Origin: Sulfobacillus acidophilus DSM 10332
GTDB taxonomy: Bacteria; Bacillota; Sulfobacillia; Sulfobacillales; Sulfobacillaceae
NCBI GenBank assembly: GCA_000237975.1
Contig: CP003179.1
Coordinates: 2,170,001 to 2,234,000 of the forward strand
DNA: 64,000 nt
Direction: 5' to 3'
This document shows, piece after piece, positions 1 to 64,000 of this stretch. The notes under the pieces were generated by a model, which was given only the letters and a program-made list of their open reading frames with translations, searched no databases and was not told the origin of the DNA. The position numbers and the translations under genes are program-made. The stretch's first letter is position 1; the number at the start of each line of letters is the position of its first letter.

Positions 1-354
1 GGGCAAGAAAATCGCTTGAACCACATAGTCCACCATGGCCAAAAAACCGATAGGTTTTCCCAACACACGGGTGACAATAGCGTAAAGGCCTCCGGCAAAC
101 GGATAGCGGGAACCCAATTCCGCCATGCTAAAGGCTACCGACAGCGCAATAATCCCGGCCAGCAAGAATGTCCAGCCTGCCCCCGTTCCCGTCATGGGAA
201 AAATTTGCGCCGCAATCACGAAAAATGACGCCGCCGGCGTAATGTCCGATAACGCGAGACCGACGGTTTGCAAAACGGTCAGGCTTCTGGCCAAGTCTTG
301 GCGATACCCGGCTTTTTTCAGGATCTCTTCGGAACTCACGTCATGATGAGGCAT
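1..354 (-). CDS. APC-superfamily amino acid permease, N-terminal part (cut by window edge)
   Basis: The minus strand reads open for 118 codons from an ATG at 354 to the window edge. The product begins MPHHDVSSEEILKKAGYRQD, then has hydrophobic spans separated by short polar loops, including SLTVLQTVGLALSDITPAAS and ELGSRYPFAGGLYAIVTRVL. This matches the first three or so membrane helices of APC-type amino acid transporters, in which the unwound TM1 region (ITPAAS) helps bind the substrate. The ATG lies only 3 bases after the stop of the upstream peptidase gene, so both are probably one transcript: a hydrolase that frees amino acids or beta-amino acids and a permease. Substrate cannot be assigned. 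The C-terminal two thirds lie outside the window. Confidence 0.85.
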   Translation of the reverse strand, partial: MPHHDVSSEEILKKAGYRQDLARSLTVLQTVGLALSDITPAASFFVIAAQIFPMTGTGAGWTFLLAGIIALSVAFSMAELGSRYPFAGGLYAIVTRVLGKPIGFLAMVDYVVQAIFLP

Positions 355-357
355 CCC

Positions 358-1437
358 TTATATCCCTCCCGGCAACGATGTTAATAAAGGCAAAACCGAG
401 TCGATCGGAAAACGTTCCAATACGTGCCCGTTTCGGCCATGGGTGGTCGTCGCCTGGACCATGGCGTTATACACCGCTTCTGCACTGGCTTCGACAACCG
501 CGTCGAATAGTTGATCAATGGGAGACCCCAATGTCCAAAATTGCCCGTCGACCAGGTGTTCGGTAGGTAACGGAACCGCTGATTCCCGCGGAACCATGGT
601 GGCGGTGGAAAATGCGATAAAGAGTTCCCCTGATCCATCATTGCCTACCGATCCCGTCCGGACGAGCCCCAGTCCCACCCGTTTTGCCAAGCGCTTTAAC
701 TGGTTCGGTAACAAAGGGGCGTCGGTCGCGACGACACCGATACACGACCCCTCTTTTTGATAGGGCGGCATCCCGCCGGTTAGCCATCGCCCTACCGGAA
801 GGCCTTGAACCAAGAGTTGATGCCGGTACCCAAAATTGGTATTGACCAATACCCCCACGACATATTGCCGAGAACCGATGGAAACGACCCGAGAGGCGGT
901 TCCGATCCCCCCTTTATAGCCGAATAATTGGGTTCCGGTTCCGGCCCCGACAGCCCCTTCCAACGGCGTGTCGGTCGACGCATGGGCCAGCGCCTCTTGA
1001 AACACCTCAAGCGGTGTAGCCCCCGCCCGATTGTCGTTAAGAAATCCGTCGTCGCATTCCGCAACAACCGGCATGACCACGTCGACATCTCCGGCCGCTG
1101 GATCGAGTCTGGTCAAGTAATCGACCACCGCTTCAAATCCGATTCCGATGCTCCGTGAATTGCATAGCACAATCGGAGCACCCAAAAGGCCCCACTCGTC
1201 AATCACCGCCCGACCGGTCATAATCCCGTATCCGTTAAGGATCCAGGTTCCTGCATAAACCCGTTGTCGGAAGGGATTGCCGTCGTGAGGCCAGATCGCC
1301 GTGACACCCGACCGATGCACCGGGTTGTCGGTCCAATACGTCGCGTGCCCGACCCGCACGCCGGGCACGTCGGTAATGGCATTTTTCGGACCGGGCGGTA
1401 GAAAACCCACATCCAAGCCATAATCACGAAACCGCAT
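358..1437 (-). CDS. P1-family peptidase (DmpA/BapA-type aminopeptidase)
   Basis: The 359-residue product matches the usual DmpA/BapA length and fold. These N-terminal nucleophile hydrolases cut themselves at a Gly-Ser bond into two chains. The predicted site is Gly230-Ser231 in the stretch EGSCIGVVATDAPL; Ser231 would be the nucleophile and Asn199 (VNTNFG) fits the oxyanion residue, keeping the same 32-residue spacing as DmpA Asn218/Ser250. The N-terminal ITDVPGVRVGHAT and the CDDGFLND motif are also typical. Family members release N-terminal L-amino acids, D-amino-acid amides or beta-amino acids; specificity cannot be read from sequence. No signal peptide, so cytoplasmic. It is followed after 3 bases by an amino acid permease, suggesting linked peptide use. 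Confidence 0.9.
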   Translation of the reverse strand: MRFRDYGLDVGFLPPGPKNAITDVPGVRVGHATYWTDNPVHRSGVTAIWPHDGNPFRQRVYAGTWILNGYGIMTGRAVIDEWGLLGAPIVLCNSRSIGIGFEAVVDYLTRLDPAAGDVDVVMPVVAECDDGFLNDNRAGATPLEVFQEALAHASTDTPLEGAVGAGTGTQLFGYKGGIGTASRVVSIGSRQYVVGVLVNTNFGYRHQLLVQGLPVGRWLTGGMPPYQKEGSCIGVVATDAPLLPNQLKRLAKRVGLGLVRTGSVGNDGSGELFIAFSTATMVPRESAVPLPTEHLVDGQFWTLGSPIDQLFDAVVEASAEAVYNAMVQATTTHGRNGHVLERFPIDSVLPLLTSLPGGI

Positions 1438-1627
1438 GATAACACCCCTTTAAAAAAAGGCCGGGTTCCTCGGAAAAGAGCCATAAAATCAGAGGAATAT
1501 GACGACAAATTCTACACTGAGTATCAGACTCCTTTCGACATTTTGCACAATTGTTTCGGGTTGGATTCGACAAACTGTAAGGACACCCCCACAGAACAGA
1601 TAAAGGGCTCCATATACGTCCGACCGG

Positions 1628-2470
1628 CTAAACCGGCCCGGCCGCCGCCGACATCCTATGAAGTCGCCTCATCAGCCCTTCGGCAAATTGTTGGGTGTCC
1701 GCCATGATGTTTTTCATGACCTCGCGGGGCTTTTGCCCGTGATGACTGTCTATCCGATTCCACCAGATGCGCCGTAATTCGGTTCCCACATTGACTTTTC
1801 GGATTCCCGCGTCAACCAGCCGGGAAAGAACCTCGTCAGGAACCCCGCTGCCCCCGTGCAGCACGAAGGGCGTATCCGGCAGGTGTTGGTGGAAGGTTTT
1901 AAGCCGTTCGATATCGATGTCTTGCGGCGTCCGATTTTGACCGTGAACGGTGCCGACTGATACCGCCAACATATCGACCGGACACACCGACATAAACCGT
2001 TGCGCATCCTCGAGACGCGTTAAGGCCTGCCACTCCGGCGGTTCGCCGGCACGATAGACGTGGCCGATTTCGGCTTCGACCGTCGCATGGACTTGGCGCG
2101 CGGTTTGCAATATCGTGAGCGTGTTTCGGACGTTTTCGTCGAAAGGGAGATGTGATCCGTCATACATGACCGACGGAAACCCCATACCGAGTGCCCGTTG
2201 CGCCTTTGACACCTCCGCCGCGTGGTCAAGCTGTACACAAATATCGGAAGAACTGTGTTGAGCCAAGTAGGCCAACTGGTCAAAGAAAAGTTCCCATCCC
2301 CAGATATCCAAGGTTGCCGTCGTCACTTGCAAAAAGACCGGTAGGTGACAGGCGTCGGCCGCCCGGGCAATCGCCACCCCAACTTCCAACGTATCGATAT
2401 TGAACGCAGCCACTGCGCTTTCCTGACTTATAGCCCAGGTCATCAGCGCCTGCGCATTAACCAGCGGCAT
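1628..2470 (-). CDS. Class II ketose-bisphosphate aldolase (GatY/KbaY/FbaA type)
   Basis: This 280-residue class II aldolase would split tagatose- or fructose-1,6-bisphosphate into dihydroxyacetone phosphate and glyceraldehyde 3-phosphate in the cytoplasm. Visible family features are QLDHA (catalytic Asp and a zinc His, about residue 81), EAEIGHV, VGTVHG (second zinc His) and LHGGSGVP (third zinc His and phosphate loop). The length fits the GatY/KbaY branch better than long glycolytic enzymes. It is the last gene of the minus-strand sugar operon, 16 bases after the PfkB kinase that would supply its bisphosphate substrate. Tagatose versus fructose specificity is unresolved; the AgaS-like isomerase nearby favours the tagatose route. 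Confidence 0.9.
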   Translation of the reverse strand: MPLVNAQALMTWAISQESAVAAFNIDTLEVGVAIARAADACHLPVFLQVTTATLDIWGWELFFDQLAYLAQHSSSDICVQLDHAAEVSKAQRALGMGFPSVMYDGSHLPFDENVRNTLTILQTARQVHATVEAEIGHVYRAGEPPEWQALTRLEDAQRFMSVCPVDMLAVSVGTVHGQNRTPQDIDIERLKTFHQHLPDTPFVLHGGSGVPDEVLSRLVDAGIRKVNVGTELRRIWWNRIDSHHGQKPREVMKNIMADTQQFAEGLMRRLHRMSAAAGPV

Positions 2471-2486
2471 GGTTCCTCCTCCTCAT

Positions 2487-3365
2487 TCACTGAATTCGGG
2501 TAACGTGGGCAATCAACCTCAAGACGTCTTCCGGATCAAAATCGGCAATCCCAAAATGACGTACGCTCGCAGACCCGGCGGCTACCGCCAAAATAATCGC
2601 ATCCTCCCATCCGGAACCGTTCGCCAGCGCATAGACCAGTCCGCCTAAAAAGGCGTCGCCCGCGCCCACACTGTTGACCATCTCCACGTGCGGGGCTTGC
2701 CACATCTTGGGGGCCTGGTTTTGGCCATAGAGCGTCACTCCCTGCGCACCCCGGGTCACCAAGACGTACGTGTCTCCGTTTAAGTTCTCGGCCAACAGCG
2801 CCAGGGCCTCCTCTTCGTTGGGGGTAACCGCCGTCGGGTTGGCCCGCAGGGCAGCTCGGAGGTTGTCCCCCGCCGTGTCGACGATCACGCCGGCGACTTT
2901 GGGGCGCAGAAACTTCACCCAGTTGAAATAAATCTCGGCGGAAAGTCCCGACGGAAGGCTTCCAGACAGCGTAACCCAGTCGTCAGGCGACACCCTCTCA
3001 ACCAGGCGAACCAAAAGGCGCTCGAGGGCGACGACCGAAACCATTGGACCCTGTTCGCGTATTTCGGTCACGGCGTTCCCGGTACCGGCCAACGCGACAC
3101 AAATTCGGTTGTCGTCGGGGATGTCGACCGACAGCACGGGAATACCTTGGCGGTTCAATAACGTCTGGATGGCCTGTCCCACTGCACCGCCGTACGGACC
3201 TACCGCCGTCACCGTTCCACCGAGGGTACGAATCGCGCGGGCAACGTTGTTCCCCTTTCCCCCTGCCCGGTGAACCGCCCGAGTCACGTACGATATGGGT
3301 TTTTCGACGTCGGGTACATGCCAGGTGATATCTAACGACGGATTAAAAGTGACAGCCCAAATCAT
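2487..3365 (-). CDS. PfkB-family kinase (1-phosphofructokinase / tagatose-6-phosphate kinase type)
   Basis: About 292 residues, a typical PfkB/LacC/FruK length. MIWAVTFNPSLDITWHV is the usual N-terminus of this subgroup, the first signature GGKGNNVARAIRTLGG is complete, and the C-terminal NSVGAGDAFLGGL carries the catalytic Asp and anion hole. It would phosphorylate fructose 1-phosphate or tagatose 6-phosphate with ATP, feeding the adjacent aldolase. The ATG at 3365 was chosen because it overlaps the ROK gene's TGA in an ATGA junction, a sign of translational coupling; an in-frame codon 18 bases upstream would add six residues that homologues lack. Confidence 0.88.
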   Translation of the reverse strand: MIWAVTFNPSLDITWHVPDVEKPISYVTRAVHRAGGKGNNVARAIRTLGGTVTAVGPYGGAVGQAIQTLLNRQGIPVLSVDIPDDNRICVALAGTGNAVTEIREQGPMVSVVALERLLVRLVERVSPDDWVTLSGSLPSGLSAEIYFNWVKFLRPKVAGVIVDTAGDNLRAALRANPTAVTPNEEEALALLAENLNGDTYVLVTRGAQGVTLYGQNQAPKMWQAPHVEMVNSVGAGDAFLGGLVYALANGSGWEDAIILAVAAGSASVRHFGIADFDPEDVLRLIAHVTRIQ

Positions 3366-4252
3366 CGCCCTAAACTGTCCCATGCGACTTTCAATGCGCC
3401 CATGAGGCCTGCGCGTCCGTAGAACGCACTATTCATGACTAGGGGCGGTTTCGGCAAATATCTCCGCCATAGCGCGAGAAAAATAGGGGCAATGCGTTCG
3501 AACTGGGCGGAAATCCCTCCGCCTACGGCAACCGCCTCGACGTCTACCGCCAAGAGCGCATAGCCCACATAACGTGCGATGGTCGCCAATGTTCGAATCA
3601 AAAACGCGTGAACCGCGGGATCGTGCCATCCTCGGTGAAACGCGTCTAGAACCGACTCGTATCCGGGAAATTCGCGTTGAATTTTCATATTGAGCGCCAA
3701 GCCGCCCACCCGTTCCTCCAACGGCGCATGGTGGTCCAAATATCCCAAATCCCCCGGTTCCCAAGCGTAGCCAATTTCTCCGGCCACCTGGTGGGCCCCT
3801 TTATATAACCGTCCGTCCAAGAAAAAAGCCAAAGCGATGCCGGAACCCAGATTCAGATAAGCGGAATAAGTATACGGCCGCAAATTCCCCCAGGCCTGTT
3901 CGGCTAAAAGCGCCGCCCGTACATCGTTTTCAAATCCCACCGGACATGAAAAGCTCTCGTGAAACATCTTCCAGAGATTTAGTGTCTGCCAGCCGTTCAC
4001 ATTAGGAGCCAGGTCAATGCCCTCCGGGGTCGTCACCCCCATGGTCGCTACGCCCACCGCGGCAATCCCCATCCCCTCGGTTGCCGCTTTCCCGTAACGG
4101 ATGGCGGCGGTCACCAATTCCTCCGCCGAATCAAAATCTGCCACCTGTAACCGCTGTTCCCAGACCACCGAGCCGTCCGGAGCGCCAATAGCTATCGCCG
4201 CTTTGGTTCCGCCGAAGTCGAATCCTAAAACATGGTTCAGAGAAGTCATCAT
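3362..4252 (-). CDS. ROK-family sugar kinase
   Basis: The 296-residue product has the ROK phosphate loop LGFDFGGTKAAIAIG at the start, the catalytic-Asp motif GFENDVRAALLAEQAWG, and HQVAGEIGYAWEPGD where ROK kinases carry their glucose-binding Glu/His region. The usual ROK zinc cluster (CxCGxxGCxE) is absent, as in some divergent kinases. No helix-turn-helix precedes it, so it is a kinase, not a NagC-type repressor. It would phosphorylate a hexose freed by one of the GH4 enzymes. It overlaps the upstream GH4 gene by 4 bases (4249-4252) and the PfkB gene by 4 bases, so the three are translationally coupled. Sugar specificity is unknown. Confidence 0.88.
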   Translation of the reverse strand: MMTSLNHVLGFDFGGTKAAIAIGAPDGSVVWEQRLQVADFDSAEELVTAAIRYGKAATEGMGIAAVGVATMGVTTPEGIDLAPNVNGWQTLNLWKMFHESFSCPVGFENDVRAALLAEQAWGNLRPYTYSAYLNLGSGIALAFFLDGRLYKGAHQVAGEIGYAWEPGDLGYLDHHAPLEERVGGLALNMKIQREFPGYESVLDAFHRGWHDPAVHAFLIRTLATIARYVGYALLAVDVEAVAVGGGISAQFERIAPIFLALWRRYLPKPPLVMNSAFYGRAGLMGALKVAWDSLGR

Positions 4253-5583
4253 GTACCCTCCCCGGAGAATGACGTGTTCCCGAAGACGCGACGGGTTTTA
4301 AGTTCGGGAACGATCCCCTTATGGGCCTCCAACAACTCGTTGGCCAACGAAACGGTTTGATCCACGGTTAATCGGCTCGACACGACCGGGTCCAATAACA
4401 AGGCATGATACAAGTCCTCCCGGTTACGTCGAAGCACTGCCTGAACTGTCAGATCCTGAATCGCACCGGCGCGATTATTCAAAGCCGCCAGCACGTCCGG
4501 CAAGGGGCCCACATGCACCGGAAAAATCTCACCTTGAGTCAATACGCAGGGAACCTCCACGGCAATGGTCGGCATGATGTTGTCTATTAAGCCGTGATTC
4601 ATGACGCTACCGTAAAACGTCAGGTCTTCTCCAGTCATCCAATGTGTGATCAGCTCGGCGGCATATTGAAAAGGCGGGTGTCTCGGAAAAGTAAAATCTT
4701 CGCGAATACCCTCGGTTTTATAGGCCTCGAAGTCGCGGAGATAGTTGGCGCTTCGCCGCAGCAGTTCGCCAAGGGGAATGCCCAGGCGCCGAATCTCGTC
4801 GGGGTGAGTTATGAACCAAGGACCGTATTCGGCGTTATGTTCGCTCGACTCGGTCACGAAATAGCCGAACGCTTTCATTAATTCGAATCGCACCGCATCC
4901 TTTCGCCAGGTCTCGGGATCATCGGCCAACGATCTCAATGTCGGGTATAGGTCCCGGCCCTCCGCCTCCAATCGGAGAACCCACGCCATGTGGTTAATGC
5001 CGGCGGTCATCCAGTTTAACCGGTCCGGCGGAATTTCAAGGTAGCGGGACAAAGTGTCCGCGGTGGTGCGAGGACTTTCACATAGCCCGTACGCCTGGAT
5101 GCCGCTGATCCTGGCAATTGCCATGACGACCATGGACAACGGGTTCGTGTAGTTTAACAAGACGGCCTCCGGACATACGTCTTCCATATCTCGGACCAAA
5201 TCAAGCACCACCGGAATGGTCCGAAGCGCACGGAAAATCCCGCCGACCCCCAGGGTATCCCCGATAGTCTGGACGATCCCGTACCGTTCGGGTATGTCAA
5301 AATCCCGTCGGGTCGCCTCAAATCCGCCTACTTGAACCACGTTGATTACAAAATCCGCCCCCTGCAAAGCTTCCCGTTGCGTATCAACGGTCACCGCCCG
5401 AGGTGTTACGTGAAGTTGACGGCCGATTTCCTGAACCAGACGATACGAAATCCGTAACCGGTCGGCATCGATATCAAATAACCGCCATTCAATCCGGTCC
5501 GCCTGGGGATGTAATAATAGATTCCATATCAAATCACGGGTAAAATGCATGCTTCCGGCGCCGACGAGCGTAATTTTCACCAT
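4249..5583 (-). CDS. GH4-family glycosidase, alpha-galactosidase/alpha-glucosidase (MelA/AglA)-like
   Basis: The 444-residue product opens with a GH4 dinucleotide fold (MVKITLVGAGSMHFTRDLI) and contains NYTNPLSMVVMAI, YGLCESPRTTADTL (metal-binding Cys region) and AGINHMAWVLRLE (metal-binding His). GH4 enzymes cleave glycosides by an NAD- and Mn-dependent oxidation-elimination mechanism. The INHMAW motif and overall layout resemble MelA/AglA, which act on free alpha-glycosides, more than phospho-beta-glucosidases, though the common CHS of MelA is CES here. Cytoplasmic. It lies 20 bases from the second GH4 gene and is 4-base coupled to the ROK kinase that may take its product. Confidence 0.88.
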   Translation of the reverse strand: MVKITLVGAGSMHFTRDLIWNLLLHPQADRIEWRLFDIDADRLRISYRLVQEIGRQLHVTPRAVTVDTQREALQGADFVINVVQVGGFEATRRDFDIPERYGIVQTIGDTLGVGGIFRALRTIPVVLDLVRDMEDVCPEAVLLNYTNPLSMVVMAIARISGIQAYGLCESPRTTADTLSRYLEIPPDRLNWMTAGINHMAWVLRLEAEGRDLYPTLRSLADDPETWRKDAVRFELMKAFGYFVTESSEHNAEYGPWFITHPDEIRRLGIPLGELLRRSANYLRDFEAYKTEGIREDFTFPRHPPFQYAAELITHWMTGEDLTFYGSVMNHGLIDNIMPTIAVEVPCVLTQGEIFPVHVGPLPDVLAALNNRAGAIQDLTVQAVLRRNREDLYHALLLDPVVSSRLTVDQTVSLANELLEAHKGIVPELKTRRVFGNTSFSGEGT

Positions 5584-5603
5584 TCTGATCTCCTGTTCCC
5601 CGG

Positions 5604-6881
5604 TTAGCTAAACGATGCGGGCAGATAGTCGCGGTTGATCTCGAGCATTTCGTCAATGATTTGGTCCGACATGTCGGCGTCGGGAAATAACGGGTGAACC
5701 AGCAAGGCCTGTCGCAAAGCCTTCTTGCTGCGTTCTTGGGCAGCGTCAAGCAATAACCGGTAATATTCCGCCATGGTAATGATTAAAGGAGCGGCATAAT
5801 GCGGCAACGGACCCGTCTCGATAGGCAACACCCGACCCTGCTTGATCATCACAGGAATCTCCACGGCGGTGTCATCCGGCAACTCCGCCAGAACGCCATT
5901 ATTCCGCACATTCACGTAATGTATGGTATCGTCGTTCCGATATAAGCTTAACATCAACCGGACAACCACCAAGGAATAACCAAACCCTCCACGTGACCTC
6001 AACAAGTCGGGCACCTGATCGACGGCCGGATCGCTGTACAGCCGGAGCAATTCTTGTTCGATTTGCAAGACCTCCTCTCCGCGGGTTTTTTCGGCCTGTA
6101 GCAATTTGTTCATGATTCGCTGCCCGTGAAAGTAATATTGATAATATGGATTGAATACGGCCGGGAACGCCTCAATCACGTGATGACTAAACGGCATGGG
6201 AAATTTATAGGGTTCCACCCGTGGCAGCAGGTCGGGCAGAATGTCGCGACCGTCGAGGTAAATGGCGTCCGTGACCGTCAGGTGGTTCAACCCGCGAGTC
6301 TGCATATAGAAGGCCTCAGGCGGTTCATGATATATGTCGCCAAGATATTGGCCCAGAATAACGGGCACATTACAAACGCCAATGGTGCGGGAAATGCCGA
6401 GCCGTAATAAATATTCCGTAAGAGGTCCCGCCGGATTGGCAAAATTCATCACATACGCGTTCGGGGCCAGGGTCCGTATGAGTCCAGCAATGTCCTCATA
6501 AATTTTAATGCTCCGCAAAAACGTCCCTAATCCGCACACCGATACGGTTTCGACAAACGGCACGCGATATTTTAGCCCAATTTTTTCGTCAGTGATTCTT
6601 CCCGCCTGATCCCCGGCGCGCAGTTGAATGAGAATGTAATCCGCGTCTTTAATGGCCTCTTGATAATCCTGGGTCACGCGTATGGGAAAACTTACCCCGG
6701 CGCGTGCCACAATCCTTTGCGCGATGCCTAGTAAAATTTCGACCCGCGGCAGATTAATGTCCATGAGCACCATTTCCTTTACGGGCATCTCCCGATAGGA
6801 ACGGGCCAGCAGATCGACCAATTCCGGCGTAAATACGCTTCCACCGCCGATTACGCCCACTTTCACCGGTCTTAAGGTCAT
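5604..6881 (-). CDS. GH4-family glycosidase, 6-phospho-beta-glucosidase (LicH/CelF)-like
   Basis: A 425-residue GH4 protein when started at the ATG at 6881, which has GAGGGGAG just upstream and lies 18 bases after the FGGY kinase stop; the longer reading back to 6977 would run inside that gene. The N-terminus VGVIGGGSVFTPELVDLL is the NAD fold, followed by QLRAGDQAGRITDEKIGLKY, NFANPAGPLTEYLL, IGVCNVPV (metal Cys) and RGLNHLTVTDAIY (metal His), in the pattern of phospho-beta-glucosidases. No PTS gene is present here, so a phosphorylated substrate would have to come from an internal kinase or another locus. It is paralogous to the next GH4 gene, suggesting attack on two linkages. Confidence 0.87.
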   Translation of the reverse strand: MTLRPVKVGVIGGGSVFTPELVDLLARSYREMPVKEMVLMDINLPRVEILLGIAQRIVARAGVSFPIRVTQDYQEAIKDADYILIQLRAGDQAGRITDEKIGLKYRVPFVETVSVCGLGTFLRSIKIYEDIAGLIRTLAPNAYVMNFANPAGPLTEYLLRLGISRTIGVCNVPVILGQYLGDIYHEPPEAFYMQTRGLNHLTVTDAIYLDGRDILPDLLPRVEPYKFPMPFSHHVIEAFPAVFNPYYQYYFHGQRIMNKLLQAEKTRGEEVLQIEQELLRLYSDPAVDQVPDLLRSRGGFGYSLVVVRLMLSLYRNDDTIHYVNVRNNGVLAELPDDTAVEIPVMIKQGRVLPIETGPLPHYAAPLIITMAEYYRLLLDAAQERSKKALRQALLVHPLFPDADMSDQIIDEMLEINRDYLPASFS

Positions 6882-6898
6882 GTGACGTTTCTCCCCTC

Positions 6899-8461
6899 TT
6901 ATGTGCTGTGCCGGCGATTCATTGTGTTCAACAGTTGCCGGCCGATTTGAAGGCTGACTGCCATGGTGTCCTGGCACGCGTCGGGATGATGGTCATCCCA
7001 CCGAAAGAACCTACTGAGATAATCGACAGAAGGATTGTCCTTCGGTTCCACGGTAAAAGAGCGATAGGAAAACGCCCGGATCCCCTCGTCGACTCCCCGA
7101 TAGACGCCCGCGCCCACTCCTGCCAACAGTGCAGCGCCTAACGCCGTAGCATCGGCAACCTCGGGAACAGATAGCGGAATTTGAAAGAAGTCGGCTTTCC
7201 GTTGTAACCATAACGGATTTCGGATACCGCCGCCCGTCACCACCACCCGCTGGGGTTGGACCCCCACGAACGACGCCAACGTCATGAGTGCTTCAAGGCT
7301 AAGATAATTCAAGGCATCAACCACGGCCCGGATTACATGCGGCGCTTGATGTGTGTGACTCAATCCCAAAAACGCGCCTTCCGAATAGATACATCGTTCG
7401 GGAAACAACCGCCCGAACAGAAACGGAGCAAACACCAGGTTTTTCATGTCGCGTTCATCAAGGCCCAGGGCCAGTCGGTTCAGGTCTTGCCACTGCTCGT
7501 CGTCATTGCGGACCAAAAGATGTCGGATCCATTCCAATTGGCCACCTGCCACCATTTGAAACATATAGGACAACATGCCCGGATAAACATGAGAATCCAC
7601 TATCAAGTCGAAAAAGTCATGGTTCGTCAAGGTCTTGATGGTTTGGGGCGCCGAGATGATTTCATAGGTCCCCAGCATATCCAAAAATTGGCCTTCTTGA
7701 GTAATGTCCAATGCCAGCGAGGCGCAAAGATAATCGTGCCCGCCGACCGCTACCGGAACATCCGGAGGCAATCCCAGCGCTTCCGCCACCCCGGTACGCA
7801 CAGCGCCAACCACGGTACCGCTTTCCGCGATGGGGGGAAACAAGTCGCTCGTGAGGTTCAGCCGACTAATCAGGGGCCAACTCCATTGCCGGCCGGCGTG
7901 ATCCCACGCCCCGGTGGCACCGGCGGTCGACGGATCCGCCACCATCGTGCCCGTTAAACAATACGTGATATAGCTTTCTACCGGCAACAGCTTGGTTCCC
8001 CGGGCAAACGTCGCCGAGTCGTTCTCATAAAGCCAGGAGACCGTCGCGATAATGCTGTTATGCCGATGATATCCGGTGGTCAAATAAAACTCCGTCTCGT
8101 CAAGTTGCTCCATCCGCGACGACAGCGACGGAATCGGCCATCCCGACAACAGGGGATAAACAGGATCACCGCGAGGATCGATCAACACTAACGGGCCGCC
8201 CATCCCTGTCACCGCGATACCCCGGATCCGATATCGGGAACGGACCATGGTCGCCAGGTGTGCAAGATTTTGTTGTACCACGGTCCAAAGCTGCCGAATA
8301 TCCAGCAACCCGTCGAACCGCTGTCTCCCGGCCGTGACCGTCGCTACACGCAAGGTTCCGGTAAGTGCGCGAACGGTCTCGACCATTCGACCGTCTGGCC
8401 GAAAACCGATGACCTTGATACTGGTGCTTCCGATATCAACGGCCACTAAAAGGTCATCCAT
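6899..8461 (-). CDS. FGGY-family carbohydrate kinase
   Basis: About 520 residues, matching xylulokinase/gluconokinase-type FGGY enzymes. The N-terminal LLVAVDIGSTSIKVIGF holds the phosphate loop, and VVVTGGGIRNPLWLQRKADF near the C-terminus is the second ATP-binding motif; DATALGAALLAGVGAGVY is also typical. It phosphorylates a pentose, pentulose, hexulose or sugar acid; the exact substrate is not readable. The ATG at 8461 follows GGGGGAGTGAC and gives an N-terminus that matches the family; an in-frame start 24 bases upstream is less likely. It is the first gene of the minus-strand sugar operon and faces the divergent SIS isomerase gene across about 150 bases. Confidence 0.88.
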   Translation of the reverse strand: MDDLLVAVDIGSTSIKVIGFRPDGRMVETVRALTGTLRVATVTAGRQRFDGLLDIRQLWTVVQQNLAHLATMVRSRYRIRGIAVTGMGGPLVLIDPRGDPVYPLLSGWPIPSLSSRMEQLDETEFYLTTGYHRHNSIIATVSWLYENDSATFARGTKLLPVESYITYCLTGTMVADPSTAGATGAWDHAGRQWSWPLISRLNLTSDLFPPIAESGTVVGAVRTGVAEALGLPPDVPVAVGGHDYLCASLALDITQEGQFLDMLGTYEIISAPQTIKTLTNHDFFDLIVDSHVYPGMLSYMFQMVAGGQLEWIRHLLVRNDDEQWQDLNRLALGLDERDMKNLVFAPFLFGRLFPERCIYSEGAFLGLSHTHQAPHVIRAVVDALNYLSLEALMTLASFVGVQPQRVVVTGGGIRNPLWLQRKADFFQIPLSVPEVADATALGAALLAGVGAGVYRGVDEGIRAFSYRSFTVEPKDNPSVDYLSRFFRWDDHHPDACQDTMAVSLQIGRQLLNTMNRRHST

Positions 8462-8615
8462 GTCACTCCCCCCGTTGTGAACCAATTGCCACAGAGAATT
8501 CTCCGAATCATGTTTGAATTCCTGCTTAGCATGAAACTTTTTTTGAAAACATGTGCGTATATGTGTATGATAAGTTGCAACAGCTGTTCATTTGTTTTAA
8601 GGAGGAATTTGTTTT
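8462..8615. promoter_or_regulatory. Divergent promoter region of the sugar catabolic locus
   Basis: This 154-base AT-rich gap separates the minus-strand kinase/GH4 operon from the plus-strand SIS isomerase and regulator, so promoters for both directions should lie here. The decamer GCAGGAATTC occurs on the minus strand at 8516-8525; nine of its bases (GCAGGAATT) recur at 10507-10516 in front of the ABC transporter genes and could be part of an operator for the DeoR-type protein. AAGGAGGAATTTG before 8616 is the ribosome site of the isomerase gene. The operator suggestion is inference. Confidence 0.4.
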
Positions 8616-9629
8616 ATGCCCCAGGGCGCAAAAGTACTTGAATTAATCGGGAATCAACCCCGAACGTGGGCCTCTTATGAACATTCGGAACCGCTTTTAG
8701 GTAAGGCGCCCTATCTCTTCACCGGCAGCGGCTCCTCGTACTATTTGGCCCAAGTCGCCGCCGCTATTTGCCAGCGGCTCGGCATCGCCGCTCACGCGGT
8801 GCCGGCCGGCGATATTATGATGGAACCCCGAGTCGTTCTCGCCGGTTATGCGACCGTCGTCACTATATCCCGATCGGGTCAGACGACCGAAGCCGTGACA
8901 GCGGCCCGGACAGCCAAGCAATCCGGCCTGACCGTGGTGGCCGCGACATGCCGCGAAGACGGGGAAGTGACAACCTTTGCGGATCAGATTCTTTTGGCCG
9001 ACCATGCCGATGATCAAACGGTTGTCATGATCCGGTCATTTACCAGCATGCTTTATCAATTGCAACGAGCTTTAGAAAGCGCCTTGGGCTTGTCTCCCTC
9101 CCTTACGCGCACGGTAGTGGATCACGCGGCGTCGGTCATCGCCCGCTCCGATGCCTTAAAGCAGGACTATCTGATGTCGCCGCCCCGACGAACCTATATA
9201 CTGGGCAGTGGGGTACGCTATGGAATAGCTCAAGAAGGAGCGTTAAAAATGCAGGAAATGGCCGGGACCTCGGCATTGGCCTTTCACACGCTGGAATTTC
9301 GCCACGGGCCATGGGGACCGTTAAGCGCGCAGGACATGGTCGTATTGTTGGGCCAGGAAAGTTTGGCGTCCTACGAGGCAAGTTTGTACCGCGACTTAAC
9401 CCGACGGACCGACCGGATCGCTATTATCGCGTCCCAACGATGGTATGAAGAAGCTCAGGTCAATCCCACGAACATCTCGGTGGTGCTGCCCGACAACCGG
9501 GACTTATGGTGCGGACCGTTGGCGATCATTCCGTTACAGATGGCGGCCTGGGCGTGGACTATCAGCCTGGGACTGGATCCCGATCATCCCCAAAATCTCA
9601 ATGCGGTGGTTGTATTAGACCGTGACTAA
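8616..9629 (+). CDS. SIS-domain sugar-phosphate isomerase/deaminase (AgaS/GlmS C-domain type)
   Basis: The 337-residue product is two SIS domains. The first has FTGSGSSYYLAQVAA and TISRSGQTTEAVTAA (phosphosugar-binding Ser/Thr loops); the second has LGSGVRYGIAQEGALKMQEM and HTLEFRHGPWGPL, whose Glu corresponds to the catalytic base of GlmS/AgaS. It lacks a glutaminase domain. Family members convert amino-sugar or ketose/aldose phosphates, for example galactosamine 6-phosphate to tagatose 6-phosphate. With PfkB and class II aldolase nearby, a tagatose-6-phosphate route is plausible. Start ATG follows AAGGAGG by 10 bases. It overlaps the regulator gene by 8 bases. Confidence 0.87.
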   Translation: MPQGAKVLELIGNQPRTWASYEHSEPLLGKAPYLFTGSGSSYYLAQVAAAICQRLGIAAHAVPAGDIMMEPRVVLAGYATVVTISRSGQTTEAVTAARTAKQSGLTVVAATCREDGEVTTFADQILLADHADDQTVVMIRSFTSMLYQLQRALESALGLSPSLTRTVVDHAASVIARSDALKQDYLMSPPRRTYILGSGVRYGIAQEGALKMQEMAGTSALAFHTLEFRHGPWGPLSAQDMVVLLGQESLASYEASLYRDLTRRTDRIAIIASQRWYEEAQVNPTNISVVLPDNRDLWCGPLAIIPLQMAAWAWTISLGLDPDHPQNLNAVVVLDRD

Positions 9630-10461
9630 GAATCTGAACCCTTCACCCCAAGATCCCATAGCGTCCCGACAGCAGATGATTTTGGAGCTGTTAAAAACCC
9701 GGGGGCCGTTGACCCTGACCGAACTGGCTTCCTATTTCGAGTGTTCCACCGCCACCATCCGCCGGGACATTTTGGCACTGGAACGCCTGGGAGACATCCG
9801 GCGCTTTCACGGGGCGGTAGCCTTATCGGGCGTAACCGGTCCGGAAACATCGTTCCGGGAGAACGCCTTACGGTTTGCCTCCGAAAAAACCGCCATCGGC
9901 CGCATTCTCGCCGAATGGATCCCGGAAGACGCCATTGTCGGCCTTAACGGCGGTACCACGACCACCAGTGTCGCCAAACAGTTGTTGGCTGCGCGTCGCC
10001 GGGTCACCGTGGTGACCAACGCGGTGAATATCGCCCATCTGTTAAGCGACGGCGGCATCGACGTGGTGGTAATCGGAGGGGCCGTGAGTCCGCCGAACTA
10101 CGAGACGATTGGGCCCATTGCCATCCAATCGTTGGTCACGTTGCATCTGGATATTGTGGTCCTGGGCGCCAACGGCGTCGATCCTCGATTTGGGGTCACC
10201 ACCACGACGGAGCAGGAAGCTGCCGTCGGTCGGGCTTTTGCCGAACGGTCCGATCGGGTAATCATTGCGGCCGACCACTCTAAACTAAACCGGAATTCGC
10301 TGTTCCAAATGCTCGAATGGAACCAGGTTGACGATCTGGCCACCGATAGTCAAAGCGTTTCGGTTGTCGCGGGCTGGGCTCCGCAGGCGGAACCACTTAT
10401 GACATACGAGGATGCGGTTCTTTATCATTTACGTTCGGAACTGCCCGGCCGGCTTGAGTAG
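9622..10461 (+). CDS. DeoR-family transcriptional regulator
   Basis: The 279-residue product starts at a GTG inside the end of the SIS gene. An N-terminal winged helix (MILELLKTRGPLTLTELASY, then STATIRRDILALERLG) is the classic DeoR DNA-binding motif. The sensor domain has GLNGGTTTTSVAKQL (phosphosugar loop), VVTNAVNIAHLL and LGANGVDPRFGVTT. DeoR proteins usually repress sugar operons and let go when a phosphosugar from the pathway binds. It is placed between the isomerase and the transporter and probably controls both, plus the divergent GH4 operon. The C-terminus (about residues 235-279) is slightly longer than in typical members. Confidence 0.9.
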   Translation: MTKNLNPSPQDPIASRQQMILELLKTRGPLTLTELASYFECSTATIRRDILALERLGDIRRFHGAVALSGVTGPETSFRENALRFASEKTAIGRILAEWIPEDAIVGLNGGTTTTSVAKQLLAARRRVTVVTNAVNIAHLLSDGGIDVVVIGGAVSPPNYETIGPIAIQSLVTLHLDIVVLGANGVDPRFGVTTTTEQEAAVGRAFAERSDRVIIAADHSKLNRNSLFQMLEWNQVDDLATDSQSVSVVAGWAPQAEPLMTYEDAVLYHLRSELPGRLE

Positions 10462-10684
10462 GGCATTGTCCTTTTTGCTAAATTTTTTCATAATCGCAAT
10501 TCTTGTGCAGGAATTTGTTCGCTTTATGGAGAAGATTTAGTCACACTTAGCCGATATAGTTCACAAAATCGTGCATCACATGAAGAATTCTTATCGTCTA
10601 ATGGTGTCTCGTTCATAGCCATGGCCGTTGGTAGTGTGTTGTCAATGTTGAGTTCACGAAAATCCAAAAAGGAGTGCGACGTGG

Positions 10685-12013
10685 ATGAAAGCCAAAACGT
10701 TTATTGCTTCCGTATCTGCGGCGGTGTTAATGAACGGTCTTTCGGCGTGCGGATCAACCACCGGAACCAGTCCTGCCGCCGGATATGTCCCGGGAAGTAT
10801 CAACCGGCAGTTCGCCGGTACGACGATTACCGTGCTGTTGCCCCCCTGGGGAGCCATGCCCGCATCACAGCTCGCCAAATTTACCAAGGAAACCGGGATC
10901 CATGTCAATCTGGAAATCATGCCGTGGGACGATATCCATGACAAGGTGGTGACCGCCGAAGCGGCCCACGTCTCACCGGCAGACGTGACCGAGGTAGACT
11001 GGTCATGGGTTGGCCAATTCGGCGACACCGGGTGGTATACCCCCTTAAATCATCTCATTTCGCCCACCGCCCTCAAAAATTCCCTCGTCGCCAACATTTT
11101 CACGGTCCACCATCAATTAATTGCCATGCCGTACAACTTTGATTTTCGGGAAACCACGCTGAATTGGAAGGACTTTCAAGAAGCCGGGATTACCACCGTA
11201 CCCACCACCTGGGCCCAACTGCTGGCGGACGCCAAACTAATCAAAGCCAAAGGCATTGTCCAATATCCCATCGGCATGCCCCTGTCGATTACCGAAGGCA
11301 CCTCGACCGATACCTGGTATACGTTGATCAAGTCTGCGGGCGGCCAAATCTTTGGGCCGAATTGGACCCCCTTGTTTACGGCACCTAACTCCATCGGAGC
11401 GCAAGCGTTGGAATACATTAAAACGCTCTACCAAGACGGACTGGTTCCACCTGGCGAGGTGCAACTCACCGACGTCCAGACTGCCACACTGTTCGCCCAA
11501 AACAAGGTAGCGGCGCTGCTTGGCGCCACTCCCATCGACTTGTCGGAATTTCTTTCCCCTCAAACGTCGACCGTGTATAAAGACGACATTCGGATTATCC
11601 GGGTGCCCGGATTGCCGGGTCATCCGAGCGGCGTGTACGGATTGCCGGAGGGTCTGGGCATTCCGAAGCTGTCGACCCATCAAGGGGCGGCCGCGGAATT
11701 TATCAACTGGTGGATGCAAACGCCCCAATTGATGGTGTCGTATCACAATCCCAACATGGGCAATCCGCCCCCGGAAAAATATGCGCTCGACCAACTCATT
11801 CGAACTGGGCAACTGGCCCAAGGTCAAGAAATCGAAACGTTGTTGAAACAAGTCACCCCGTTGTTCCCGCAGGGGACTCCACCCTGGTATCCCCAATTTT
11901 CCACCGATGTTGCCACGATGGTGCAATCCGTAGTCGAAAACCGGATCCAACCGCTGCCTGCCCTTCAACAATTGGCCAACGAAGTCCATGCCATCGTTCA
12001 TCAAGGGGGATAA
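10685..12013 (+). CDS. Sugar ABC transporter substrate-binding lipoprotein
   Basis: A 442-residue family-1 solute-binding protein. The N-terminus MKAKTFIASVSAAVLMNGLS is followed by the lipobox Ala-Cys at residue 22, so it would be lipid-anchored outside the membrane. GTTITVLLPPWG, KFTKETGIHVNLEIMPWDD, EVDWSWVGQF and PEGLGIPKLSTHQGAAAEFI are typical of maltose- or oligosaccharide-binding homologues. AAAAAGGAGTGCG gives a strong ribosome site before the ATG. Two permease genes follow at 3 bases and a 1-base overlap, one transcript. Ligand unknown; the GH4 enzymes suggest a glycoside. Confidence 0.92.
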   Translation: MKAKTFIASVSAAVLMNGLSACGSTTGTSPAAGYVPGSINRQFAGTTITVLLPPWGAMPASQLAKFTKETGIHVNLEIMPWDDIHDKVVTAEAAHVSPADVTEVDWSWVGQFGDTGWYTPLNHLISPTALKNSLVANIFTVHHQLIAMPYNFDFRETTLNWKDFQEAGITTVPTTWAQLLADAKLIKAKGIVQYPIGMPLSITEGTSTDTWYTLIKSAGGQIFGPNWTPLFTAPNSIGAQALEYIKTLYQDGLVPPGEVQLTDVQTATLFAQNKVAALLGATPIDLSEFLSPQTSTVYKDDIRIIRVPGLPGHPSGVYGLPEGLGIPKLSTHQGAAAEFINWWMQTPQLMVSYHNPNMGNPPPEKYALDQLIRTGQLAQGQEIETLLKQVTPLFPQGTPPWYPQFSTDVATMVQSVVENRIQPLPALQQLANEVHAIVHQGG

Positions 12014-12016
12014 TCG

Positions 12017-12958
12017 GTGTCTCGTCCATTGGCATCCAATTTGCCGCCGGTTGACCGTCCTGCATGGAAAGTGCGGCGGCGTGCGTCATTAGGTAAGGGC
12101 CTTAAACCCTACCTAATGGTGGCGCCGGCCGTGGTCATCATTGCCGGATTGGTGTTATACCCGTTATTTTTGAGTCTGGTCACCAGTCTTCGCGTGGACA
12201 ACGTGTTGTTCCCCGGCGTGCACCGCTTTATCGGATTAACCAATTATCAAAACGTTCTTTCGGACCCGTCGTTTCAGTTGGCCGTCAGAAATACCGCCAT
12301 TTACTTTCTGGCCGGTTCGTTCGGGGTGCTGACGGGTTCCTTGATTATCGCCATGTGGTTACACAACCTCTCTTTGAAATGGCGTGGATTTTTTCTCACT
12401 GTTGTCATTCTCCCCTGGGCAGTGCCGGGAGTGGTGACCGGCCTTCTCTGGTCGTTTATTTACAACCCGACCACAGGACTTCTCAATGCGATATTGCTCG
12501 ATTTGCACGTCATTAACCATGATATCGTTTGGTTAAACCATCCAGGGTTAAATCTTCTGCTGATCGTCATCGCGTTATTATGGCAGATTCTGCCGTTGAC
12601 GTCGGTCATTCTTTTGGCCGGTTTGGAAAGTATTCCCCCGTCAATCTATGAAGCTGCCCGAGTCGACGGATGTCATCCTTGGCACGCGTTCACCCATATC
12701 ACTCTCCCGCTCATCCGACCGGCGTTGGCTATCGCCATGGTCCAAACAGCGGTATTGACCATCGGAGTATTTGACCAGGTATACGTGCTGACCGGGTACG
12801 ATCCGAGTACCAAGTCAGTCATAATTCAAACCTATTTATATGCCTTTCAAAACCTGAACCTGGGTCAGGGAATCAGTGCCGCCATGCTGGTAACGTTGGG
12901 AATAACGGTCGTAGGATTTATCTATCTCCGGTTTCTTTATCGGGAGGTCAGTTATTAA
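12017..12958 (+). CDS. Sugar ABC transporter permease, MalF/UgpA type
   Basis: The 313-residue protein begins at GTG 3 bases after the lipoprotein stop. A short basic N-terminus is followed by about six membrane helices; the first is LKPYLMVAPAVVIIAGLVLY. The cytoplasmic EAA loop that contacts the ATPase reads YEAARVDGCHPWHAFTHITL with the invariant Gly. It forms half of the transport channel with the next protein. No ATP-binding subunit is encoded nearby, so it must share a general MsmX/UgpC-type ATPase from elsewhere, as many Gram-positive carbohydrate importers do. Confidence 0.92.
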   Translation: MSRPLASNLPPVDRPAWKVRRRASLGKGLKPYLMVAPAVVIIAGLVLYPLFLSLVTSLRVDNVLFPGVHRFIGLTNYQNVLSDPSFQLAVRNTAIYFLAGSFGVLTGSLIIAMWLHNLSLKWRGFFLTVVILPWAVPGVVTGLLWSFIYNPTTGLLNAILLDLHVINHDIVWLNHPGLNLLLIVIALLWQILPLTSVILLAGLESIPPSIYEAARVDGCHPWHAFTHITLPLIRPALAIAMVQTAVLTIGVFDQVYVLTGYDPSTKSVIIQTYLYAFQNLNLGQGISAAMLVTLGITVVGFIYLRFLYREVSY

Positions 12959-13791
12959 TGATGCGACGTATCGCGTTGACGGTCGGCGGAATCCTCATCA
13001 GCTTGTGGAGTTTGGGGCCGATTTATTGGGCCTTGGTCTTGAGTCTCATGAACCCGGTTCAACTGCTGTCCGCCCAACCGTCCTTTGTGCCCTATCCGGC
13101 CACCTTGCGTTATTTTGCGCAACTCCTTTCATCCGCTAACGGCGACAACACCTCGTTCTTACATGTAGCGTTGAGCTCGATTATCGAAACGTCGGTAACC
13201 ACCCTTATCACCATCGTGGTAGCCACGATGGCCGGATATGCGTTTGCCCGGTACCGATTTCGCGGATCGCAGGTCTTGTTCCTTACCATTATCGCAACGA
13301 TGGCGCTGCCGGTATATGCCGTCATTATCCCCTTGTTTCAGCTCATGACGCAATTAAATCTGGTCGGAACATATATCGGGGTGATTCTGGTGGAAGTTTC
13401 GGCGACCTTGCCATTGGCTATTTGGCTGATGCGCAGCTTTATCGCCTCGTTGCCGCCCTCGCTGGAAGAAGCTGCCTTGATCGATGGGGCCACCCACTTC
13501 ACCATGATTCGGGAGATTGTTCTACCCCTGATCGGTCCAGGCCTGTCGTCTACCACCATAGTGGTGTTTTTAACCACTTGGAGCCAATTTCTCATCCCTT
13601 TGACGTTTGCTCCAACTGCCAACGTTGAGCCGTTAACTGTGCTCATCACGCAATTCGTCAGTAAATACGCCATTAATTACGGACTTCAGGCGGCCGCTGG
13701 GCTTCTCGCATTGCTCCCGCCAATCCTGGTGGTACTACGATTTAATAGAAGTCTCTTACGCGGCTTACTGACGGGAGCGGTTACCTCTTAA
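12958..13791 (+). CDS. Sugar ABC transporter permease, MalG/UgpE type
   Basis: The 277-residue partner permease starts one base inside the end of the previous gene (TAATG). It has an N-terminal helix (TVGGILISLWSLGPIYWALV), five further helices, and the EAA loop LEEAALIDGATHFTMIREIV. With the upstream MalF-like protein and lipoprotein it forms an incomplete importer lacking its own ATPase. No clear terminator follows; 13792-13878 holds no gene. Confidence 0.92.
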   Translation: MMRRIALTVGGILISLWSLGPIYWALVLSLMNPVQLLSAQPSFVPYPATLRYFAQLLSSANGDNTSFLHVALSSIIETSVTTLITIVVATMAGYAFARYRFRGSQVLFLTIIATMALPVYAVIIPLFQLMTQLNLVGTYIGVILVEVSATLPLAIWLMRSFIASLPPSLEEAALIDGATHFTMIREIVLPLIGPGLSSTTIVVFLTTWSQFLIPLTFAPTANVEPLTVLITQFVSKYAINYGLQAAAGLLALLPPILVVLRFNRSLLRGLLTGAVTS

Positions 13792-13878
13792 TAATCCAAA
13801 CCCGACTTTATTTATCGATATGCTTCGCTCATCGGAGCCAACCGCGATACACTAACCAAAATCGTTCCAAAAACTGCT

Positions 13879-14244
13879 ATGCTTATAGGCACGGGGGTTT
13901 TGAACATGGAGGTTCATGAGTTGATGTCCGAGCGTCAAGAATACCAGGAATACCTGTGGCAAATGGCTCGCCACATTGCCCAACAGCTACATGCGTGGGG
14001 CGTGTCAAAGGTCATTTTGTTTGGATCACTGGCCCGCGGTCAAGCCCGAAAACATAGTGATATCGATCTCGCGGTGGTTTGGTATACAGACCTGCCGCCC
14101 CTCGAACGAGCGGCAGCACTTTATCGCCGCTTAGGACCGCTCTCGGTTCCGGTTGACATCATCGTGCTCACTCCCGAGGAAGCCGACCCTGCCCGTCTCA
14201 TCCAATTCGGCCAAAGCATCTTTAAAGAAGGGATCGCGTTATGA
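13879..14244 (+). CDS. Minimal nucleotidyltransferase (MNT/MntA-like)
   Basis: The 121-residue product has the polymerase-beta-type motif: LFGSLARGQARKHSDIDLAV carries the GSxARG loop and the DxD metal pair, with a third acidic residue in VPVDIIVL. Stand-alone MNT proteins often form toxin-antitoxin pairs with HEPN ribonucleases, adding AMP groups to silence the toxin. The start is uncertain: codons at 13879, 13906 and 13924 are all in frame, and GGAGG at 13908-13912 would best serve TTG 13921 or ATG 13924. An ATGA overlap joins it to a 10-codon reading frame that looks like a truncated partner. Confidence 0.8.
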   Translation: MLIGTGVLNMEVHELMSERQEYQEYLWQMARHIAQQLHAWGVSKVILFGSLARGQARKHSDIDLAVVWYTDLPPLERAAALYRRLGPLSVPVDIIVLTPEEADPARLIQFGQSIFKEGIAL

Positions 14245-14273
14245 AAAGTTCTTGGATTGAGGACGCCGCATAA
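14241..14273 (+). pseudogene. 10-codon remnant, possibly the start of a HEPN partner gene
   Basis: An ATG overlapping the MNT stop (ATGA) and preceded by AAGAAGGGA encodes only MKSSWIEDAA before TAA. The position, coupling and W-x-E-x-A pattern are what one sees at the start of HEPN-domain partners of MNT genes. The rest is absent from the following sequence in any frame that I could recognise. It is read as the stump of a deleted partner gene; a functional micropeptide is less likely. The HEPN link is inference. Confidence 0.35.
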
Positions 14274-14739
14274 AGCCGCGATCTGTCCTTCCCTTCCTAT
14301 CATGACCACCCTAATGATTAACGGGTTTTTCCGCTTTTTGGGTGTTACGGTCCACGTTCTTATGCGAGACGTCAACTATGTCGTCTCGTTCAGGAATTCG
14401 GTCGGCAGTTTGGGGGATTTTTTGGCCCTTGAGCCAATCGGACGGATACCGGTTCGTTAACCGGCTCTCTTTATCCCTCCCAATGATTTTTGGCATTAGG
14501 CGCTGCATGGGCCTTGGCTGCGGCAAGAGCGGAGTCTGCTAAAAGCTGTATATCAGGCGAAGTCTAAGCCGATCGTTCGACAAGTTGTCTCGCACGCCTG
14601 GTTTATCATACCGTTAACGGCTTGTCCGTCGGTCAACGGACAGAAGGCATCGCGGATGAAACCCGATCGGGCAAGTCAGAGAATTCCCGAACCCGATTGC
14701 AGGCTACCCAAAGATTAAATCCTTGAGGAGGTCCTAACG
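14274..14739. other. Gene-poor gap after the MNT stump
   Basis: No reading frame in these 466 bases has a convincing ribosome site or recognisable motif. A small hairpin (CGAGACG at 14365-14371, CGTCTCG at 14382-14388) is present without a T-run. GAGGAGG at 14725-14731 is the ribosome site of the next, broken gene. This may be where the remainder of the MNT partner was lost. Confidence 0.5.
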
Positions 14740-15991
14740 ATGTCCCAGACTGATACGACGGTATTTGTCCAACGGTTCACCCATGGACTTATCGGACCCG
14801 ACACCGGATTTTTTACCACCATTCCCAGTGGGGGCCGGATTCGGGCCGTCACCCCGCCCGGGTGCTGGGGACCCATGATTACCCCAGATTTTCGGGGCGG
14901 ACATGAAGTGACCCAGCCGGTATATGTAGAAGGCGCCGATGTCGGTGATGCGATCGCGTTATATATTGAAAACGTGACCGTGCTATCGACGGCGGCCAGC
15001 ACCGGAACCATGCGGGTAAACGAGCGGGCGTTTGACGGCGACGCCTTCGTGGCGAAAAAATGTCCCGGGTGTGGTCGTCCGTGGAACAGCCATCCGCTGC
15101 ATTCATTGTGGGACGGAAGCCAGCCCCTTTCATTTTCAACAAGGGTATACGGTCGTATTCGATGCCGAAAGGCAAGTGGCTGTCGCAGTTAATCAAGAAA
15201 ATGCCGAACGATTTGCCCGTCAAGCCAAAGAGTGGGCAGCCCTACCTGACCACAGCGAACAGTACCCCATTTTACTGTTTGCCGCCCACGAATTGGCCGG
15301 GTTTCCCGTCCGCGTCAGCCCCTGTATCGGAAACATCGGAACCATCCCCGCCAAGACCATCCCGGATTCCCATAACGCCGGAGACTTCGGCGCCTTTTTG
15401 GTTGACGCCCCGCATGAATACGCCTTAACCGCGGAGGAATTGGATGCGGTTCGCACGGACGTCCGACCGGGTGCCGTGCTCATCTGCCCGGTTAAAGTTC
15501 CCGGCGGCGGCATCTAGATGGGCGATGCCCACTCCATTATGGGGCGAGGCGAGCTCGCGGTTCACAGTATCGACATCACGGCCGATATCACCGTGCGAGC
15601 CGAACTTCTTAAGGGGGTAACTGTTCCGGGTCCGATCTTGCTACCGAATGCAGAGGATTTGCCGGCTATCGCAAAACCCCATACGCCGGATGAACGTCAG
15701 GCATTTCAACGATTAGCGGAACAATATGGCCTCCGGACGGACACCGAAATGGGGCCCGTACAATTTATCGGAACCGGCAAAGATTTGAATGCGGCAGTCG
15801 ATAATGCGATAGACCGGGCGCATCAGTTCCTCGGCATTTCACGGGATGAGGTCATGAATCGTGCCACCGTCACCGGGGAAGTGCAAATCACCCGGTTACC
15901 CGGCACGGTACAACTGTCCCTCTTGCTGCCCCGGCACCTTCTCGAAGCCAAAGGACTGTGGTCAGTGGTTCAAATGCAATACGGTCTATAA
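14740..15991 (+). pseudogene. Acetamidase/formamidase pseudogene (frameshift plus nonsense codon)
   Basis: Three pieces together make one acetamidase/formamidase-family protein, which hydrolyses short amides to ammonia and acid. Frame one runs from ATG 14740 through DAFVAKKCPGCGRP; frame two continues with GTAIRCIHCGTEASPFHF to a TAG at 15515-15517; the same frame carries on with MGDAHSIMGRGELAVHSIDI to 15991. The frame change lies near 15085-15095 in a spot where homologues have about ten more residues, so a small deletion is likely. The TAG falls within the conserved P-G-G-x-(Y)-x-G-D-x-H region, where a Tyr or similar residue is expected. Two independent lesions make it a pseudogene despite an intact strong ribosome site. 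Confidence 0.9.
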
Positions 15992-16026
15992 TCACCTTCA
16001 AAAGCAGCCGGTCCGGCTCGGATATG

Positions 16027-16074
16027 TCGAGGGCCGGATCGGCATGCCCCTGCGGCCCTCGATGCCTTTTTATA
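16027..16074 (+). terminator. Rho-independent terminator after the acetamidase pseudogene
   Basis: TCGAGGGCCG at 16027-16036 pairs perfectly with CGGCCCTCGA at 16053-16062 (10 bp stem, 16-base loop), followed by TGCCTTTTTA. It sits 36 bases after the pseudogene stop and before the converging secreted-protein gene. Confidence 0.75.
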
Positions 16075-16097
16075 ACGTCTGCCGCCGGTTTTGTCTG

Positions 16098-16742
16098 TTA
16101 TCGTACCGCCTCTTTAACAAACGATCCGCGCCGACGGAGCCCCCAGAAGCCAACGACTCCCAATCCGACTAACGGCACGCCAACCGCCCACGGAACTTCG
16201 GGCAATTGCCCGACAATACTTGGTGGGGGCGACGCCGTCACCGGAGCCGTGTCGAGTTTTTCATCGTCAAGCTGGTACATGTGAAAGACCGTGGTCGACG
16301 CCGCCGGTTGATTGACCAGTTGAATGGAAAAAGAATCTCCCGGCGACGCGGGCGTCGGCAGTTGAAATGCATACACGGCCGTAGCGCTTTGACCACCGCT
16401 CACGAAAGGATCCGGATTGGTCACCAACTGATAACTACTGAGATCCGTAGCCACCGGATTGCCGGTGGTAGTGTCGGTGATATCAATGCTCGGCATCGCA
16501 TTAGGATTTCCGCCCACCAATTGGGTGTCAGGAAATTCCCAGCTGCCGCCCTGATTGCCGGTGTCTAAGACGGTTATCGCCACGTCCACCGTTGTAAAGC
16601 CGCCGGACGACGATACGGACTGAATGCTTAAACCCGTGACCGTAAAAGACGGCGATTGAGTTGCCGCTAAGGCCGTCCCGCCGAATATGACCGCGCCGAC
16701 GGCCATGCCCGTGCCTAATAATGCTCGATACCGATGGATCAT
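16098..16742 (-). CDS. Secreted protein with C-terminal membrane anchor, unknown function
   Basis: Starting at ATG 16742, preceded by AAAGGGGG, the product has 214 residues. The N-terminus (MIHRYRALLGTGMAVGAVIF, cut likely after TALA) is a signal peptide. The body (about 30-165) is rich in Ser, Thr and beta-branched residues, with phrases such as TVDVAITVLDTGNQGGSWEF that suggest an Ig-like or DUF4352-type beta-sandwich; I do not recognise a named family. Near the end, WAVGVPLVGLGVVGFWGLRR is a membrane helix followed by basic residues, as in wall- or membrane-anchored surface proteins. It converges on the acetamidase pseudogene. An ATG 51 bases upstream is in frame but would spoil the signal peptide. 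Confidence 0.75.
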   Translation of the reverse strand: MIHRYRALLGTGMAVGAVIFGGTALAATQSPSFTVTGLSIQSVSSSGGFTTVDVAITVLDTGNQGGSWEFPDTQLVGGNPNAMPSIDITDTTTGNPVATDLSSYQLVTNPDPFVSGGQSATAVYAFQLPTPASPGDSFSIQLVNQPAASTTVFHMYQLDDEKLDTAPVTASPPPSIVGQLPEVPWAVGVPLVGLGVVGFWGLRRRGSFVKEAVR

Positions 16743-17186
16743 CGTCTCAGTTCCCCCTTTCTTGGGCATAGCGTTTCCGCCGACGTTTGCCATGCACCAT
16801 TCTTACTCTAACGCGACGACCCGACCTCTCAAGTTCCGATGTCCCTATCACCCGGCGTCTCATATCGAGTCTCACCGAATGGGGGAACTATAAGGGTCTG
16901 TCACGCACCGTAGAGGGGAACATTGAGCCGTTATGTCTTGAGCCCTCAGAAACCTTGAGCGCAACGAGCGGTATTATCAAATTTTTGTCGGCCTGTCCGT
17001 TAACGTTTCCTAAAAACATTTTTTTGCTTCGACCGCCGCCGGTCTCTGAGGGTCTCGATTGTCTTCATCTTCGTGAGAGTTCGGCTCGGGTAATACGCCA
17101 AGCACGCCCCCATGCCTGGCCCAGAATCGACGGATACCTCAGTAAGATGACCGTCATTTCATCCTCCGTCCGCCATCCGACCTTCT
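16743..17186. other. Gap between two minus-strand surface-protein genes
   Basis: These 444 bases carry no supported gene. The part next to 16742 must hold the promoter of the anchored surface protein. T-rich runs at about 17010-17025 do not sit behind a clear stem. I see nothing else. Confidence 0.5.
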
Positions 17187-18767
17187 TTAATAAGAATTCG
17201 TGTTGAGCTCCGTTGTGACCGGGACCATATTTGTTTGAAAGAAGGGACTAGTGGGCCCGTTGTCACTCGCCAGAAACCCAGGATAGGTTTCGACCGTCAG
17301 CCAAAGGGTGTCCCCGGTGGGGCTGGCGCCGCCGGCGGTATACGTAAACGTCAGCTGATTTTGTTTCCAGACGGCCCCCGTGACGGTCGGCGGATTGGCG
17401 TTACCGGGAAATCCCGACAACCCGTCTTCAAACCACTGAAGATTGTCGGGGGTAACGATGTCCCACTCCGCCGGCACAAACACGGCAAAGGGATTCCCTT
17501 GGATGCGGTGCCGGTCCGGGGCATACAGGTTTACGGCGACCTGATATGTGGCGCCTGTTTGTACCCCATTAACCGATTGAGAGTAGAAAACCTCACCGTT
17601 ATTGTGTGCAACCGGGTCGCTTACCGATAGCGTCTGGCCGGTTGTGACGTTGGTCATGGAGACCACCGCCGCTGATTGCGGCATCCCGGCTTTCGCCAAA
17701 ATCACGGCCGGCCCCACGCCGCCCGGTGCATCATCGGGAGATTGAAACTCTTGTTGGTAGGTCAACGGTTCCGAGGTCTGACCTACCGGGATGTATACGG
17801 CAGTGTTAAACACTTGGCCGTTATTCGATCCGTTCACCAAATCGGTGTCCGCGGTATCCCCCACGGTCGCCGGAACCGGCTGGCCCCAGGCGTTGACCGA
17901 ATCAATCTGAAGCGACGTGCTGTAGGTACTTAATGACAGCGGATGGCCCCCACCCAGCGGAGTCCCCGACGGCCAAAACACCCGGTAGCCGGTTTGCTGA
18001 GCCGGATTGGCCGATAGCAGGGTCACCGTCAACGAGGCCGGTTGGGCGACGCCGGGAGCCGACGCCGAGAGGGTGGCACTCGTTCCGACCGCCCCCGATC
18101 CGGCGGTCACCGTGACCCACGCCACTCCGTTATGGAATGTAACGGGTTCGGACGTTGCTGTGGTCCCCAGTGATACCCCGGCGGAATTATTCGTGAGGGT
18201 GACGGTTGCCGATCCGTTATCTTCTGTCATCACTTGCCCGGATGAGGTCAGCGCATATAAGGCAAATGATTTCGATTGACCCGCCTCGGCCGGTAAATAA
18301 GGATATCCCGACAAAAACTCTAGCGCAGCCGGAGGATTGGTCGGTTGGGCCACAGGCGATCCGACCGGCCACGGCAATTGGGAGACCGTATAAACATCGT
18401 CCCATTGAAACCGCATAGCTTGAAATACGGCTGGGGAAGGAATCCAGTGCAATTGCCCGCCGTTATACCAATAAACCGCCGATTGTCCCGATTGCCGGAA
18501 CAATTGGGCCGATGATCCTACCGGATCCGGTAATTGGGACACAACCCGAACGTCTGACCATCGGAAACCCAAGTCGAAGAATTCGGCTTTGGTTAAAATC
18601 GCTTGCATCACCCCGTTGCGTTCGATATATACGGTGGGGTGTCCCATAACCCGGTACACCGGATATGGATCTAACGAAAAACTTTTGGCAACAGCGTCGG
18701 ACGACGCCACGAGCATGGCAGTAACGGCACCGACCGCGGTTAATAACTTGGGTATTTTTATGGCCAC
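17187..18767 (-). CDS. Large secreted protein with a duplicated N-terminal 'VSQLP-PVG' repeat
   Basis: A GTG at 18767 with GGAGG 5 bases upstream gives 526 residues. A signal peptide (MAIKIPKLLTAVGAVTAMLV, ending near SDAVA) leads into two related segments: one with VYIERNGVMQAILTKAEF and VRVVSQLPDPVGS, the second with YWYNGGQLHWIPSPAVFQAM and VYTVSQLPWPVGS. Each ends in the same W-x-D-V-x-x-VSQLP-x-PVG signature. The remaining 380 residues contain Ig-like stretches (VTLTNNSAGVSLGTTAT, LTVTLLSANPAQQTGYRVF) without a membrane anchor or catalytic motif. It is probably exported and cell-surface associated. Function unknown. Confidence 0.8.
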   Translation of the reverse strand: MAIKIPKLLTAVGAVTAMLVASSDAVAKSFSLDPYPVYRVMGHPTVYIERNGVMQAILTKAEFFDLGFRWSDVRVVSQLPDPVGSSAQLFRQSGQSAVYWYNGGQLHWIPSPAVFQAMRFQWDDVYTVSQLPWPVGSPVAQPTNPPAALEFLSGYPYLPAEAGQSKSFALYALTSSGQVMTEDNGSATVTLTNNSAGVSLGTTATSEPVTFHNGVAWVTVTAGSGAVGTSATLSASAPGVAQPASLTVTLLSANPAQQTGYRVFWPSGTPLGGGHPLSLSTYSTSLQIDSVNAWGQPVPATVGDTADTDLVNGSNNGQVFNTAVYIPVGQTSEPLTYQQEFQSPDDAPGGVGPAVILAKAGMPQSAAVVSMTNVTTGQTLSVSDPVAHNNGEVFYSQSVNGVQTGATYQVAVNLYAPDRHRIQGNPFAVFVPAEWDIVTPDNLQWFEDGLSGFPGNANPPTVTGAVWKQNQLTFTYTAGGASPTGDTLWLTVETYPGFLASDNGPTSPFFQTNMVPVTTELNTNSY

Positions 18768-19182
18768 ATTCTCCTCCAAATCACCGATATATTTTAATTT
18801 ATCACCGGCTACCAGCCTTCAAAGAATATATACATGTATTGTAAATCACCGGGAAACGCTTTCCTAGGTCCATGGCTATGCCACTAACCCTTATTTTGGT
18901 CAGGGAAATCTCTCGCGAACGCCCGGTGCCGTCCAATTCCGAGACGGTCTCGCCGACAGAGGCGAGTCAAACAGAGCGCGTGCGTTAGCCAAAGATACCT
19001 TGTGCCCATTTGGCATGAATCCGGGACAGACTGGTTCAATCGCTAGAGTCTAAGCGCCAATCACAACCAATCCTAGGAGGCTGAATGATCAAGCCCTAAT
19101 TTGTGTGTGGGTATGATGGGAATCAAGCCCCGGGGTGCGGCGCAGGAATCGGCGGGCGATCCGTCGAACTGCTCGGTACTTC
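18768..19182. other. Gap upstream of the secreted-protein gene and beside the IS110 copy
   Basis: The bases next to 18767 must contain the promoter of the secreted-protein gene. The rest to about 19182 has no supported reading frame; I cannot place the outer IS end with confidence. A GGAGG at 19076-19080 is followed by no plausible gene. Confidence 0.4.
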
Positions 19183-19298
19183 GTGGGTGAGCCGTGCGAT
19201 GTCGCCGAGCGGAACGACTCGGCTTTTACATGGGCCTGCACTCGACGCAGCGGTTCGCTTGGTGTGTGTGAGTGAGTTCCGCTCGGCGCACCGCCCAC
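19183..19298. ncRNA. Structured RNA candidate beside the IS110 transposase
   Basis: Nested inverted repeats define a 116-base fold: GTGGG 19183-19187 with CCCAC 19294-19298; GTGC 19194-19197 with GCAC 19288-19291; and a perfect 12-bp stem GCCGAGCGGAAC 19204-19215 with 19276-19287. An alternative short hairpin (19204-19209 with 19218-19223) followed by TTTT overlaps it. It lies in the noncoding stretch after the transposase stop. IS110-family recombinases use a noncoding guide ('bridge' or 'seek') RNA from the noncoding end, which makes this a candidate. Strand and function are inference. Confidence 0.4.
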
Positions 19299-19502
19299 AT
19301 GAGCCGGCAGCGACCGGAGACTCGGATACGTGAATGCCGTCAGGCACGGAACATCAAGACATCGGGAACCCCAAGCAGAAGAAAGACGGTCTATGTCAAG
19401 GATGTGGATAACTGAGATGACGGAACATGAGGGGACATGAAGACAACACTCCAGGAAGCGATCACCCAGGGGCGATCGCACAGCGCCAACAGGCGTCCTG
19501 GG

Positions 19503-20708
19503 TTAGGCCGCGTGCCGCGCGCGGTCGGCCAAGAACCGGGCTTCGTCGTAGCGCTGGCGGCTCTTCCACATGCGGAAGAGAATCCGCAGCCAGACGTTCG
19601 CCAGCGCCCGCAAGGCGGCGTGATGCTCATGGCCCCGGGCTCGGTACTGGTCATAGTACTCGCGGGCCCAGGTACACCGCGATAGGGAGGTGAAGGCGAG
19701 TTGATGCACGGCGGCGCGAAAATGCTTGTCACAGGCCCGGCGCATATGCACCCGTTGGAATTTCCCGCTTTGGTAGAGTACGGGGCTCGTGCCGGCCAAG
19801 GCTTGAACGGCCTCTGCCCGTTCAAACCGGTCCCGATCGGGACCAAACCCGGCCTGGAGACGAGTGGCCAAGGTCACAGCGACTCCCGGTACACTCATCC
19901 AGAGGTCAGCATCCGGGCTCGCCAAAAAAAGCTCGGCGAGGTGCTCGCGCAACGCCCGCTGCTCCGTTTGCACGGCTTGCAGTTGGGCCACCAGCGCCCG
20001 CACCGCCCAGACCTGGGCTCGGCGCTTGCCGGGCGACGCTTCCCAGGCGCGCTGCTGCAGGGCGCTCCAGATCCGGGGCGCCTCCTGCGCCGCCCGGGGA
20101 TAGCGGTGCTGCCGCAGCCAGCTCATGACCTCATTCACCGTCAGGCGGCGCGCGTCTTGCGGATCCGGCCAGTTGGCCAAAAAGGCCAAGGCCACCGGAC
20201 GGCTCATATCGGCAAAGGCCGCCAAGACCTGCGGATAATAGCTCTTCAGGGCGGCGAGGAGTTGATTCGTCAACCGGGTGGCCTGCCGGGTCAGCGCTTC
20301 GTCGATGCGGGTCAACTGGCGCAATTCGACCCAGGCTTCGTCTGCGGGCCGCAAGGGCCGCAGCTGGTCGCGGTCCGTCCAGCCCAACCGCGCCAAAATC
20401 GCCGCATCCAGGCGGTCGGTTTTTGCGCCCGAGGGCTTGCGGCGCGCATCCGACACTTTGGGATTCACCGGATATACCCAAAAGCCCGTCGTGATCAACC
20501 AATCCACCACCAAGCCTTGGGAGGTCTCAATCACGACATGCACATCCGTGCGCACGTGGTGCGCCCAGTCGAGCAGCCGACCTTCCAACAGGTCCAACGC
20601 CTCGCGGGTATGGGCAACTTGCCCGGCCCACAGCGTATGGCCGGGCTGGTCTTGCACGACCACATCGTGATGCCCGTCCGCCCAGTCCCAACCGACAACG
20701 ATTTCCAT
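19503..20708 (-). CDS. IS110-family transposase (apparently intact)
   Basis: Starting at ATG 20708, preceded by AAGGAGG, the product has 401 residues. The N-terminal RuvC-like domain shows the DEDD pattern: Asp in VVGWDWADGHHDV, Glu in HVVIETSQG, and Asp residues in GAKTDRLDAAI. The C-terminal Transposase_20 half has SVPGVAVTLATRLQAGFG, VQALAGTSPVLYQSGKF and the Ser-containing region typical of these recombinases. IS110 enzymes move DNA without terminal inverted repeats and are guided by an IS-encoded RNA. The gene is complete, so this copy may be active; its outer ends are not defined here. An in-frame extension to 20762 lacks a ribosome site. Confidence 0.9.
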   Translation of the reverse strand: MEIVVGWDWADGHHDVVVQDQPGHTLWAGQVAHTREALDLLEGRLLDWAHHVRTDVHVVIETSQGLVVDWLITTGFWVYPVNPKVSDARRKPSGAKTDRLDAAILARLGWTDRDQLRPLRPADEAWVELRQLTRIDEALTRQATRLTNQLLAALKSYYPQVLAAFADMSRPVALAFLANWPDPQDARRLTVNEVMSWLRQHRYPRAAQEAPRIWSALQQRAWEASPGKRRAQVWAVRALVAQLQAVQTEQRALREHLAELFLASPDADLWMSVPGVAVTLATRLQAGFGPDRDRFERAEAVQALAGTSPVLYQSGKFQRVHMRRACDKHFRAAVHQLAFTSLSRCTWAREYYDQYRARGHEHHAALRALANVWLRILFRMWKSRQRYDEARFLADRARHAA

Positions 20709-21001
20709 CGACCGCGCCTCCTTTGTGAGATCTCCCAAGGACGCACCAGCCTTATTTATCACCAGACGTGGCAGAACCCGGATATCGACCGGTCTATGAG
20801 TGGTTCCTTGGGCTACAGATGGTCCCGGAAAGGCGAATCTTTCTTCGGCGATCGCGTCGCAAGGAGGAGAAGCCTTTTCCGGGAATGCTTGTCAGCCATA
20901 CCTCATGATGGGCTAAATACTTCGACGAGATCCAGTGGCTCGTCGTAATCTTTGACCAAGTTATCCACCACTGAGACTAGCAAATAAGGAGGACGTCCCC
21001 C
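20709..21001. ncRNA. Region between divergent IS110 genes with hairpins (guide RNA candidate)
   Basis: In front of the second IS110 gene, TCCCGGAAAGGC 20823-20834 pairs with 20872-20884 (one bulged T), closing a 37-base loop, and CGACGAG 20923-20929 pairs with CTCGTCG 20939-20945. The interval from about 20820 to the ATG at 21002 is close in size to known IS110-group bridge RNAs, which lie upstream of the transposase. AAGGAGGACG before 21002 is the ribosome site. The first IS110 gene starts at the other edge, so the two copies are divergent. RNA identity is inference. Confidence 0.4.
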
Positions 21002-21784
21002 ATGACACAATTTATGGAGTTGGATTTGCATAAAAATTATATTCATGGCTATGTCTTTCAACCCGGCCAAAAAGGGACGCATTTCCGGTTTTCCAACACG
21101 CCCGACGAGTGGGCCCGGTTTCTCGCCACGCGGCTCACCCCGGAGACCGCCGTGGCGATCGAAGCGACCGGCAATGCATTCACGATCGATGATCGCCTGA
21201 TCAACCACGCGGGTCAAGTGGTCGTCATTCATCCGGCCGGCCTCACAGGGCTGGGCGCCGGGCGGCACACGGACCGGATTGACGCCGAACGGCTGGCGCA
21301 ACTGCTGGCGCTCGGGACGTACACCCGAGTCCAGGTGTGGGTGCCGCCCACGAAGGTTCGTGCCATTCGGGCGTTGATTACCCAAGCCCGGGCCTGTCAG
21401 CAGCAGGAGACCGCGTGGCGGAACCGGGCGCGGAATCTTTTGATCCGGGCAGGTTACGCGGTTCCGCGGTCGGTGGCCTTGCGGGACTGGCTGGCGGCCC
21501 ATGCGACGGAACTCGACGAGACGCTGCAAATGATTTTCACGAGTGCACTGACGATGGCCGAGCAGGCCCACCAGGAAGGCGAGCGCTTGCGGGGCGAGAT
21601 TCTGCGGCGCTTGCAGGACCGGCCCGAGATGGCCTGGCTCTGGAGCGTGCCCGGTCTGGGCGCGTGGACCGCGGCCGTGGTGTGGGCCTGGATCGGGGAT
21701 CCGCTGCGCTTTCGGTCCGCCCGCCACTTCGGGCGGTATGCCGGGCTGGTGTCAAGGGCAATTGAAATTCCCCAGAAAAGATAA
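21002..21784 (+). pseudogene. IS110-family transposase, C-terminally truncated
   Basis: A second, unrelated-subgroup IS110 transposase begins MTQFMELDLHKNYIHGYVF and shows the Glu of AVAIEATGNAF, Asp residues of HTDRIDAERLA, and the Transposase_20 motif WSVPGLGAWTAAVVWAWIG. The coding sense stops at GRYAGLV (about 21750), where homologues continue with a conserved Ser-Gly-rich active region. From 21750 the frame runs into a foreign IS end (TGTCAAGGG...) and terminates at 21784 after about ten spurious residues. The missing C-terminal part is not in the window. It would be inactive. Confidence 0.85.
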
Positions 21785-21839
21785 TTTGAAAATCCCCAAA
21801 AACGACACCTGAAAATCCCCCATAACGCCAGCTGAATTT
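21750..21839 (+). mobile_element. Left end of an IS21-like element (remnant)
   Basis: The break in the IS110 gene begins TGTCAAGGGCAATTG and carries regularly spaced repeats of TGAAAATCCCC or close variants at 21763, 21787 and 21810, with a fourth (TGAATTT) at 21833 cut by the ISL3 end at 21840. Spacing is 23-24 bp. IS21-family ends start with TGT and carry such tandem transposase-binding repeats. No istA or istB gene remains, so only the tip survives. Family is inferred from the end structure. Confidence 0.55.
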
Positions 21840-22019
21840 GGCTCTTGTCCAATTTTGGTGCAACCCATCGGTGATCCCCCTGAGGTTTGGGCCCGATCTG
21901 CAACGAATCGACACGTTCCGACCCTCTTGACACAGTCGAAGCTCCTTCGCCGAAAGACGTCCCACGCCCATGACGCCGCGTCCGGGGGCTCGGGACAAGG
22001 AGCCCTGGTCACCACCCCT

Positions 22020-22646
22020 TCACTGCCCCGCGGTGAGTAACAAACGGGATCGAAGTAAGGCAAAACTGGCCCGACCGTACATTAATCGCATCAGCCGTTT
22101 AATCCGGTAGTTTAGCCCTTCCGTGCGTCCTTGGTTCCACGGCTCCCGAATGGCCGCCCGGACCGCGGCCTCGTCCGCGCGGAGGCCCCGTGCAAAGCGG
22201 GCCAATTCCGGAATGCCGCTGGTTTCCGCGCGGCAGAGCCACGCCGCGAGCGCTCGCTCGCGGTGATGCGTGACCAGTGCCCGGAACTGATGCACCAGGG
22301 TCCAGACGCGGCGCACCTCGGGATCTTGCAGGCGCATCGAGAGCCGCTCCGTCGTCGCCCGGGGCAACGTCGTCCACCGCCGGAGACATGCCATCGCCCA
22401 GCGCCGCGGCCGCCAGGGTGCCGGGCGTCGGGACGGCGAAGGTCGCCGCCGCGTCCCGTGACGGGCGACGAGCCAGCGATACACGGTCGACTGGCTTCCC
22501 GTATAGCCTTGGGTGCGGGCCGCCGCGTCTAGCGCTGTCGGCGTGTGATGTCCCGCGGCCCATGCGGCTTCGAAGACCGCGGCCCACCGGTCCTCTCTTG
22601 GGGGCGGCGTCGACGTTGGGGGGCGGCGGGAGCGGGCGGCGCTGGC
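22020..22646 (-). pseudogene. ISL3-family transposase, C-terminal fragment
   Basis: The minus-strand frame reads WAAVFEAAWAAGHHTPTALD, then STVYRWLVARHG, and ends with the ISL3 signature EPWNQGRTEGLNYRIKRLMR followed by LMYGRASFALLRSRLLL and a stop at 22020. The acidic E-G-L-N residue completes the DDE triad begun in the N-terminal fragment at 27206-28135. From the right-hand junction (22646) the frame expected from the N-terminal piece differs by one base from the one that reads as ISL3 after about 22610; a lost C in a C-run near 22605 would explain this, so the gene may also be frameshifted. Confidence 0.8.
22640..22646. repeat. Target-site duplication CGCTGGC, left copy
   Basis: CGCTGGC at 22640-22646 directly precedes TGTTTCGGCTAAG, and the identical heptamer at 27206-27212 directly follows GCGCCAACA. 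Both lie inside the ISL3 transposase gene, so they mark where the transposon entered. Tn7/Tni-like elements usually make 5-bp duplications, so two of the seven bases may match by chance. Confidence 0.65.
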
Positions 22647-22798
22647 TGTTTCGGCTAAGTTTATTTGGCTTTACTGACTTCAATGGTTTGTGAGGTTTTT
22701 GGTAAATTTAGATGGATTTCTTGGTGGCACCAGAGGAGGTCTCCAGGGAAAATACGAGGGCCTCGGACAGTTGGCACCTGTACCGAGGCCAGTGAAAG

Positions 22799-23452
22799 TT
22801 GCGATCTTTCTTGGCTATCTTATGGCATTTTTGGCCGTCCTTCAAGGCCTATGAGCAGAGTTGGGACGTTGCCTGGCCCACGATTACGTGCCCGAACGGG
22901 CACGGCCCTCTCGCAAAAAACGGGACCTATTGCCGCGATTACGTGGATGCCCAAGGAGCCCATTCGCTACGCGTGCAACGGTATCGCTGCCGGCCCTGCC
23001 AGCAGACGTGGACGCTGTTCCCCACGTTTGCCACCCCGTTTTCGGCGTATGCCCAAGGCGTCGTCTGGGCGGTCGCCATCTGGCATCGGGAACACGGGTG
23101 GTCTTGGCGGCGACGCATTCAAGCGTGGTGCACGGCCCATCATGTTCCCGTCCATATTCGCACGTTGCAACGCTGGGCGCGACAGTGGAGCCGACGCATG
23201 ACGGCCTGTTTGCAACAATTGATGGTCTGGATTGCGGACAACGGCTATCGGGAGCAGGTGGATGTCTGGGGGCGGGTGGACACGGATACGGCGTTTCAGG
23301 CATGGCGACAGTTGTGGCGCGGCCTGCAGCAGCGTATGGCCGCGTGGCGGAGGGGATCCCTTTGGGTGGGACCGACGCTCTTGGGTTTAGGCTGTCACAC
23401 GGAATGCCGAATGGCACGGGGACCAACGGCTGGGGTAGGGTCAGGTGATTGA
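22799..23452 (+). CDS. Zinc-finger protein of the Tn7/Tni-like element (DUF6431-like)
   Basis: The 217-residue product has a treble-clef-like metal site: ITCPNGHGPLAKNGTY followed by RYRCRPCQQTWTLFP, as in DNA-binding domains that sit next to transposases. A helical basic region (HREHGWSWRRRIQAWCTAHH, RTLQRWARQWSRRM) follows. It is the first gene of the transposon, 31 bases before the DDE transposase, and homologous small genes accompany ExeA-type ATPase transposons. The frame opens at TTG 22799 with no clear ribosome site, so the true start is uncertain. Role: probably DNA binding in transposition; assignment to DUF6431 is from memory of the motif. Confidence 0.65.
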   Translation: MRSFLAILWHFWPSFKAYEQSWDVAWPTITCPNGHGPLAKNGTYCRDYVDAQGAHSLRVQRYRCRPCQQTWTLFPTFATPFSAYAQGVVWAVAIWHREHGWSWRRRIQAWCTAHHVPVHIRTLQRWARQWSRRMTACLQQLMVWIADNGYREQVDVWGRVDTDTAFQAWRQLWRGLQQRMAAWRRGSLWVGPTLLGLGCHTECRMARGPTAGVGSGD

Positions 23453-24066
23453 CCATTTCTGCCATGAGGAGGCTGATGACCCATGTTGTCATCTCGGACG
23501 ACACCCGAACTAATTGCGGCGTTTCGTTACCATGTCATTGCTCCGTTAGTGAGTCGACCGCTCTCGTATGGCGAGCAGCGTGCGCTCATTCAGACCCTCT
23601 GCCAGCAAATCTGGCAGGCGCCCGATGGCGAGCCGGTAACCCTGAGTCCGCGCACGATTTATCGGTGGTTGGCGGCGTATCGTGCCGGCGGTTGGGCGGC
23701 CTTAGCGCCCGCGCCGCGGGCGGATGTAGGCACCATGCGCCATCTTGATCCGGAAATCTTAGCTCTCGCTATCCAACTCCGTGACGAAAATCCCACCCGG
23801 TCTGTCCAACAGATTATTCGGGTGATGGAGTTGGCCCACCGGATTGAGCCGGGATCGGTGAAATATAGCACGCTTACGTACCACTTTCGTCGGCGGGGTG
23901 TTTTGGCAAAACAAGCGCCCGATCCGGAGCACGTTCTCCGGCGCCGCCAAGCCCCGTATGCGAATGCGGAATGGCAAGGTGACACCCAGTATACGGTCCG
24001 TCTTCCGGATCCAGCCCGACCGGGCCGGACCAAACAAGCCTATCTCTTTGCATTCATCGACGATTA

Positions 24067-24071
24067 CAGTC
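24067..24071. repeat. Target-site duplication CAGTC, left copy of IS3 insertion
   Basis: CAGTC at 24067-24071 is repeated at 25439-25443 across the IS3-family element. Removing one copy and the element restores the reading frame Asp-Tyr-Ser-Arg-Phe of the host transposase, which supports these as the duplication. Confidence 0.75.
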
Positions 24072-24143
24072 TTTTTAGCCCCTTAAGAAAGCATGACAAA
24101 AGCGATCTCTCTTGATACCGTAAAAACAGGTAAAGGAGAGGCT

Positions 24144-24422
24144 ATGATTCCGATGAGTCAAACCTATGCACCCGAATTTAAACAGCAAGTGGTACGCGAA
24201 GTACGAGAAACCGGTAATGCGGCCCTGGTAGCCCGGCAACATCAGCTGAACCCCTCCATGGTGCGCCGCTGGGTCCGGGAAGCCTTAACCGCAGAATATC
24301 CGGATCCGCAAGCCTTGTCGTTAGCCGAAGAAAACGTGCGCCTAAAGCGGCTGTTAGCGGAGCGCGACCTTCAAATTGCGATGCTCCAGGATTTTCTCCG
24401 CAAAAAGGGGATGCGGTGGTGA
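24144..24422 (+). CDS. IS3-family OrfA (helix-turn-helix protein)
   Basis: From ATG 24144, after AAAGGAGAGG, 92 residues. YAPEFKQQVVREVRETGNAA and the following LNPSMVRRWVRE form the HTH_Tnp_1 DNA-binding region, then a leucine-zipper-like helix (SLAEENVRLKRLLAERDLQI) that binds OrfB. OrfA recognises the IS ends. GCAAAAAGGGG just before the stop is a possible -1 slippage site, because orfB lies in the -1 frame; a fused OrfAB transposase would result. Confidence 0.85.
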   Translation: MIPMSQTYAPEFKQQVVREVRETGNAALVARQHQLNPSMVRRWVREALTAEYPDPQALSLAEENVRLKRLLAERDLQIAMLQDFLRKKGMRW

Positions 24423-25372
24423 CAGAATTATGTGAACAGGTGCATGCATGGGCTGAGGCGTACCCCCAGGTGCCCCTGCAAGTCTGGTGTGCGACCGTGC
24501 ATCTCCCGCGCGGGAGTTATTATGCCTGGCGCCGGCGGCAGCTCAACCCGTCCGAAGACCGACGGCGCGCGGCCGTCGGCCGCGCCCCTGTGGGCTATAG
24601 CACCACCCAAACCGGGCATGCGGTGTCCGACGACCAAATCATGGCGTGGATTCTGGCCATTTTGGAGCAGGAAAATCCCTGGTATGGCTATCGGAAAGTC
24701 ACGGCGGTCTTACGCCAACAGTATGGGTTGATCATCAATCCGAAAAAGGTCTATCGGCTGATGAAGGCTTGGCACTTGCTCTGGCCCGATCGCCCCCCGA
24801 AATCGCGCTATCCGCGCAAATTGGCCCGGAATTGGGTCATCACGCGACCGAACCAGCTGTGGCAAACGGACATCACCTACGGATATATTGCGGGCGAAGA
24901 CCGTTTTTTCTACGTCCAAGCGATTTTAGATGTCTGTGACCGGAGTATCGTGGCCTATCACATTGGGCTGACCTGCCGGGCGGCGGACGCCGCCCAGACG
25001 CTTCAACGAGCCGTCCAGGCCCGCCAGACCGAATGGGGTCCGGAACCGCCCGTGATTCGCACCGATAATGGCCCTCAATTTACGGCTCACGTGTTCGAAG
25101 CCCAGTGTCAAGCCTTCGGCTTGACCCACGAACGGATTCCCGTGGCGACGCCGAACGCCAACGCCTATATTGAGGCCTGGCATGCCCTGTTAGACCGCGA
25201 ATGTCTGAGTCAGGAATTTGCGACCTATGCCGAAGCCTACGCGGCGGTCACCCGGTGGATTGCGTTTTATAACCAGCGCCGCCTGCACGGAGCCTTAGGG
25301 TATCGGTCTCCTGCCCAAATGCGGCACGCCGTGGCGAACGGCCAAGCACAGTGGACCCCGTTGTGTGCGTAA
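24416..25372 (+). CDS. IS3-family OrfB transposase (DDE catalytic subunit)
   Basis: The 318-residue product carries an HTH_21 region (NPWYGYRKVTAVLRQQYGLI) and a complete rve domain: Asp in LWQTDITYGYI, Asp in IRTDNGPQFTAHVF and Glu in NANAYIEAWHALLDRE, with the usual C-terminal YNQRRLHGALGYRSPAQ. It starts at GTG 24416 or 24419, overlapping the orfA stop; synthesis may be by restart or by -1 frameshift. The gene is intact. Confidence 0.9.
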   Translation: MVTELCEQVHAWAEAYPQVPLQVWCATVHLPRGSYYAWRRRQLNPSEDRRRAAVGRAPVGYSTTQTGHAVSDDQIMAWILAILEQENPWYGYRKVTAVLRQQYGLIINPKKVYRLMKAWHLLWPDRPPKSRYPRKLARNWVITRPNQLWQTDITYGYIAGEDRFFYVQAILDVCDRSIVAYHIGLTCRAADAAQTLQRAVQARQTEWGPEPPVIRTDNGPQFTAHVFEAQCQAFGLTHERIPVATPNANAYIEAWHALLDRECLSQEFATYAEAYAAVTRWIAFYNQRRLHGALGYRSPAQMRHAVANGQAQWTPLCA

Positions 25373-25438
25373 TCGCCCCAAAATGGGAGCGAATGCCCTA
25401 GAGAGAACGCTCGTGTCAAAAAAACGGGGGCCAAACCG

Positions 25439-25443
25439 CAGTC
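25439..25443. repeat. Target-site duplication CAGTC, right copy of IS3 insertion
   Basis: Second copy of the pentamer at 24067-24071; from here the host transposase frame resumes with Arg-Phe-Ile-Val. Confidence 0.75.
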
Positions 25444-26265
25444 GCTTTATTGTGGGAGCGCAGTTCTTTTTTGAAGAGAACCGCCCTCGTCTCGAAGAGG
25501 TGCTCAAGTGGGCGATTGTGCGGCACGGCGTACCCGAAATTTTGCATTGCGACAACGGCGCGGTGTACTCTTCGCACTATCTCCAACGGGTCTGTGGCGA
25601 ACTAGCCATTGACCTACGCCATGGACGCCCGAGACATCCCAGCGGGAAAGGAAAAATTGAACGCTGGTTTCGCCGAGTCGATCAACAGTTCACGGGGGAA
25701 GTGGAAACGCTGATCGCCGACGGACGCGTGCAAACGCTCGAGCAGCTCAACGCTCTCCTGGAGGCGTGGTTAGCTGTGGGATATCACGATGCGCCGCATA
25801 AGCGTTTGGCTGGGGCGACGCCCCGGCAGGTCTGGACGGCGAGCCGCCAAGATCATCCACCGCGTACCCAACCCGTGGAAACATTGCGGCGCATCTTCTT
25901 GTGGCAGGACACTCGCCGGGTGGACAAAACGGGGGTCATTCAGTTGGCCGGCAATCGATACGAGGTGGATGCCCGGCTGGCGCGCAAAACTATCACGGTG
26001 CGATATGATCCGTACGATCTCACCGTAATCCACTGCGAGTATCAGGGCCAGGTCTATCCCGATGCGACGCCGCTCGTCTTACACCATCATCGCCACCGCG
26101 AGGTGCCCAATCCGGAATCCCCACCGGCTGCGCCGGCAACCGGCTTAAATTATCTCACCCTGGCTCAGGAACAACAGGCTACGCGTGCCCAAGCACAGCA
26201 AGCCCGCATTCGCTATGCCACCCAATCCCTCAATTCTGCGCATCCGAAGGAGGACCCCCCGCTAC

Positions 26266-27072
26266 ATGCTTAGAGGCTATTTTGGCTTTACCCGCGAGCC
26301 GTTCAGCAAAGAGCTCGATCCCACGGAATACTTTCCGCACAACGGATTTCAGGAATTACACGCTCGGCTCACCATCATGGTCGAAACCCGTGCCTGAGGG
26401 CTCGTGACCGGGGACATTGGATCGGGGAAATCGAGCGCCGTCCGGCGGCTAGCCGCCGGCTTAGATCCCCATCGCCACCCCGTAGTCTACTGCGCCGAGT
26501 CTCAATTGACGCCATTCGATTTTTATTCCTTGGTACTGGAGGCTTTCGGCATGACGCCACGCTTTCAGCGATCCCAGGCGCGGCGTCAATTCTTGACGCT
26601 TATGACCGATCTGTTTGACCAACAGCATAAAGTACCGGTCCTCATTATTGACGAGGCTCAAAATCTTCCCGCCACCATGCTCCAAGAACTCCGGTTCATC
26701 ACCAATACCCAAATGGACGCCGTCACGCCCTTTGCGTGCATCTTGGTGGGACAACCCGACTTGCGAGCCCAGCTACGACTACGATACTTTGAACCGATTC
26801 AACAACGCATCGCCTTGCGCTACCATTTAGGCGGCCTGTCCGAGTCGGAAACGCAGGCCTATGTCGCACATCATTGTAAGCTTGCAGGCGCGACCCATCC
26901 GTTGATGGCGCCCTCAGCCTTGAGTCTACTCTATACCACCACCCACGGCATCCCGCGGCTCATCAACCTGTTCGCCGTCCAAGCACTCTGGGCTGCAGCG
27001 GCGGCCCATGCGGACATCGTTGATGAGGCACACATGCAACAGGCCATTGCCGACTGGCGCGACGGCAGTTGA
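26266..27072 (+). pseudogene. ExeA/TniB-like AAA ATPase of the transposon, with an in-frame TGA
   Basis: ATG 26266 follows GAAGGAGGA and overlaps the transposase stop. The first 43 codons (GYFGFTREPFSKELDPTEYF...) match ExeA/TniB N-termini, then TGA at 26395-26397 interrupts. The same frame continues with GLVTGDIGSGKSSAVRRLAA (Walker A), VLIIDEAQNLPATMLQELRF (Walker B) and a sensor/arginine region to TGA at 27072. Such ATPases choose the target and activate the DDE transposase. A GTG at 26404 could restart translation just before Walker A, giving 222 residues lacking the N-terminal transposase-contact part, so loss of function is likely but not certain. Confidence 0.8.
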
Positions 27073-27086
27073 CTCACCCATACGTT

Positions 27087-27125
27087 CACAAGACCTCCTC
27101 TCGGGAACCGGCAGGGGGTCTTGTG
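27087..27125 (+). other. Hairpin after the transposon ATPase gene
   Basis: CACAAGACC 27087-27095 pairs with GGTCTTGTG 27117-27125, with extra C-G pairs possible inside. No T-run follows, so it may be a weak terminator or an end-proximal structure of the transposon. Confidence 0.35.
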
Positions 27126-27205
27126 CCAACGGCCTTAGCAAAACTTTCAGGGCTAAACAGCTTGACAGTGAGCGGCAGCGTTGCCAAGAAGCGTTAGCGC
27201 CAACA

Positions 27206-27212
27206 CGCTGGC
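27206..27212. repeat. Target-site duplication CGCTGGC, right copy
   Basis: Identical to 22640-22646 and directly after the right tip (AACA) of the transposon; the ISL3 transposase N-terminal fragment resumes here. Confidence 0.65.
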
Positions 27213-28135
27213 ATCCGGGCATACTTGCGAACGGTGTGTCGGTCGAGATTCAACGCGCGGGCGATCGCCGAGAGGTTGTCGCCCTGGGCCAACCGCGCAT
27301 GAATCGCCGCCCAGCGGGCTTGCGATCGGGAAGGGTTCGGCGTCTCCGTCGGCGCCTCCGGCGCCGCCAGCGGTTCGGAGGGCGGTAGCGGTTCGGGATG
27401 CCGTTGGAAGAACCGTTCCACGGCGTCGGCCAAATTCCGGAACAGATGGAAGCGGTCCGCCACTGGCTGCGCCTGGGGCACCCCCTCGGCAATGGCGTGA
27501 GCAAAAGCCACCGCCCGGTCTCGGGTCACGATCGCCACCGTCGGATGGGCTCGTAACCACGCGGCCACCGTCTCGGCGCGCGTATCCGGCAAAATGTCGA
27601 GGATGGTGCCCCGTTCGTGGTCGACCACAATGGTCGCGTACCGTTGGCCTTTCCGCCGGGCCCATTCATCGAGGCCGATGACCCGTGGCGCGGGCGGATC
27701 GGGCAGGGGCATCGCGAGAATCCATCGGTTGAGGGTTTGGCGACTGACCGGGAAACCCGTCGTCTGCAGCTGCCGAGCGGCGTCGCTCGCCGAGGTCACC
27801 AAAGTCCAGCAGACCATGGCCTGTTGGGCTTGCCGGGTCCACCGTTGATACGGGGCGACACCGGGTAGGCGTTCACAGAAAATCGCTTGCGAACAGGCGG
27901 GGTTCGTACAGACAAAGCGCCGGACCCGGAGGTGCCACTGCACCGCCCAGCCCCTCCACGGAACATCGCGCGGGGTGCGCCAATAATGGCTTTTAACCCA
28001 GGCACTCGGCTGGCCACACCGCGGGCATGCAGCCGTGGGCGCCGTTGTCTCGGCCCCAATGTGAATCGGTGCCTGCTCACCGTTGATGCGGAGAATTCGC
28101 ACCGGGGTATTTTCGAGTATAATAAAACCGGACAT
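27206..28135 (-). pseudogene. ISL3-family transposase, N-terminal and DDE core fragment
   Basis: From ATG 28135 (AAGGATGG upstream) the minus strand encodes about 310 residues of ISL3 transposase. CPRCGQPSAW and FVCTNPACSQAIFCERLP are the N-terminal zinc finger; the catalytic domain has RVIGLDEWARRKGQRYATIV (Asp), VAIVTRDRAVAFAHAI (Asp) and ADRFHLFRNLADAVERFF. It ends with DRHTVRKYARMP, after which the transposon tip supplies a stop at 27194. The C-terminal third, with the Glu, is at 22020-22646. Frames upstream of 28135 are terminal-repeat sequence, not protein. Confidence 0.9.
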
Positions 28136-28200
28136 GAGATCACCATCCTTGCACGGAGTTGTCTCATGTCCATTTTCCATCTTATTCCATAATTCGCCAA

Positions 28201-28222
28201 GCACCAAAATTGGACAAGAGCC
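28201..28222. repeat. ISL3 terminal inverted repeat, right copy
   Basis: Exact reverse complement of 21840-21861 over 22 bases. It marks the transposase-proximal end of the split ISL3 element. Confidence 0.85.
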
Positions 28223-29075
28223 ATTTCCTCTTGACCAAATACACGTGCAGATGAGTGCCGCGTCGATCGACCGCTTTCTCGCCGCCGAACGGCGGCGGTT
28301 GGAGGTCAAAGGGCGCAACGGCACCAAGCCCGGCACCCCCCTCAAACAGCAAATCCCGGTCCGGATGTGGGCGGAATGGGATGATGCGACCCATCCCGGA
28401 TTTCTCGAAATCGATCTCGTCTCCCACGATGGCGGCGCAGCCCGTGGCGAATTTGCCTGGACCCTGGATTTGGTCGACATCTTAACCGGGTGGACGGAAA
28501 CCGTGGCCTTGCCGAATAAAGCCCGAAAATGGGTGATCGAGGCCTTGGATACCCAGCTCGCGCGCTTTCCCTTCCCGATTCGCGGGATCGACTCGGATAA
28601 CGGGAGCGAATTCATCAACCACCATCTTCTGACTTGGTGCGATAGCCACCCGATCACGTTTACCCGGGCCCGAGCCTATCACAAAAACGACGGCTGTTAT
28701 GTGGAGCAAAAAAACTGGTCGGTGGTGCGGCGCTTCGTCGGTTATCTACGCTATGAGGGGGCCGAACAGGTGCAATGGCTGAACGACCTCTATGCCACCC
28801 TCCGCCTCTATACCCATTTCTTTCAGCCGTTACAAAAGGCCGTGGCCAAAGAGCGTCGGGGAGCCCGCACCTACCGCCGCTATGATCAGGCTCAAACTCC
28901 CTACCAACGGGTCCTGGCGCTGCCGGATACGGTTGTGTCTCCGGCACAGAAAGCGGTCTTAACGGCGCAGTACGCTTCGCTCAATCCCGCCGCGATTCGA
29001 CGCGATTTGCTACGGCTCCAAAACCGGTTGTGGGACCCCATGCCCCGCGAAACCCCGCACGAGTTCCCTCTATGA
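28223..29075 (+). pseudogene. Integrase-type transposase fragment (IS481/ISNCY-like), N-terminus lost
   Basis: The frame is open from the ISL3 tip and gives about 280 residues ending at 29075. HPGFLEIDLVSHDGG holds the first catalytic Asp, RGIDSDNGSEFINHHL the second, and YHKNDGCYVEQKNWSVVRRF the Glu: a complete rve core. The DNA-binding N-terminal region (about 150 residues in homologues) is missing because the ISL3 element abuts it. An ATG at about 28251 could start a short product, but without the helix-turn-helix it should not work. Confidence 0.8.
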
Positions 29076-29090
29076 TACGATTTTCAAAGA

Positions 29091-29142
29091 CCTTTTATTT
29101 TGAGGCAACGAAACCCCGTTCAAGTACTTTTATTTTTGAGGG
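29091..29142. repeat. Subterminal direct repeats at the right end of the integrase element
   Basis: CCTTTTATTTTGAGG at 29091-29105 and CTTTTATTTTTGAGG at 29127-29141 repeat within 36 bases, just after the integrase fragment. Repeats of this sort form the transposase-binding ends of that IS group. A matching left end was not found. Confidence 0.5.
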
Positions 29143-29342
29143 AAGACGGTTGGGATCTCTCGCATCGCTCATCCTTAGCAAACCCCCAAGGTTTTCCAAC
29201 GTGTGCCAGACACCAGAAAAACATCTGAAGGCGGAGATTTTGGGAAAAACCCCCTGACGGTAAACAGGAGTTCATTACGCGACGTCGAATTCCCAACAGC
29301 AAATCAACATCCTTTTAAATTCAAACCGATAAGGAGACCTCG

Positions 29343-32273
29343 ATGACACGTCTTTTTTGGTGGACCCTTACTACGTCGAGTTTACTGGTAATAGCGACCG
29401 TTCCTCCGGTTGCAGCTGCCTCGTTGCCCAATATGCTGACGTTACGCCAATGGTCACAGCAAGTGGTGTCTTGGTTACCCCATACCCCGGCCTATGCCAA
29501 GACCCTATTACATCAGGATTTTTCTGCATTGGCCACCCTTCATGGTCCCCGCACGGTAGACGTGGTCGTAGACACGGAAAAGCGCATGGCTGCCTTGGCT
29601 GCCTACACCGCGGCCGTCAGCACGCCCGGAAATCCGCTATACCATCACTTTTTATCACCAAGTGCCGTCGAAGCGCGCTTTGGTCCTACCCCTGCCGATA
29701 TCCAGTCGGCGGAGGCCGCACTGACCGCGGCGGGCTGGTCCGTCACCGGTGTCGCCGGCTTTATCATGAAGGCCACCATTTCACATCCCAATCACGCGGG
29801 CATGCCGGTATCGCCGGCCATTTGGGCCGTATCCGGCCTTTTGCCGCATGGACTCATTCGCCCGCAAGCTACCAAAATCACTACCTTATCAGCGCCGTTG
29901 GCAAACCTCGGATTTAATGAACCTCCAGCCGTGATTCAGCAAACCCGTGATAGCGCGGGTGACATTATTAGTGTTCTTAGTTGGAATCCACATATGGCAA
30001 GTCAGGTGCCCGCCGGGCTACCCCTAAATATATTTGTCATGGCCCAAACCAGCATTGGCACCCCAATCGCCATCTCCCACGTGGACCAAATCACTGATAC
30101 CAATAGCAATTTGGGTGTCGCTGGTGCCCAAGCCATGCCCGGCACGCAAAACACCTTATGGCAAGTACCTATTGCAGGCTTCACCGCCCAACCAGCGGGA
30201 GACATCGTGCAAATTGCCGTCACACTGGCTAACGGAGAGACCGCCACCGCCAATTTTACCTTACCCGCGATTACGGGCAATGCCACGATCTTGTCGCCCT
30301 TTACCCCGAGTCAGGTGGATCAGGTTGACGGATGGAGTACGTTCCCCGCCAACACCCCACCAGTGGCGGTGTTGACCATTGGCCAGCCGCCCAGTCTCGC
30401 CGATTTAAGCGCCACCTTAACTCAAAGCCAATGGTCCCCTCCGGGCGTGACCTTTCATTACGAAGATGGGGCCAGCAATAACGAGACGGGGACGGCCAAC
30501 GAATACACAGAGGCTGAACTGGATTTAGAAGCGGTTGCGAGTGCCGCCCCCCATTCCCCGATCGAAGAATATGTGTATCCCGATTCTGATCCCAATGATC
30601 CGCTGGTCGGCTTCTTGACCCAACTCACCCAACAAACTGCCGCCAAAATTGCCAGCCTCAGTTACGGCTTTTATGGCGAAGATCCGGCCACCCTGAGCAG
30701 TTTGATGAACATCTTGACCGCAGAAGGCGTAACCGTGGTGCAAGCCAGCGGCGACCAAGGGGCTTGGAACGGCGGCAGCGATCCCGGCCCAGCGGGCCTC
30801 AGCCAATTGGAGCAAATCCCCTCTGTGTTGAGTGTCGGTGGACTGGATACCGCAGCCCCGGCGACCTTAGACGCCAACGGCAATGTGGTCAATATTAATG
30901 GCCCGGCTATTTTTAAAGCGTGGGGGGGCGACTATATGAATGGGCTTCCCCCCGCTGTGGCGCAAGCTTACACCAGCCAAAACGCCGCATCCAGCGGCGG
31001 CTATAGCACCACAATTCCGGTACCCTCGTGGGAATCACCCTTTTTACCCGCAAATGCCAGTGGATTTGGGGTGCCGATTATTGCCGCGCCCGCCGGTGCT
31101 CCCGGATTTTCCGGCTATCAAGGCGGACAGCAAGCCATATTCGGGGGTACCAGCCTCGCCGCTCCGCTGACCGCCGGATGGCTCGCGGATGCAGAAACCC
31201 TGATGGGCACTAGCCAATCGGGCATGGGTAACATCAACCCGTTATTGTTTCAAACCGCCCAAGCGCATCCCAGCCTCTTCACGCAAGCCCTGTGGGGTTC
31301 GAACGGCGTTTATTCGGTGACCTCGCCCTCACCTGGCAGTTGGAATCCGGTGACGGGACTCGGGATGGTAAACTGGAGTGGTTTAGCCCTCGCCGACGCC
31401 ACCTCGCCGGCATCCGTCACGCCCACCCTGTCCCTAAAAGCACCGGCTACTACTATAGGCCAGCTCGCCACCTTAAGTGCCGACATCAACGGAGTGAGCT
31501 CTGCCAAATATCAGTTTTGGCTCAAAAACCCCGCCAACGGCACCTGGATCTCGAGCGGTCCCTATTCCTCGAACGCCCAATTTCAGTTCCGTCCATCGAT
31601 CGCCGGAAACTGGGAAGCGGTGGTCTATGCCCTGCTGCCACAGGGCACCACGTTAATGGCCAATACCACGCTGTCGGTCAGCCCCACCGGATCCATGGTC
31701 ACCAGCCTCACGATCACGACGGCGTCTGCCTCACCCTTTGTAAATCCGGGGCAAACCGTGACGATTTCGGCTGATGGCACCGATACCGGTAACCAGCCTG
31801 AGTATCAGTTCTGGTTACGCGGTCCCAATGACCAATGGCGTCTGGTGCAAAACTACAGCAGCACGGAGTCGCTTAGCCTTTTGAACCTTCAACCAGGCAG
31901 CTATGCGATATCCGTGTATGCATTAGATGCCGCACAAGTGGCCGCCCACGCCTGGAACCAGGCTTACACTGAAACCACCGTCATTTATGTCGGCTCAAAT
32001 GTCGCGGCCTCGGTACCGGCCACCGGTAGCGTCAATCAACCCCTGACCGTGACCGGGCTTGCCAGCGATATCACGGCCGCACAATATCAGTGGTGGATCG
32101 AATCCCCCAGCGGGCAATGGACCTCATCAGGGGCTTATCAATCGTCACCCGTTTGGACATTCACCCCCACCCAGTCAGGAACCTACACCCTTATCCTCTA
32201 TGCCAAAGATCCCTTAGCATTAGCAACTGAGGCCAATGCAATATCGACTCGAACGACAGTGTTCGTACAATAA
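29343..32273 (+). CDS. Secreted S53 (sedolisin/kumamolisin) acid protease with three C-terminal YQFW domains
   Basis: The 976-residue protein begins with a signal peptide (RLFWWTLTTSSLLVIATVPP, cut near VAAA), followed by an activation prodomain (about 60-180, with NPLYHHFLSPSAVEARFGPT). The catalytic domain has the S53 tetrad: Glu390 and Asp394 in TEAELDLEAV, Asp471 in VVQASGDQGAW, and Ser604 in FGGTSLAAPLTAG. S53 enzymes are serine carboxyl proteases active at low pH. Three roughly 80-residue beta-domains centred on YQFW/YQWW (residues 723, 821, 915) extend the C-terminus and recur in other exoproteins of this window. AAGGAGACC precedes the ATG. It is probably cell-surface or S-layer associated. 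Confidence 0.93.
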   Translation: MTRLFWWTLTTSSLLVIATVPPVAAASLPNMLTLRQWSQQVVSWLPHTPAYAKTLLHQDFSALATLHGPRTVDVVVDTEKRMAALAAYTAAVSTPGNPLYHHFLSPSAVEARFGPTPADIQSAEAALTAAGWSVTGVAGFIMKATISHPNHAGMPVSPAIWAVSGLLPHGLIRPQATKITTLSAPLANLGFNEPPAVIQQTRDSAGDIISVLSWNPHMASQVPAGLPLNIFVMAQTSIGTPIAISHVDQITDTNSNLGVAGAQAMPGTQNTLWQVPIAGFTAQPAGDIVQIAVTLANGETATANFTLPAITGNATILSPFTPSQVDQVDGWSTFPANTPPVAVLTIGQPPSLADLSATLTQSQWSPPGVTFHYEDGASNNETGTANEYTEAELDLEAVASAAPHSPIEEYVYPDSDPNDPLVGFLTQLTQQTAAKIASLSYGFYGEDPATLSSLMNILTAEGVTVVQASGDQGAWNGGSDPGPAGLSQLEQIPSVLSVGGLDTAAPATLDANGNVVNINGPAIFKAWGGDYMNGLPPAVAQAYTSQNAASSGGYSTTIPVPSWESPFLPANASGFGVPIIAAPAGAPGFSGYQGGQQAIFGGTSLAAPLTAGWLADAETLMGTSQSGMGNINPLLFQTAQAHPSLFTQALWGSNGVYSVTSPSPGSWNPVTGLGMVNWSGLALADATSPASVTPTLSLKAPATTIGQLATLSADINGVSSAKYQFWLKNPANGTWISSGPYSSNAQFQFRPSIAGNWEAVVYALLPQGTTLMANTTLSVSPTGSMVTSLTITTASASPFVNPGQTVTISADGTDTGNQPEYQFWLRGPNDQWRLVQNYSSTESLSLLNLQPGSYAISVYALDAAQVAAHAWNQAYTETTVIYVGSNVAASVPATGSVNQPLTVTGLASDITAAQYQWWIESPSGQWTSSGAYQSSPVWTFTPTQSGTYTLILYAKDPLALATEANAISTRTTVFVQ

Positions 32274-32296
32274 GTCTGAGCAGGTACCGGACGGTT

Positions 32297-35200
32297 TTAT
32301 GGGATTGTTGGCTCCCACTTATATATCCACTGGGGATGGGTGGGATTGGTAATTAGCTCAAATAATTGTTGAGCACTACTCTCCCACTCTACCGGTCCGT
32401 TTATTTCTGACTGCTCAATTTGTTCCACATCGTCCCGTAATTCGTAGGATACACTATCCATATCTCCTCCAAATTTAATCCAACCGATAGGTAAACCATC
32501 ATGAGCATGGACAGAATAACAAGAAGACAACTTCCTGATTAGCTCACTCAAAATAGTTTTAGAAAGAGATATGATGCCATTAGCACTACCTAACGAACAA
32601 TAATCCGACTTAGGAAACGAATGCAAATCAGAAAGCACGAAAAAAACTTTACCGCCTTTATTCTTGAGATCATTGAACAAACTCCGATGATTGGACGTAA
32701 CTTTAGATGTCGGAACAAGAAAGTCAAAACCCAAAAACATGTCACACTGCTGAATTTCCACGATATCATCTTCAAACACTTTTGTTTTAACTCCCAAGAA
32801 TTTTTCAAGGACAAATTGACGGGCATAACGCCATGTACCATTTAGGTGATAAATTGGTTCAAATCGATACCCATTCCTTTTAAGATCTAGAACTTGGTTT
32901 GTAATTTTTAAAACAACTTGAGCAAGTACACCTTTAAATGTACCGGAAACCAAACCGGAAACATCAATGAGAATTTGAACATCTTTGCGCGGAATCGAAA
33001 ATGTACGACCTAAGGAATAGGCTAAAGATGAAAGGTCTTGGAATGTTAGTCCGTCTTTAGAAACTTCTCGGAGTAACTCATTTACTAAATTATTTTGTGG
33101 TTGATAGAAATCCTCGATTGCCTCCATAAATCGCTCGCCCACCTCCCAAGGATTATGAGAGAGCCTAATATACTCTCGGCCATTTTCACCATATCGATGC
33201 CGTAACGCCTTCTCGATATAAAGAGTATCCAAGACTTCAATAAGTTGTTGAGGATTAACCGGATGTTCAATTCGAATGATTGAATTACTTGGGATTTCCG
33301 AAAATGCCCCTATAGAGTTTACTACCGTTGGAATACCATATGATAAGCAGTCAAGAACCGCACCCGAAGTTTCGCCATGGCTGATTTCTCTTAATTGAAC
33401 CGCAACATCAGCTGCTTGCAAGTAAATTTCATACAGATCTGGAGATACATACCCGGTGATACGGATCTGCTCTTGCTTACCGATTAAAGACTTGAGTTCA
33501 CGTTGATAATCATCACTAATAGGTTGACCAACAAGTACCAGATGACATTCGGGTTCAGAGCTTAAACGTGACTCTTTCCACGAGCCTATTAAAGTATCAA
33601 TTAACTTTATCGGGGCAAGGAACCCAAAACTACATACAACAAAGTCATTGGCAGAGTAGCCAAGAAAGCGGCGCGCTGCATTGCGATCTATCTTCGTAGG
33701 AAGCGCCTTTAAATGAGGTAAAACTTTCCATAAAGAAACAGTTTCCGGAGTAAACCACTGTTGACCAAGATGCTGTGCATGGTGTGAATGAACGATTATT
33801 CCAAGGCTTTGCTCAATAACGGAGTGATTACAGGGATAGCGTTCGATAATCTCTTTAAGATCTCTCGACAAAAACCTCTCTTTCACCCCAGGATACCCTA
33901 TACATTTATATATTTCTCTTGTCCAGACCGGCCCTGCCATTCTATTAACTTCTTCATGAGCCAGTATTCCGCTCAAAAAAAAGTCGTGCAAGACCACAAC
34001 CCCAGGAATTTGTTGCAACAAGTCAAACATGTATTGGTGATATTCTGAATTACCAAAATGATATATCACCCGATCAAATCTACGAAAGTGATCCGTAAAC
34101 CATTCCGGTTGCTTAATGTCACAAACGGCCATGATCCAAGGATCCGTAACATTCTCCTGGTTTACGATTACAGTAATATCATAGAAACGACTTAATTGTT
34201 TCAACAAAGAGACACTGTAGTTAGCTATTCCGGTTTTTTGGGGAGGCAATGGCGATATATAAGCTAATTTTAAACGTCGGCCTGAATACCCAAATACTTC
34301 TTTTTGGGTAAAGGACTCGAATTTACTAAACGCGCGTAGGGCAAATTCAGCAACCTTATTCCATGAGAATTCTTTCGCTCGTATTAATCCATACTCCCGT
34401 AGATGTTGTCGATACTCTCGGTCCATTAGTACCTCTGTTATTTTCTTAGACATCCCATCATAATCATGAGGATCAAATAGTGCGTCAGAACGATTTATAA
34501 TTTCCCGTACACTTGTATTATTACTTCCGATAACAGCCGCTCCACAGGCCATGGCTTCCAACACAGGCAAGCCAAATCCCTCATGCAAGGATGGAAACAC
34601 GAACAGGTCACAGGTATTATATAACCCCACCAGATCCTCATCAGCAACATATCCTATAAAATTAACATCATTTGTCCGTAAGCCTCGTGAATGCGCCACT
34701 CTCTGCAACCGATCGACTTCCGCTTGAGTAAATTTGCCGACAAATACTAGTTGATATTGTTGTATAAGTTCTTTAGGTAACAATGCATAGGCCTGTATTA
34801 ATCCAGTTAAATTCTTCCTCGGGTCTTCTCCTCCAGTATACATAATAAACGGGCCATTAATTCCATAGCGCGCCAGTAGACGCTGTTTATCCTCTTGACT
34901 TAATTCAATTGAATGAAATTTATTGTCCACTCCGGAAAATACGTTTACCACCCGGTAGTCAGGTAAGTTTAGCCACTTAATTGCCTCCTGACGGGAAGAT
35001 TCGGATATAGCCAACCACATGTCGGCGCGCTTAAGATGTTCCAATTGAGTCATATATCCATGTAAAATAATCGGATCGGATAGATAGATATCAGGGTAAA
35101 TTAAAGGGATTAAATCATATAACGTCACGCTGATCTTAGGCTTGTCAACGAACGTATGAATACTTGAAACAATATCGTCAACATACCCCTCAAAAATGCT

Positions 35201-35527
35201 AAATATGTGGACTAAATCCGGTTTAATACTGGCCACGACGGCTTCATACATTTTTTCTGCAATTAAACGTCTGGTTCTAGCCGATTCATTTTGAAATCGA
35301 ATCAAAGCCGGCGGTTCCCAAACATGAATAGCGTGTGGGTCAACGAATTGAGCGAAGGAAGACCGTAACGTTTCAGCACTTTCAGGATATAAGCCATTTA
35401 ACAGAATGTGAAATTCATGCTCCCTTGGTGCCTTAACAAGAGCCATCGCCAATTCATAAGTATATCGACCGATTCCCCGATTTTTACTAATACCTTGTGC
35501 ACCCTGAACATCTAGCAGAATTCGCAT
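32297..35527 (-). CDS. Tandem GT4 glycosyltransferase with a third, degenerate domain
   Basis: A 1076-residue protein. Domain one (about 1-400) is a GT4: RGIGRYTYELAMAL, MYTGGEDPRKNLTGLIQAYA and the nucleotide-sugar motif HEGFGLPVLEAMACG. Domain two (about 425-800) begins LKLAYISPLPPQKTGIANYS and has FLSRDLKEII, RITGYVSPDLYEIYLQAAD and a SHGETSGAVLDCLSYG sugar-nucleotide region. The last 230 residues (ILIDVSGLVSGTFKGVLAQV onward) look like a GT4 N-terminal half without its partner. Such fused enzymes add successive sugars in one pass. It is the distal gene of the AT-rich glycan block, 15 bases after the FkbM gene. Confidence 0.88.
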   Translation of the reverse strand: MRILLDVQGAQGISKNRGIGRYTYELAMALVKAPREHEFHILLNGLYPESAETLRSSFAQFVDPHAIHVWEPPALIRFQNESARTRRLIAEKMYEAVVASIKPDLVHIFSIFEGYVDDIVSSIHTFVDKPKISVTLYDLIPLIYPDIYLSDPIILHGYMTQLEHLKRADMWLAISESSRQEAIKWLNLPDYRVVNVFSGVDNKFHSIELSQEDKQRLLARYGINGPFIMYTGGEDPRKNLTGLIQAYALLPKELIQQYQLVFVGKFTQAEVDRLQRVAHSRGLRTNDVNFIGYVADEDLVGLYNTCDLFVFPSLHEGFGLPVLEAMACGAAVIGSNNTSVREIINRSDALFDPHDYDGMSKKITEVLMDREYRQHLREYGLIRAKEFSWNKVAEFALRAFSKFESFTQKEVFGYSGRRLKLAYISPLPPQKTGIANYSVSLLKQLSRFYDITVIVNQENVTDPWIMAVCDIKQPEWFTDHFRRFDRVIYHFGNSEYHQYMFDLLQQIPGVVVLHDFFLSGILAHEEVNRMAGPVWTREIYKCIGYPGVKERFLSRDLKEIIERYPCNHSVIEQSLGIIVHSHHAQHLGQQWFTPETVSLWKVLPHLKALPTKIDRNAARRFLGYSANDFVVCSFGFLAPIKLIDTLIGSWKESRLSSEPECHLVLVGQPISDDYQRELKSLIGKQEQIRITGYVSPDLYEIYLQAADVAVQLREISHGETSGAVLDCLSYGIPTVVNSIGAFSEIPSNSIIRIEHPVNPQQLIEVLDTLYIEKALRHRYGENGREYIRLSHNPWEVGERFMEAIEDFYQPQNNLVNELLREVSKDGLTFQDLSSLAYSLGRTFSIPRKDVQILIDVSGLVSGTFKGVLAQVVLKITNQVLDLKRNGYRFEPIYHLNGTWRYARQFVLEKFLGVKTKVFEDDIVEIQQCDMFLGFDFLVPTSKVTSNHRSLFNDLKNKGGKVFFVLSDLHSFPKSDYCSLGSANGIISLSKTILSELIRKLSSCYSVHAHDGLPIGWIKFGGDMDSVSYELRDDVEQIEQSEINGPVEWESSAQQLFELITNPTHPQWIYKWEPTIP

Positions 35528-35542
35528 AAGATATCTTTCACC

Positions 35543-36862
35543 CTATTTTTGAGAATTTGTCCACTTAGCTAGCCGGAGGTAGATCAATCGTGCCGTCTCA
35601 GACATATTATTATCAGCTATTTCTATCCTGTTACTATCGTCAGCAAGTCGAAACCATATGTCATATACCAATCGCCTTATGGGCCAAATATTGATAATTC
35701 TTTTAACAAAACCCTTAAACCTTTCATGTCTCGCAAAATATTTTTTTATCACAACTGCCCCCGATTGGCCAAACCGCCGCAGAAAAATCTTCAGATTTTT
35801 GAACGAAATGCGTCTCATTTGGACACGACCAGAAATAAAAACATTAATTTTTCTCAGAGGTAACGTCCATCTCCAACTGCGAGTTGAATATATCGCGTCT
35901 ATTTCGCTTCGGAGTTGGTGATTTAGCGCCTCTAGTTCTCGAACTTGAGTCGTCAACAGCTCATTTTGGCGTCTCTCTTGTTCAAAGGATAAGTCCATCT
36001 CATGGACTTTTACTTCTAATTTAACTGCCTCTGATTGTACGTTCCGTAGTTCGTCTAATTGGCTACTTAGGTAGGCATTTTCGTTCGTGGTTTTTTCGAC
36101 AAGCTCGCGTAAGTCAGCCACTCGTCCTTCTAAAGAGCGAACAGTAGACTTTATATTAGTTAGAGCCTTATAGGTTGAGTTAACGTCAAAAACAAAGTCG
36201 TCCCAGATACTCGGCCCATATAAAAAATGACGCCTTAAGTCTAAGTGCTGGTTCGATATATAAAACCGATTTAACCCATCAAAATATGCAAAAGTATATC
36301 CTTTGTCAATTAATAGAGATTCCCACTCGGTATGAGTAGGGGTCTGGGTCAAAGGTTTCGTACTTTCGACAACCACAATCCACGGCCGAACAGAGGACTC
36401 CCTCCACCCCTGAAGAACCTCTCTCTCCATACCTTCGACATCAATTTTAAGCCAATGAACTTCCCGAGTCATTTGAGTTTGAAAAAGGTCGTCAAGAGTA
36501 ACACAGGGCACCACGACTTCATTAACCCGGAACCCCTGCTCCGAATATTCGCTTGCCAACGCGTATAAACCAGTGCTTAAACCCGTTTCGGGTATTTCGT
36601 AAAAAGATATCAATCCTGGTCGGTCACCTATCGCCACTTGAATAATTGTTTCTTCGGGCCGATGCTCCCGTAATTTTTGAGACCAATGACTACTCGGCTC
36701 AACATGCATACCCCGCCAACCTTGTTCGTAAAAACCTAGACTAACCGAATCCTCGATTGGATCTTGGGCTCCTATATCAACATAGAAACCATTGGGAATA
36801 TGTTGTAACGCCCTCCATAAGATAACGTCTTCCAAATTTTGTGCATAAGACACAAATCCCAT
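35543..36862 (-). CDS. FkbM-family methyltransferase with C-terminal coiled coil
   Basis: The 439-residue product starts with an FkbM SAM-dependent methyltransferase: YVDIGAQDPIEDSVSLGFYE is motif I, HWLKIDVEGMEREVLQGW the FkbM signature. Residues 230-320 form a heptad-rich coiled coil (SLEGRVADLRELVEKTTNEN, MDLSFEQERRQNELLTTQV), ending in IYSTRSWRWTLPLRKI, a basic-aromatic tail common in cell-surface glycan enzymes. FkbM enzymes O-methylate sugars. The coiled coil recalls WbdD, where it sets O-antigen chain length. It lies in the D-rhamnose block. Confidence 0.85.
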   Translation of the reverse strand: MGFVSYAQNLEDVILWRALQHIPNGFYVDIGAQDPIEDSVSLGFYEQGWRGMHVEPSSHWSQKLREHRPEETIIQVAIGDRPGLISFYEIPETGLSTGLYALASEYSEQGFRVNEVVVPCVTLDDLFQTQMTREVHWLKIDVEGMEREVLQGWRESSVRPWIVVVESTKPLTQTPTHTEWESLLIDKGYTFAYFDGLNRFYISNQHLDLRRHFLYGPSIWDDFVFDVNSTYKALTNIKSTVRSLEGRVADLRELVEKTTNENAYLSSQLDELRNVQSEAVKLEVKVHEMDLSFEQERRQNELLTTQVRELEALNHQLRSEIDAIYSTRSWRWTLPLRKINVFISGRVQMRRISFKNLKIFLRRFGQSGAVVIKKYFARHERFKGFVKRIINIWPIRRLVYDIWFRLADDSNRIEIADNNMSETARLIYLRLAKWTNSQK

Positions 36863-36896
36863 CTAACCTGCTCCTAGTCGCAATTTAATTTCAACC

Positions 36897-38839
<1,943 letters not shown>

Positions 38840-39991
38840 TCACATGGGCTGGATAATCTCAGCCAACCGCGCCAAAATTTGTTTGCCCACAGTTTGCGGA
38901 GAATAGAGGGATCCTACACGTTGCGCACCTATCATCCCTTTTCTGTGTGCCTCATCGGAGTTCTTATACAATTCCCTCATCAAATATGCAGCATGTTCGA
39001 CATTCGGTTCAGCCCACAGAGAATCTTCCGAATAAGGGCCCAATCGTCGCCCAACAGGCACTAACCGATAATCAACGAGATAACTACAATCGGAAGAAGT
39101 AAAGTCCATATTCCCTGACCAACCGGTTACGATAGTCGGCTTACCTAACAACATGGCCTCTGCGATAGTGAGCCCGAAGCCCTCCGCCCGGTGCAGCGAA
39201 ACATACGCATCGCATGCGGACAAAAGCCCCAAGGTTTCACCACGATCAAAATACTGATCGATCCATATAATATTTCGGTATTGCTTTATTGAATCGCGTA
39301 AATAATTTGCAAAGGGTCCACGAGAAATACGTCCATTAATGGATTTCAAAATGAGCTTGACGCTATTTTTGTCTTTAAATGCGTTTAGGAACGCTTTCAC
39401 GACCGCTAAGGGATTTTTTCTTTCTGGAAAGCTCCGAAAATCAAACACGAATAAAAACAAGAAATCATTATGAGATATGCCCCATTTTTCTCGATGGAAT
39501 GGTTTAATGGCATGGCGAGGGACAGTTACCGCAAACGGTATTTTAACGGTACGATAGCCCAAAGCAGCCTCAGCCTGTTTTACGGCATCAAATTCAAAAT
39601 CGGTAGCAACCCAAACTTCTTGGATTAGACTACTGGGCAGGTTCGGTTTCGGGAAATCAGGCAATTCCCACGCCCATAGGCCGATAGTATATTTTGCCTG
39701 TAAAAACTTTCGGCTCATAATTGAAAACAACTTAAATCGGTCAGGATTAATATTCACTAAATTAATGGGGTACGGGTAGGTTCCAGAGAAGTTGCCATAA
39801 CTAAAGTCACGTTGTCGACTTCTAATCCCCAGCCGGAAATTATACAGACTATAAGGAATCTCTACTGCTTCACATGCTTGGATAACTCCCCGAACCGCTT
39901 GTCCTAAGCCTAATTCCCCTTGAATGTAGCCTGCTATGTTTACACCGAATGCCTTCCGCCCATTACCTACGGTAGTCAACCTAGTTGTCAT
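38840..39991 (-). CDS. GT4-type glycosyltransferase
   Basis: 383 residues; GVNIAGYIQGELGLGQAVRG is a GT4 glycine loop, FLFVFDFRSFPERKNPLAVV the start of the C-terminal Rossmann domain, and LHRAEGFGLTIAEAMLLGKP the nucleotide-sugar binding EX7E motif. Such enzymes are retaining transferases using GDP- or UDP-sugars; GDP-D-rhamnose from the adjacent genes is a likely donor. It overlaps the upstream GT2 gene by 11 bases and is followed by gmd after 42 bases. Confidence 0.88.
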   Translation of the reverse strand: MTTRLTTVGNGRKAFGVNIAGYIQGELGLGQAVRGVIQACEAVEIPYSLYNFRLGIRSRQRDFSYGNFSGTYPYPINLVNINPDRFKLFSIMSRKFLQAKYTIGLWAWELPDFPKPNLPSSLIQEVWVATDFEFDAVKQAEAALGYRTVKIPFAVTVPRHAIKPFHREKWGISHNDFLFLFVFDFRSFPERKNPLAVVKAFLNAFKDKNSVKLILKSINGRISRGPFANYLRDSIKQYRNIIWIDQYFDRGETLGLLSACDAYVSLHRAEGFGLTIAEAMLLGKPTIVTGWSGNMDFTSSDCSYLVDYRLVPVGRRLGPYSEDSLWAEPNVEHAAYLMRELYKNSDEAHRKGMIGAQRVGSLYSPQTVGKQILARLAEIIQPM

Positions 39992-40967
39992 GACCCTGAA
40001 AAGTTCCTCTCATCGAATAACTCGATAATCGATTATGAATCCACTTTCTCTTGATTAAAAATCGGCGAAAAAGGCGCCATGCGTCAATATAGCCCCCACT
40101 TATTGTCGGTTCCCGAACGAGAATATACATCGCTTGCCAAAATTCCCACCAAAACCAGTTGATTAGATTATGGCGGATATCAACCCATTCAACATTTTTT
40201 ATCATGATTAAATAGTGATTTCGCAGGGAACGTCTTCGAATACTCGCACTCACCGTTTTACGCGATCGATTATTATTCCACGACCGATCATGATAGGCCA
40301 CAGCTTCACTAATATATTTAGCTGACCAGCCGAATCTACGAGCACGCCATGATAGATCAACATCTTCCTTGTATAAAAATAGGTCTTCATCGAAAAACTG
40401 CCCGTCCATGTCTGCAATCTCACTCAACATCTTGCGACGATAAATCGCGGCAGCACCGCTTACTCCAGAGACCTCGCGATTGTCCGGGGTGTCGAATTGC
40501 CCTTTGTCAAGCTGTCCTTGGCCGCGATCAACCCATCTCATACTTTTAAGAAACGAGATGCCGGTGCTATCGATCGTCATTCCATCAAATCTCAACAGTT
40601 TTCCCGTCACCATACCACAATCGGAATCCTTATCCAGCCAGTTGACCAGCCTCGGAATATAATCGTCCGTGAGTAATACGTCCGGATTTAACGTCAATAT
40701 ATATTCGATAGACACGGGAGCTTGCCTAATCGCATAATTATGGGCCGCGCTGTATCCTAGATTGCGCCCCAAAAATTCAATCCGAATTCCCGACCATTCT
40801 TTTGGAACATCCTCATATTCACCATTAACCACAATCATTAAGCGTCCCTGCTCTTTAAGAAACGGCATTGCTGAGCCATACGGCCAGTCAAATTTCGGAT
40901 ATAGGACTACTTGAATTTGTACCCGTGGTTCCCCTTGGGCATTCCATAAGTTTGCTTCGTAATCCAC
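39981..40967 (-). CDS. GT2-family glycosyltransferase (rhamnosyltransferase-like)
   Basis: From GTG 40967, four bases after the upstream stop, 328 residues. RIEFLGRNLGYSAAHNYAIR and YILTLNPDVLLTDDYIP (the DxD-type NPD motif) are the GT-A nucleotide site; DLFLYKEDVDLSWRARRFGW is the usual acceptor/base region and AYHDRSW follows. This pattern is shared with dTDP- or GDP-rhamnosyltransferases. A longer in-frame start at 41075 would overlap the previous gene by 104 bases. This gene is AT-rich while the next gene upstream is GC-rich, so it marks the edge of the low-GC block. Confidence 0.85.
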   Translation of the reverse strand: MDYEANLWNAQGEPRVQIQVVLYPKFDWPYGSAMPFLKEQGRLMIVVNGEYEDVPKEWSGIRIEFLGRNLGYSAAHNYAIRQAPVSIEYILTLNPDVLLTDDYIPRLVNWLDKDSDCGMVTGKLLRFDGMTIDSTGISFLKSMRWVDRGQGQLDKGQFDTPDNREVSGVSGAAAIYRRKMLSEIADMDGQFFDEDLFLYKEDVDLSWRARRFGWSAKYISEAVAYHDRSWNNNRSRKTVSASIRRRSLRNHYLIMIKNVEWVDIRHNLINWFWWEFWQAMYILVREPTISGGYIDAWRLFRRFLIKRKWIHNRLSSYSMRGTFQGHDN

Positions 40968-40971
40968 TAGA

Positions 40972-41844
40972 TTAAACCTGCTTAACCCGAATCCTTCCGC
41001 TACTGTCGGAGGCCCGACTATCCACAATAACCTGCCCGGCAATCGGTCCGCTACGAGTCGAAATACGCTTTCCACCGTTCAAACGGCGGCGAATATATCT
41101 CAGAAAACTTCGCCCGTGTTGCCATTTAAACCACCAGGCTTCCAGACGCCATCCCCGACTTTGGCGCTGGTGAAAGTGGACCCACCGCACCGCCGGAACA
41201 TAGGCCACTTGCCATCCACCTTCCCACATCCGATAACACCAATCCGTGTCCTCCAAATAAAGAAAATACCCCGGATCCATAACCCCCACCGATTCCCATG
41301 CGTCCCTTCGCACCATCATCGCCGCCCCGGTCACCCAATCGACGAATGTCGGCCGACTGGTATCTACGTCTACCATCAGGTGTTTGCGGACTAAGCGTAA
41401 CCCGGGTAGGGTCCGAATCAACGCCGGCAACCAAGGAGTATAAAATGTCCGACAGGAATATTGACGCGTTCCGTCCGTATTATCCAATCGAGGCCCTGCA
41501 ATCCCTATCGTCGGATGGACGTCCATAAACGTTTCTAGGGCTTGAATAGACGACAAATCGGGTATGACGATGTCGGGATTAATTAGGAGGAGATAACGCG
41601 TTGATACGTGGTCGATAGCCCGGTTAACCGCCGTCGCATAACCTAGGTTACGTTCGGCCCGAATAATCGATACAGACGCCCATTCTTCCCGCATCGACAA
41701 GGATTGAGAATTGTCCACGATGATAATCGGGTAATTGTGATGAAGCGTGTCCACCAGCCGTATCGTATCGGCATCTGAACGATAATTAACGATCACCACC
41801 GTCACGGTATTCCTGTTCCTTTGCATCAGTGAGGATTCCGGCAT
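40972..41844 (-). CDS. GT2-family glycosyltransferase
   Basis: The 290-residue GT-A enzyme has VTVVIVNYRSDADTIRLVDT, IIRAERNLGYATAVNRAIDH, YLLLINPDIVIPDLS (metal-binding NPD) and GYFLYLEDTDWCYRMWEGGW. It resembles rhamnosyl- or mannosyltransferases of surface polysaccharides, and is a paralogue of the next gene in the operon. Base composition matches the bulk of the window rather than the AT-rich block. No membrane segments. ATG 41844 is used; an internal Met at residue 7 is possible. Confidence 0.87.
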   Translation of the reverse strand: MPESSLMQRNRNTVTVVIVNYRSDADTIRLVDTLHHNYPIIIVDNSQSLSMREEWASVSIIRAERNLGYATAVNRAIDHVSTRYLLLINPDIVIPDLSSIQALETFMDVHPTIGIAGPRLDNTDGTRQYSCRTFYTPWLPALIRTLPGLRLVRKHLMVDVDTSRPTFVDWVTGAAMMVRRDAWESVGVMDPGYFLYLEDTDWCYRMWEGGWQVAYVPAVRWVHFHQRQSRGWRLEAWWFKWQHGRSFLRYIRRRLNGGKRISTRSGPIAGQVIVDSRASDSSGRIRVKQV

Positions 41845-41998
41845 CTTCGCGTAAGCTCCCTACGTCTGCCGACGATTCCCTATCCGGGCCGATCGCCAAG
41901 GAAGACTAATGGAATTCTAGCATCCTTTACCAGTGTATCGAAAGCACTGGAAATTGTCATCTTTTACGGATACCCATCCATTTTTAATCATGCTTGCT

Positions 41999-44257
41999 TT
42001 AACCAGGCTTGGGTATTAACGCTAATCTTAGTAACGAGTAGGATGGCACTACGTCCGGGTGAAGCTGAATATACCGGTCGATCCTCACCGTCAAATTTTG
42101 TGAGGACGGTTGCGCCAAGAGCAAGAGCAAACCCGCCAGGTCCCGTGTTAACGCCGTCTGACTGGTTAACGCGGGCTCAAGCCATTGCCGGGCTTGCTGC
42201 CGACGATCGTCTAATAGTAATAGCGCTGCGGCAGAATCCCGCGCGAATCCGGATAGCGCTCCGCCCGGATTTGAAAGACTCTGCCATCGGTTAAGGGTTG
42301 CCAACGTGCGGATGGCGACCCGCCGGGCAGCATTCGGATGGATTCGAGCAATGCTTAATGCATAGGGTGCCGCAGCGTTGGCCAGTTGGCTCACCGTGTA
42401 GCCCGATAGTGGCAAGTCCTCGTATCCTTGCTGGGCATAGGCATAACCCAAAGCCCACTGTCCCACCCGATCGGCTGCCACGGCGGCAGACTCTTCAATT
42501 GACGAGTTCCACCGATTCATCCGAGCCGCCGCTTCAAATTCCGGTAGGGTGTTTTGGTACACCGTTACGCCGTTTTGATGACGTGTGCTGGCGTCGTCCA
42601 CCTGTGCCGTCGCTAATTGCACCAGGGTACTCGCGCTATACGGGGCCAATTCATGGGCTTTTTCCAACCACGCCACCTGCACCGGACCGGGTGGAAGTGC
42701 GTCGGCTTTTCTCAATAACGTAAGGCTCTCGGCATTAGCAACGGCTCCCGTTATGGTGATCAGACCCACTAAAGTGACAATGCCCCTGAGAAACCACTGC
42801 ATTCCTCGTGAGGCCAGTACCCATGTCTTCTGAACCCCAAAAACACCGGAAACCCAGCCCACGGCCCCGAACCATAGCAACTGAATATACAAAAACGAAA
42901 AGTCCCAATCGCCCAATCCGTGAATCCATAATCCTAAACCAAAAACCGCTAAGGCCCAGGCACCTCCCTGGGTCATCCAATTATCGAACGTTACGTTACC
43001 GGTCGTGCGCCACAAATACCAGGCTAAACCAAGTACCGCTATAGCCCCCACGATGCCCTTGTCAATCGCGGTTTGAAGCAAAAAGGAATGGACTTCGTTG
43101 ATAAAATACGGCTGCGACCGCACCCGGAAATACAGGTCATGCCATCCTCCGCTTCCCCATCCCCAAAGGGGACTCATCAAAAACAACCGGAACCCGTCAT
43201 GCCACAACAAGAGACGTTGGGGAACCGACACCTGGGTCAGAGAGCGCGTCCCAATGGCGTGAAGCACTGTGGCACGTTTAACTATAATTCCTACTACCAA
43301 AAAGACACCAACGAGAACGCCAATCCAACGCCCTACCCGACGAGACGGTACGCGGGCCATAGCATTAATTAAAAAACTCCCGAGTCGGCCCCAGAGGCCA
43401 TAGCCAAGGGCAGACCCTAATAGCGTCGATAAGACTCCAGCCCATCCCCACACGTCATCGGCCTGAACCATTCCGTGATGCAATAACCAAAGTCCTGGTA
43501 ATGCGCCTGCGCCGATAAGAAGACCGGTACCGGCATATTGCCAACGGAAGTCCGCAACCCGCCATAACACGATAAGCGTTACAATACTAGCCACCAGCCA
43601 TTCTCCGCGGGAATCCGACAAGATCACCATCGTCAAGGTCCAGCCGATAACCGCAGCCAATCCATATCGAAGCCAAGGCGACCCGGCATCCATTCGCGCG
43701 AGATAAGCCCACAACCCTAGGCCTATCGCCCCTTCAAAAGCAGCAAACGTATTGTGATATTGAAACACCGAGGCCAGGCTTACCGCGTGATTGGTCGCCG
43801 AATAGGCACTTGGGAAGGATAACTGGTGCCAAGCATTGGCTACTCCCACCACCCCTAGCACCACGCCCGTGAGCCCGAGCACAACCCAAACCGGGGTTAC
43901 CCACTCCGGGTTGTCGCCGGCTAAGCGCTTAGCCATCCCATATATAGCTAAATCAGCCATACCTATCCAGGCTCCTTGCGTCGCCAAACTTGGATCGGCC
44001 CCGTAAAACACGCCAAAAAGCGCCATAGCAACGTAAATGGCCATGGCTAAATCAACCCAGCCCCAGATGCTATCACGACGACTGTATAGCCATAGCATCA
44101 GAACGCCGAGGAATAATATCCCGCCGCTAACCAAATCCTTTGCGGTGGCGAAAAAAAGGCCGTCAAAAAACGGTAATATGCCCACTATAATTCCTAAGAG
44201 CATTATGAATACCAATGAACGAAAGGATAAAAAACTCCTAGCATGCACAGTCGTCAT
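41999..44257 (-). CDS. O-antigen ligase/polymerase-like membrane protein with TPR tail
   Basis: Starting at ATG 44257 (AAGGTGTG upstream), 752 residues; the open frame extends to 44482 but that part lies in the neighbouring gene. The first 480 residues have about a dozen membrane helices and the Wzy_C/WaaL-type loop with ILSDSRGEWLVASIVTLIVL and PLWGWGSGGWHDLYFRVRSQ, including the conserved Arg and Gly-rich turn. The C-terminal 250 residues form TPR-like helices (AWLEKAHELAPYSASTLVQL). Such proteins join or transfer lipid-linked glycans, including O-linked protein glycosylation. The gene is next to the S-layer-like gene, suggesting glycan transfer to it. Confidence 0.85.
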   Translation of the reverse strand: MTTVHARSFLSFRSLVFIMLLGIIVGILPFFDGLFFATAKDLVSGGILFLGVLMLWLYSRRDSIWGWVDLAMAIYVAMALFGVFYGADPSLATQGAWIGMADLAIYGMAKRLAGDNPEWVTPVWVVLGLTGVVLGVVGVANAWHQLSFPSAYSATNHAVSLASVFQYHNTFAAFEGAIGLGLWAYLARMDAGSPWLRYGLAAVIGWTLTMVILSDSRGEWLVASIVTLIVLWRVADFRWQYAGTGLLIGAGALPGLWLLHHGMVQADDVWGWAGVLSTLLGSALGYGLWGRLGSFLINAMARVPSRRVGRWIGVLVGVFLVVGIIVKRATVLHAIGTRSLTQVSVPQRLLLWHDGFRLFLMSPLWGWGSGGWHDLYFRVRSQPYFINEVHSFLLQTAIDKGIVGAIAVLGLAWYLWRTTGNVTFDNWMTQGGAWALAVFGLGLWIHGLGDWDFSFLYIQLLWFGAVGWVSGVFGVQKTWVLASRGMQWFLRGIVTLVGLITITGAVANAESLTLLRKADALPPGPVQVAWLEKAHELAPYSASTLVQLATAQVDDASTRHQNGVTVYQNTLPEFEAAARMNRWNSSIEESAAVAADRVGQWALGYAYAQQGYEDLPLSGYTVSQLANAAAPYALSIARIHPNAARRVAIRTLATLNRWQSLSNPGGALSGFARDSAAALLLLDDRRQQARQWLEPALTSQTALTRDLAGLLLLLAQPSSQNLTVRIDRYIQLHPDVVPSYSLLRLALIPKPG

Positions 44258-44346
44258 CACACCTTCGTTGCGCGGCAATATAGCCTGGATATTGGCGACT
44301 CTACCACAGATACGGTATTTCACACTAAGCAACCATTGTCCAGAAA

Positions 44347-44374
44347 AAGGGAGCCAGACAATTCTGGCTCCCTT
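44347..44374 (-). terminator. Terminator after the S-layer-like gene
   Basis: A perfect 12-bp stem (AAGGGAGCCAGA 44347-44358 with 44363-44374) and 4-base loop is followed on the minus strand by TTTTT. It lies 17 bases after the end of the large exoprotein gene, insulating the ligase-like gene from its high expression. Confidence 0.9.
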
Positions 44375-44390
44375 CCTGAAGAAACCAAGC

Positions 44391-47243
44391 CTACCAGTTA
44401 ATTTGTCCGATATTGCTGTAGCCGCTTGGGCCCGTAGTACCAAGGTACACAGCACCATTAGACGCCTGAGTCTGGCTGGCATCAGGATACGTGTAAACGT
44501 AAGTAGGTGCCGAGGGGGAAGCAGATGTCGTCGACGTAACGTACGGCGAAGAACTGCTGGTGTAATACGTTACCGGTCCGGCTTGTAAGGTCAGAGACAC
44601 GTTACCACTGTTGTTAGAGTATACCGTAACGGTGTTCTTGCCTGAGTTCCACGACACTACGTCGGGAATGCTTACGCTACTATATCCAAGTCCGCTAACG
44701 GAGTAAAGCGGAATCGGAGTGGGCTCATTGGCATTGCTTGAACCAACGGGCAGGGACTGTTGCAATGTCACCCCGTTAACCTGAGTGATCCACAGGTTAT
44801 TTTGGCTACCATCGTAGTACAGGGTGGACGCCGCATTCGGAACGGGATTGCCGGCCTGATCGAGCACTTGGTAGCTAAGGGTTTGGAAGCTACCAGCGTT
44901 CAGCTGAACGACTGCCGGGAAATTCGTTACGTTAGTAGCAGGACCCGCGGTGACATCGATCGTTGCCGTACCCGAAACCGAACCGGACGAGACGGTCAAC
45001 ACCGTGTTACCTGTCGTGCTGTTGGAGACCCCAACCGAGAAAATCGGCGATGACGCAGTTTTATCCAATTCACCCGGGATGGTCAAAGTATAACCACTGG
45101 TGCTACTGTAGGTTTCGCTCAGAGTGACACTCGAAACCGGCGAGGTAAGGGCCGTTCCGTTAATAGAATCAATCAAACCCCCATTGGAAGCTGAGAGCTG
45201 GTAGGTGATACTCTGCCCCGCATCCAAGCCGGTTGACGTAAACGGGGCCACATACACCGTGACCGGCGAGGTGTCAGTCGTTTGCACTCCAGTCAAGTTA
45301 CTGGCGCTGGTCGCACTGGAGGCAGCCGCACTCGTTGCGAATAAACCGATCCCGCTTAGAGATGTCGACGCACCATAAGTTAACTTTTGACTAATGGGCG
45401 TCGCATCGACATACCCATTTTGGGTCAGATACACATAGTAGGTGTCGGTTTCTTGTTGGCTATCGGTTACCGTAATAGAGAACTGTCCGGACGCATTCGT
45501 CGTCAAAACAGCACCATACGTGGATGTGGCCGGAACCCCGGTGTTCGTAGTTGTATCATAAAGCGTTCCAGCATTCACGTTCGGGAACGCGGTAGCTTTA
45601 CCGTTCAATTCATATTCCGCATAACCGTTGGGGTTTCCGGTGCTGGAACCCGCTGCCGCTGCCACTAACACTGTGACATTAGGAACCGGGTTGCCCGTCG
45701 CATCCTCAACCGTGCCGGAGATAGTCACCTGTTGACCAGCCGATGGGTTCGAGTTACTTACCGTGAGGTTAGCAATGCTGGTTGGAATACCGGCTTGTTG
45801 GAACTCAAGATAGGTCGACTCGGTTACCTGAGCACCGTTATAGGTCAAAGAGGCCGTAATTGTGTTTTCATCCCCAGCCACGGGATCAATAACATAAACC
45901 GTCGCTTGCCCCTCGGCGTTGGTGTACACCGTTTGGGTAAGACCGAAGTTCTCGCTTCCTGCGGCATTGGTGAAGTATCCGTTCAAACCGGTAGCAGTAT
46001 CACTGAATTCAACCGGCACATTGGCTTGTGCAACGCCGTTTACAGGCGGAACGGTGACAGTTACGGGAATAGCTTGACCCAACGTCCCCACGTAAGGAGC
46101 CGTAGACGTCGCCAGCGGCGAAATTCCGACTTGTCCCGCGGTGACAAACTCGACATACGCACTGGGGGTTTCGAGGCTATTACCGTTCACTTGATATGGG
46201 GCGACAGCTTGCACCGTGTAGGACACCGTGCTACCCGATGGACCCGAAACCTGAATGGACGCGGTTCCCTCGGAATTGGTGTACACCGTGTACTCATACG
46301 TACCTGAAGAACTCGTGCTAGCCGTTCCCGATACCACCTGCCCATTACTCATTACGCTGGGTAACGCCCCCGCTGTAACGCCGCTAATATCATACGTAAT
46401 AGCGACATTCGGAACGGGGTTACCCATGGCATCGAGCAGCGTGGTGCTAAGGGTTAACGAACCGCCGTTCGTCACCAACGCAGGCGAACCGGACGTTCCC
46501 GTTCCGGCACTTTGCCCGGAAATTTGAATATTTCCGATGGTGGGCTGTCCCACGGCGCTAGTTACGGATGCCGCGTTGCTCATCAACGCCCCTTCGGGGT
46601 TGTTGAGAGCCAACGGGGATTTGGCGTACGCCACGATCTCGTAGGTTCCGGTCTGATTCGCGGTAAACGTGAACGTGGAGTTGGCGGTGTAGTCACCACT
46701 TTGGTGCCAGTTGCCGCTGGGGTCCTTGTACCAGAACTGATAAAGCGGGCTGTAGATGTTCGACGCATCGGCCGTCACGGTCACGGTCTGACCTTCGGTC
46801 ACGGTTGCCGACGAGCTCGATACGCTGACACTGCTGTCCACGAACACGCCGTCCACGGCCTGTTGACCGTTCGCCTCGGCGTTGGTCGCCGCCGACCAAT
46901 CGTGGTTTTGAAGCTGTTGTTGACCGAGCACATACGCGGTCACGAGGTAGTCACCGGTTGTCACGTTGTTCAACGTGAACGTGTTGGAGGTTGACCAGTT
47001 CTGGGCCACCGTCCATTGTCCATTGGGTTGTTCTACCCAAAATTGATATTCCGGGTTGCTCACACCGGAGGACGAAGCGGTAAAGGTCACGCTGCCGCCC
47101 GGTTGAGCCGTCAACGACGAAGCCGATAATGAAACACTGGGCATCGACGCCGCAAAGGCCGCAGCCGCGGGCAACAATCCAATAGCTACCAGGGATGATG
47201 CCAACGCGATACCGCTAGCTTTTTTTGTAAGACGACTCTTCAT
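44391..47243 (-). CDS. S-layer-like secreted protein with two YQFW domains and Ig-like repeats
   Basis: About 950 residues. A typical signal peptide (MKSRLTKKASGIALASSLVA, cut near AFA) precedes two YQFW beta-domains (about 33-120 and 125-220), then Ig-like Big_1-type repeats such as ATGNPVPNVTVLVAAAAG, AMGNPVPNVAITYDISGV and QAGNPVPNAASTLYYDG. The mature protein is acidic, almost free of Cys and Lys, and rich in Thr, Ser and Val, as S-layer proteins are. No SLH or LPXTG anchor. GAGGAGG lies 17 bases before ATG 47243 and 11 before an in-frame TTG at 47249, so TTG may be the true start. A strong terminator follows. Confidence 0.82.
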   Translation of the reverse strand: MKSRLTKKASGIALASSLVAIGLLPAAAAFAASMPSVSLSASSLTAQPGGSVTFTASSSGVSNPEYQFWVEQPNGQWTVAQNWSTSNTFTLNNVTTGDYLVTAYVLGQQQLQNHDWSAATNAEANGQQAVDGVFVDSSVSVSSSSATVTEGQTVTVTADASNIYSPLYQFWYKDPSGNWHQSGDYTANSTFTFTANQTGTYEIVAYAKSPLALNNPEGALMSNAASVTSAVGQPTIGNIQISGQSAGTGTSGSPALVTNGGSLTLSTTLLDAMGNPVPNVAITYDISGVTAGALPSVMSNGQVVSGTASTSSSGTYEYTVYTNSEGTASIQVSGPSGSTVSYTVQAVAPYQVNGNSLETPSAYVEFVTAGQVGISPLATSTAPYVGTLGQAIPVTVTVPPVNGVAQANVPVEFSDTATGLNGYFTNAAGSENFGLTQTVYTNAEGQATVYVIDPVAGDENTITASLTYNGAQVTESTYLEFQQAGIPTSIANLTVSNSNPSAGQQVTISGTVEDATGNPVPNVTVLVAAAAGSSTGNPNGYAEYELNGKATAFPNVNAGTLYDTTTNTGVPATSTYGAVLTTNASGQFSITVTDSQQETDTYYVYLTQNGYVDATPISQKLTYGASTSLSGIGLFATSAAASSATSASNLTGVQTTDTSPVTVYVAPFTSTGLDAGQSITYQLSASNGGLIDSINGTALTSPVSSVTLSETYSSTSGYTLTIPGELDKTASSPIFSVGVSNSTTGNTVLTVSSGSVSGTATIDVTAGPATNVTNFPAVVQLNAGSFQTLSYQVLDQAGNPVPNAASTLYYDGSQNNLWITQVNGVTLQQSLPVGSSNANEPTPIPLYSVSGLGYSSVSIPDVVSWNSGKNTVTVYSNNSGNVSLTLQAGPVTYYTSSSSPYVTSTTSASPSAPTYVYTYPDASQTQASNGAVYLGTTGPSGYSNIGQINW

Positions 47244-47284
47244 AGACAAGTTTGACTGAACCTCCTCTTTACTGTTCCGACAGC

Positions 47285-47308
47285 CCTTCGGTCCTCTGGG
47301 GCCGAAGG
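47285..47308 (-). promoter_or_regulatory. Hairpin in the leader of the S-layer-like gene
   Basis: CCTTCGG 47285-47291 pairs with CCGAAGG 47302-47308 in the 105-base gap before the S-layer-like gene. It has no T-run. A stabilising 5' leader structure, as in many S-layer mRNAs, is one possibility; a weak terminator for the RHH gene is another. Confidence 0.4.
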
Positions 47309-47354
47309 CAAGGCCGGCTGGCCTATATCACTCTCGTAAGCAACTCCCTAACCC

Positions 47355-47573
47355 CTATGCGTTGGGTCCCGGGCCTGATGATTCATCCGCGATATCAGGT
47401 TTGCTTTCTAGCTCAGTCACGCGCCGAAGATAATCCTCCAGAGCTGCCGTCACCACCGCAATCTGACTTTGCTGCGTCTGAAAGGCGTAGTCCTCCAACT
47501 GCCTTTTGAGATCAGGGGGTAGCCTGATTTGAAACGTGACATAGGCTCGCGGTCGCTTGGGATAGGTCGGCAA
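47355..47573 (-). CDS. Small ribbon-helix-helix-like protein (RHH-1)
   Basis: 72 residues. RAYVTFQIRLPPDLKRQLED is a beta-strand followed by helix A, and QSQIAVVTAALEDYLRRVTE helix B, the layout of MetJ/Arc-type (RHH) DNA-binding dimers. The start at 47573 follows GAGGGGGAG. A paralogue lies 85 bases upstream. Immediately followed by the S-layer-like gene, it may control it. Function inferred from fold only. Confidence 0.75.
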   Translation of the reverse strand: MPTYPKRPRAYVTFQIRLPPDLKRQLEDYAFQTQQSQIAVVTAALEDYLRRVTELESKPDIADESSGPGPNA

Positions 47574-47658
47574 TGATGCTCCCCCTCTCGAGCTGCAGGG
47601 CTAACCCCTGCCTCTCTACCCGTGCAATCATCCGAAAGCCTATCACGTCTGGTCCATG

Positions 47659-47859
47659 TCAAACGCTGACCTGGTTAACCTGATCCGCCAATACCGAGAG
47701 CGGGTGACGACCAAAAAAATCTTTGAGCGCCTCGGTTACCAGAGTCGTTTGACTCTCCTGCAACACTTGAGCACATCGGACCAGCTGCTCTTTCATTTCC
47801 GGCGTAAGACGGGCCTGAAAGGTGACATACGCTTTCGGATGCTGCCCGTAGCCTGTCAT
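47659..47859 (-). CDS. Small ribbon-helix-helix-like protein (RHH-2)
   Basis: 66 residues: KAYVTFQARLTPEMKEQLVR and ESQTTLVTEALKDFFGRHPL align residue by residue with the neighbouring 72-residue protein (both contain AYVTFQxRL, KxQL, a second helix with VxxALxDxxxR). The start follows GGAGGGAGGATG. Tandem RHH genes suggest hetero- or duplicated regulators, or antitoxin-type proteins; no toxin gene is adjacent. Confidence 0.75.
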   Translation of the reverse strand: MTGYGQHPKAYVTFQARLTPEMKEQLVRCAQVLQESQTTLVTEALKDFFGRHPLSVLADQVNQVSV

Positions 47860-48155
47860 CCTCCTCCCTCCTTATCGACGAGTCCAGGCGTGAAGGCTCT
47901 TCCGCCATTGACTCCAACCACGGTACCATAACCTTCCTGTATAGGTTGTTGATACCATGCATTGTGTCATGCCTATATTACAACATCGTTGGAAACAATT
48001 CCTGCTTTTAACAACATGTTTTCGGAAAAAATTTCCCGGATTTTCGACAGAATTAGACAACCTCTCCAATATTCGCCATCCTTGACGAATAACCTCCAAA
48101 ATCCTTATCATAAGGACCACAAATGCCTGTACGGTAAACCCGTAGGAGGAACTCC

Positions 48156-48779
48156 ATGACATTTTTTACGACACGGACCGCTCGGATTGCGACTGTGGTT
48201 TTAGGAGGGGTGGTTGTTCTGACCGGATGTGGCACCAGCTCCCATCCCCAATCGGCGCCCAAACTGCACCATCCGGTGAAAACGGCGGCTGTCCGCCAAC
48301 CCGGTTCGGGCGATCTTATTGAAGGGGGCGCTCCCTATTATGGCAGCGCCAACCTCAAACACTATGTAGGCATCGCCGAAGCGCATCCCACGTCGGTATC
48401 CGCCTGGTATAATGCCGCCAAAGCCGAATTCGTGAACGGCCAATTCGCTGAAGCCGTGACCGATTATCAAAAAGCCATCGATTTAGACTCAAACAATAGC
48501 ATCTTATGGAATAACTTGGCCAATATTTACTTCTATACCGAAAAGAAGCCGCAAGAGGCCTTGCCTCTTTATCAAAAAGCCGTGTCACTCAATGCGCAAA
48601 ACGTCATCGCCTGGTATAATCTCTCGCAATGTGAAGCGGCTCTCAAAGAGTCCGCGCTGAGTGTGCAGACGGCAAAACACGCGCTAACCACGGTTAAAGG
48701 CCAATCCACCAATGTCTACTATAAGGCCCTCGAACAAATCGCTCAGGCCCCCGCAGGTCAGACGGCGCCGAAATCGTAG
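48156..48779 (+). CDS. TPR-repeat lipoprotein
   Basis: The 207-residue product has a lipoprotein signal (RTARIATVVLGGVVVLTGCG, lipobox Cys near residue 25), then TPR repeats: AWYNAAKAEFVNGQFAEAVT, LWNNLANIYFYTEKKPQEAL, AWYNLSQCEAALKESALSV. TPR lipoproteins scaffold cell-envelope complexes. GTAGGAGG precedes the ATG. It lies between the S-layer/regulator genes (divergent) and the methyltransferase; 47860-48155 upstream is noncoding and must hold both promoters. Confidence 0.85.
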   Translation: MTFFTTRTARIATVVLGGVVVLTGCGTSSHPQSAPKLHHPVKTAAVRQPGSGDLIEGGAPYYGSANLKHYVGIAEAHPTSVSAWYNAAKAEFVNGQFAEAVTDYQKAIDLDSNNSILWNNLANIYFYTEKKPQEALPLYQKAVSLNAQNVIAWYNLSQCEAALKESALSVQTAKHALTTVKGQSTNVYYKALEQIAQAPAGQTAPKS

Positions 48780-48822
48780 TCTCGCGCAACACGGTACACT
48801 TTGGTAGGGAGGCGAACTCAGC

Positions 48823-49896
48823 ATCGCGGAAGAACGACTACATCCCGATACGGCCGATGATGCGGAACTCTTGTTTCATTGGCACCGGTATGAGGCGATC
48901 GCCCCGTGGGTCAACGGGCTGCAGGTTTTGGAGGTCGGATTTGGCGATGGGTATGGGGCCGCCTATTTAGCGGATCAAGGCGCGACGGTCACGGCGATCG
49001 ACATCGATCCCGAAGCGGTAATCGCCGCCTCCCAGCGCTACCGCCATCCTCGGTTACGCTACCGTGCGGCCTCGGCATTGGATCTTCCGTTTGACGACGC
49101 GGGGTTTGACGGGGTCATCGCGTTTGAGGTTCTCGAACATCTCGCTCCGAACGATCAATGGCGCATGCTGCAAGAAATCCGGCGGGTCCTCCGACCGACG
49201 GGATTTTTAGTCCTGAGTACGCCGGATCGCACCCGCACAGCCTTATTTCCTGGCTCCAATCCCTATCATCTGGGCGAACGGACACCCGAGGAACTCCAAG
49301 ATCTCGTCGGTCAATTTTTCCCCGTCCTCCGGCTCGCGTTCCAAGAAATCGTACCCGCCAGCATCATTTGGGAACCGGATCACCCCCCAGGAACCGTGCC
49401 CCTTTGGGCGTTTCGGGCGGGTCAAGGACCCGAGCCGGTCGGGATTGATACGCATTTGCCGATCATTCTCGTGGCCGGTGTAACCGACCTGCCCGTAACC
49501 CTGTCCAGCGTCACGGTCGATAACGCACGGCGTTTATTGCTGCGTCTCTGGAACACCCTGGATGTCCAAGAACATACAACGGCCGAGCAGCAACAGCGCT
49601 TGGCTGCGTTGAACGACGCCATGGCGACCCTGCAGTCGCAATATGATGCGCTCTGGCGAGAAAATCGCCTCTTGGCAGACCAAATCCGCGACATCACGCC
49701 CGTCCTCACGGAACTGGAGACCCTTCGGGCCGAACATAACCGGCTGATCGAGGCCGCCACCCAATGGGAGATCGTTTCCCGCTCACGTGCCTGGCGTCTT
49801 ATCCGCCGATATTGGTACTGGCTGGATCATGCGCCCTTCCGGCGCGTGCTCTGGTGGCTGCGCGACAAACTCGTCAAAAGGATGTCCGATTCATGA
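48823..49896 (+). CDS. SAM-dependent methyltransferase with coiled-coil tail; probable ATC start
   Basis: QVLEVGFGDGYGAAYLADQG is motif I of a class I methyltransferase; AIDIDPEAVIAASQRYRHP and GFDGVIAFEVLEHLAPNDQW follow. Residues after about 230 form a coiled coil (EHTTAEQQQRLAALNDAMAT, YDALWRENRLLADQI), ending SRSRAWRLIRRYWYW. The only in-frame ATG/GTG/TTG codons come late: TTG 48871 would lose the conserved N-terminal AEERLHPDTADDAELLFHWH. GGGAGG at 48807-48812 lies 10 bases before ATC 48823, the best start. It overlaps the GT4-GT2 gene by 4 bases (ATGA). Probably methylates the glycan. Confidence 0.82.
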   Translation: MAEERLHPDTADDAELLFHWHRYEAIAPWVNGLQVLEVGFGDGYGAAYLADQGATVTAIDIDPEAVIAASQRYRHPRLRYRAASALDLPFDDAGFDGVIAFEVLEHLAPNDQWRMLQEIRRVLRPTGFLVLSTPDRTRTALFPGSNPYHLGERTPEELQDLVGQFFPVLRLAFQEIVPASIIWEPDHPPGTVPLWAFRAGQGPEPVGIDTHLPIILVAGVTDLPVTLSSVTVDNARRLLLRLWNTLDVQEHTTAEQQQRLAALNDAMATLQSQYDALWRENRLLADQIRDITPVLTELETLRAEHNRLIEAATQWEIVSRSRAWRLIRRYWYWLDHAPFRRVLWWLRDKLVKRMSDS

Positions 49897-52013
49897 AAAT
49901 TTGGCTATTAACGACGGAATACCCGCCGTATTTTGGGGGCGGCATTGCCACCTATGCCGGGATCATAACCCAAGAATGGGCCCGATTGGGTCACGAGGTC
50001 ACCGTCATTGTCCGTGATCCGAGTCTGAAGACCGCCCCACTTGACATCCAGCAAGGACCGGTTCGTGTTATCCGGTTCTCAGACGCCTATCCCATCGGGC
50101 CAGGCCAAGCCCTCACCGGTGCCGCCCAAATCAGCTGGACGTATGCCGCCGTCGTTGCCGACCGAATACGAATCGGGGAACGGCCGGACGTCATCGAAAG
50201 TCAAGATTATCTCGGCATTCCCTATTATCTCTTACAACGTCGGTGGACCGGCGATCCTTTGTTTCAAGGCATCCCGGTGGTGGTTACCGTCCATAGTCCC
50301 AAATTTGTAGTTGACCGATTTGACGACGCGCCGCTCTATCGGTTACCGGATTATTGGATCGGTGTCTTGGAACAAGCCAGTATCAAAATGGCCGACGCGG
50401 TCGTATGCCCGAGCCACTATGTTCGGGACCAACTGGGCCCGTTGGTCACTCAGCCCAGCCATGTAATTCCCAATCCCTATCGGTTACCGGACGGGATCGG
50501 GCCCGTTCCGGCCCGCCCGGCACCACGCATCCTCTATGTAGGCCGCGTGCAAAAGGTTAAAGGAATTTTAGCGTTGTTGGCAGCTATGCGAATCGTGTGG
50601 GAGCGTCGCCCGGAGGTCACGCTCGACGTTGTCGGTGGCGATAGTTATTTTGCCCCACGGGCGATCTGGATGACGGACGATCTGAAGACCCGCTATGCCG
50701 CCGACATTCGCCAGGGCCGTCTAACCTTTCACGGTCTGAAACCACCGGCAGCGGTAAAAGAATTTTTGCGCCGGGACGGACTCGTGGTAGTCCCCTCATT
50801 ATATGAAAATTTCCCCTATACCGTGGTCGAAGCCATGGCGGAAGCCCGGGTGGTACTCGCCTCGGAAACCGGCGGACAGCGGGAAATTATCCGACCCGGC
50901 GACAACGGCTTTCTCATGCGCCCGGACCGCGCCGACGAGCTGGCCCAACACATTCTCACACTCTTGGCCTTACCGGCTGATGAGTGGTTTCGGATTGGTC
51001 AGGCCGCGCATGCCACCATCGCCTACGTCTGTGAACCGGAGCGGATTGCGACCCGGAAACTGGCAGTGTTTGAGGACGTCATTGCCGGTTCGCCGCATTC
51101 GGAGTTTCCTTTCTTAACCGCGAGCCGATCCGTAGCATCGGTTCCCGCGGAGTCGACCCGTTTATCGGTCGTGATCCCGTATTACAACATGGGAGCCTAT
51201 GTCGAAGAAACGCTGCAATCGGTGTATCAGTCCCGAGTGCCCCCGGACGAAGTGCTAATTGTTAATGACGGTTCGACGGATCCGGCCAGCGTAGCGCTCT
51301 TATACCAATTGGAAGAGCGCTATCCGAAGCTTCGAGTTATCCGTCAGACCAATCAGGGATTGGCCTCTGCCCGTAATACCGGCGCCCGCCATGCTCAAGG
51401 GCAATATCTAGCCTTTTTAGATGCGGACGATCAGGTCGACCCCACCTATTGGGAACGGGCCGTCGCTCTTCTCGAAGCCTACCCCAACGTGGCATTTGTC
51501 GGTGCTTGGGCCCAGTATTTCGGGGCCTCGGAGCAAATCTGGCCCACGTTTAATCCAGAACTACCCTATATCCTCTATCACAATACCGTTAACAGCTCGG
51601 CGCTCATCGTGCGTAAGGCGGTATTTGAGGCGGTCGGCGGAAACAATCCGGCAATGACCTATGGGATGGAAGATTGGGAGACCGTAATTCGCCTGGTGGC
51701 CGCGGGATATCCCGGGGTGGTGATTCCTGAGCCGCTCTTTCGATACCGAATTCGACCCGATTCCATGTCGCGGGGCTTCAATCGCCACAATCTCCTCTAT
51801 CTTTATCAAACTCTAACCCGCTTGAACGCAGACGTCTATGAACGGCATGCCGTAGAAGTGGCCAACCTCCTAAACGCCAACGGCCCACAATATTTAGCGG
51901 ATACCCCCTTGCGCGAAACCCCGGCCGTCGCCGGCTCGTTTACGCCGCTGACTCCCCAGCCCTGGTGGAAAAAAGCCGCCCGCGGACTCGCGCGTCGGCT
52001 ATTACGGTCTTGA
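49893..52013 (+). CDS. GT4-GT2 fusion glycosyltransferase
   Basis: ATG 49893 in an ATGA overlap gives 706 residues; the longer frame from 49764 is inside the previous gene. The N-terminal half (1-400) is GT4: TTEYPPYFGGGIATYAGIIT, ILYVGRVQKVKGILALLAAM and PSLYENFPYTVVEAMAEARV. After a linker the C-terminal half (about 425-650) is GT2: LSVVIPYYNMGAYVEETLQS, EVLIVNDGSTDPASV, YLAFLDADDQVDP (DxD) and MTYGMEDWETVIRL. The fusion would transfer two sugars with different stereochemistry in sequence. Confidence 0.9.
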   Translation: MKIWLLTTEYPPYFGGGIATYAGIITQEWARLGHEVTVIVRDPSLKTAPLDIQQGPVRVIRFSDAYPIGPGQALTGAAQISWTYAAVVADRIRIGERPDVIESQDYLGIPYYLLQRRWTGDPLFQGIPVVVTVHSPKFVVDRFDDAPLYRLPDYWIGVLEQASIKMADAVVCPSHYVRDQLGPLVTQPSHVIPNPYRLPDGIGPVPARPAPRILYVGRVQKVKGILALLAAMRIVWERRPEVTLDVVGGDSYFAPRAIWMTDDLKTRYAADIRQGRLTFHGLKPPAAVKEFLRRDGLVVVPSLYENFPYTVVEAMAEARVVLASETGGQREIIRPGDNGFLMRPDRADELAQHILTLLALPADEWFRIGQAAHATIAYVCEPERIATRKLAVFEDVIAGSPHSEFPFLTASRSVASVPAESTRLSVVIPYYNMGAYVEETLQSVYQSRVPPDEVLIVNDGSTDPASVALLYQLEERYPKLRVIRQTNQGLASARNTGARHAQGQYLAFLDADDQVDPTYWERAVALLEAYPNVAFVGAWAQYFGASEQIWPTFNPELPYILYHNTVNSSALIVRKAVFEAVGGNNPAMTYGMEDWETVIRLVAAGYPGVVIPEPLFRYRIRPDSMSRGFNRHNLLYLYQTLTRLNADVYERHAVEVANLLNANGPQYLADTPLRETPAVAGSFTPLTPQPWWKKAARGLARRLLRS

Positions 52014-52038
52014 AGGCACGGGTCGAAACCGTGCCTTC
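52012..52038. terminator. Inverted repeat between convergent genes
   Basis: GAAGGCACGG 52012-52021 pairs perfectly with CCGTGCCTTC 52029-52038 around a 7-base loop, overlapping the stop of the fusion gene. No T-run follows on either strand, so termination is plausible for a convergent pair but weak by pattern. Confidence 0.45.
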
Positions 52039-52051
52039 ACCAATTAAGCCC

Positions 52052-53107
52052 TTACGGGTGCACCACAATATCGGTCAATGGGCTGGCGGCAGTCGTCAGC
52101 GCCCGCTCAGCCACGCTTTCGTTTGACGGAGCGTTGGACGGTCTGGCATAGGCCATGACGACCCAGGTTCCCGGCTGGGTCGTCGGTATCGTAAAGGTAT
52201 TCGACGGCTGATAATGGCCGCTACTCTCCCACGTCCCCGAGGGCGTCTTCACCCAAAATTGGTACACGGGATTGGGAATGTCGTTGACATCGGCGGTGAC
52301 GATAATGGGGGTTCCCAAGCTGACTTGATTATTGGTCCACAATCCTACGAAAGCATCGGACGCCAATGTCGGCACATTTCCCCCTCCCGTGTTCCCCGAT
52401 CCGCTTGCCGACCCGGCCACCGTCACGACCGCCGTATCGGATTTCGCTTCATATTGGGCCCGTTGCGCCGCCGTTTCATGAGTAGGCGCATTCGCCTCGC
52501 GAGCATAGGCCACGACATCGTAAAGGCCGGCGGACGGTGGTGTAAACGTAAACTGCGCATCGGCCGAAAACGGCCCGCTAGAAACCCAGCTACCACCTTG
52601 CGGCGCCCACCAGAATTGATAAACCGGATGGCTAAACCCGGTGCCGTTGGCCGTGACGGTAATCGGACTGCCGGGTGACGCTGTTAATGGCGCGTCGAGG
52701 GTCACCGTGTCGCCTGCGGCGTTCTGATAGCCAGGATTGGTGCCGATCCCTTCATCGATCCATTGGACCGTGACCGGTTTCCCCAAGACTTCCGCCTGAA
52801 ATGTTTGTGTGGTGGGCGAAGATGTCTCGTAGGTAGCGCCAACCGTGCTCCCCGTACGAGTTTGCCCGATAATTTGGCCGGTACTGGTATCGACAATCAC
52901 CAACGATTGTCCCGGCTGCAACGGCGCCGGAGCTTCAGCCCAAAGCTGAACAATTTGACCGGTCCGTAATATCGGTTGTGATGCCGTAACGCTTAATGGT
53001 TCGACCGATGGATTGGGCGTGGCCGCCGACGACGCCATCACTCCCGACGTCGCCAGCATCGCCGATCCCATCAAAATCACAGCGGTCGCATAAATCGCTC
53101 GTTTCAT
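52052..53107 (-). CDS. Secreted protein with two YQFW domains, linked to the MacAB-like operon
   Basis: From ATG 53107 (AAAGGGGAG upstream), 351 residues. A signal peptide (MKRAIYATAVILMGSAMLAT) leads to a region of about 100 residues (ILRTGQIVQLWAEAPAPLQP, related to Ig-like folds) and two YQFW domains: FSHPVYQFWWAPQGGSWVSS and IPNPVYQFWVKTPSGTWESS, each ending in V(V/M)AYAR. A Gly/Ser linker separates them. The gene is 47 bases downstream of the MacB-type permease, so it may be exported or presented with that complex. Confidence 0.8.
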   Translation of the reverse strand: MKRAIYATAVILMGSAMLATSGVMASSAATPNPSVEPLSVTASQPILRTGQIVQLWAEAPAPLQPGQSLVIVDTSTGQIIGQTRTGSTVGATYETSSPTTQTFQAEVLGKPVTVQWIDEGIGTNPGYQNAAGDTVTLDAPLTASPGSPITVTANGTGFSHPVYQFWWAPQGGSWVSSGPFSADAQFTFTPPSAGLYDVVAYAREANAPTHETAAQRAQYEAKSDTAVVTVAGSASGSGNTGGGNVPTLASDAFVGLWTNNQVSLGTPIIVTADVNDIPNPVYQFWVKTPSGTWESSGHYQPSNTFTIPTTQPGTWVVMAYARPSNAPSNESVAERALTTAASPLTDIVVHP

Positions 53108-53154
53108 GTTGTCTCCCCTTTGGACCCAACCATTATCCATCATAACAGGAGGAT

Positions 53155-54372
53155 CTATTCAAACCGTAGAGCGTTGATGGGATTTAAATTCGCCGCGCGT
53201 CGAGCCGGATAAACCCCAAACACCACGCCGACCGCCAAGGCGAAAATAAACGCCACAATTACCGAGTTGGTGTCCAGCAAGTGCGGCAAGTGAAACAGCA
53301 CCTCACCTCCCAGGGCTCCGGCAACCCCGATTATCACGCCGATAACCCCTCCCAATGTACTGACCAACACGGCCTCTACGACAAACTGAGCCAAAATGGC
53401 TCGTCGAGTAGCGCCAATGGCTTTTCGGATTCCAATTTCCCGGGTGCGTTCCGTCACCGAGACCAACATAATATTCATAATCCCAATTCCGCCAACTACC
53501 AAAGAAATGGCGGCAATGCCGGCCAGCAGCTTGGTGAGGATCCCGGTCACGGACGTCAATGTCGAGAGGATCGTGGCTTGATTCAGGATGTTAAAATCGT
53601 TCGGCTCATTCGGCGTTAAATGATTGGCCGCCCGTAAGGTGGCGGTAATTTCGGCTTGCGCCAAATTCATCAACGACGCCGATTTGGCTGATACGTAAAT
53701 TCCGGTGAGATCCGTGGTACCGTCCAGTAAATTCTGATCGGTAGTAATCGGAATGATAATTCGGTCGTCCTGATTAATAAAGCCGTTAGTGCCCTCCGTA
53801 GCTAACACCCCGATGACCGTAAACGGAATTTGATTAATGTCGATCGTTTGACCGATTGGATTCACGCCGGCCGAAAATAGATTTTGTACCACCGTCGTTC
53901 CCAGCAGCGCAACCGTCGCGCTGTGGGCGACTTCCCAGGACGTAAACGAACGGCCTTCCGCCAACGGCGTCGGCTTAGCCTCCGAGTAATTAGCCGTGGT
54001 TCCTTGAATGGATGTTTGATAATTGTTGGACCGCCAGACGACTTGGGCGTTGCTGCTCAATAACGGCGCAACCGCTTTGACCGCATTGTCCTGGGCTTGA
54101 ATGGCCGCCACGTCGGCCATGGTCAAGGGCGCCCCGCTCCCCTGACCAAGACTGACTCCGCCAAAACTCCCCCCGCCAGGCATAATTTGAATGATATTGG
54201 ACCCGAGAGATTCGATGCGGGACGTCACCGAATCGGTAGCGCCCCGACCGACTGCCGACAGTAAAATTACCGCCGAAACCCCAATAATAATTCCCAACAT
54301 CGTCAGGAGCGAGCGCATCTTATTGGCTCGAATATTTCGGATCGCAATCCGAAAAATTTCGCTGCCTATCAT
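53155..54372 (-). CDS. MacB-type ABC transporter permease (FtsX domain)
   Basis: The 405-residue product has an N-terminal helix (RSLLTMLGIIIGVSAVILLS), a large extracellular MacB_PCD domain (about 50-270), and three C-terminal helices in the FtsX pattern (GIAAISLVVGGIGIMNIML, VVEAVLVSTLGGVIGVIIGV). It works with the adjacent ATPase and MacA-like adaptor to push substrates outward by mechanotransmission. It overlaps the ATPase gene by 4 bases (ATGA). Confidence 0.92.
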   Translation of the reverse strand: MIGSEIFRIAIRNIRANKMRSLLTMLGIIIGVSAVILLSAVGRGATDSVTSRIESLGSNIIQIMPGGGSFGGVSLGQGSGAPLTMADVAAIQAQDNAVKAVAPLLSSNAQVVWRSNNYQTSIQGTTANYSEAKPTPLAEGRSFTSWEVAHSATVALLGTTVVQNLFSAGVNPIGQTIDINQIPFTVIGVLATEGTNGFINQDDRIIIPITTDQNLLDGTTDLTGIYVSAKSASLMNLAQAEITATLRAANHLTPNEPNDFNILNQATILSTLTSVTGILTKLLAGIAAISLVVGGIGIMNIMLVSVTERTREIGIRKAIGATRRAILAQFVVEAVLVSTLGGVIGVIIGVAGALGGEVLFHLPHLLDTNSVIVAFIFALAVGVVFGVYPARRAANLNPINALRFE

Positions 54373-55073
54373 CGTCGTCCCTCCGTGACCGGGCTCAGGG
54401 TATCGCTCACGACCATCCCGTCCCGAAACGAAATAATCCGTTTGGCATGATGCGCCACATCCGGCTCGTGGGTGACCATTACGACGGTACGCCCTTCTTG
54501 ATTAAGCTCGGCAAAGATTCCCAAGATCTCCTCGGACGAATGGCTATCCAGCGCCCCGGTCGGTTCATCCGCCAAAATCAAGCTCGGGTTCCCCACTAGG
54601 GCCCGGGCAATGGCCACCCGCTGTTGTTGTCCGCCGGATAATTCGTTGGAATGATGATAGAGCCGATGGCCTAAACCGACACGTATCAGGGCTTCAATCG
54701 CCCACTCGCGTCGGACACGAGGGGGAACCCCCGCATATAAAAGGGGTAACTCGACATTTTCAACGGCGGTCGTTCTCGGTAACAGATTGAAACTCTGAAA
54801 TACAAAGCCCACTTTCTGATTCCGGAGATGCGCCAGTTCATCGTCGATTAAGGAAGCGACATCGACCCCATCTAAACGGTATATCCCTTCGGTAGCCACA
54901 TCCAAACATCCGATGATGTGCATGGTGGTCGACTTTCCGGAACCCGACGGCCCCATAATCGCCACATATTCTCCGGGATCGACCGAAAACGAGACATCTC
55001 GCAGTGCCCAAAGATCTTCTTGACCAACCCGGTACACTTTTTTGATATGTTCCATATAAATGACCGGCTGCAT
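54369..55073 (-). CDS. MacB/LolD-type ABC transporter ATPase
   Basis: 234 residues: [18 protein letters not shown] (Walker A), [20 protein letters not shown] (signature), [12 protein letters not shown] (Walker B) and [12 protein letters not shown] (H-loop). This is the detached ATPase typical of Gram-positive MacB-like exporters. Its ATG overlaps the adaptor stop (TAATG). Confidence 0.93.
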
Positions 55074-57271
55074 TATTGGCCCCCTGTTCCCCCTATAGAT
55101 GCTCCGGCACCAGATCCCCCACTATTGAAACGACCGCCGCCACCACCAAATCCGCCGCGCCCCCCACCGAATAAGAATCCTCCACGCGCTTGAATATTCA
55201 ATGATGAGGGAGGCACCAACAATATTTTTTCACCGGGGAACACTCCTCGCGTAACTTGAACCGAATTAGTCCCAAAAAGTCCTACCTGGACCGGAATGAA
55301 CACCACACCACTGGACGCGCCCGTTCGATGGACAAAGCCCCCACCTGCCGTGCCCGCGTGTAGTTTTTTAAATTTCTTCAATAACGCCGGATTAGGATGA
55401 AATGCCCCCAGTTTAAACGACGACGCCATTACATAAACCCCTTGCGTGGACCCTAACGTTTGTAAAGCGACAGGCGGCACCGTCAGCACATGGTTGACTT
55501 CGCCGGTATTGATGGTCACGTTGGTGGTCATTCCCGGCAACAAAAGACCTCCGGGGTTATTGACCGTGGTGAGTACGGTATATTCCGTTACGTTATCAAC
55601 CGTTTGCGGATTCGGTTCCACTTCGAATACTTTCCCGGTGAACGTTTGATTTGGATAGGCGGAGGCGGTTAATGCAACCGATTCGCCGGCTTTAACTTGT
55701 CCGATATCGGCTTCGGCCACTTCCACCTGGGCTTCCAAATCATTTTTAATCGTGTTGTCCAGAACAAAGACCGGCGTGGCGGAGGATACCGTATCGCCCG
55801 GATTGTAATTTGACGCCACGATCACGCCATTAAAAGGCGCTTTCAAGATATCGTTGGAGGCTTCCGCCTGGGCACTGGCCAATTGGGCTTTGGCAGACTG
55901 AACTTGAGCTTCGGCCGCCGCTAATTGTGCCGGCGTCGGTGGCGCTTGTGCCTCATTCAGTGCGTCTTCTGCCTGGGTTACCGCATTTTGATCCAACTGC
56001 ACCGTACTTTTCAATTGATCGAGTTGCGATTGATCCGAGGCTTGAGTGACCGATTTGGTGACGCTGACGCTGTTAACCGCCCCTTGGTAAGCCGCTTGTG
56101 CTTGCGCCAGGGACGCTTGCGCCTGTTGTAGCGCCACTTGAGCGGCCTGCACGGTTAAGGGGTTGGTTTGATTCAAATTGGCTTGTTGATCTTCCGCCTG
56201 GGTTAAAGCCGCCTGCGCATTTTGAATCGCCGCTTGATCGGCGGCGACCTGTTTTTGAGCCTCAAGCACCGCCGCTTGATCAGAGGCAACTTGGGTTTTA
56301 ATGCTTTGCAACGTATTATAGGCGTTTTGTGCGGCCGATGCGGCAACCTGCGTGCTATTAACCAACGATTGATAAGGGTTGGTGCCATAACCCGACCACG
56401 AATTGTAATTTTCTAAGGCCTGTTGATACGCTTGCTCATCTTGAGGATATTGACTGGCCAACGTACCGTAGAGCGACTGATCTTGTTGCAAAGTGGTCTG
56501 GTCTTGTTGTAACGTTTGTTGGGCATTGGATAAGGTTTGCTGATCGGCCGCCAACTGCGCCTGATCCGCTTTCAGTGCCTGCTGGTCGGATGAGATGGTC
56601 GCCGGCAGCGAATTGACGGTGGAGGTCGACACCCCGGCTTCGGCTTGCTGCAGCTTGTTTTGGGCACTGGCAACATTAGCTTGGGCCGCTTGCAACGCCG
56701 CATTATCTTCCGCGACCTGATTTTGAGCGTTATCCAAAGTCTGTTGAGCACTGGCCGCCAAACTCTGCTGCGCGTCTTGATATTGTTGCTCCGCTCCGGC
56801 TAACTGAATCTGGGCATGCTGCACATTTGCTTGGTCTACGGCAATAGCTTGCGGCGTTGGCCCGGCTTGTAAGGAAGCCAAATTGGCTTCAGCCGAAGCT
56901 ACGGCCGCTTCAGCGGATTGAATGGCAGCCTGTGCACTAGGATCGGAAAGTGTGGCCAATACTTGCCCGGCTTTAACCGCCTGGCCCACTTTCACGTTTA
57001 CCGTGCTTAAAATTCCCCCACCAGCTGGAAAATTCAAATTTACTTGCTGGAGCGGCTCCACCGTTCCTGATGCGGAAATGGTCTGGACCACGGAACCGTA
57101 ACCGACCGTATAAATATCACTAGCCGGAATCGCCACATTATGCTTGGTGGCTGCGCGATAAATAAGTCCCCCGCCGACCACAATCACGGCGGCGCCGCCA
57201 TATAACACCCACCGATTCGCATGACCCAAAGCCAATAAATTGAGCCCTCGCCGTTGAGGAGTGGTTACCAC
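55073..57271 (-). CDS. MacA/HlyD-type membrane-fusion adaptor with oversized coiled coil
   Basis: Starting at GTG 57271 (GGGAAGGG upstream), 732 residues, against 370-460 for usual MacA. An N-terminal helix (WVLYGGAAVIVVGGGLIYRA) anchors it. Half-lipoyl motifs (GGGILSTVNVKVGQAVKAGQ; LKAPFNGVIVASNYNPGDTV) flank a 400-residue Ala/Gln-rich coiled-coil hairpin with many AQAALQQAQ-type heptads. Beta-barrel and MP domains follow (YPNQTFTGKVFEVEPNPQTV), then a Gly/Phe-rich tail (GGGRGGFGGGGG). In a Gram-positive cell the long hairpin may span the wall or S-layer. Confidence 0.88.
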   Translation of the reverse strand: MVTTPQRRGLNLLALGHANRWVLYGGAAVIVVGGGLIYRAATKHNVAIPASDIYTVGYGSVVQTISASGTVEPLQQVNLNFPAGGGILSTVNVKVGQAVKAGQVLATLSDPSAQAAIQSAEAAVASAEANLASLQAGPTPQAIAVDQANVQHAQIQLAGAEQQYQDAQQSLAASAQQTLDNAQNQVAEDNAALQAAQANVASAQNKLQQAEAGVSTSTVNSLPATISSDQQALKADQAQLAADQQTLSNAQQTLQQDQTTLQQDQSLYGTLASQYPQDEQAYQQALENYNSWSGYGTNPYQSLVNSTQVAASAAQNAYNTLQSIKTQVASDQAAVLEAQKQVAADQAAIQNAQAALTQAEDQQANLNQTNPLTVQAAQVALQQAQASLAQAQAAYQGAVNSVSVTKSVTQASDQSQLDQLKSTVQLDQNAVTQAEDALNEAQAPPTPAQLAAAEAQVQSAKAQLASAQAEASNDILKAPFNGVIVASNYNPGDTVSSATPVFVLDNTIKNDLEAQVEVAEADIGQVKAGESVALTASAYPNQTFTGKVFEVEPNPQTVDNVTEYTVLTTVNNPGGLLLPGMTTNVTINTGEVNHVLTVPPVALQTLGSTQGVYVMASSFKLGAFHPNPALLKKFKKLHAGTAGGGFVHRTGASSGVVFIPVQVGLFGTNSVQVTRGVFPGEKILLVPPSSLNIQARGGFLFGGGRGGFGGGGGRFNSGGSGAGASIGGTGGQ

Positions 57272-57372
57272 GTTAGTCCCTTCCCGCCTTTCACGATGTG
57301 AAAACAACCGTCAATACTTTGTACGTTTCTTATTTAAGTATATAAAGCAAATGATGCTTGGCAATCCTTTTT

Positions 57373-57894
57373 TTACCTGGGTGCCGTGCGACTTAACACC
57401 CAAAGGCTTACCACAACATATAAAAGCTCCACGATGATGGACAGTAGGGCCGCATCGGCCGGCAAGGGCAGGCCGCCCAGTCGATGAGGAGCTAATCCCC
57501 CGCCGGCAAAACCATGAAAAGCCGCAGAATGGTGATGGAACCGAAACCCTCCCGCCGGCGGGGAAAACCCGGCTCGGAATTTTGGTACTGGTAACAATAG
57601 CCGACTAAACGCCGGAATAAAGTCCATCAATAAACGCACCACTGCCGCACCACCGGCCGGCAAGATGCCCAGTCCCCAAGCCCATCGCCGGTTCATGGCA
57701 ATACCGATGGCAGTCCCCAAGGCACCTACAACATCCAACAAAAATAACCAGCCTAACAATGGATCAAATCGATGAACCCGGAAAAACAAAGCCAAATGAA
57801 TATAGAGCACCAACGCCAACAACAAAATCCCACCGACTGTCCACCCCCGTCCAGTCGGCACTGCCGGAGACCGTTCAGCCTGTTGCACCGCCAC
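57373..57894 (-). CDS. Four-helix membrane protein, unknown function
   Basis: The 173-residue product has four hydrophobic helices, for example VGGILLLALVLYIHLALFFR, GWLFLLDVVGALGTAIGIAM and LSIIVELLYVVVSLWVL, with a Pro/His/Phe-rich loop (FSPPAGGFRFHHHSAAFHGF). No family recognised. Located 100 bases upstream of the MacA-like gene in the same direction, it may be part of that operon. The start ATG at 57894 follows GGAGG. Confidence 0.65.
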   Translation of the reverse strand: MAVQQAERSPAVPTGRGWTVGGILLLALVLYIHLALFFRVHRFDPLLGWLFLLDVVGALGTAIGIAMNRRWAWGLGILPAGGAAVVRLLMDFIPAFSRLLLPVPKFRAGFSPPAGGFRFHHHSAAFHGFAGGGLAPHRLGGLPLPADAALLSIIVELLYVVVSLWVLSRTAPR

Positions 57895-57986
57895 GACGTT
57901 ACCTCCTTCGAAATATTTTCCATCCCATTTCTTCGCTTAAGGTTTAGCAAGAAAATGTTTCGAAAATGTTACAAGGCCTTCAAAAA

Positions 57987-58020
57987 GATTGAAGCGCCCG
58001 CAAGAAAAGGCGCTTCAATC
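57987..58020 (-). terminator. Terminator after the 555-residue YQFW protein gene
   Basis: GATTGAAGCGCC 57987-57998 pairs perfectly with 58009-58020 (12-bp stem, 10-base loop) and is followed on the minus strand by TTTTTG. It lies 15 bases after the stop of the upstream exoprotein gene. Confidence 0.9.
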
Positions 58021-58034
58021 GATTGATTCGAGCT

Positions 58035-59702
58035 TTATAACACCGTCAACTTGAGAGGAGTGGACGATTTCCAAAGGCCACTGGGATCGGACACGATCAC
58101 GATATAGGTACCCGGTGACACATCCACCGCATCGAGGGTAACGGTCTGGGCGATAGCATAAAAATCATTGGGACCAACCGCGATAGGAATAGTGACGGGA
58201 CCCGTGTAAGGCACGCCACCCAAGAGAAATCCGGCGCCAACCCCATTCCCTTGGCTGTTAATGACGGTCACGGTATATCCGGCATTATCAACACTAGCGG
58301 GATCGACCACGCCACCGGTCGACGTTAACTGGGTTAGCGTCAGGGTGATAGGTTGACCAGGCGTCAACTGAGGAGAGGATGCCGTGACACCCATTTGCTC
58401 CGGCTGCCCCCCTAAGACCGCTTGAATGGTGGATGACGACATGGGAAGCCCATCGCCGGATACGGTAAGGGTCATCGGACCTAACGATCCCGCGATCGAG
58501 TAGACCGTTACCGGCGTTGGAGGCTGTCCGCCGTCCACAGTGATGGCATCGGGTCCTTGCGTCAAATCGTGAAACTGTCCTGTTCCCCCCATAATCCCCG
58601 CTGTTAAATGATAGATACCGGTCGGCATCGGATTGCCCACTTGGTCTAGAACCGTCACGTTAAACACCGCCGGGTTTCCGCTTTCGTTAGCAATGTATGG
58701 CGTGTCGGGGGCGCTAATACCCACCGTAGTCGCCTGAGGTTGGACTACCGTCCACGCGCCTTGACCCGACAAATTTTCCCACTGAACATGCCAATTAATC
58801 GACCCGGTATCCTTGCCGGACTGAACGGTCATTTCGGCTAACCCTTGATGAAAAACCAATGGTGCCTGTCCATCGGTCTCGGCTGTGGTTCCATTGCCAA
58901 TCGTGCCGGGCGGCGCCAACCAATTCAACGTCGCTACACCGTTTGCAGTCGGCACCACATCGCCGGCACGATCTTCAATCGCCCACTGAAACGTTTGCCG
59001 ATCGATTCCATCTGCGACCAACGGTTGGGCTGGTTCTTCCACCAGCTGGCTCGGCGTTCCGTACGCATTGACTACCGCCGTTCGACCGCCCAATAGGCTT
59101 GCCGCGTTATCATCCGCGTTGAGCGGCTTAGCATAGACAATCAAATGATATTGACCTTCTTGAGCCAACGGCAGGGTCCACTGAGGACTTTCGCCAAATC
59201 CACCGGCAGATTGCCATACGCCGCTGGGCGTTTCGAACCACAATTGATAGACGGGATTGGCAACCGCAACCGCGCTAGTGGCTACCGTCATATTTTGACC
59301 GAGGGCCAAAGCGGTCGGAACTGACGCCCAAGCAAGCGTGCTATGGGAAAAAACGACAGCTGTCGGCGTGGTGATGATACTTTTGTCCCCTCCGAACCGA
59401 ACCGCCGCATCAACGACATAACTTCCCGTTCCCGGAACCGTCCACGATGCATCTTGTAACGGTCCGGATCCGGGTAACGCCAGCCAACGATTATTCGGAT
59501 ATTGAATCCAATAGGTGACGGTTTTGACGGCTGGGAAACCGGAAAGAGATAAGGTTTCTTTCTCTCCCGGCATCGCAGCGAGCGAACTGACGACGACTGT
59601 TGGTGTCCCATGACTGACCGTCGGTGTATGCTGTAGACTGGTATGAGGAAAAACTCCCGCTGCCAAAGCAACGGCGCCCCAAAGAAAATGTCCTTGAATC
59701 AC
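58035..59702 (-). CDS. Secreted Ig-like protein with two YQFW-type domains
   Basis: GTG 59702, with GGAGG 8 bases upstream, gives 555 residues; a longer frame to 59774 lacks a ribosome site. Signal peptide MIQGHFLWGAVALAAGVFPH. The first domain is divergent (VTYWIQYPNNRWLALPGSG), the second clear (ANPVYQLWFETPSGVWQSAG, ending HLIVYAKPLNADD). Ig-like repeats follow (VLDQVGNPMPTGIYHLTAGI; ASSPQLTPGQPITLTLTQLT). No membrane anchor. A close terminator follows. Likely surface or S-layer associated. Confidence 0.8.
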   Translation of the reverse strand: MIQGHFLWGAVALAAGVFPHTSLQHTPTVSHGTPTVVVSSLAAMPGEKETLSLSGFPAVKTVTYWIQYPNNRWLALPGSGPLQDASWTVPGTGSYVVDAAVRFGGDKSIITTPTAVVFSHSTLAWASVPTALALGQNMTVATSAVAVANPVYQLWFETPSGVWQSAGGFGESPQWTLPLAQEGQYHLIVYAKPLNADDNAASLLGGRTAVVNAYGTPSQLVEEPAQPLVADGIDRQTFQWAIEDRAGDVVPTANGVATLNWLAPPGTIGNGTTAETDGQAPLVFHQGLAEMTVQSGKDTGSINWHVQWENLSGQGAWTVVQPQATTVGISAPDTPYIANESGNPAVFNVTVLDQVGNPMPTGIYHLTAGIMGGTGQFHDLTQGPDAITVDGGQPPTPVTVYSIAGSLGPMTLTVSGDGLPMSSSTIQAVLGGQPEQMGVTASSPQLTPGQPITLTLTQLTSTGGVVDPASVDNAGYTVTVINSQGNGVGAGFLLGGVPYTGPVTIPIAVGPNDFYAIAQTVTLDAVDVSPGTYIVIVSDPSGLWKSSTPLKLTVL

Positions 59703-59926
59703 CCTGTTTCCTCCGTCTCGCAGGTTTTTAGCGGAGCAAATGGGCCGTCGCCTCGTCAGGGTTGCGGACATCATCGTTATGAAAGGGCGGCGGTCTTAAG
59801 AAGACCGTGTGTCCGTCATTGTTGACACGGGATCCGACGTTTCGACAAATCCCGATACGATAAAATTCCATTCCCAGGAACATTATCCTTTTTTATAGAG
59901 CGGGAATTTTTCCGTTCGGCCAATTA
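59703..59926. other. Gap upstream of the YQFW exoprotein gene
   Basis: 224 bases without a gene. A short hairpin (CGGTCTT 59791-59797, AAGACCG 59801-59807) is visible, without a T-run. The promoter of the exoprotein gene should lie here. Confidence 0.35.
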
Positions 59927-61051
59927 TCAGTCGATCTGCCCTAATCGGCTCAAAACCTGTAAATAGGTTTCATGGGTGAGAAGAGCCGTATTCCTCCAAT
60001 GAAAACTCTGCGCGTGTCGAATGCCGCTGTCTGCCAATTCACGCTGCCATCCTGCATTACGTATGAGCTCGGCAAGCGATGTCGCCATTGCCTGCGTATT
60101 ATAAGGATCCACATACAAGGCGGCACTACCGGCCACTTCCGGTAGTGAGGTACGATTGGATACGATCACAGGACAACCTTGCCCCATCGCCTCCAGGACC
60201 GGTAGACCGAATCCCTCGTAATAAGAAGGATAAAAAAAGGCGGTGGCATGGCGATAAAGGTCTTGCAACTCTTCATCCGTAACCATCGCCTGAACCGTCA
60301 CCCGGCCGTCCAATTGCTCTTCATGGATCCACTGTTCTACCAGTGGGACCGTCTCCGGTTCAAGGCCAACGACTTTTAGACTGATCTGTGACAATCGCGC
60401 TTGTTTAAAAGCTTTGAGCGCCCCGCGTAAATTTTTTCGAGGGTCTAAAGCGCCAAGGACCAATATGTAAGGTTTCTTTGGAAACACCGGCGTATCGACC
60501 GGAGAATATTTCGGTGCTAATGGAGTCACAACAATTTTTTCTGGCGACACTTCGAGGACCTTCTGGATATCCTCCGACGCATGTCGAGATACCGTAAAAA
60601 TCGCTTGTGCCCTTCGCACGAGTGCACGCAAAGCCGTCATTCGATATGTTCGACTCATCCGATGTCGCCACCGAATGTGCCCTGGCACGTCTTGCCCACG
60701 ATGCCATTCAATCACGTCGTGAACCGTTAATACCAATGGCTTAAGGGTCGCGACGGGGCCAATGTTTGCCGTTCCATGCACCAAAGCCGCGTTACGAAGC
60801 ACTTGAGGCCAGGCAATCTGTTCCCAAGTAAAGAATGTAGGACTCATTAGAAGATCAACCGAGTGCAACAAACCGATGCGCCTTACAACCTCCGGATCGG
60901 CCGCCGGATCGCCGAAAACATGAAGATCATACGGGCGAGGGATAAAAGCCATCTCCACCAACAAACGGTAAACATACTCGCCAATCCCCCGGCGAGGCGC
61001 GCGAAGTCCATAACGCCCGTCGACGACAATAATCGGCCGTGGCTTACCCAC
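59927..61051 (-). CDS. GT4-family glycosyltransferase
   Basis: The 374-residue GT4 has GRYGLRAPRRGIGEYVYRLL, YILVLGALDPRKNLRGALKA and YYEGFGLPVLEAMGQGCPVI (EX7E). It resembles mannosyl- or rhamnosyltransferases such as WbaZ/WbdB. It overlaps the Wzt ATPase gene by 8 bases, so the enzyme acts on the exported polysaccharide. Confidence 0.9.
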   Translation of the reverse strand: MGKPRPIIVVDGRYGLRAPRRGIGEYVYRLLVEMAFIPRPYDLHVFGDPAADPEVVRRIGLLHSVDLLMSPTFFTWEQIAWPQVLRNAALVHGTANIGPVATLKPLVLTVHDVIEWHRGQDVPGHIRWRHRMSRTYRMTALRALVRRAQAIFTVSRHASEDIQKVLEVSPEKIVVTPLAPKYSPVDTPVFPKKPYILVLGALDPRKNLRGALKAFKQARLSQISLKVVGLEPETVPLVEQWIHEEQLDGRVTVQAMVTDEELQDLYRHATAFFYPSYYEGFGLPVLEAMGQGCPVIVSNRTSLPEVAGSAALYVDPYNTQAMATSLAELIRNAGWQRELADSGIRHAQSFHWRNTALLTHETYLQVLSRLGQID

Positions 61052-62246
61052 GCTCGGTCACCTGCCAACCGTGGGGAAGCACCATAACCCCACCGCCACG
61101 CTCCAACGATTGAATCGTAATAGTCGTAGCTTGATGCCATTCGGCAATCAGCCGACCTTCAATGGAATGTAGCATCACGTCCACCTCGTATTGACCGGTC
61201 GCCAGCCACAAAGCGTCGACGCTCAAAGCGACCCGCGTCTTTTTAGACGCCTCAACGGTCAATTTGACCTGATCGTGCAACGTCGAAACCTCAGCGATAT
61301 CCAGCCCGTCAGGACGGCGAAATTTGACGGTGACGTGTGCTGGTATCGAGGTATCGCCATGATTCGAAAATTTCATTGTCAATATTGCCGGCTCACCACT
61401 TAACAGAACTTCCGACGCCCTGTCGCGAGCGGTCATCCGTGCCTCATCCAATGTGACGGTACCTTCGGGAACCGGTGGAGTATCATCGCCGCCTTTTTGT
61501 TGCTCGCCTACCAACGCTTCACGATAAGCCCGCACAACGTCATGAGGCAATCCGTCGAATTGCATTTCTCCTTTATTGATCCATAACGCACGATCCATTA
61601 AACGTTCAATGGATCCTAAGTCGTGAGATACTAATAAAATCGATGTGCCTTGCCGTTTCATTCGGAAAATCCGATCCATGCATCGTTGCTGAAATGCCTC
61701 GTCGCCGACCGCCAGGACTTCATCAACGATCAAAATTTCGGGCTCAACGCTGGTTGCCACGGAAAACCCGAGCCGCGCGTGCATTCCGGACGAATAATAT
61801 TTCACCGGTGTATCGATAAATGGTCGTATATCCGCAAAATCGATGATGTCGTCCATTTTCTGGTCTACGACTCGTCGCGGAATACCTAGTATCGACGCAT
61901 TTAAATAAACATTCTCCCGACCGGTAAAGTCCGGATGGAATCCCGCTCCTAATTCGATCAATGCCGACACCCGCCCGTTGACCGAAACACGTCCCTTTGT
62001 GGGAATCATGGTACGCGTCAATATTTTCAACAAGGTGCTTTTACCGGAACCGTTGGATCCGATAATGCCGTAACTGATTCCGGGAGGCATTTCAAACGAA
62101 ATGTCCTTTAGTGCCCAAAACGGCTCCGACCGGGGCCGACGATAACGCCCAGGAATCATGCGTGCTAACAATTGGCCCACACTGTCGGCACGATCCTTAC
62201 GCAAAGCAAATCGCTTGGACACATGATCAACTACGACCGAAGCCAC
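61044..62246 (-). CDS. wzt: Polysaccharide ABC exporter ATPase with substrate-binding C-domain (Wzt)
   Basis: 400 residues. The nucleotide domain has SYGIIGSNGSGKSTLLKILT (Walker A), YYSSGMHARLGFSVATSVEP (signature) and ILIVDEVLAVGD (Walker B). Residues after about 245 form a beta-rich Wzt_C domain (RASEVLLSGEPAILTMKFSN, TKKTRVALSVDALWL-type), which in E. coli O9a recognises the capped end of the glycan. The domain implies export of a finished, terminally modified chain. It is directly next to the permease gene. Confidence 0.93.
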   Translation of the reverse strand: MASVVVDHVSKRFALRKDRADSVGQLLARMIPGRYRRPRSEPFWALKDISFEMPPGISYGIIGSNGSGKSTLLKILTRTMIPTKGRVSVNGRVSALIELGAGFHPDFTGRENVYLNASILGIPRRVVDQKMDDIIDFADIRPFIDTPVKYYSSGMHARLGFSVATSVEPEILIVDEVLAVGDEAFQQRCMDRIFRMKRQGTSILLVSHDLGSIERLMDRALWINKGEMQFDGLPHDVVRAYREALVGEQQKGGDDTPPVPEGTVTLDEARMTARDRASEVLLSGEPAILTMKFSNHGDTSIPAHVTVKFRRPDGLDIAEVSTLHDQVKLTVEASKKTRVALSVDALWLATGQYEVDVMLHSIEGRLIAEWHQATTITIQSLERGGGVMVLPHGWQVTERG

Positions 62247-63077
62247 CTACATCACCTCCGCAAATAAGGGTTCGATACGGTGAAACACATACCACCCCAC
62301 GGTCCATGTTAAAATCGCCAATCCGGCGGCTAAATCCAAGTAATGCGGGTGCAATAGGTGCCCGGTGAATAAGAGGTTTCTCTCGCCCTCAATGACGGCA
62401 CCCATAGGATTCAGCAACAAAAGACGCCGAATATGCTCCGGGGCTTTTGACACTTGATACATAACCGGTGAGAGATAAATCCAAATCATGAGGATTAGAC
62501 CAATTAACTGACCCATATCACGATATAGTACGTTCAACGCGGCAACTAAGTAGGCGATACCAAGAGTAAAAATTAACTGCACAACGAGAATGACCGGCAA
62601 GAACACAACTTGCCAATGGATCGGAACCCGATAAATACCTATAAATACAAATAAAACCAGCAAAGAAAATAAAAAGTCAATCAATCGAGCGGCAACCGAT
62701 GCGGTCGGTAAAACTACCCGAGGAAAATAAATTTTCGCCAACAACGCGGCATTACCCGATACCGACGTCGTGGCCGACATGATACCGTTAGCGAATAGGT
62801 TCCAAAAGGTTAAGTTCGTCAATAAGAATACGACGTAAGGAATCGGTTTCGATGTCGCATGAAATATTAACCCAAAAACAAACCCGTAGATAGCCGATGA
62901 AATCAGCGGATTAATAATGGCCCAATAAATCCCTAAGATCGAGTGCTTATACCGCGTTTCGACATCACGCACGGCCAGATTACGCACTAGTTCAAACCAA
63001 ATTCCCGTTCGACGCCATAGGCCTTCCATGACCGCCGGTATCGAACGAGCGTTCTCCAAATTGTCCAGCCGGGTCAA
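62247..63077 (-). CDS. wzm: Polysaccharide ABC exporter permease (Wzm)
   Basis: The 276-residue ABC2 membrane protein has about six helices, including YWAIINPLISSAIYGFVFG, YVVFLLTNLTFWNLFANGIM and LIGLILMIWIYLSPVMYQ. The N-terminal amphipathic helix (LVRNLAVRDVETRYKHSILG) is the gate helix of Wzm/TagG proteins. Its stop directly abuts the Wzt start. No gene lies in 63078-63304. Confidence 0.93.
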   Translation of the reverse strand: MTRLDNLENARSIPAVMEGLWRRTGIWFELVRNLAVRDVETRYKHSILGIYWAIINPLISSAIYGFVFGLIFHATSKPIPYVVFLLTNLTFWNLFANGIMSATTSVSGNAALLAKIYFPRVVLPTASVAARLIDFLFSLLVLFVFIGIYRVPIHWQVVFLPVILVVQLIFTLGIAYLVAALNVLYRDMGQLIGLILMIWIYLSPVMYQVSKAPEHIRRLLLLNPMGAVIEGERNLLFTGHLLHPHYLDLAAGLAILTWTVGWYVFHRIEPLFAEVM

Positions 63078-63304
63078 CCTCCCTCGTTAACATACGCCCG
63101 AAAGCGACATCATTGTACCTTTTCACCTCAAATCTCGCCAAGGGTTCTCTCGTTATCTAATCTACATCTAGGGCACCCTCTGGTTATGGAAAAAAATAAT
63201 CATTTCTTTTAAGCTTCAGCCAGGTTTCAGACGTTGGTAACAAATCGTTAACAATTGGGTGGTTCAATATAGAGGATGAAACCCTAGGAAAGGAGACCGG
63301 CTCC

Positions 63305-63409
63305 ATGTCAAACCGTAATCCGAAAGATCCTATGCTGACCGCCGTGAGCGGCATCTTAGCCGCCCTATTATTATTGAGCATGGGCATCACGTTTACCCAC
63401 CTCATTTAA
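63305..63409 (+). CDS. 34-residue single-helix membrane peptide
   Basis: ATG 63305 follows AAAGGAGACC and the 34-residue product is MSNRNPKDP, a hydrophobic helix (AVSGILAALLLLSMGITFT) and HLI. The ribosome site, charge distribution (positive inside) and isolated placement support a real small membrane protein. Function unknown. Confidence 0.6.
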   Translation: MSNRNPKDPMLTAVSGILAALLLLSMGITFTHLI

Positions 63410-63440
63410 CCGGACATGCAATGCCCGGAAAAAGGGGGAT

Positions 63441-64000
63441 ATGATGGCTCGGATCAGTGGCCTGTCCTTGCGCGTCGAGTTATTGGACGTGCCTGATGTT
63501 GTGTATCGCGATCTCTGGATACCGAAACGGTTGACTTGGCACCAGCTGCACACCGTCCTACAGTTGGCATTAGGCTGGGAAAACCTGCACCGCTACGAAT
63601 TTCGTCGGGGAACCGAGCGGATTGGTTTGCCCCGTTCAAGCGATCCTCATCCGGTCACCGATGCCCGCACCGTACGTCTCTCGGCATATCCCTGGCTGGC
63701 GGACAGTCAGCTCACCTACCTCTACGACTTTCATGACGGATGGCGCCATCGGATCACGGTGTTGAATTGTGCAGTGGGTAACCGTCGCCAGCCAATCTTG
63801 CTCGACGGACACGGCGTGTGTCCTCCGGAAGATGTCGGCGGCGTCACCGGCTATCGCGAATTTTTAGATGCCATAACTGATCCCGACCATGAAGATTATG
63901 CCCTGTACCGCCTCTGGGCGGACGGCCATTACGCCTTTACCGGATTTCGTCTCGACGAGGCCGTAAAGCTATTTGATCAGGCCTTGGCTCCGCGTCGCCG
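63441..64000 (+). CDS. Plasmid pRiA4b ORF-3-like protein, cut by window edge
   Basis: ATG 63441, after AAAGGGGG, opens a frame to the window edge (186 codons). LRVELLDVPDVVYRDLWIPK, WHQLHTVLQLALGWENLHRY and FLYDFHDGWRH-like LTYLYDFHDGWRHRITVLN with CPPEDVGGVTGYREFLDAIT are the signature of the pRiA4b ORF-3 family, whose function is not established. The C-terminus lies outside. Confidence 0.85.
   Translation, partial: MMARISGLSLRVELLDVPDVVYRDLWIPKRLTWHQLHTVLQLALGWENLHRYEFRRGTERIGLPRSSDPHPVTDARTVRLSAYPWLADSQLTYLYDFHDGWRHRITVLNCAVGNRRQPILLDGHGVCPPEDVGGVTGYREFLDAITDPDHEDYALYRLWADGHYAFTGFRLDEAVKLFDQALAPRR

Follow-up and report, generated by a model that had tools for sequence, protein, structure and literature searches.

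Architecture of the element

The window, a stretch of 64,000 nucleotides from the genome of Sulfobacillus acidophilus DSM 10332, contains an element that starts with TGT at position 22647, ends with ACA at position 27205 and encodes, in this order, a zinc-finger protein, a DDE transposase and an AAA+ ATPase (Table 1). An earlier note on this DNA had proposed the same three genes with the zinc-finger gene first, TGT...ACA ends and a 7-bp direct repeat, and all of these are borne out, CGCTGGC being present at both flanks. Of the 17,777 TGT/ACA pairs spaced 2.5-5 kb apart in the window, only two combine a direct repeat of 6 bp or more with end sequences that agree at 9 or more of 16 bases, and 22647/27205 is the better of these. 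The host genome also carries a copy of an ISL3-family transposon (assigned by NF033550, 219 bits, cut-off 180) that lacks the element and represents its empty target site, since the joined flanks of the element match this copy with a single CGCTGGC. The ends, the target duplication and the empty site together establish that the element is real.

Table 1. Features of the element and its flanks, in window positions.
Feature	Positions	Strand	Basis or remark
Left target duplication, 7-bp CGCTGGC	22640-22646	.	Direct repeat and empty site
Left end (TGTTTCGGCTAAG...)	22647-22798	+	With predicted RNA hairpin upstream of first gene
Zinc-finger gene, DUF6431 (PF20020)	22799-23452	+	29.8 bits, cut-off 26.6; start provisional
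DDE transposase gene, 5' part	23483-24070	+	HTH and first catalytic Asp
Nested IS3-family element, orfA and orfB (24416-25372)	24071-25438	+	Outside family core
DDE transposase gene, 3' part	25439-26273	+	Rest of rve core and Mu_transpos_C
AAA+ ATPase gene (AAA_22)	26266-27072	+	In-frame TGA at 26395-26397
Stable hairpin 3' of ATPase gene, possible terminator	27087-27125	+	z -3.1
Right end (...GCGTTAGCGCCAACA)	27126-27205	+	
Right target duplication, 7-bp CGCTGGC	27206-27212	.	

The predicted left-end hairpin (GGCCTCGG...CCGAGGCC) has an energy z of only -1.2 in the window copy, and an Rfam search of positions 22600-27300, with E up to 0.1, returned no known RNA.

The earlier note had placed the element at 22647-27205, a span of 4.56 kb, overlooking both a nested element and a nonsense codon. 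An IS3-family insertion of 1,368 bp splits the transposase gene; its orfB matches NF033516 at 219 bits (cut-off 160), and it is bordered by the 4-bp duplication CAGT (24067-24070 and 25439-25442). Because of this nested insertion, the element proper measures about 3.19 kb. In addition, a TGA codon breaks the ATPase frame, so with both genes damaged any movement of the window copy would need proteins supplied from elsewhere. A second copy lies at another site in the host genome, is 3,187 bp long, differs by one nucleotide and is flanked by a 6-bp duplication. Its transposase gene is open, and its ATPase gene contains the same stop as the window copy. As the two copies are nearly identical yet share this stop, the element may recently have moved without a functional ATPase of its own, or the protein may have been supplied in trans. 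We conclude that the region probably represents an IS-like transposon of about 3.2 kb with mobility genes only, which inserted recently and has since been inactivated.

Distribution, ends and targets of the family

The arrangement of three genes in this order between TGT...ACA ends, which defines the DUF6431-DDE-AAA+ family, is found in the window element and recurs widely. The earlier note had suggested a search for other copies with the same three genes and a comparison of their ends, duplications and targets; such copies exist, and its reading withstood the comparison. Among 54 distinct full-length relatives with enough flanking sequence, 52 have DUF6431 directly upstream of the transposase gene, the remaining two retain it at a displaced position, and the ATPase follows the transposase in all 54 (72 and 76 of 80 rows, respectively, have the gene beside the transposase before removal of duplicates and fragments). 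Seven plasmid loci from Bacillota, Actinomycetota and Pseudomonadota, checked with profiles built without them, all have the three genes in order. Starting from DUF6431 instead, the family transposase was present within the 1.5-kb flanks at 24 of the best 30 loci. A point against tight linkage is that just 62 of 114 DUF6431 matches above the Pfam cut-off have a listed transposase within 1.3 kb, a lower bound given that the list comprised at most four scored candidates per genome. The linkage in 52 of 54 relatives, the reverse test and the plasmid loci lead us to reject the idea that the zinc-finger gene is incidental. Its retention with transposase and ATPase in nearly all relatives makes DUF6431 a good candidate for an undescribed transposition helper.

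This transposon family is common in Bacillota and also occurs in other bacteria. The literature that we searched, mostly outside subscription journals, contained no recognisable description of it, which fits the suggestion of a little-described minimal family; the family is not rare, its transposase being found in 87 of 398 genomes of the phylum. Ten complete copies are present in Tumebacillus avium alone, and viral contigs scanned with one relative gave no match. Relatives of the element from around Sulfobacillus have a fourth small gene, with matches in 18 of 34 genomes of the family and none in the host. By eye, its product had been taken for a tyrosine-recombinase core-binding domain, a candidate that we rejected after fold searches and Pfam proved unsupportive (one weak Pfam hit, E 0.064); the predicted structure is poor (mean pLDDT 64).

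Ends and duplications were resolved at 34 family sites by an automated scan restricted to TGT...ACA termini. The duplication was 6 bp long at 25 sites, 7 bp at six and 5 bp at three, which places the 7-bp duplication of the window copy within the family range. Set against the 5 bp usual for Tn7-like elements, the 7-bp repeat had seemed distinctive; it is present, but it is neither the family rule nor diagnostic. In Tumebacillus and Paenibacillus, and partly in Aneurinibacillus, each end has candidate phased two-box sites, at positions 31 and 55, a pattern that was picked after some ends had been seen and whose within-end repeat scores do not exceed those of the best shuffles. It was not detected in the family branch of the window copy (L019, L080). 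A generic end-junction pattern applied to four genomes was uninformative, with matches no commoner than those to a reversed control.

Transposase and ATPase

The transposase has the invariant catalytic residues D167, D233 and E269 (12 sequences compared), an rve core, a Mu C-terminal domain (PF09299, above cut-off) and HTH domains of its own. Its closest solved relative is ShTnsB (3.8e-19), followed by IstA, and the deep branching order of the transposase tree was not recovered. The nearest NCBIfam transposase model is that of IS481 (NF033577), yet the scores of 181 and 177 bits fall below its cut-off of 224; IS481 elements consist of a single gene.

The ATPase matches AAA_22 at 84 bits. Pfam TniB scores the window ATPase at 20.7, just below the cut-off of 22.4, and the T. 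avium ATPase above it. The DDE transposase originally proposed is borne out; the TniB-like label given to the ATPase narrowly fails for the window copy. Among known transposition ATPases MuB is the best match (8e-6), ahead of VchTnsC (3e-4) and ShTnsC (1.7e-3). This match is weak and partly of a general AAA+ nature, given that Cdc6 and NtrC proteins rank between MuB and TnsC. In the ATPase tree a Cupriavidus row falls outside the family with weak support.

Could the element be a variant of the IS21 family? We consider this quite improbable. The family shares with IS21 (IstA/IstB) a compact two-gene core of transposase and AAA+ helper and possibly, in some members, multi-repeat, two-box ends, and the IS21 model does hit the transposase, at 42 and 60 bits. 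IS21 dimers carry a right end, a few bp and a left end in tandem, and a pair in Bacillus mediterraneensis (right end, 3 bp, left end) resembles them. However, the scores lie far under the 160-bit cut-off, the helper is AAA_22/ExeA-like with IstB absent from its hits, DUF6431 is an extra, third gene, and the tandem arrangement was seen in that single case. IS21 ends have multiple repeats, each with two conserved boxes (PMC10122671).

It is less probable still that the element is an ordinary member of the Tn552/Tn5053 type. We compared four loci that, from their gene order, we take to be Tn552-like and of the Tn552 / Tn5053-Tn402 group. Their DDE transposase and AAA+ helper are of similar size and general domain content, TnsA is likewise lacking, the 6-7 bp duplications of Tn552 agree with ours, and staphylococcal plasmids give tblastn matches to family queries at 22-25% identity. 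In contrast to the family, the four loci carry a recombinase/resolvase gene and all four lack DUF6431, and their transposases stand apart from it in the tree (100/99 with a TnsB row, 95/91 alone). In the 3,187-bp copy, frames of at least 130 aa contained no resolvase domain.

Tn7-like transposons combine TnsABC with TniQ/TnsD (PMC10293859, PMC8649781); TnsA is not universal, occurring in 92% of one clade and 28% of another (PMC8649781). The family resembles them in its TnsB-like DDE transposase, its TnsC-like AAA+ ATPase, its TGT...ACA ends and, possibly in some members, repeated subterminal sites. It differs in having DUF6431 instead of TnsA and TniQ/TnsD, in the absence of cargo from the copies examined and of any fixed attachment site among those seen, and in its duplication of 6 bp (5-7), against 5 bp in Tn7-like elements. 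Neither TnsA nor TniQ was matched anywhere in the host genome, the element included, nor TniQ in T. avium, while a control plasmid was positive for both; a single weak match to TnsA (E 1.1e-5) came up in T. avium. The element is thus not a canonical Tn7 element, and the description of a compact module related to Tn7 that lacks both TnsA and a recognised selector is upheld.

The DUF6431 protein

The predicted model of the DUF6431 protein comprises a zinc ribbon and an HTH. A targeting role is plausible: the protein might be a target selector that replaces TniQ/TnsD, with zinc ribbon and HTH binding DNA and loading the ATPase there. Its constant linkage to a MuB/TnsC-like ATPase in the absence of TniQ is consistent with such a function, and its dN/dS of 0.13-0.22 (four pairs), above that of the other two genes, might suit a variable contact. 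We nevertheless regard the selector as somewhat unlikely. The 25 six-bp sites among the 34 collected have no common flanking sequence; within the duplication itself there is a slight bias, 15 of them having T as the second base. Fold searches with the model (best Z 4.9) did not list TniQ and sequence profiles found mainly general zinc fingers, so there is no convincing match, although kinship to TniQ may still exist. The earlier argument from gene position, that this is the place of a targeting protein, has little force, as the Tn7-like element compared here has TnsA first and TniQ 3' of the ATPase gene.

Alternatively, DUF6431 could quite conceivably be an end-binding cofactor or a regulator of expression (a repressor), unconnected with targets. 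It is the first gene and adjoins the left end, with hairpins upstream, and a zinc ribbon with an HTH is a common DNA-binding layout. Among the weak structural matches of the protein, all with Z below 5, are NrdR and the N-terminal regions of transposases (ISCth4, IstA). Nothing direct speaks against this role, apart from the HTH domains that the transposase already possesses.

A broader proposal seems unlikely: that DUF6431 is a new class of licensing or target-selection protein, independent of TniQ, acting on a TnsB/MuB-like core and defining a large separate family in Bacillota, Actinomycetota and Pseudomonadota, joined by the fourth small protein in some Sulfobacillus-related members.

Proposed mechanism and significance

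We read the family, most probably, as IS-like, with a core from the TnsB/IstA-MuB world and a dedicated accessory protein that binds DNA. By analogy with the TnsB, IstA and MuA families, the transposase would pair both ends, cleave at the terminal CA and join the ends to target phosphates with a stagger of usually 6 bp, at a site marked by the ATPase assembled on target DNA. DUF6431 may serve as a dedicated DNA-binding partner in end binding, in target or ATPase recruitment, or in regulation. Because neither a resolvase nor a TnsA-like nuclease for the second strand was found in the element, transposition probably involves cleavage of the 3' ends followed by replication, or else a tandem route like that of IS21.

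Most work on transposons with an AAA+-assisted DDE transposase concerns Mu, IS21, Tn7 and the CRISPR-associated transposons, in the last two of which TniQ links the target to the ATPase. A widespread compact family that keeps this core but replaces TniQ with another zinc-binding protein could reveal an alternative way in which such a machine is controlled, and would explain what a so far uncharacterised Pfam domain does. At 3 kb, its elements are small enough for direct laboratory testing.

Structure and Copies of the Element in the Host Genome

The boundaries of the transposon are firm, because a scan of end pairs and an empty target site agree. Only two of the 17,777 TGT/ACA pairs lying 2.5-5 kb apart in the window, the element's own and a weaker one, have both a repeat of 6 bp or more and 9 or more matches among 16 end bases. 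An ISL3-family transposon is the target, and the same genome contains a second copy of it in which the site is empty. The window flanks joined through a single CGCTGGC give this empty site, apart from a 2-base gap and a few mismatches at other positions. The TGT...ACA ends and the direct repeat described in the earlier note were thus borne out. Other mobile elements cluster around the transposon: two IS110 frames, of which one scores under the model cut-off, the ISL3 element that it splits, and a frame with weak similarity to IS481/IS30.

The length required revision. What was taken as a 4.56 kb element is really a 3.19 kb transposon plus an insertion, since it contains a nested IS3-family element, found at five other places in the host genome, and a second genomic copy has the shorter length. 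With the nested element removed, the two copies differ by 1 nt. The DDE transposase and ATPase genes are present as claimed but are not undamaged; the first reading had missed both the IS3 split and a TGA that closes the ATPase frame after 43 codons. Because these near-identical copies share the stop, it may be tolerated, the ATPase may be supplied by another element, or the stop may have spread by gene conversion. The copies may thus have moved recently with the stop in place or in spite of it.

A third copy (L020) has its transposase gene truncated at the identical position by a different element with two open stretches, which match the IS3 model best but as fragments fall below its cut-off. 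Two different IS3-like elements occupy this position, beside GATTACAG. The host also carries two further divergent family members (L087 and L092), both with interrupted or split genes; in L092, a candidate source of ATPase for the damaged copies, the ATPase match spans nearly its whole length.

Coordinates of the transposon, its copies and associated features
Feature	Position	Length	Details
Window insertion	window 22647-27205		ends TGT...ACA; 7-bp direct repeat
Nested IS3-family element	window 24071-25438	1,368 bp	splits transposase gene; 4-bp flanking repeat
Second genomic copy	L019:1018-4204	3,187 bp	472-aa open transposase frame; 6-bp duplication CTTGGG
ATPase nonsense codon	window 26395-26397; L019:3394-3396		common to both copies
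IS3-like insertions at one position	window 24071; L020:2449		different elements
Mobile-element cluster	window 19503-22683 and 27194-29075		around transposon
Fourth gene, Sulfobacillus-related members	L080:3850-4266; L081:3819-4235; L089:5374-5862	~138-162 aa	after ATPase gene
Left-end hairpins, Sulfobacillus-related members	L080:860-1000; L081:812-960		fold z -2.6 and -3.2
Tandem junction, Bacillus mediterraneensis	L118:8340-8360		right end, TGA (3 bp), left end

Gene Content Among Relatives

A single-sequence search of 34 genomes of the host's family found the transposase in 21 and the zinc-finger gene in 12, and at the level of the phylum the transposase occurred in 87 of 398 genomes (E<=1e-20). 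The named-genome scan used the best 80 of 351 encoding stretches. We tabulated 115 transposase rows (loci L098-L207), set aside 35 with short flanks and scored the other 80, finding DUF6431 upstream in 72 and the ATPase downstream in 76. Removal of fragments and near-identical copies left 54 distinct full-length transposases, all with an ATPase gene and 52 with an adjacent DUF6431 gene. Both exceptions keep a displaced zinc-finger gene, about 3 kb upstream in L173 and separated by an extra open frame in L178 (seen in L087), so the three-gene set holds in the other copies. The reverse test gives weaker support than the forward count: at least 62 of 114 DUF6431 matches above the Pfam cut-off have a listed transposase within 1.3 kb downstream, no more than four transposase candidates per genome having been scored. 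The unpaired rows include members broken up by insertions, among them the window's own copy. A direct profile search recovered the transposase at 24 of the best 30 DUF6431 loci. All linkage counts, those of the plasmid loci below included, come from transposase-seeded searches and describe this transposase family, not independent events.

Profiles from which they had been left out found DUF6431, transposase and ATPase, in that order, in all seven of the plasmid loci selected for similarity of their transposase. They belong to Thermobacillus composti, Streptomyces chartreusis, Mycobacterium intracellulare, Acidithiobacillus caldus, Alicyclobacillus dauci, Cupriavidus necator and Planococcus lenghuensis. 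NCBI annotation names the first gene DUF6431 in five, and in S. chartreusis a further small gene separates those of the transposase and the ATPase. Three Sulfobacillus-related members carry a fourth gene, matched in 18 of the 34 genomes of the host's family and not in the host; a search for a known fold in its product recovered none.

Transposase, ATPase and Related Systems

HTH, rve-type and Mu_transpos_C domains are all recognised in the transposase, and its DD(35)E-spaced triad (D167, D233, E269) is invariant in an alignment of 12 relatives. Its nearest solved structures by profile are ShTnsB (3.8e-19) and then IS5376 IstA (5.2e-14). For the two family transposases tested, no NCBIfam transposase model reached its cut-off, the nearest being IS481 (181 of 224 bits). 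The ATPase matches AAA_22 and by profile lies nearest MuB (8.2e-6), followed at lower rank by VchTnsC (3.1e-4) and ShTnsC (1.7e-3); this signal is partly general to AAA+ proteins, since Cdc6 and NtrC proteins score between the MuB and TnsC rows.

Four Tn552-like loci (Staphylococcus equorum, Sphingomonas, Dinoroseobacter and Clavibacter) carry a recombinase gene and show no DUF6431 with the profile used for the plasmid loci. Profile searches of the frames of 130 aa or more in the 3,187-bp copy found no resolvase domain. The Tn552-like loci stand apart from this family in a 26-row transposase tree, with support of 100/99 together with a TnsB row and 95/91 alone; the deeper order is not settled, and the TnsB, IstA, IS481 and IS3 rows are long branches. 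The ATPase tree also places them together (97/95), with the family's Cupriavidus row on their side at weak support.

Ends, Target Sites and Transposition

Targets are dispersed. In Tumebacillus avium, ten complete copies with ends TGTTAC...GTAACA occupy ten different sites, nine with 6-bp duplications and one with 5 bp; an eleventh copy is truncated. Of 66 loci scanned automatically for TGT...ACA ends alone, 31 reached the minimum of a 5-bp duplication and 8 matches in 16 end bases (21 of 6 bp, five of 5 bp and five of 7 bp), including a few wrong picks such as L121 and L140. A merged set of 34 sites, which leaves out L121, L193, L147 and L154, combines 18 established by copy comparison or inspection with 16 from the scan, ten of the 34 coming from one genome. 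Duplications measured 6 bp in 25, 7 bp in six and 5 bp in three. The 7-bp repeat thought unusual is real in the window copy, but the family mostly duplicates 6 bp. The 25 six-bp sites have no flanking motif in common; the duplicated bases themselves show a weak symmetrical preference, with T in 15 of 25 at position 2 and A in 12 of 25 at position 5.

Tumebacillus and Paenibacillus have subterminal two-box sites (TGNC-N8-14-TGNCC) at positions 31 and 55 of each end, and Aneurinibacillus has them at three of these four places; the pattern was picked after some of these ends had been inspected. The pattern is absent from the ends of L019 and L080, and in a plain test within-end repeats did not exceed the best shuffles. 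Such sites resemble the paired boxes of IS21 ends, as given in an excerpt of PMC10122671, and the Tn7, Tn5053 and Tn552 site arrays in an excerpt of PMC8649781. In two Sulfobacillus-related members the left end contains two hairpins ahead of the zinc-finger gene, one of them terminator-like with a T run, which perhaps guard against outside read-through.

We suggest that the transposase would synapse the ends and then cleave 3' at CA, that strand transfer, staggered by about 6 bp, would follow, and that the ATPase would sit on target DNA. The route could, speculatively, be replicative or IS21-like. Two head-to-tail copies in Bacillus mediterraneensis, a single case, hint at IS21-like dimers. 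IS21 tandem dimers have a few base pairs between the right end and the next left end, as in this pair.

The Zinc-Finger Protein and Apparent Spread Without TniQ

The product of the first gene scores 29.8 bits against Pfam DUF6431, above the cut-off of 26.6. Its AlphaFold model (mean pLDDT 70, C-terminal part unreliable) would correspond to a zinc ribbon followed by a helix-turn-helix, names read from the elements and matches. Weak structural matches to the ISCth4 transposase N-terminal region (Z 4.9, rmsd 6.3, 102 residues), the IstA HTH (Z 4.7, rmsd 3.3, 52 residues) and NrdR (Z 4.2, rmsd 2.5, 44 residues) may reflect just common arrangements. Purifying selection acts on the gene (dN/dS 0.13-0.22 in four pairs; 0.04-0.10 in five pairs for the transposase and 0.02-0.06 in four pairs for the ATPase), so that its product most likely has a working role in the element. 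This protein may choose targets. Against such a role, the sites showed no common target sequence, a search for a TniQ-like fold recovered none, and the gene stands first in the operon, whereas TniQ lies behind the ATPase gene in the Tn7-like comparison element.

An excerpt of a Tn7 target-selector survey (PMC10293859) calls TniQ/TnsD ubiquitous across its Tn7 branch and describes TnsF, which combines a zinc finger with tyrosine-recombinase-like domains and is a predicted partner of TniQ; nothing like DUF6431 appears in that excerpt. Among the papers searched, one on Ruminococcus gnavus and sialic acid names DUF6431 (PMC12323340).

The earlier view that the element has neither TnsA nor a target selector agrees with genome-wide searches: the Pfam TniQ and TnsA models had no match in the host, and both matched a control plasmid annotated as carrying a Tn7-like element. 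Bacillus mediterraneensis has one TniQ and one TnsA match, about 4 kb apart; Tumebacillus avium has one weak TnsA-like match and no TniQ match. With no TniQ match in the host or in T. avium, the family appears to spread without TniQ, at least in T. avium.
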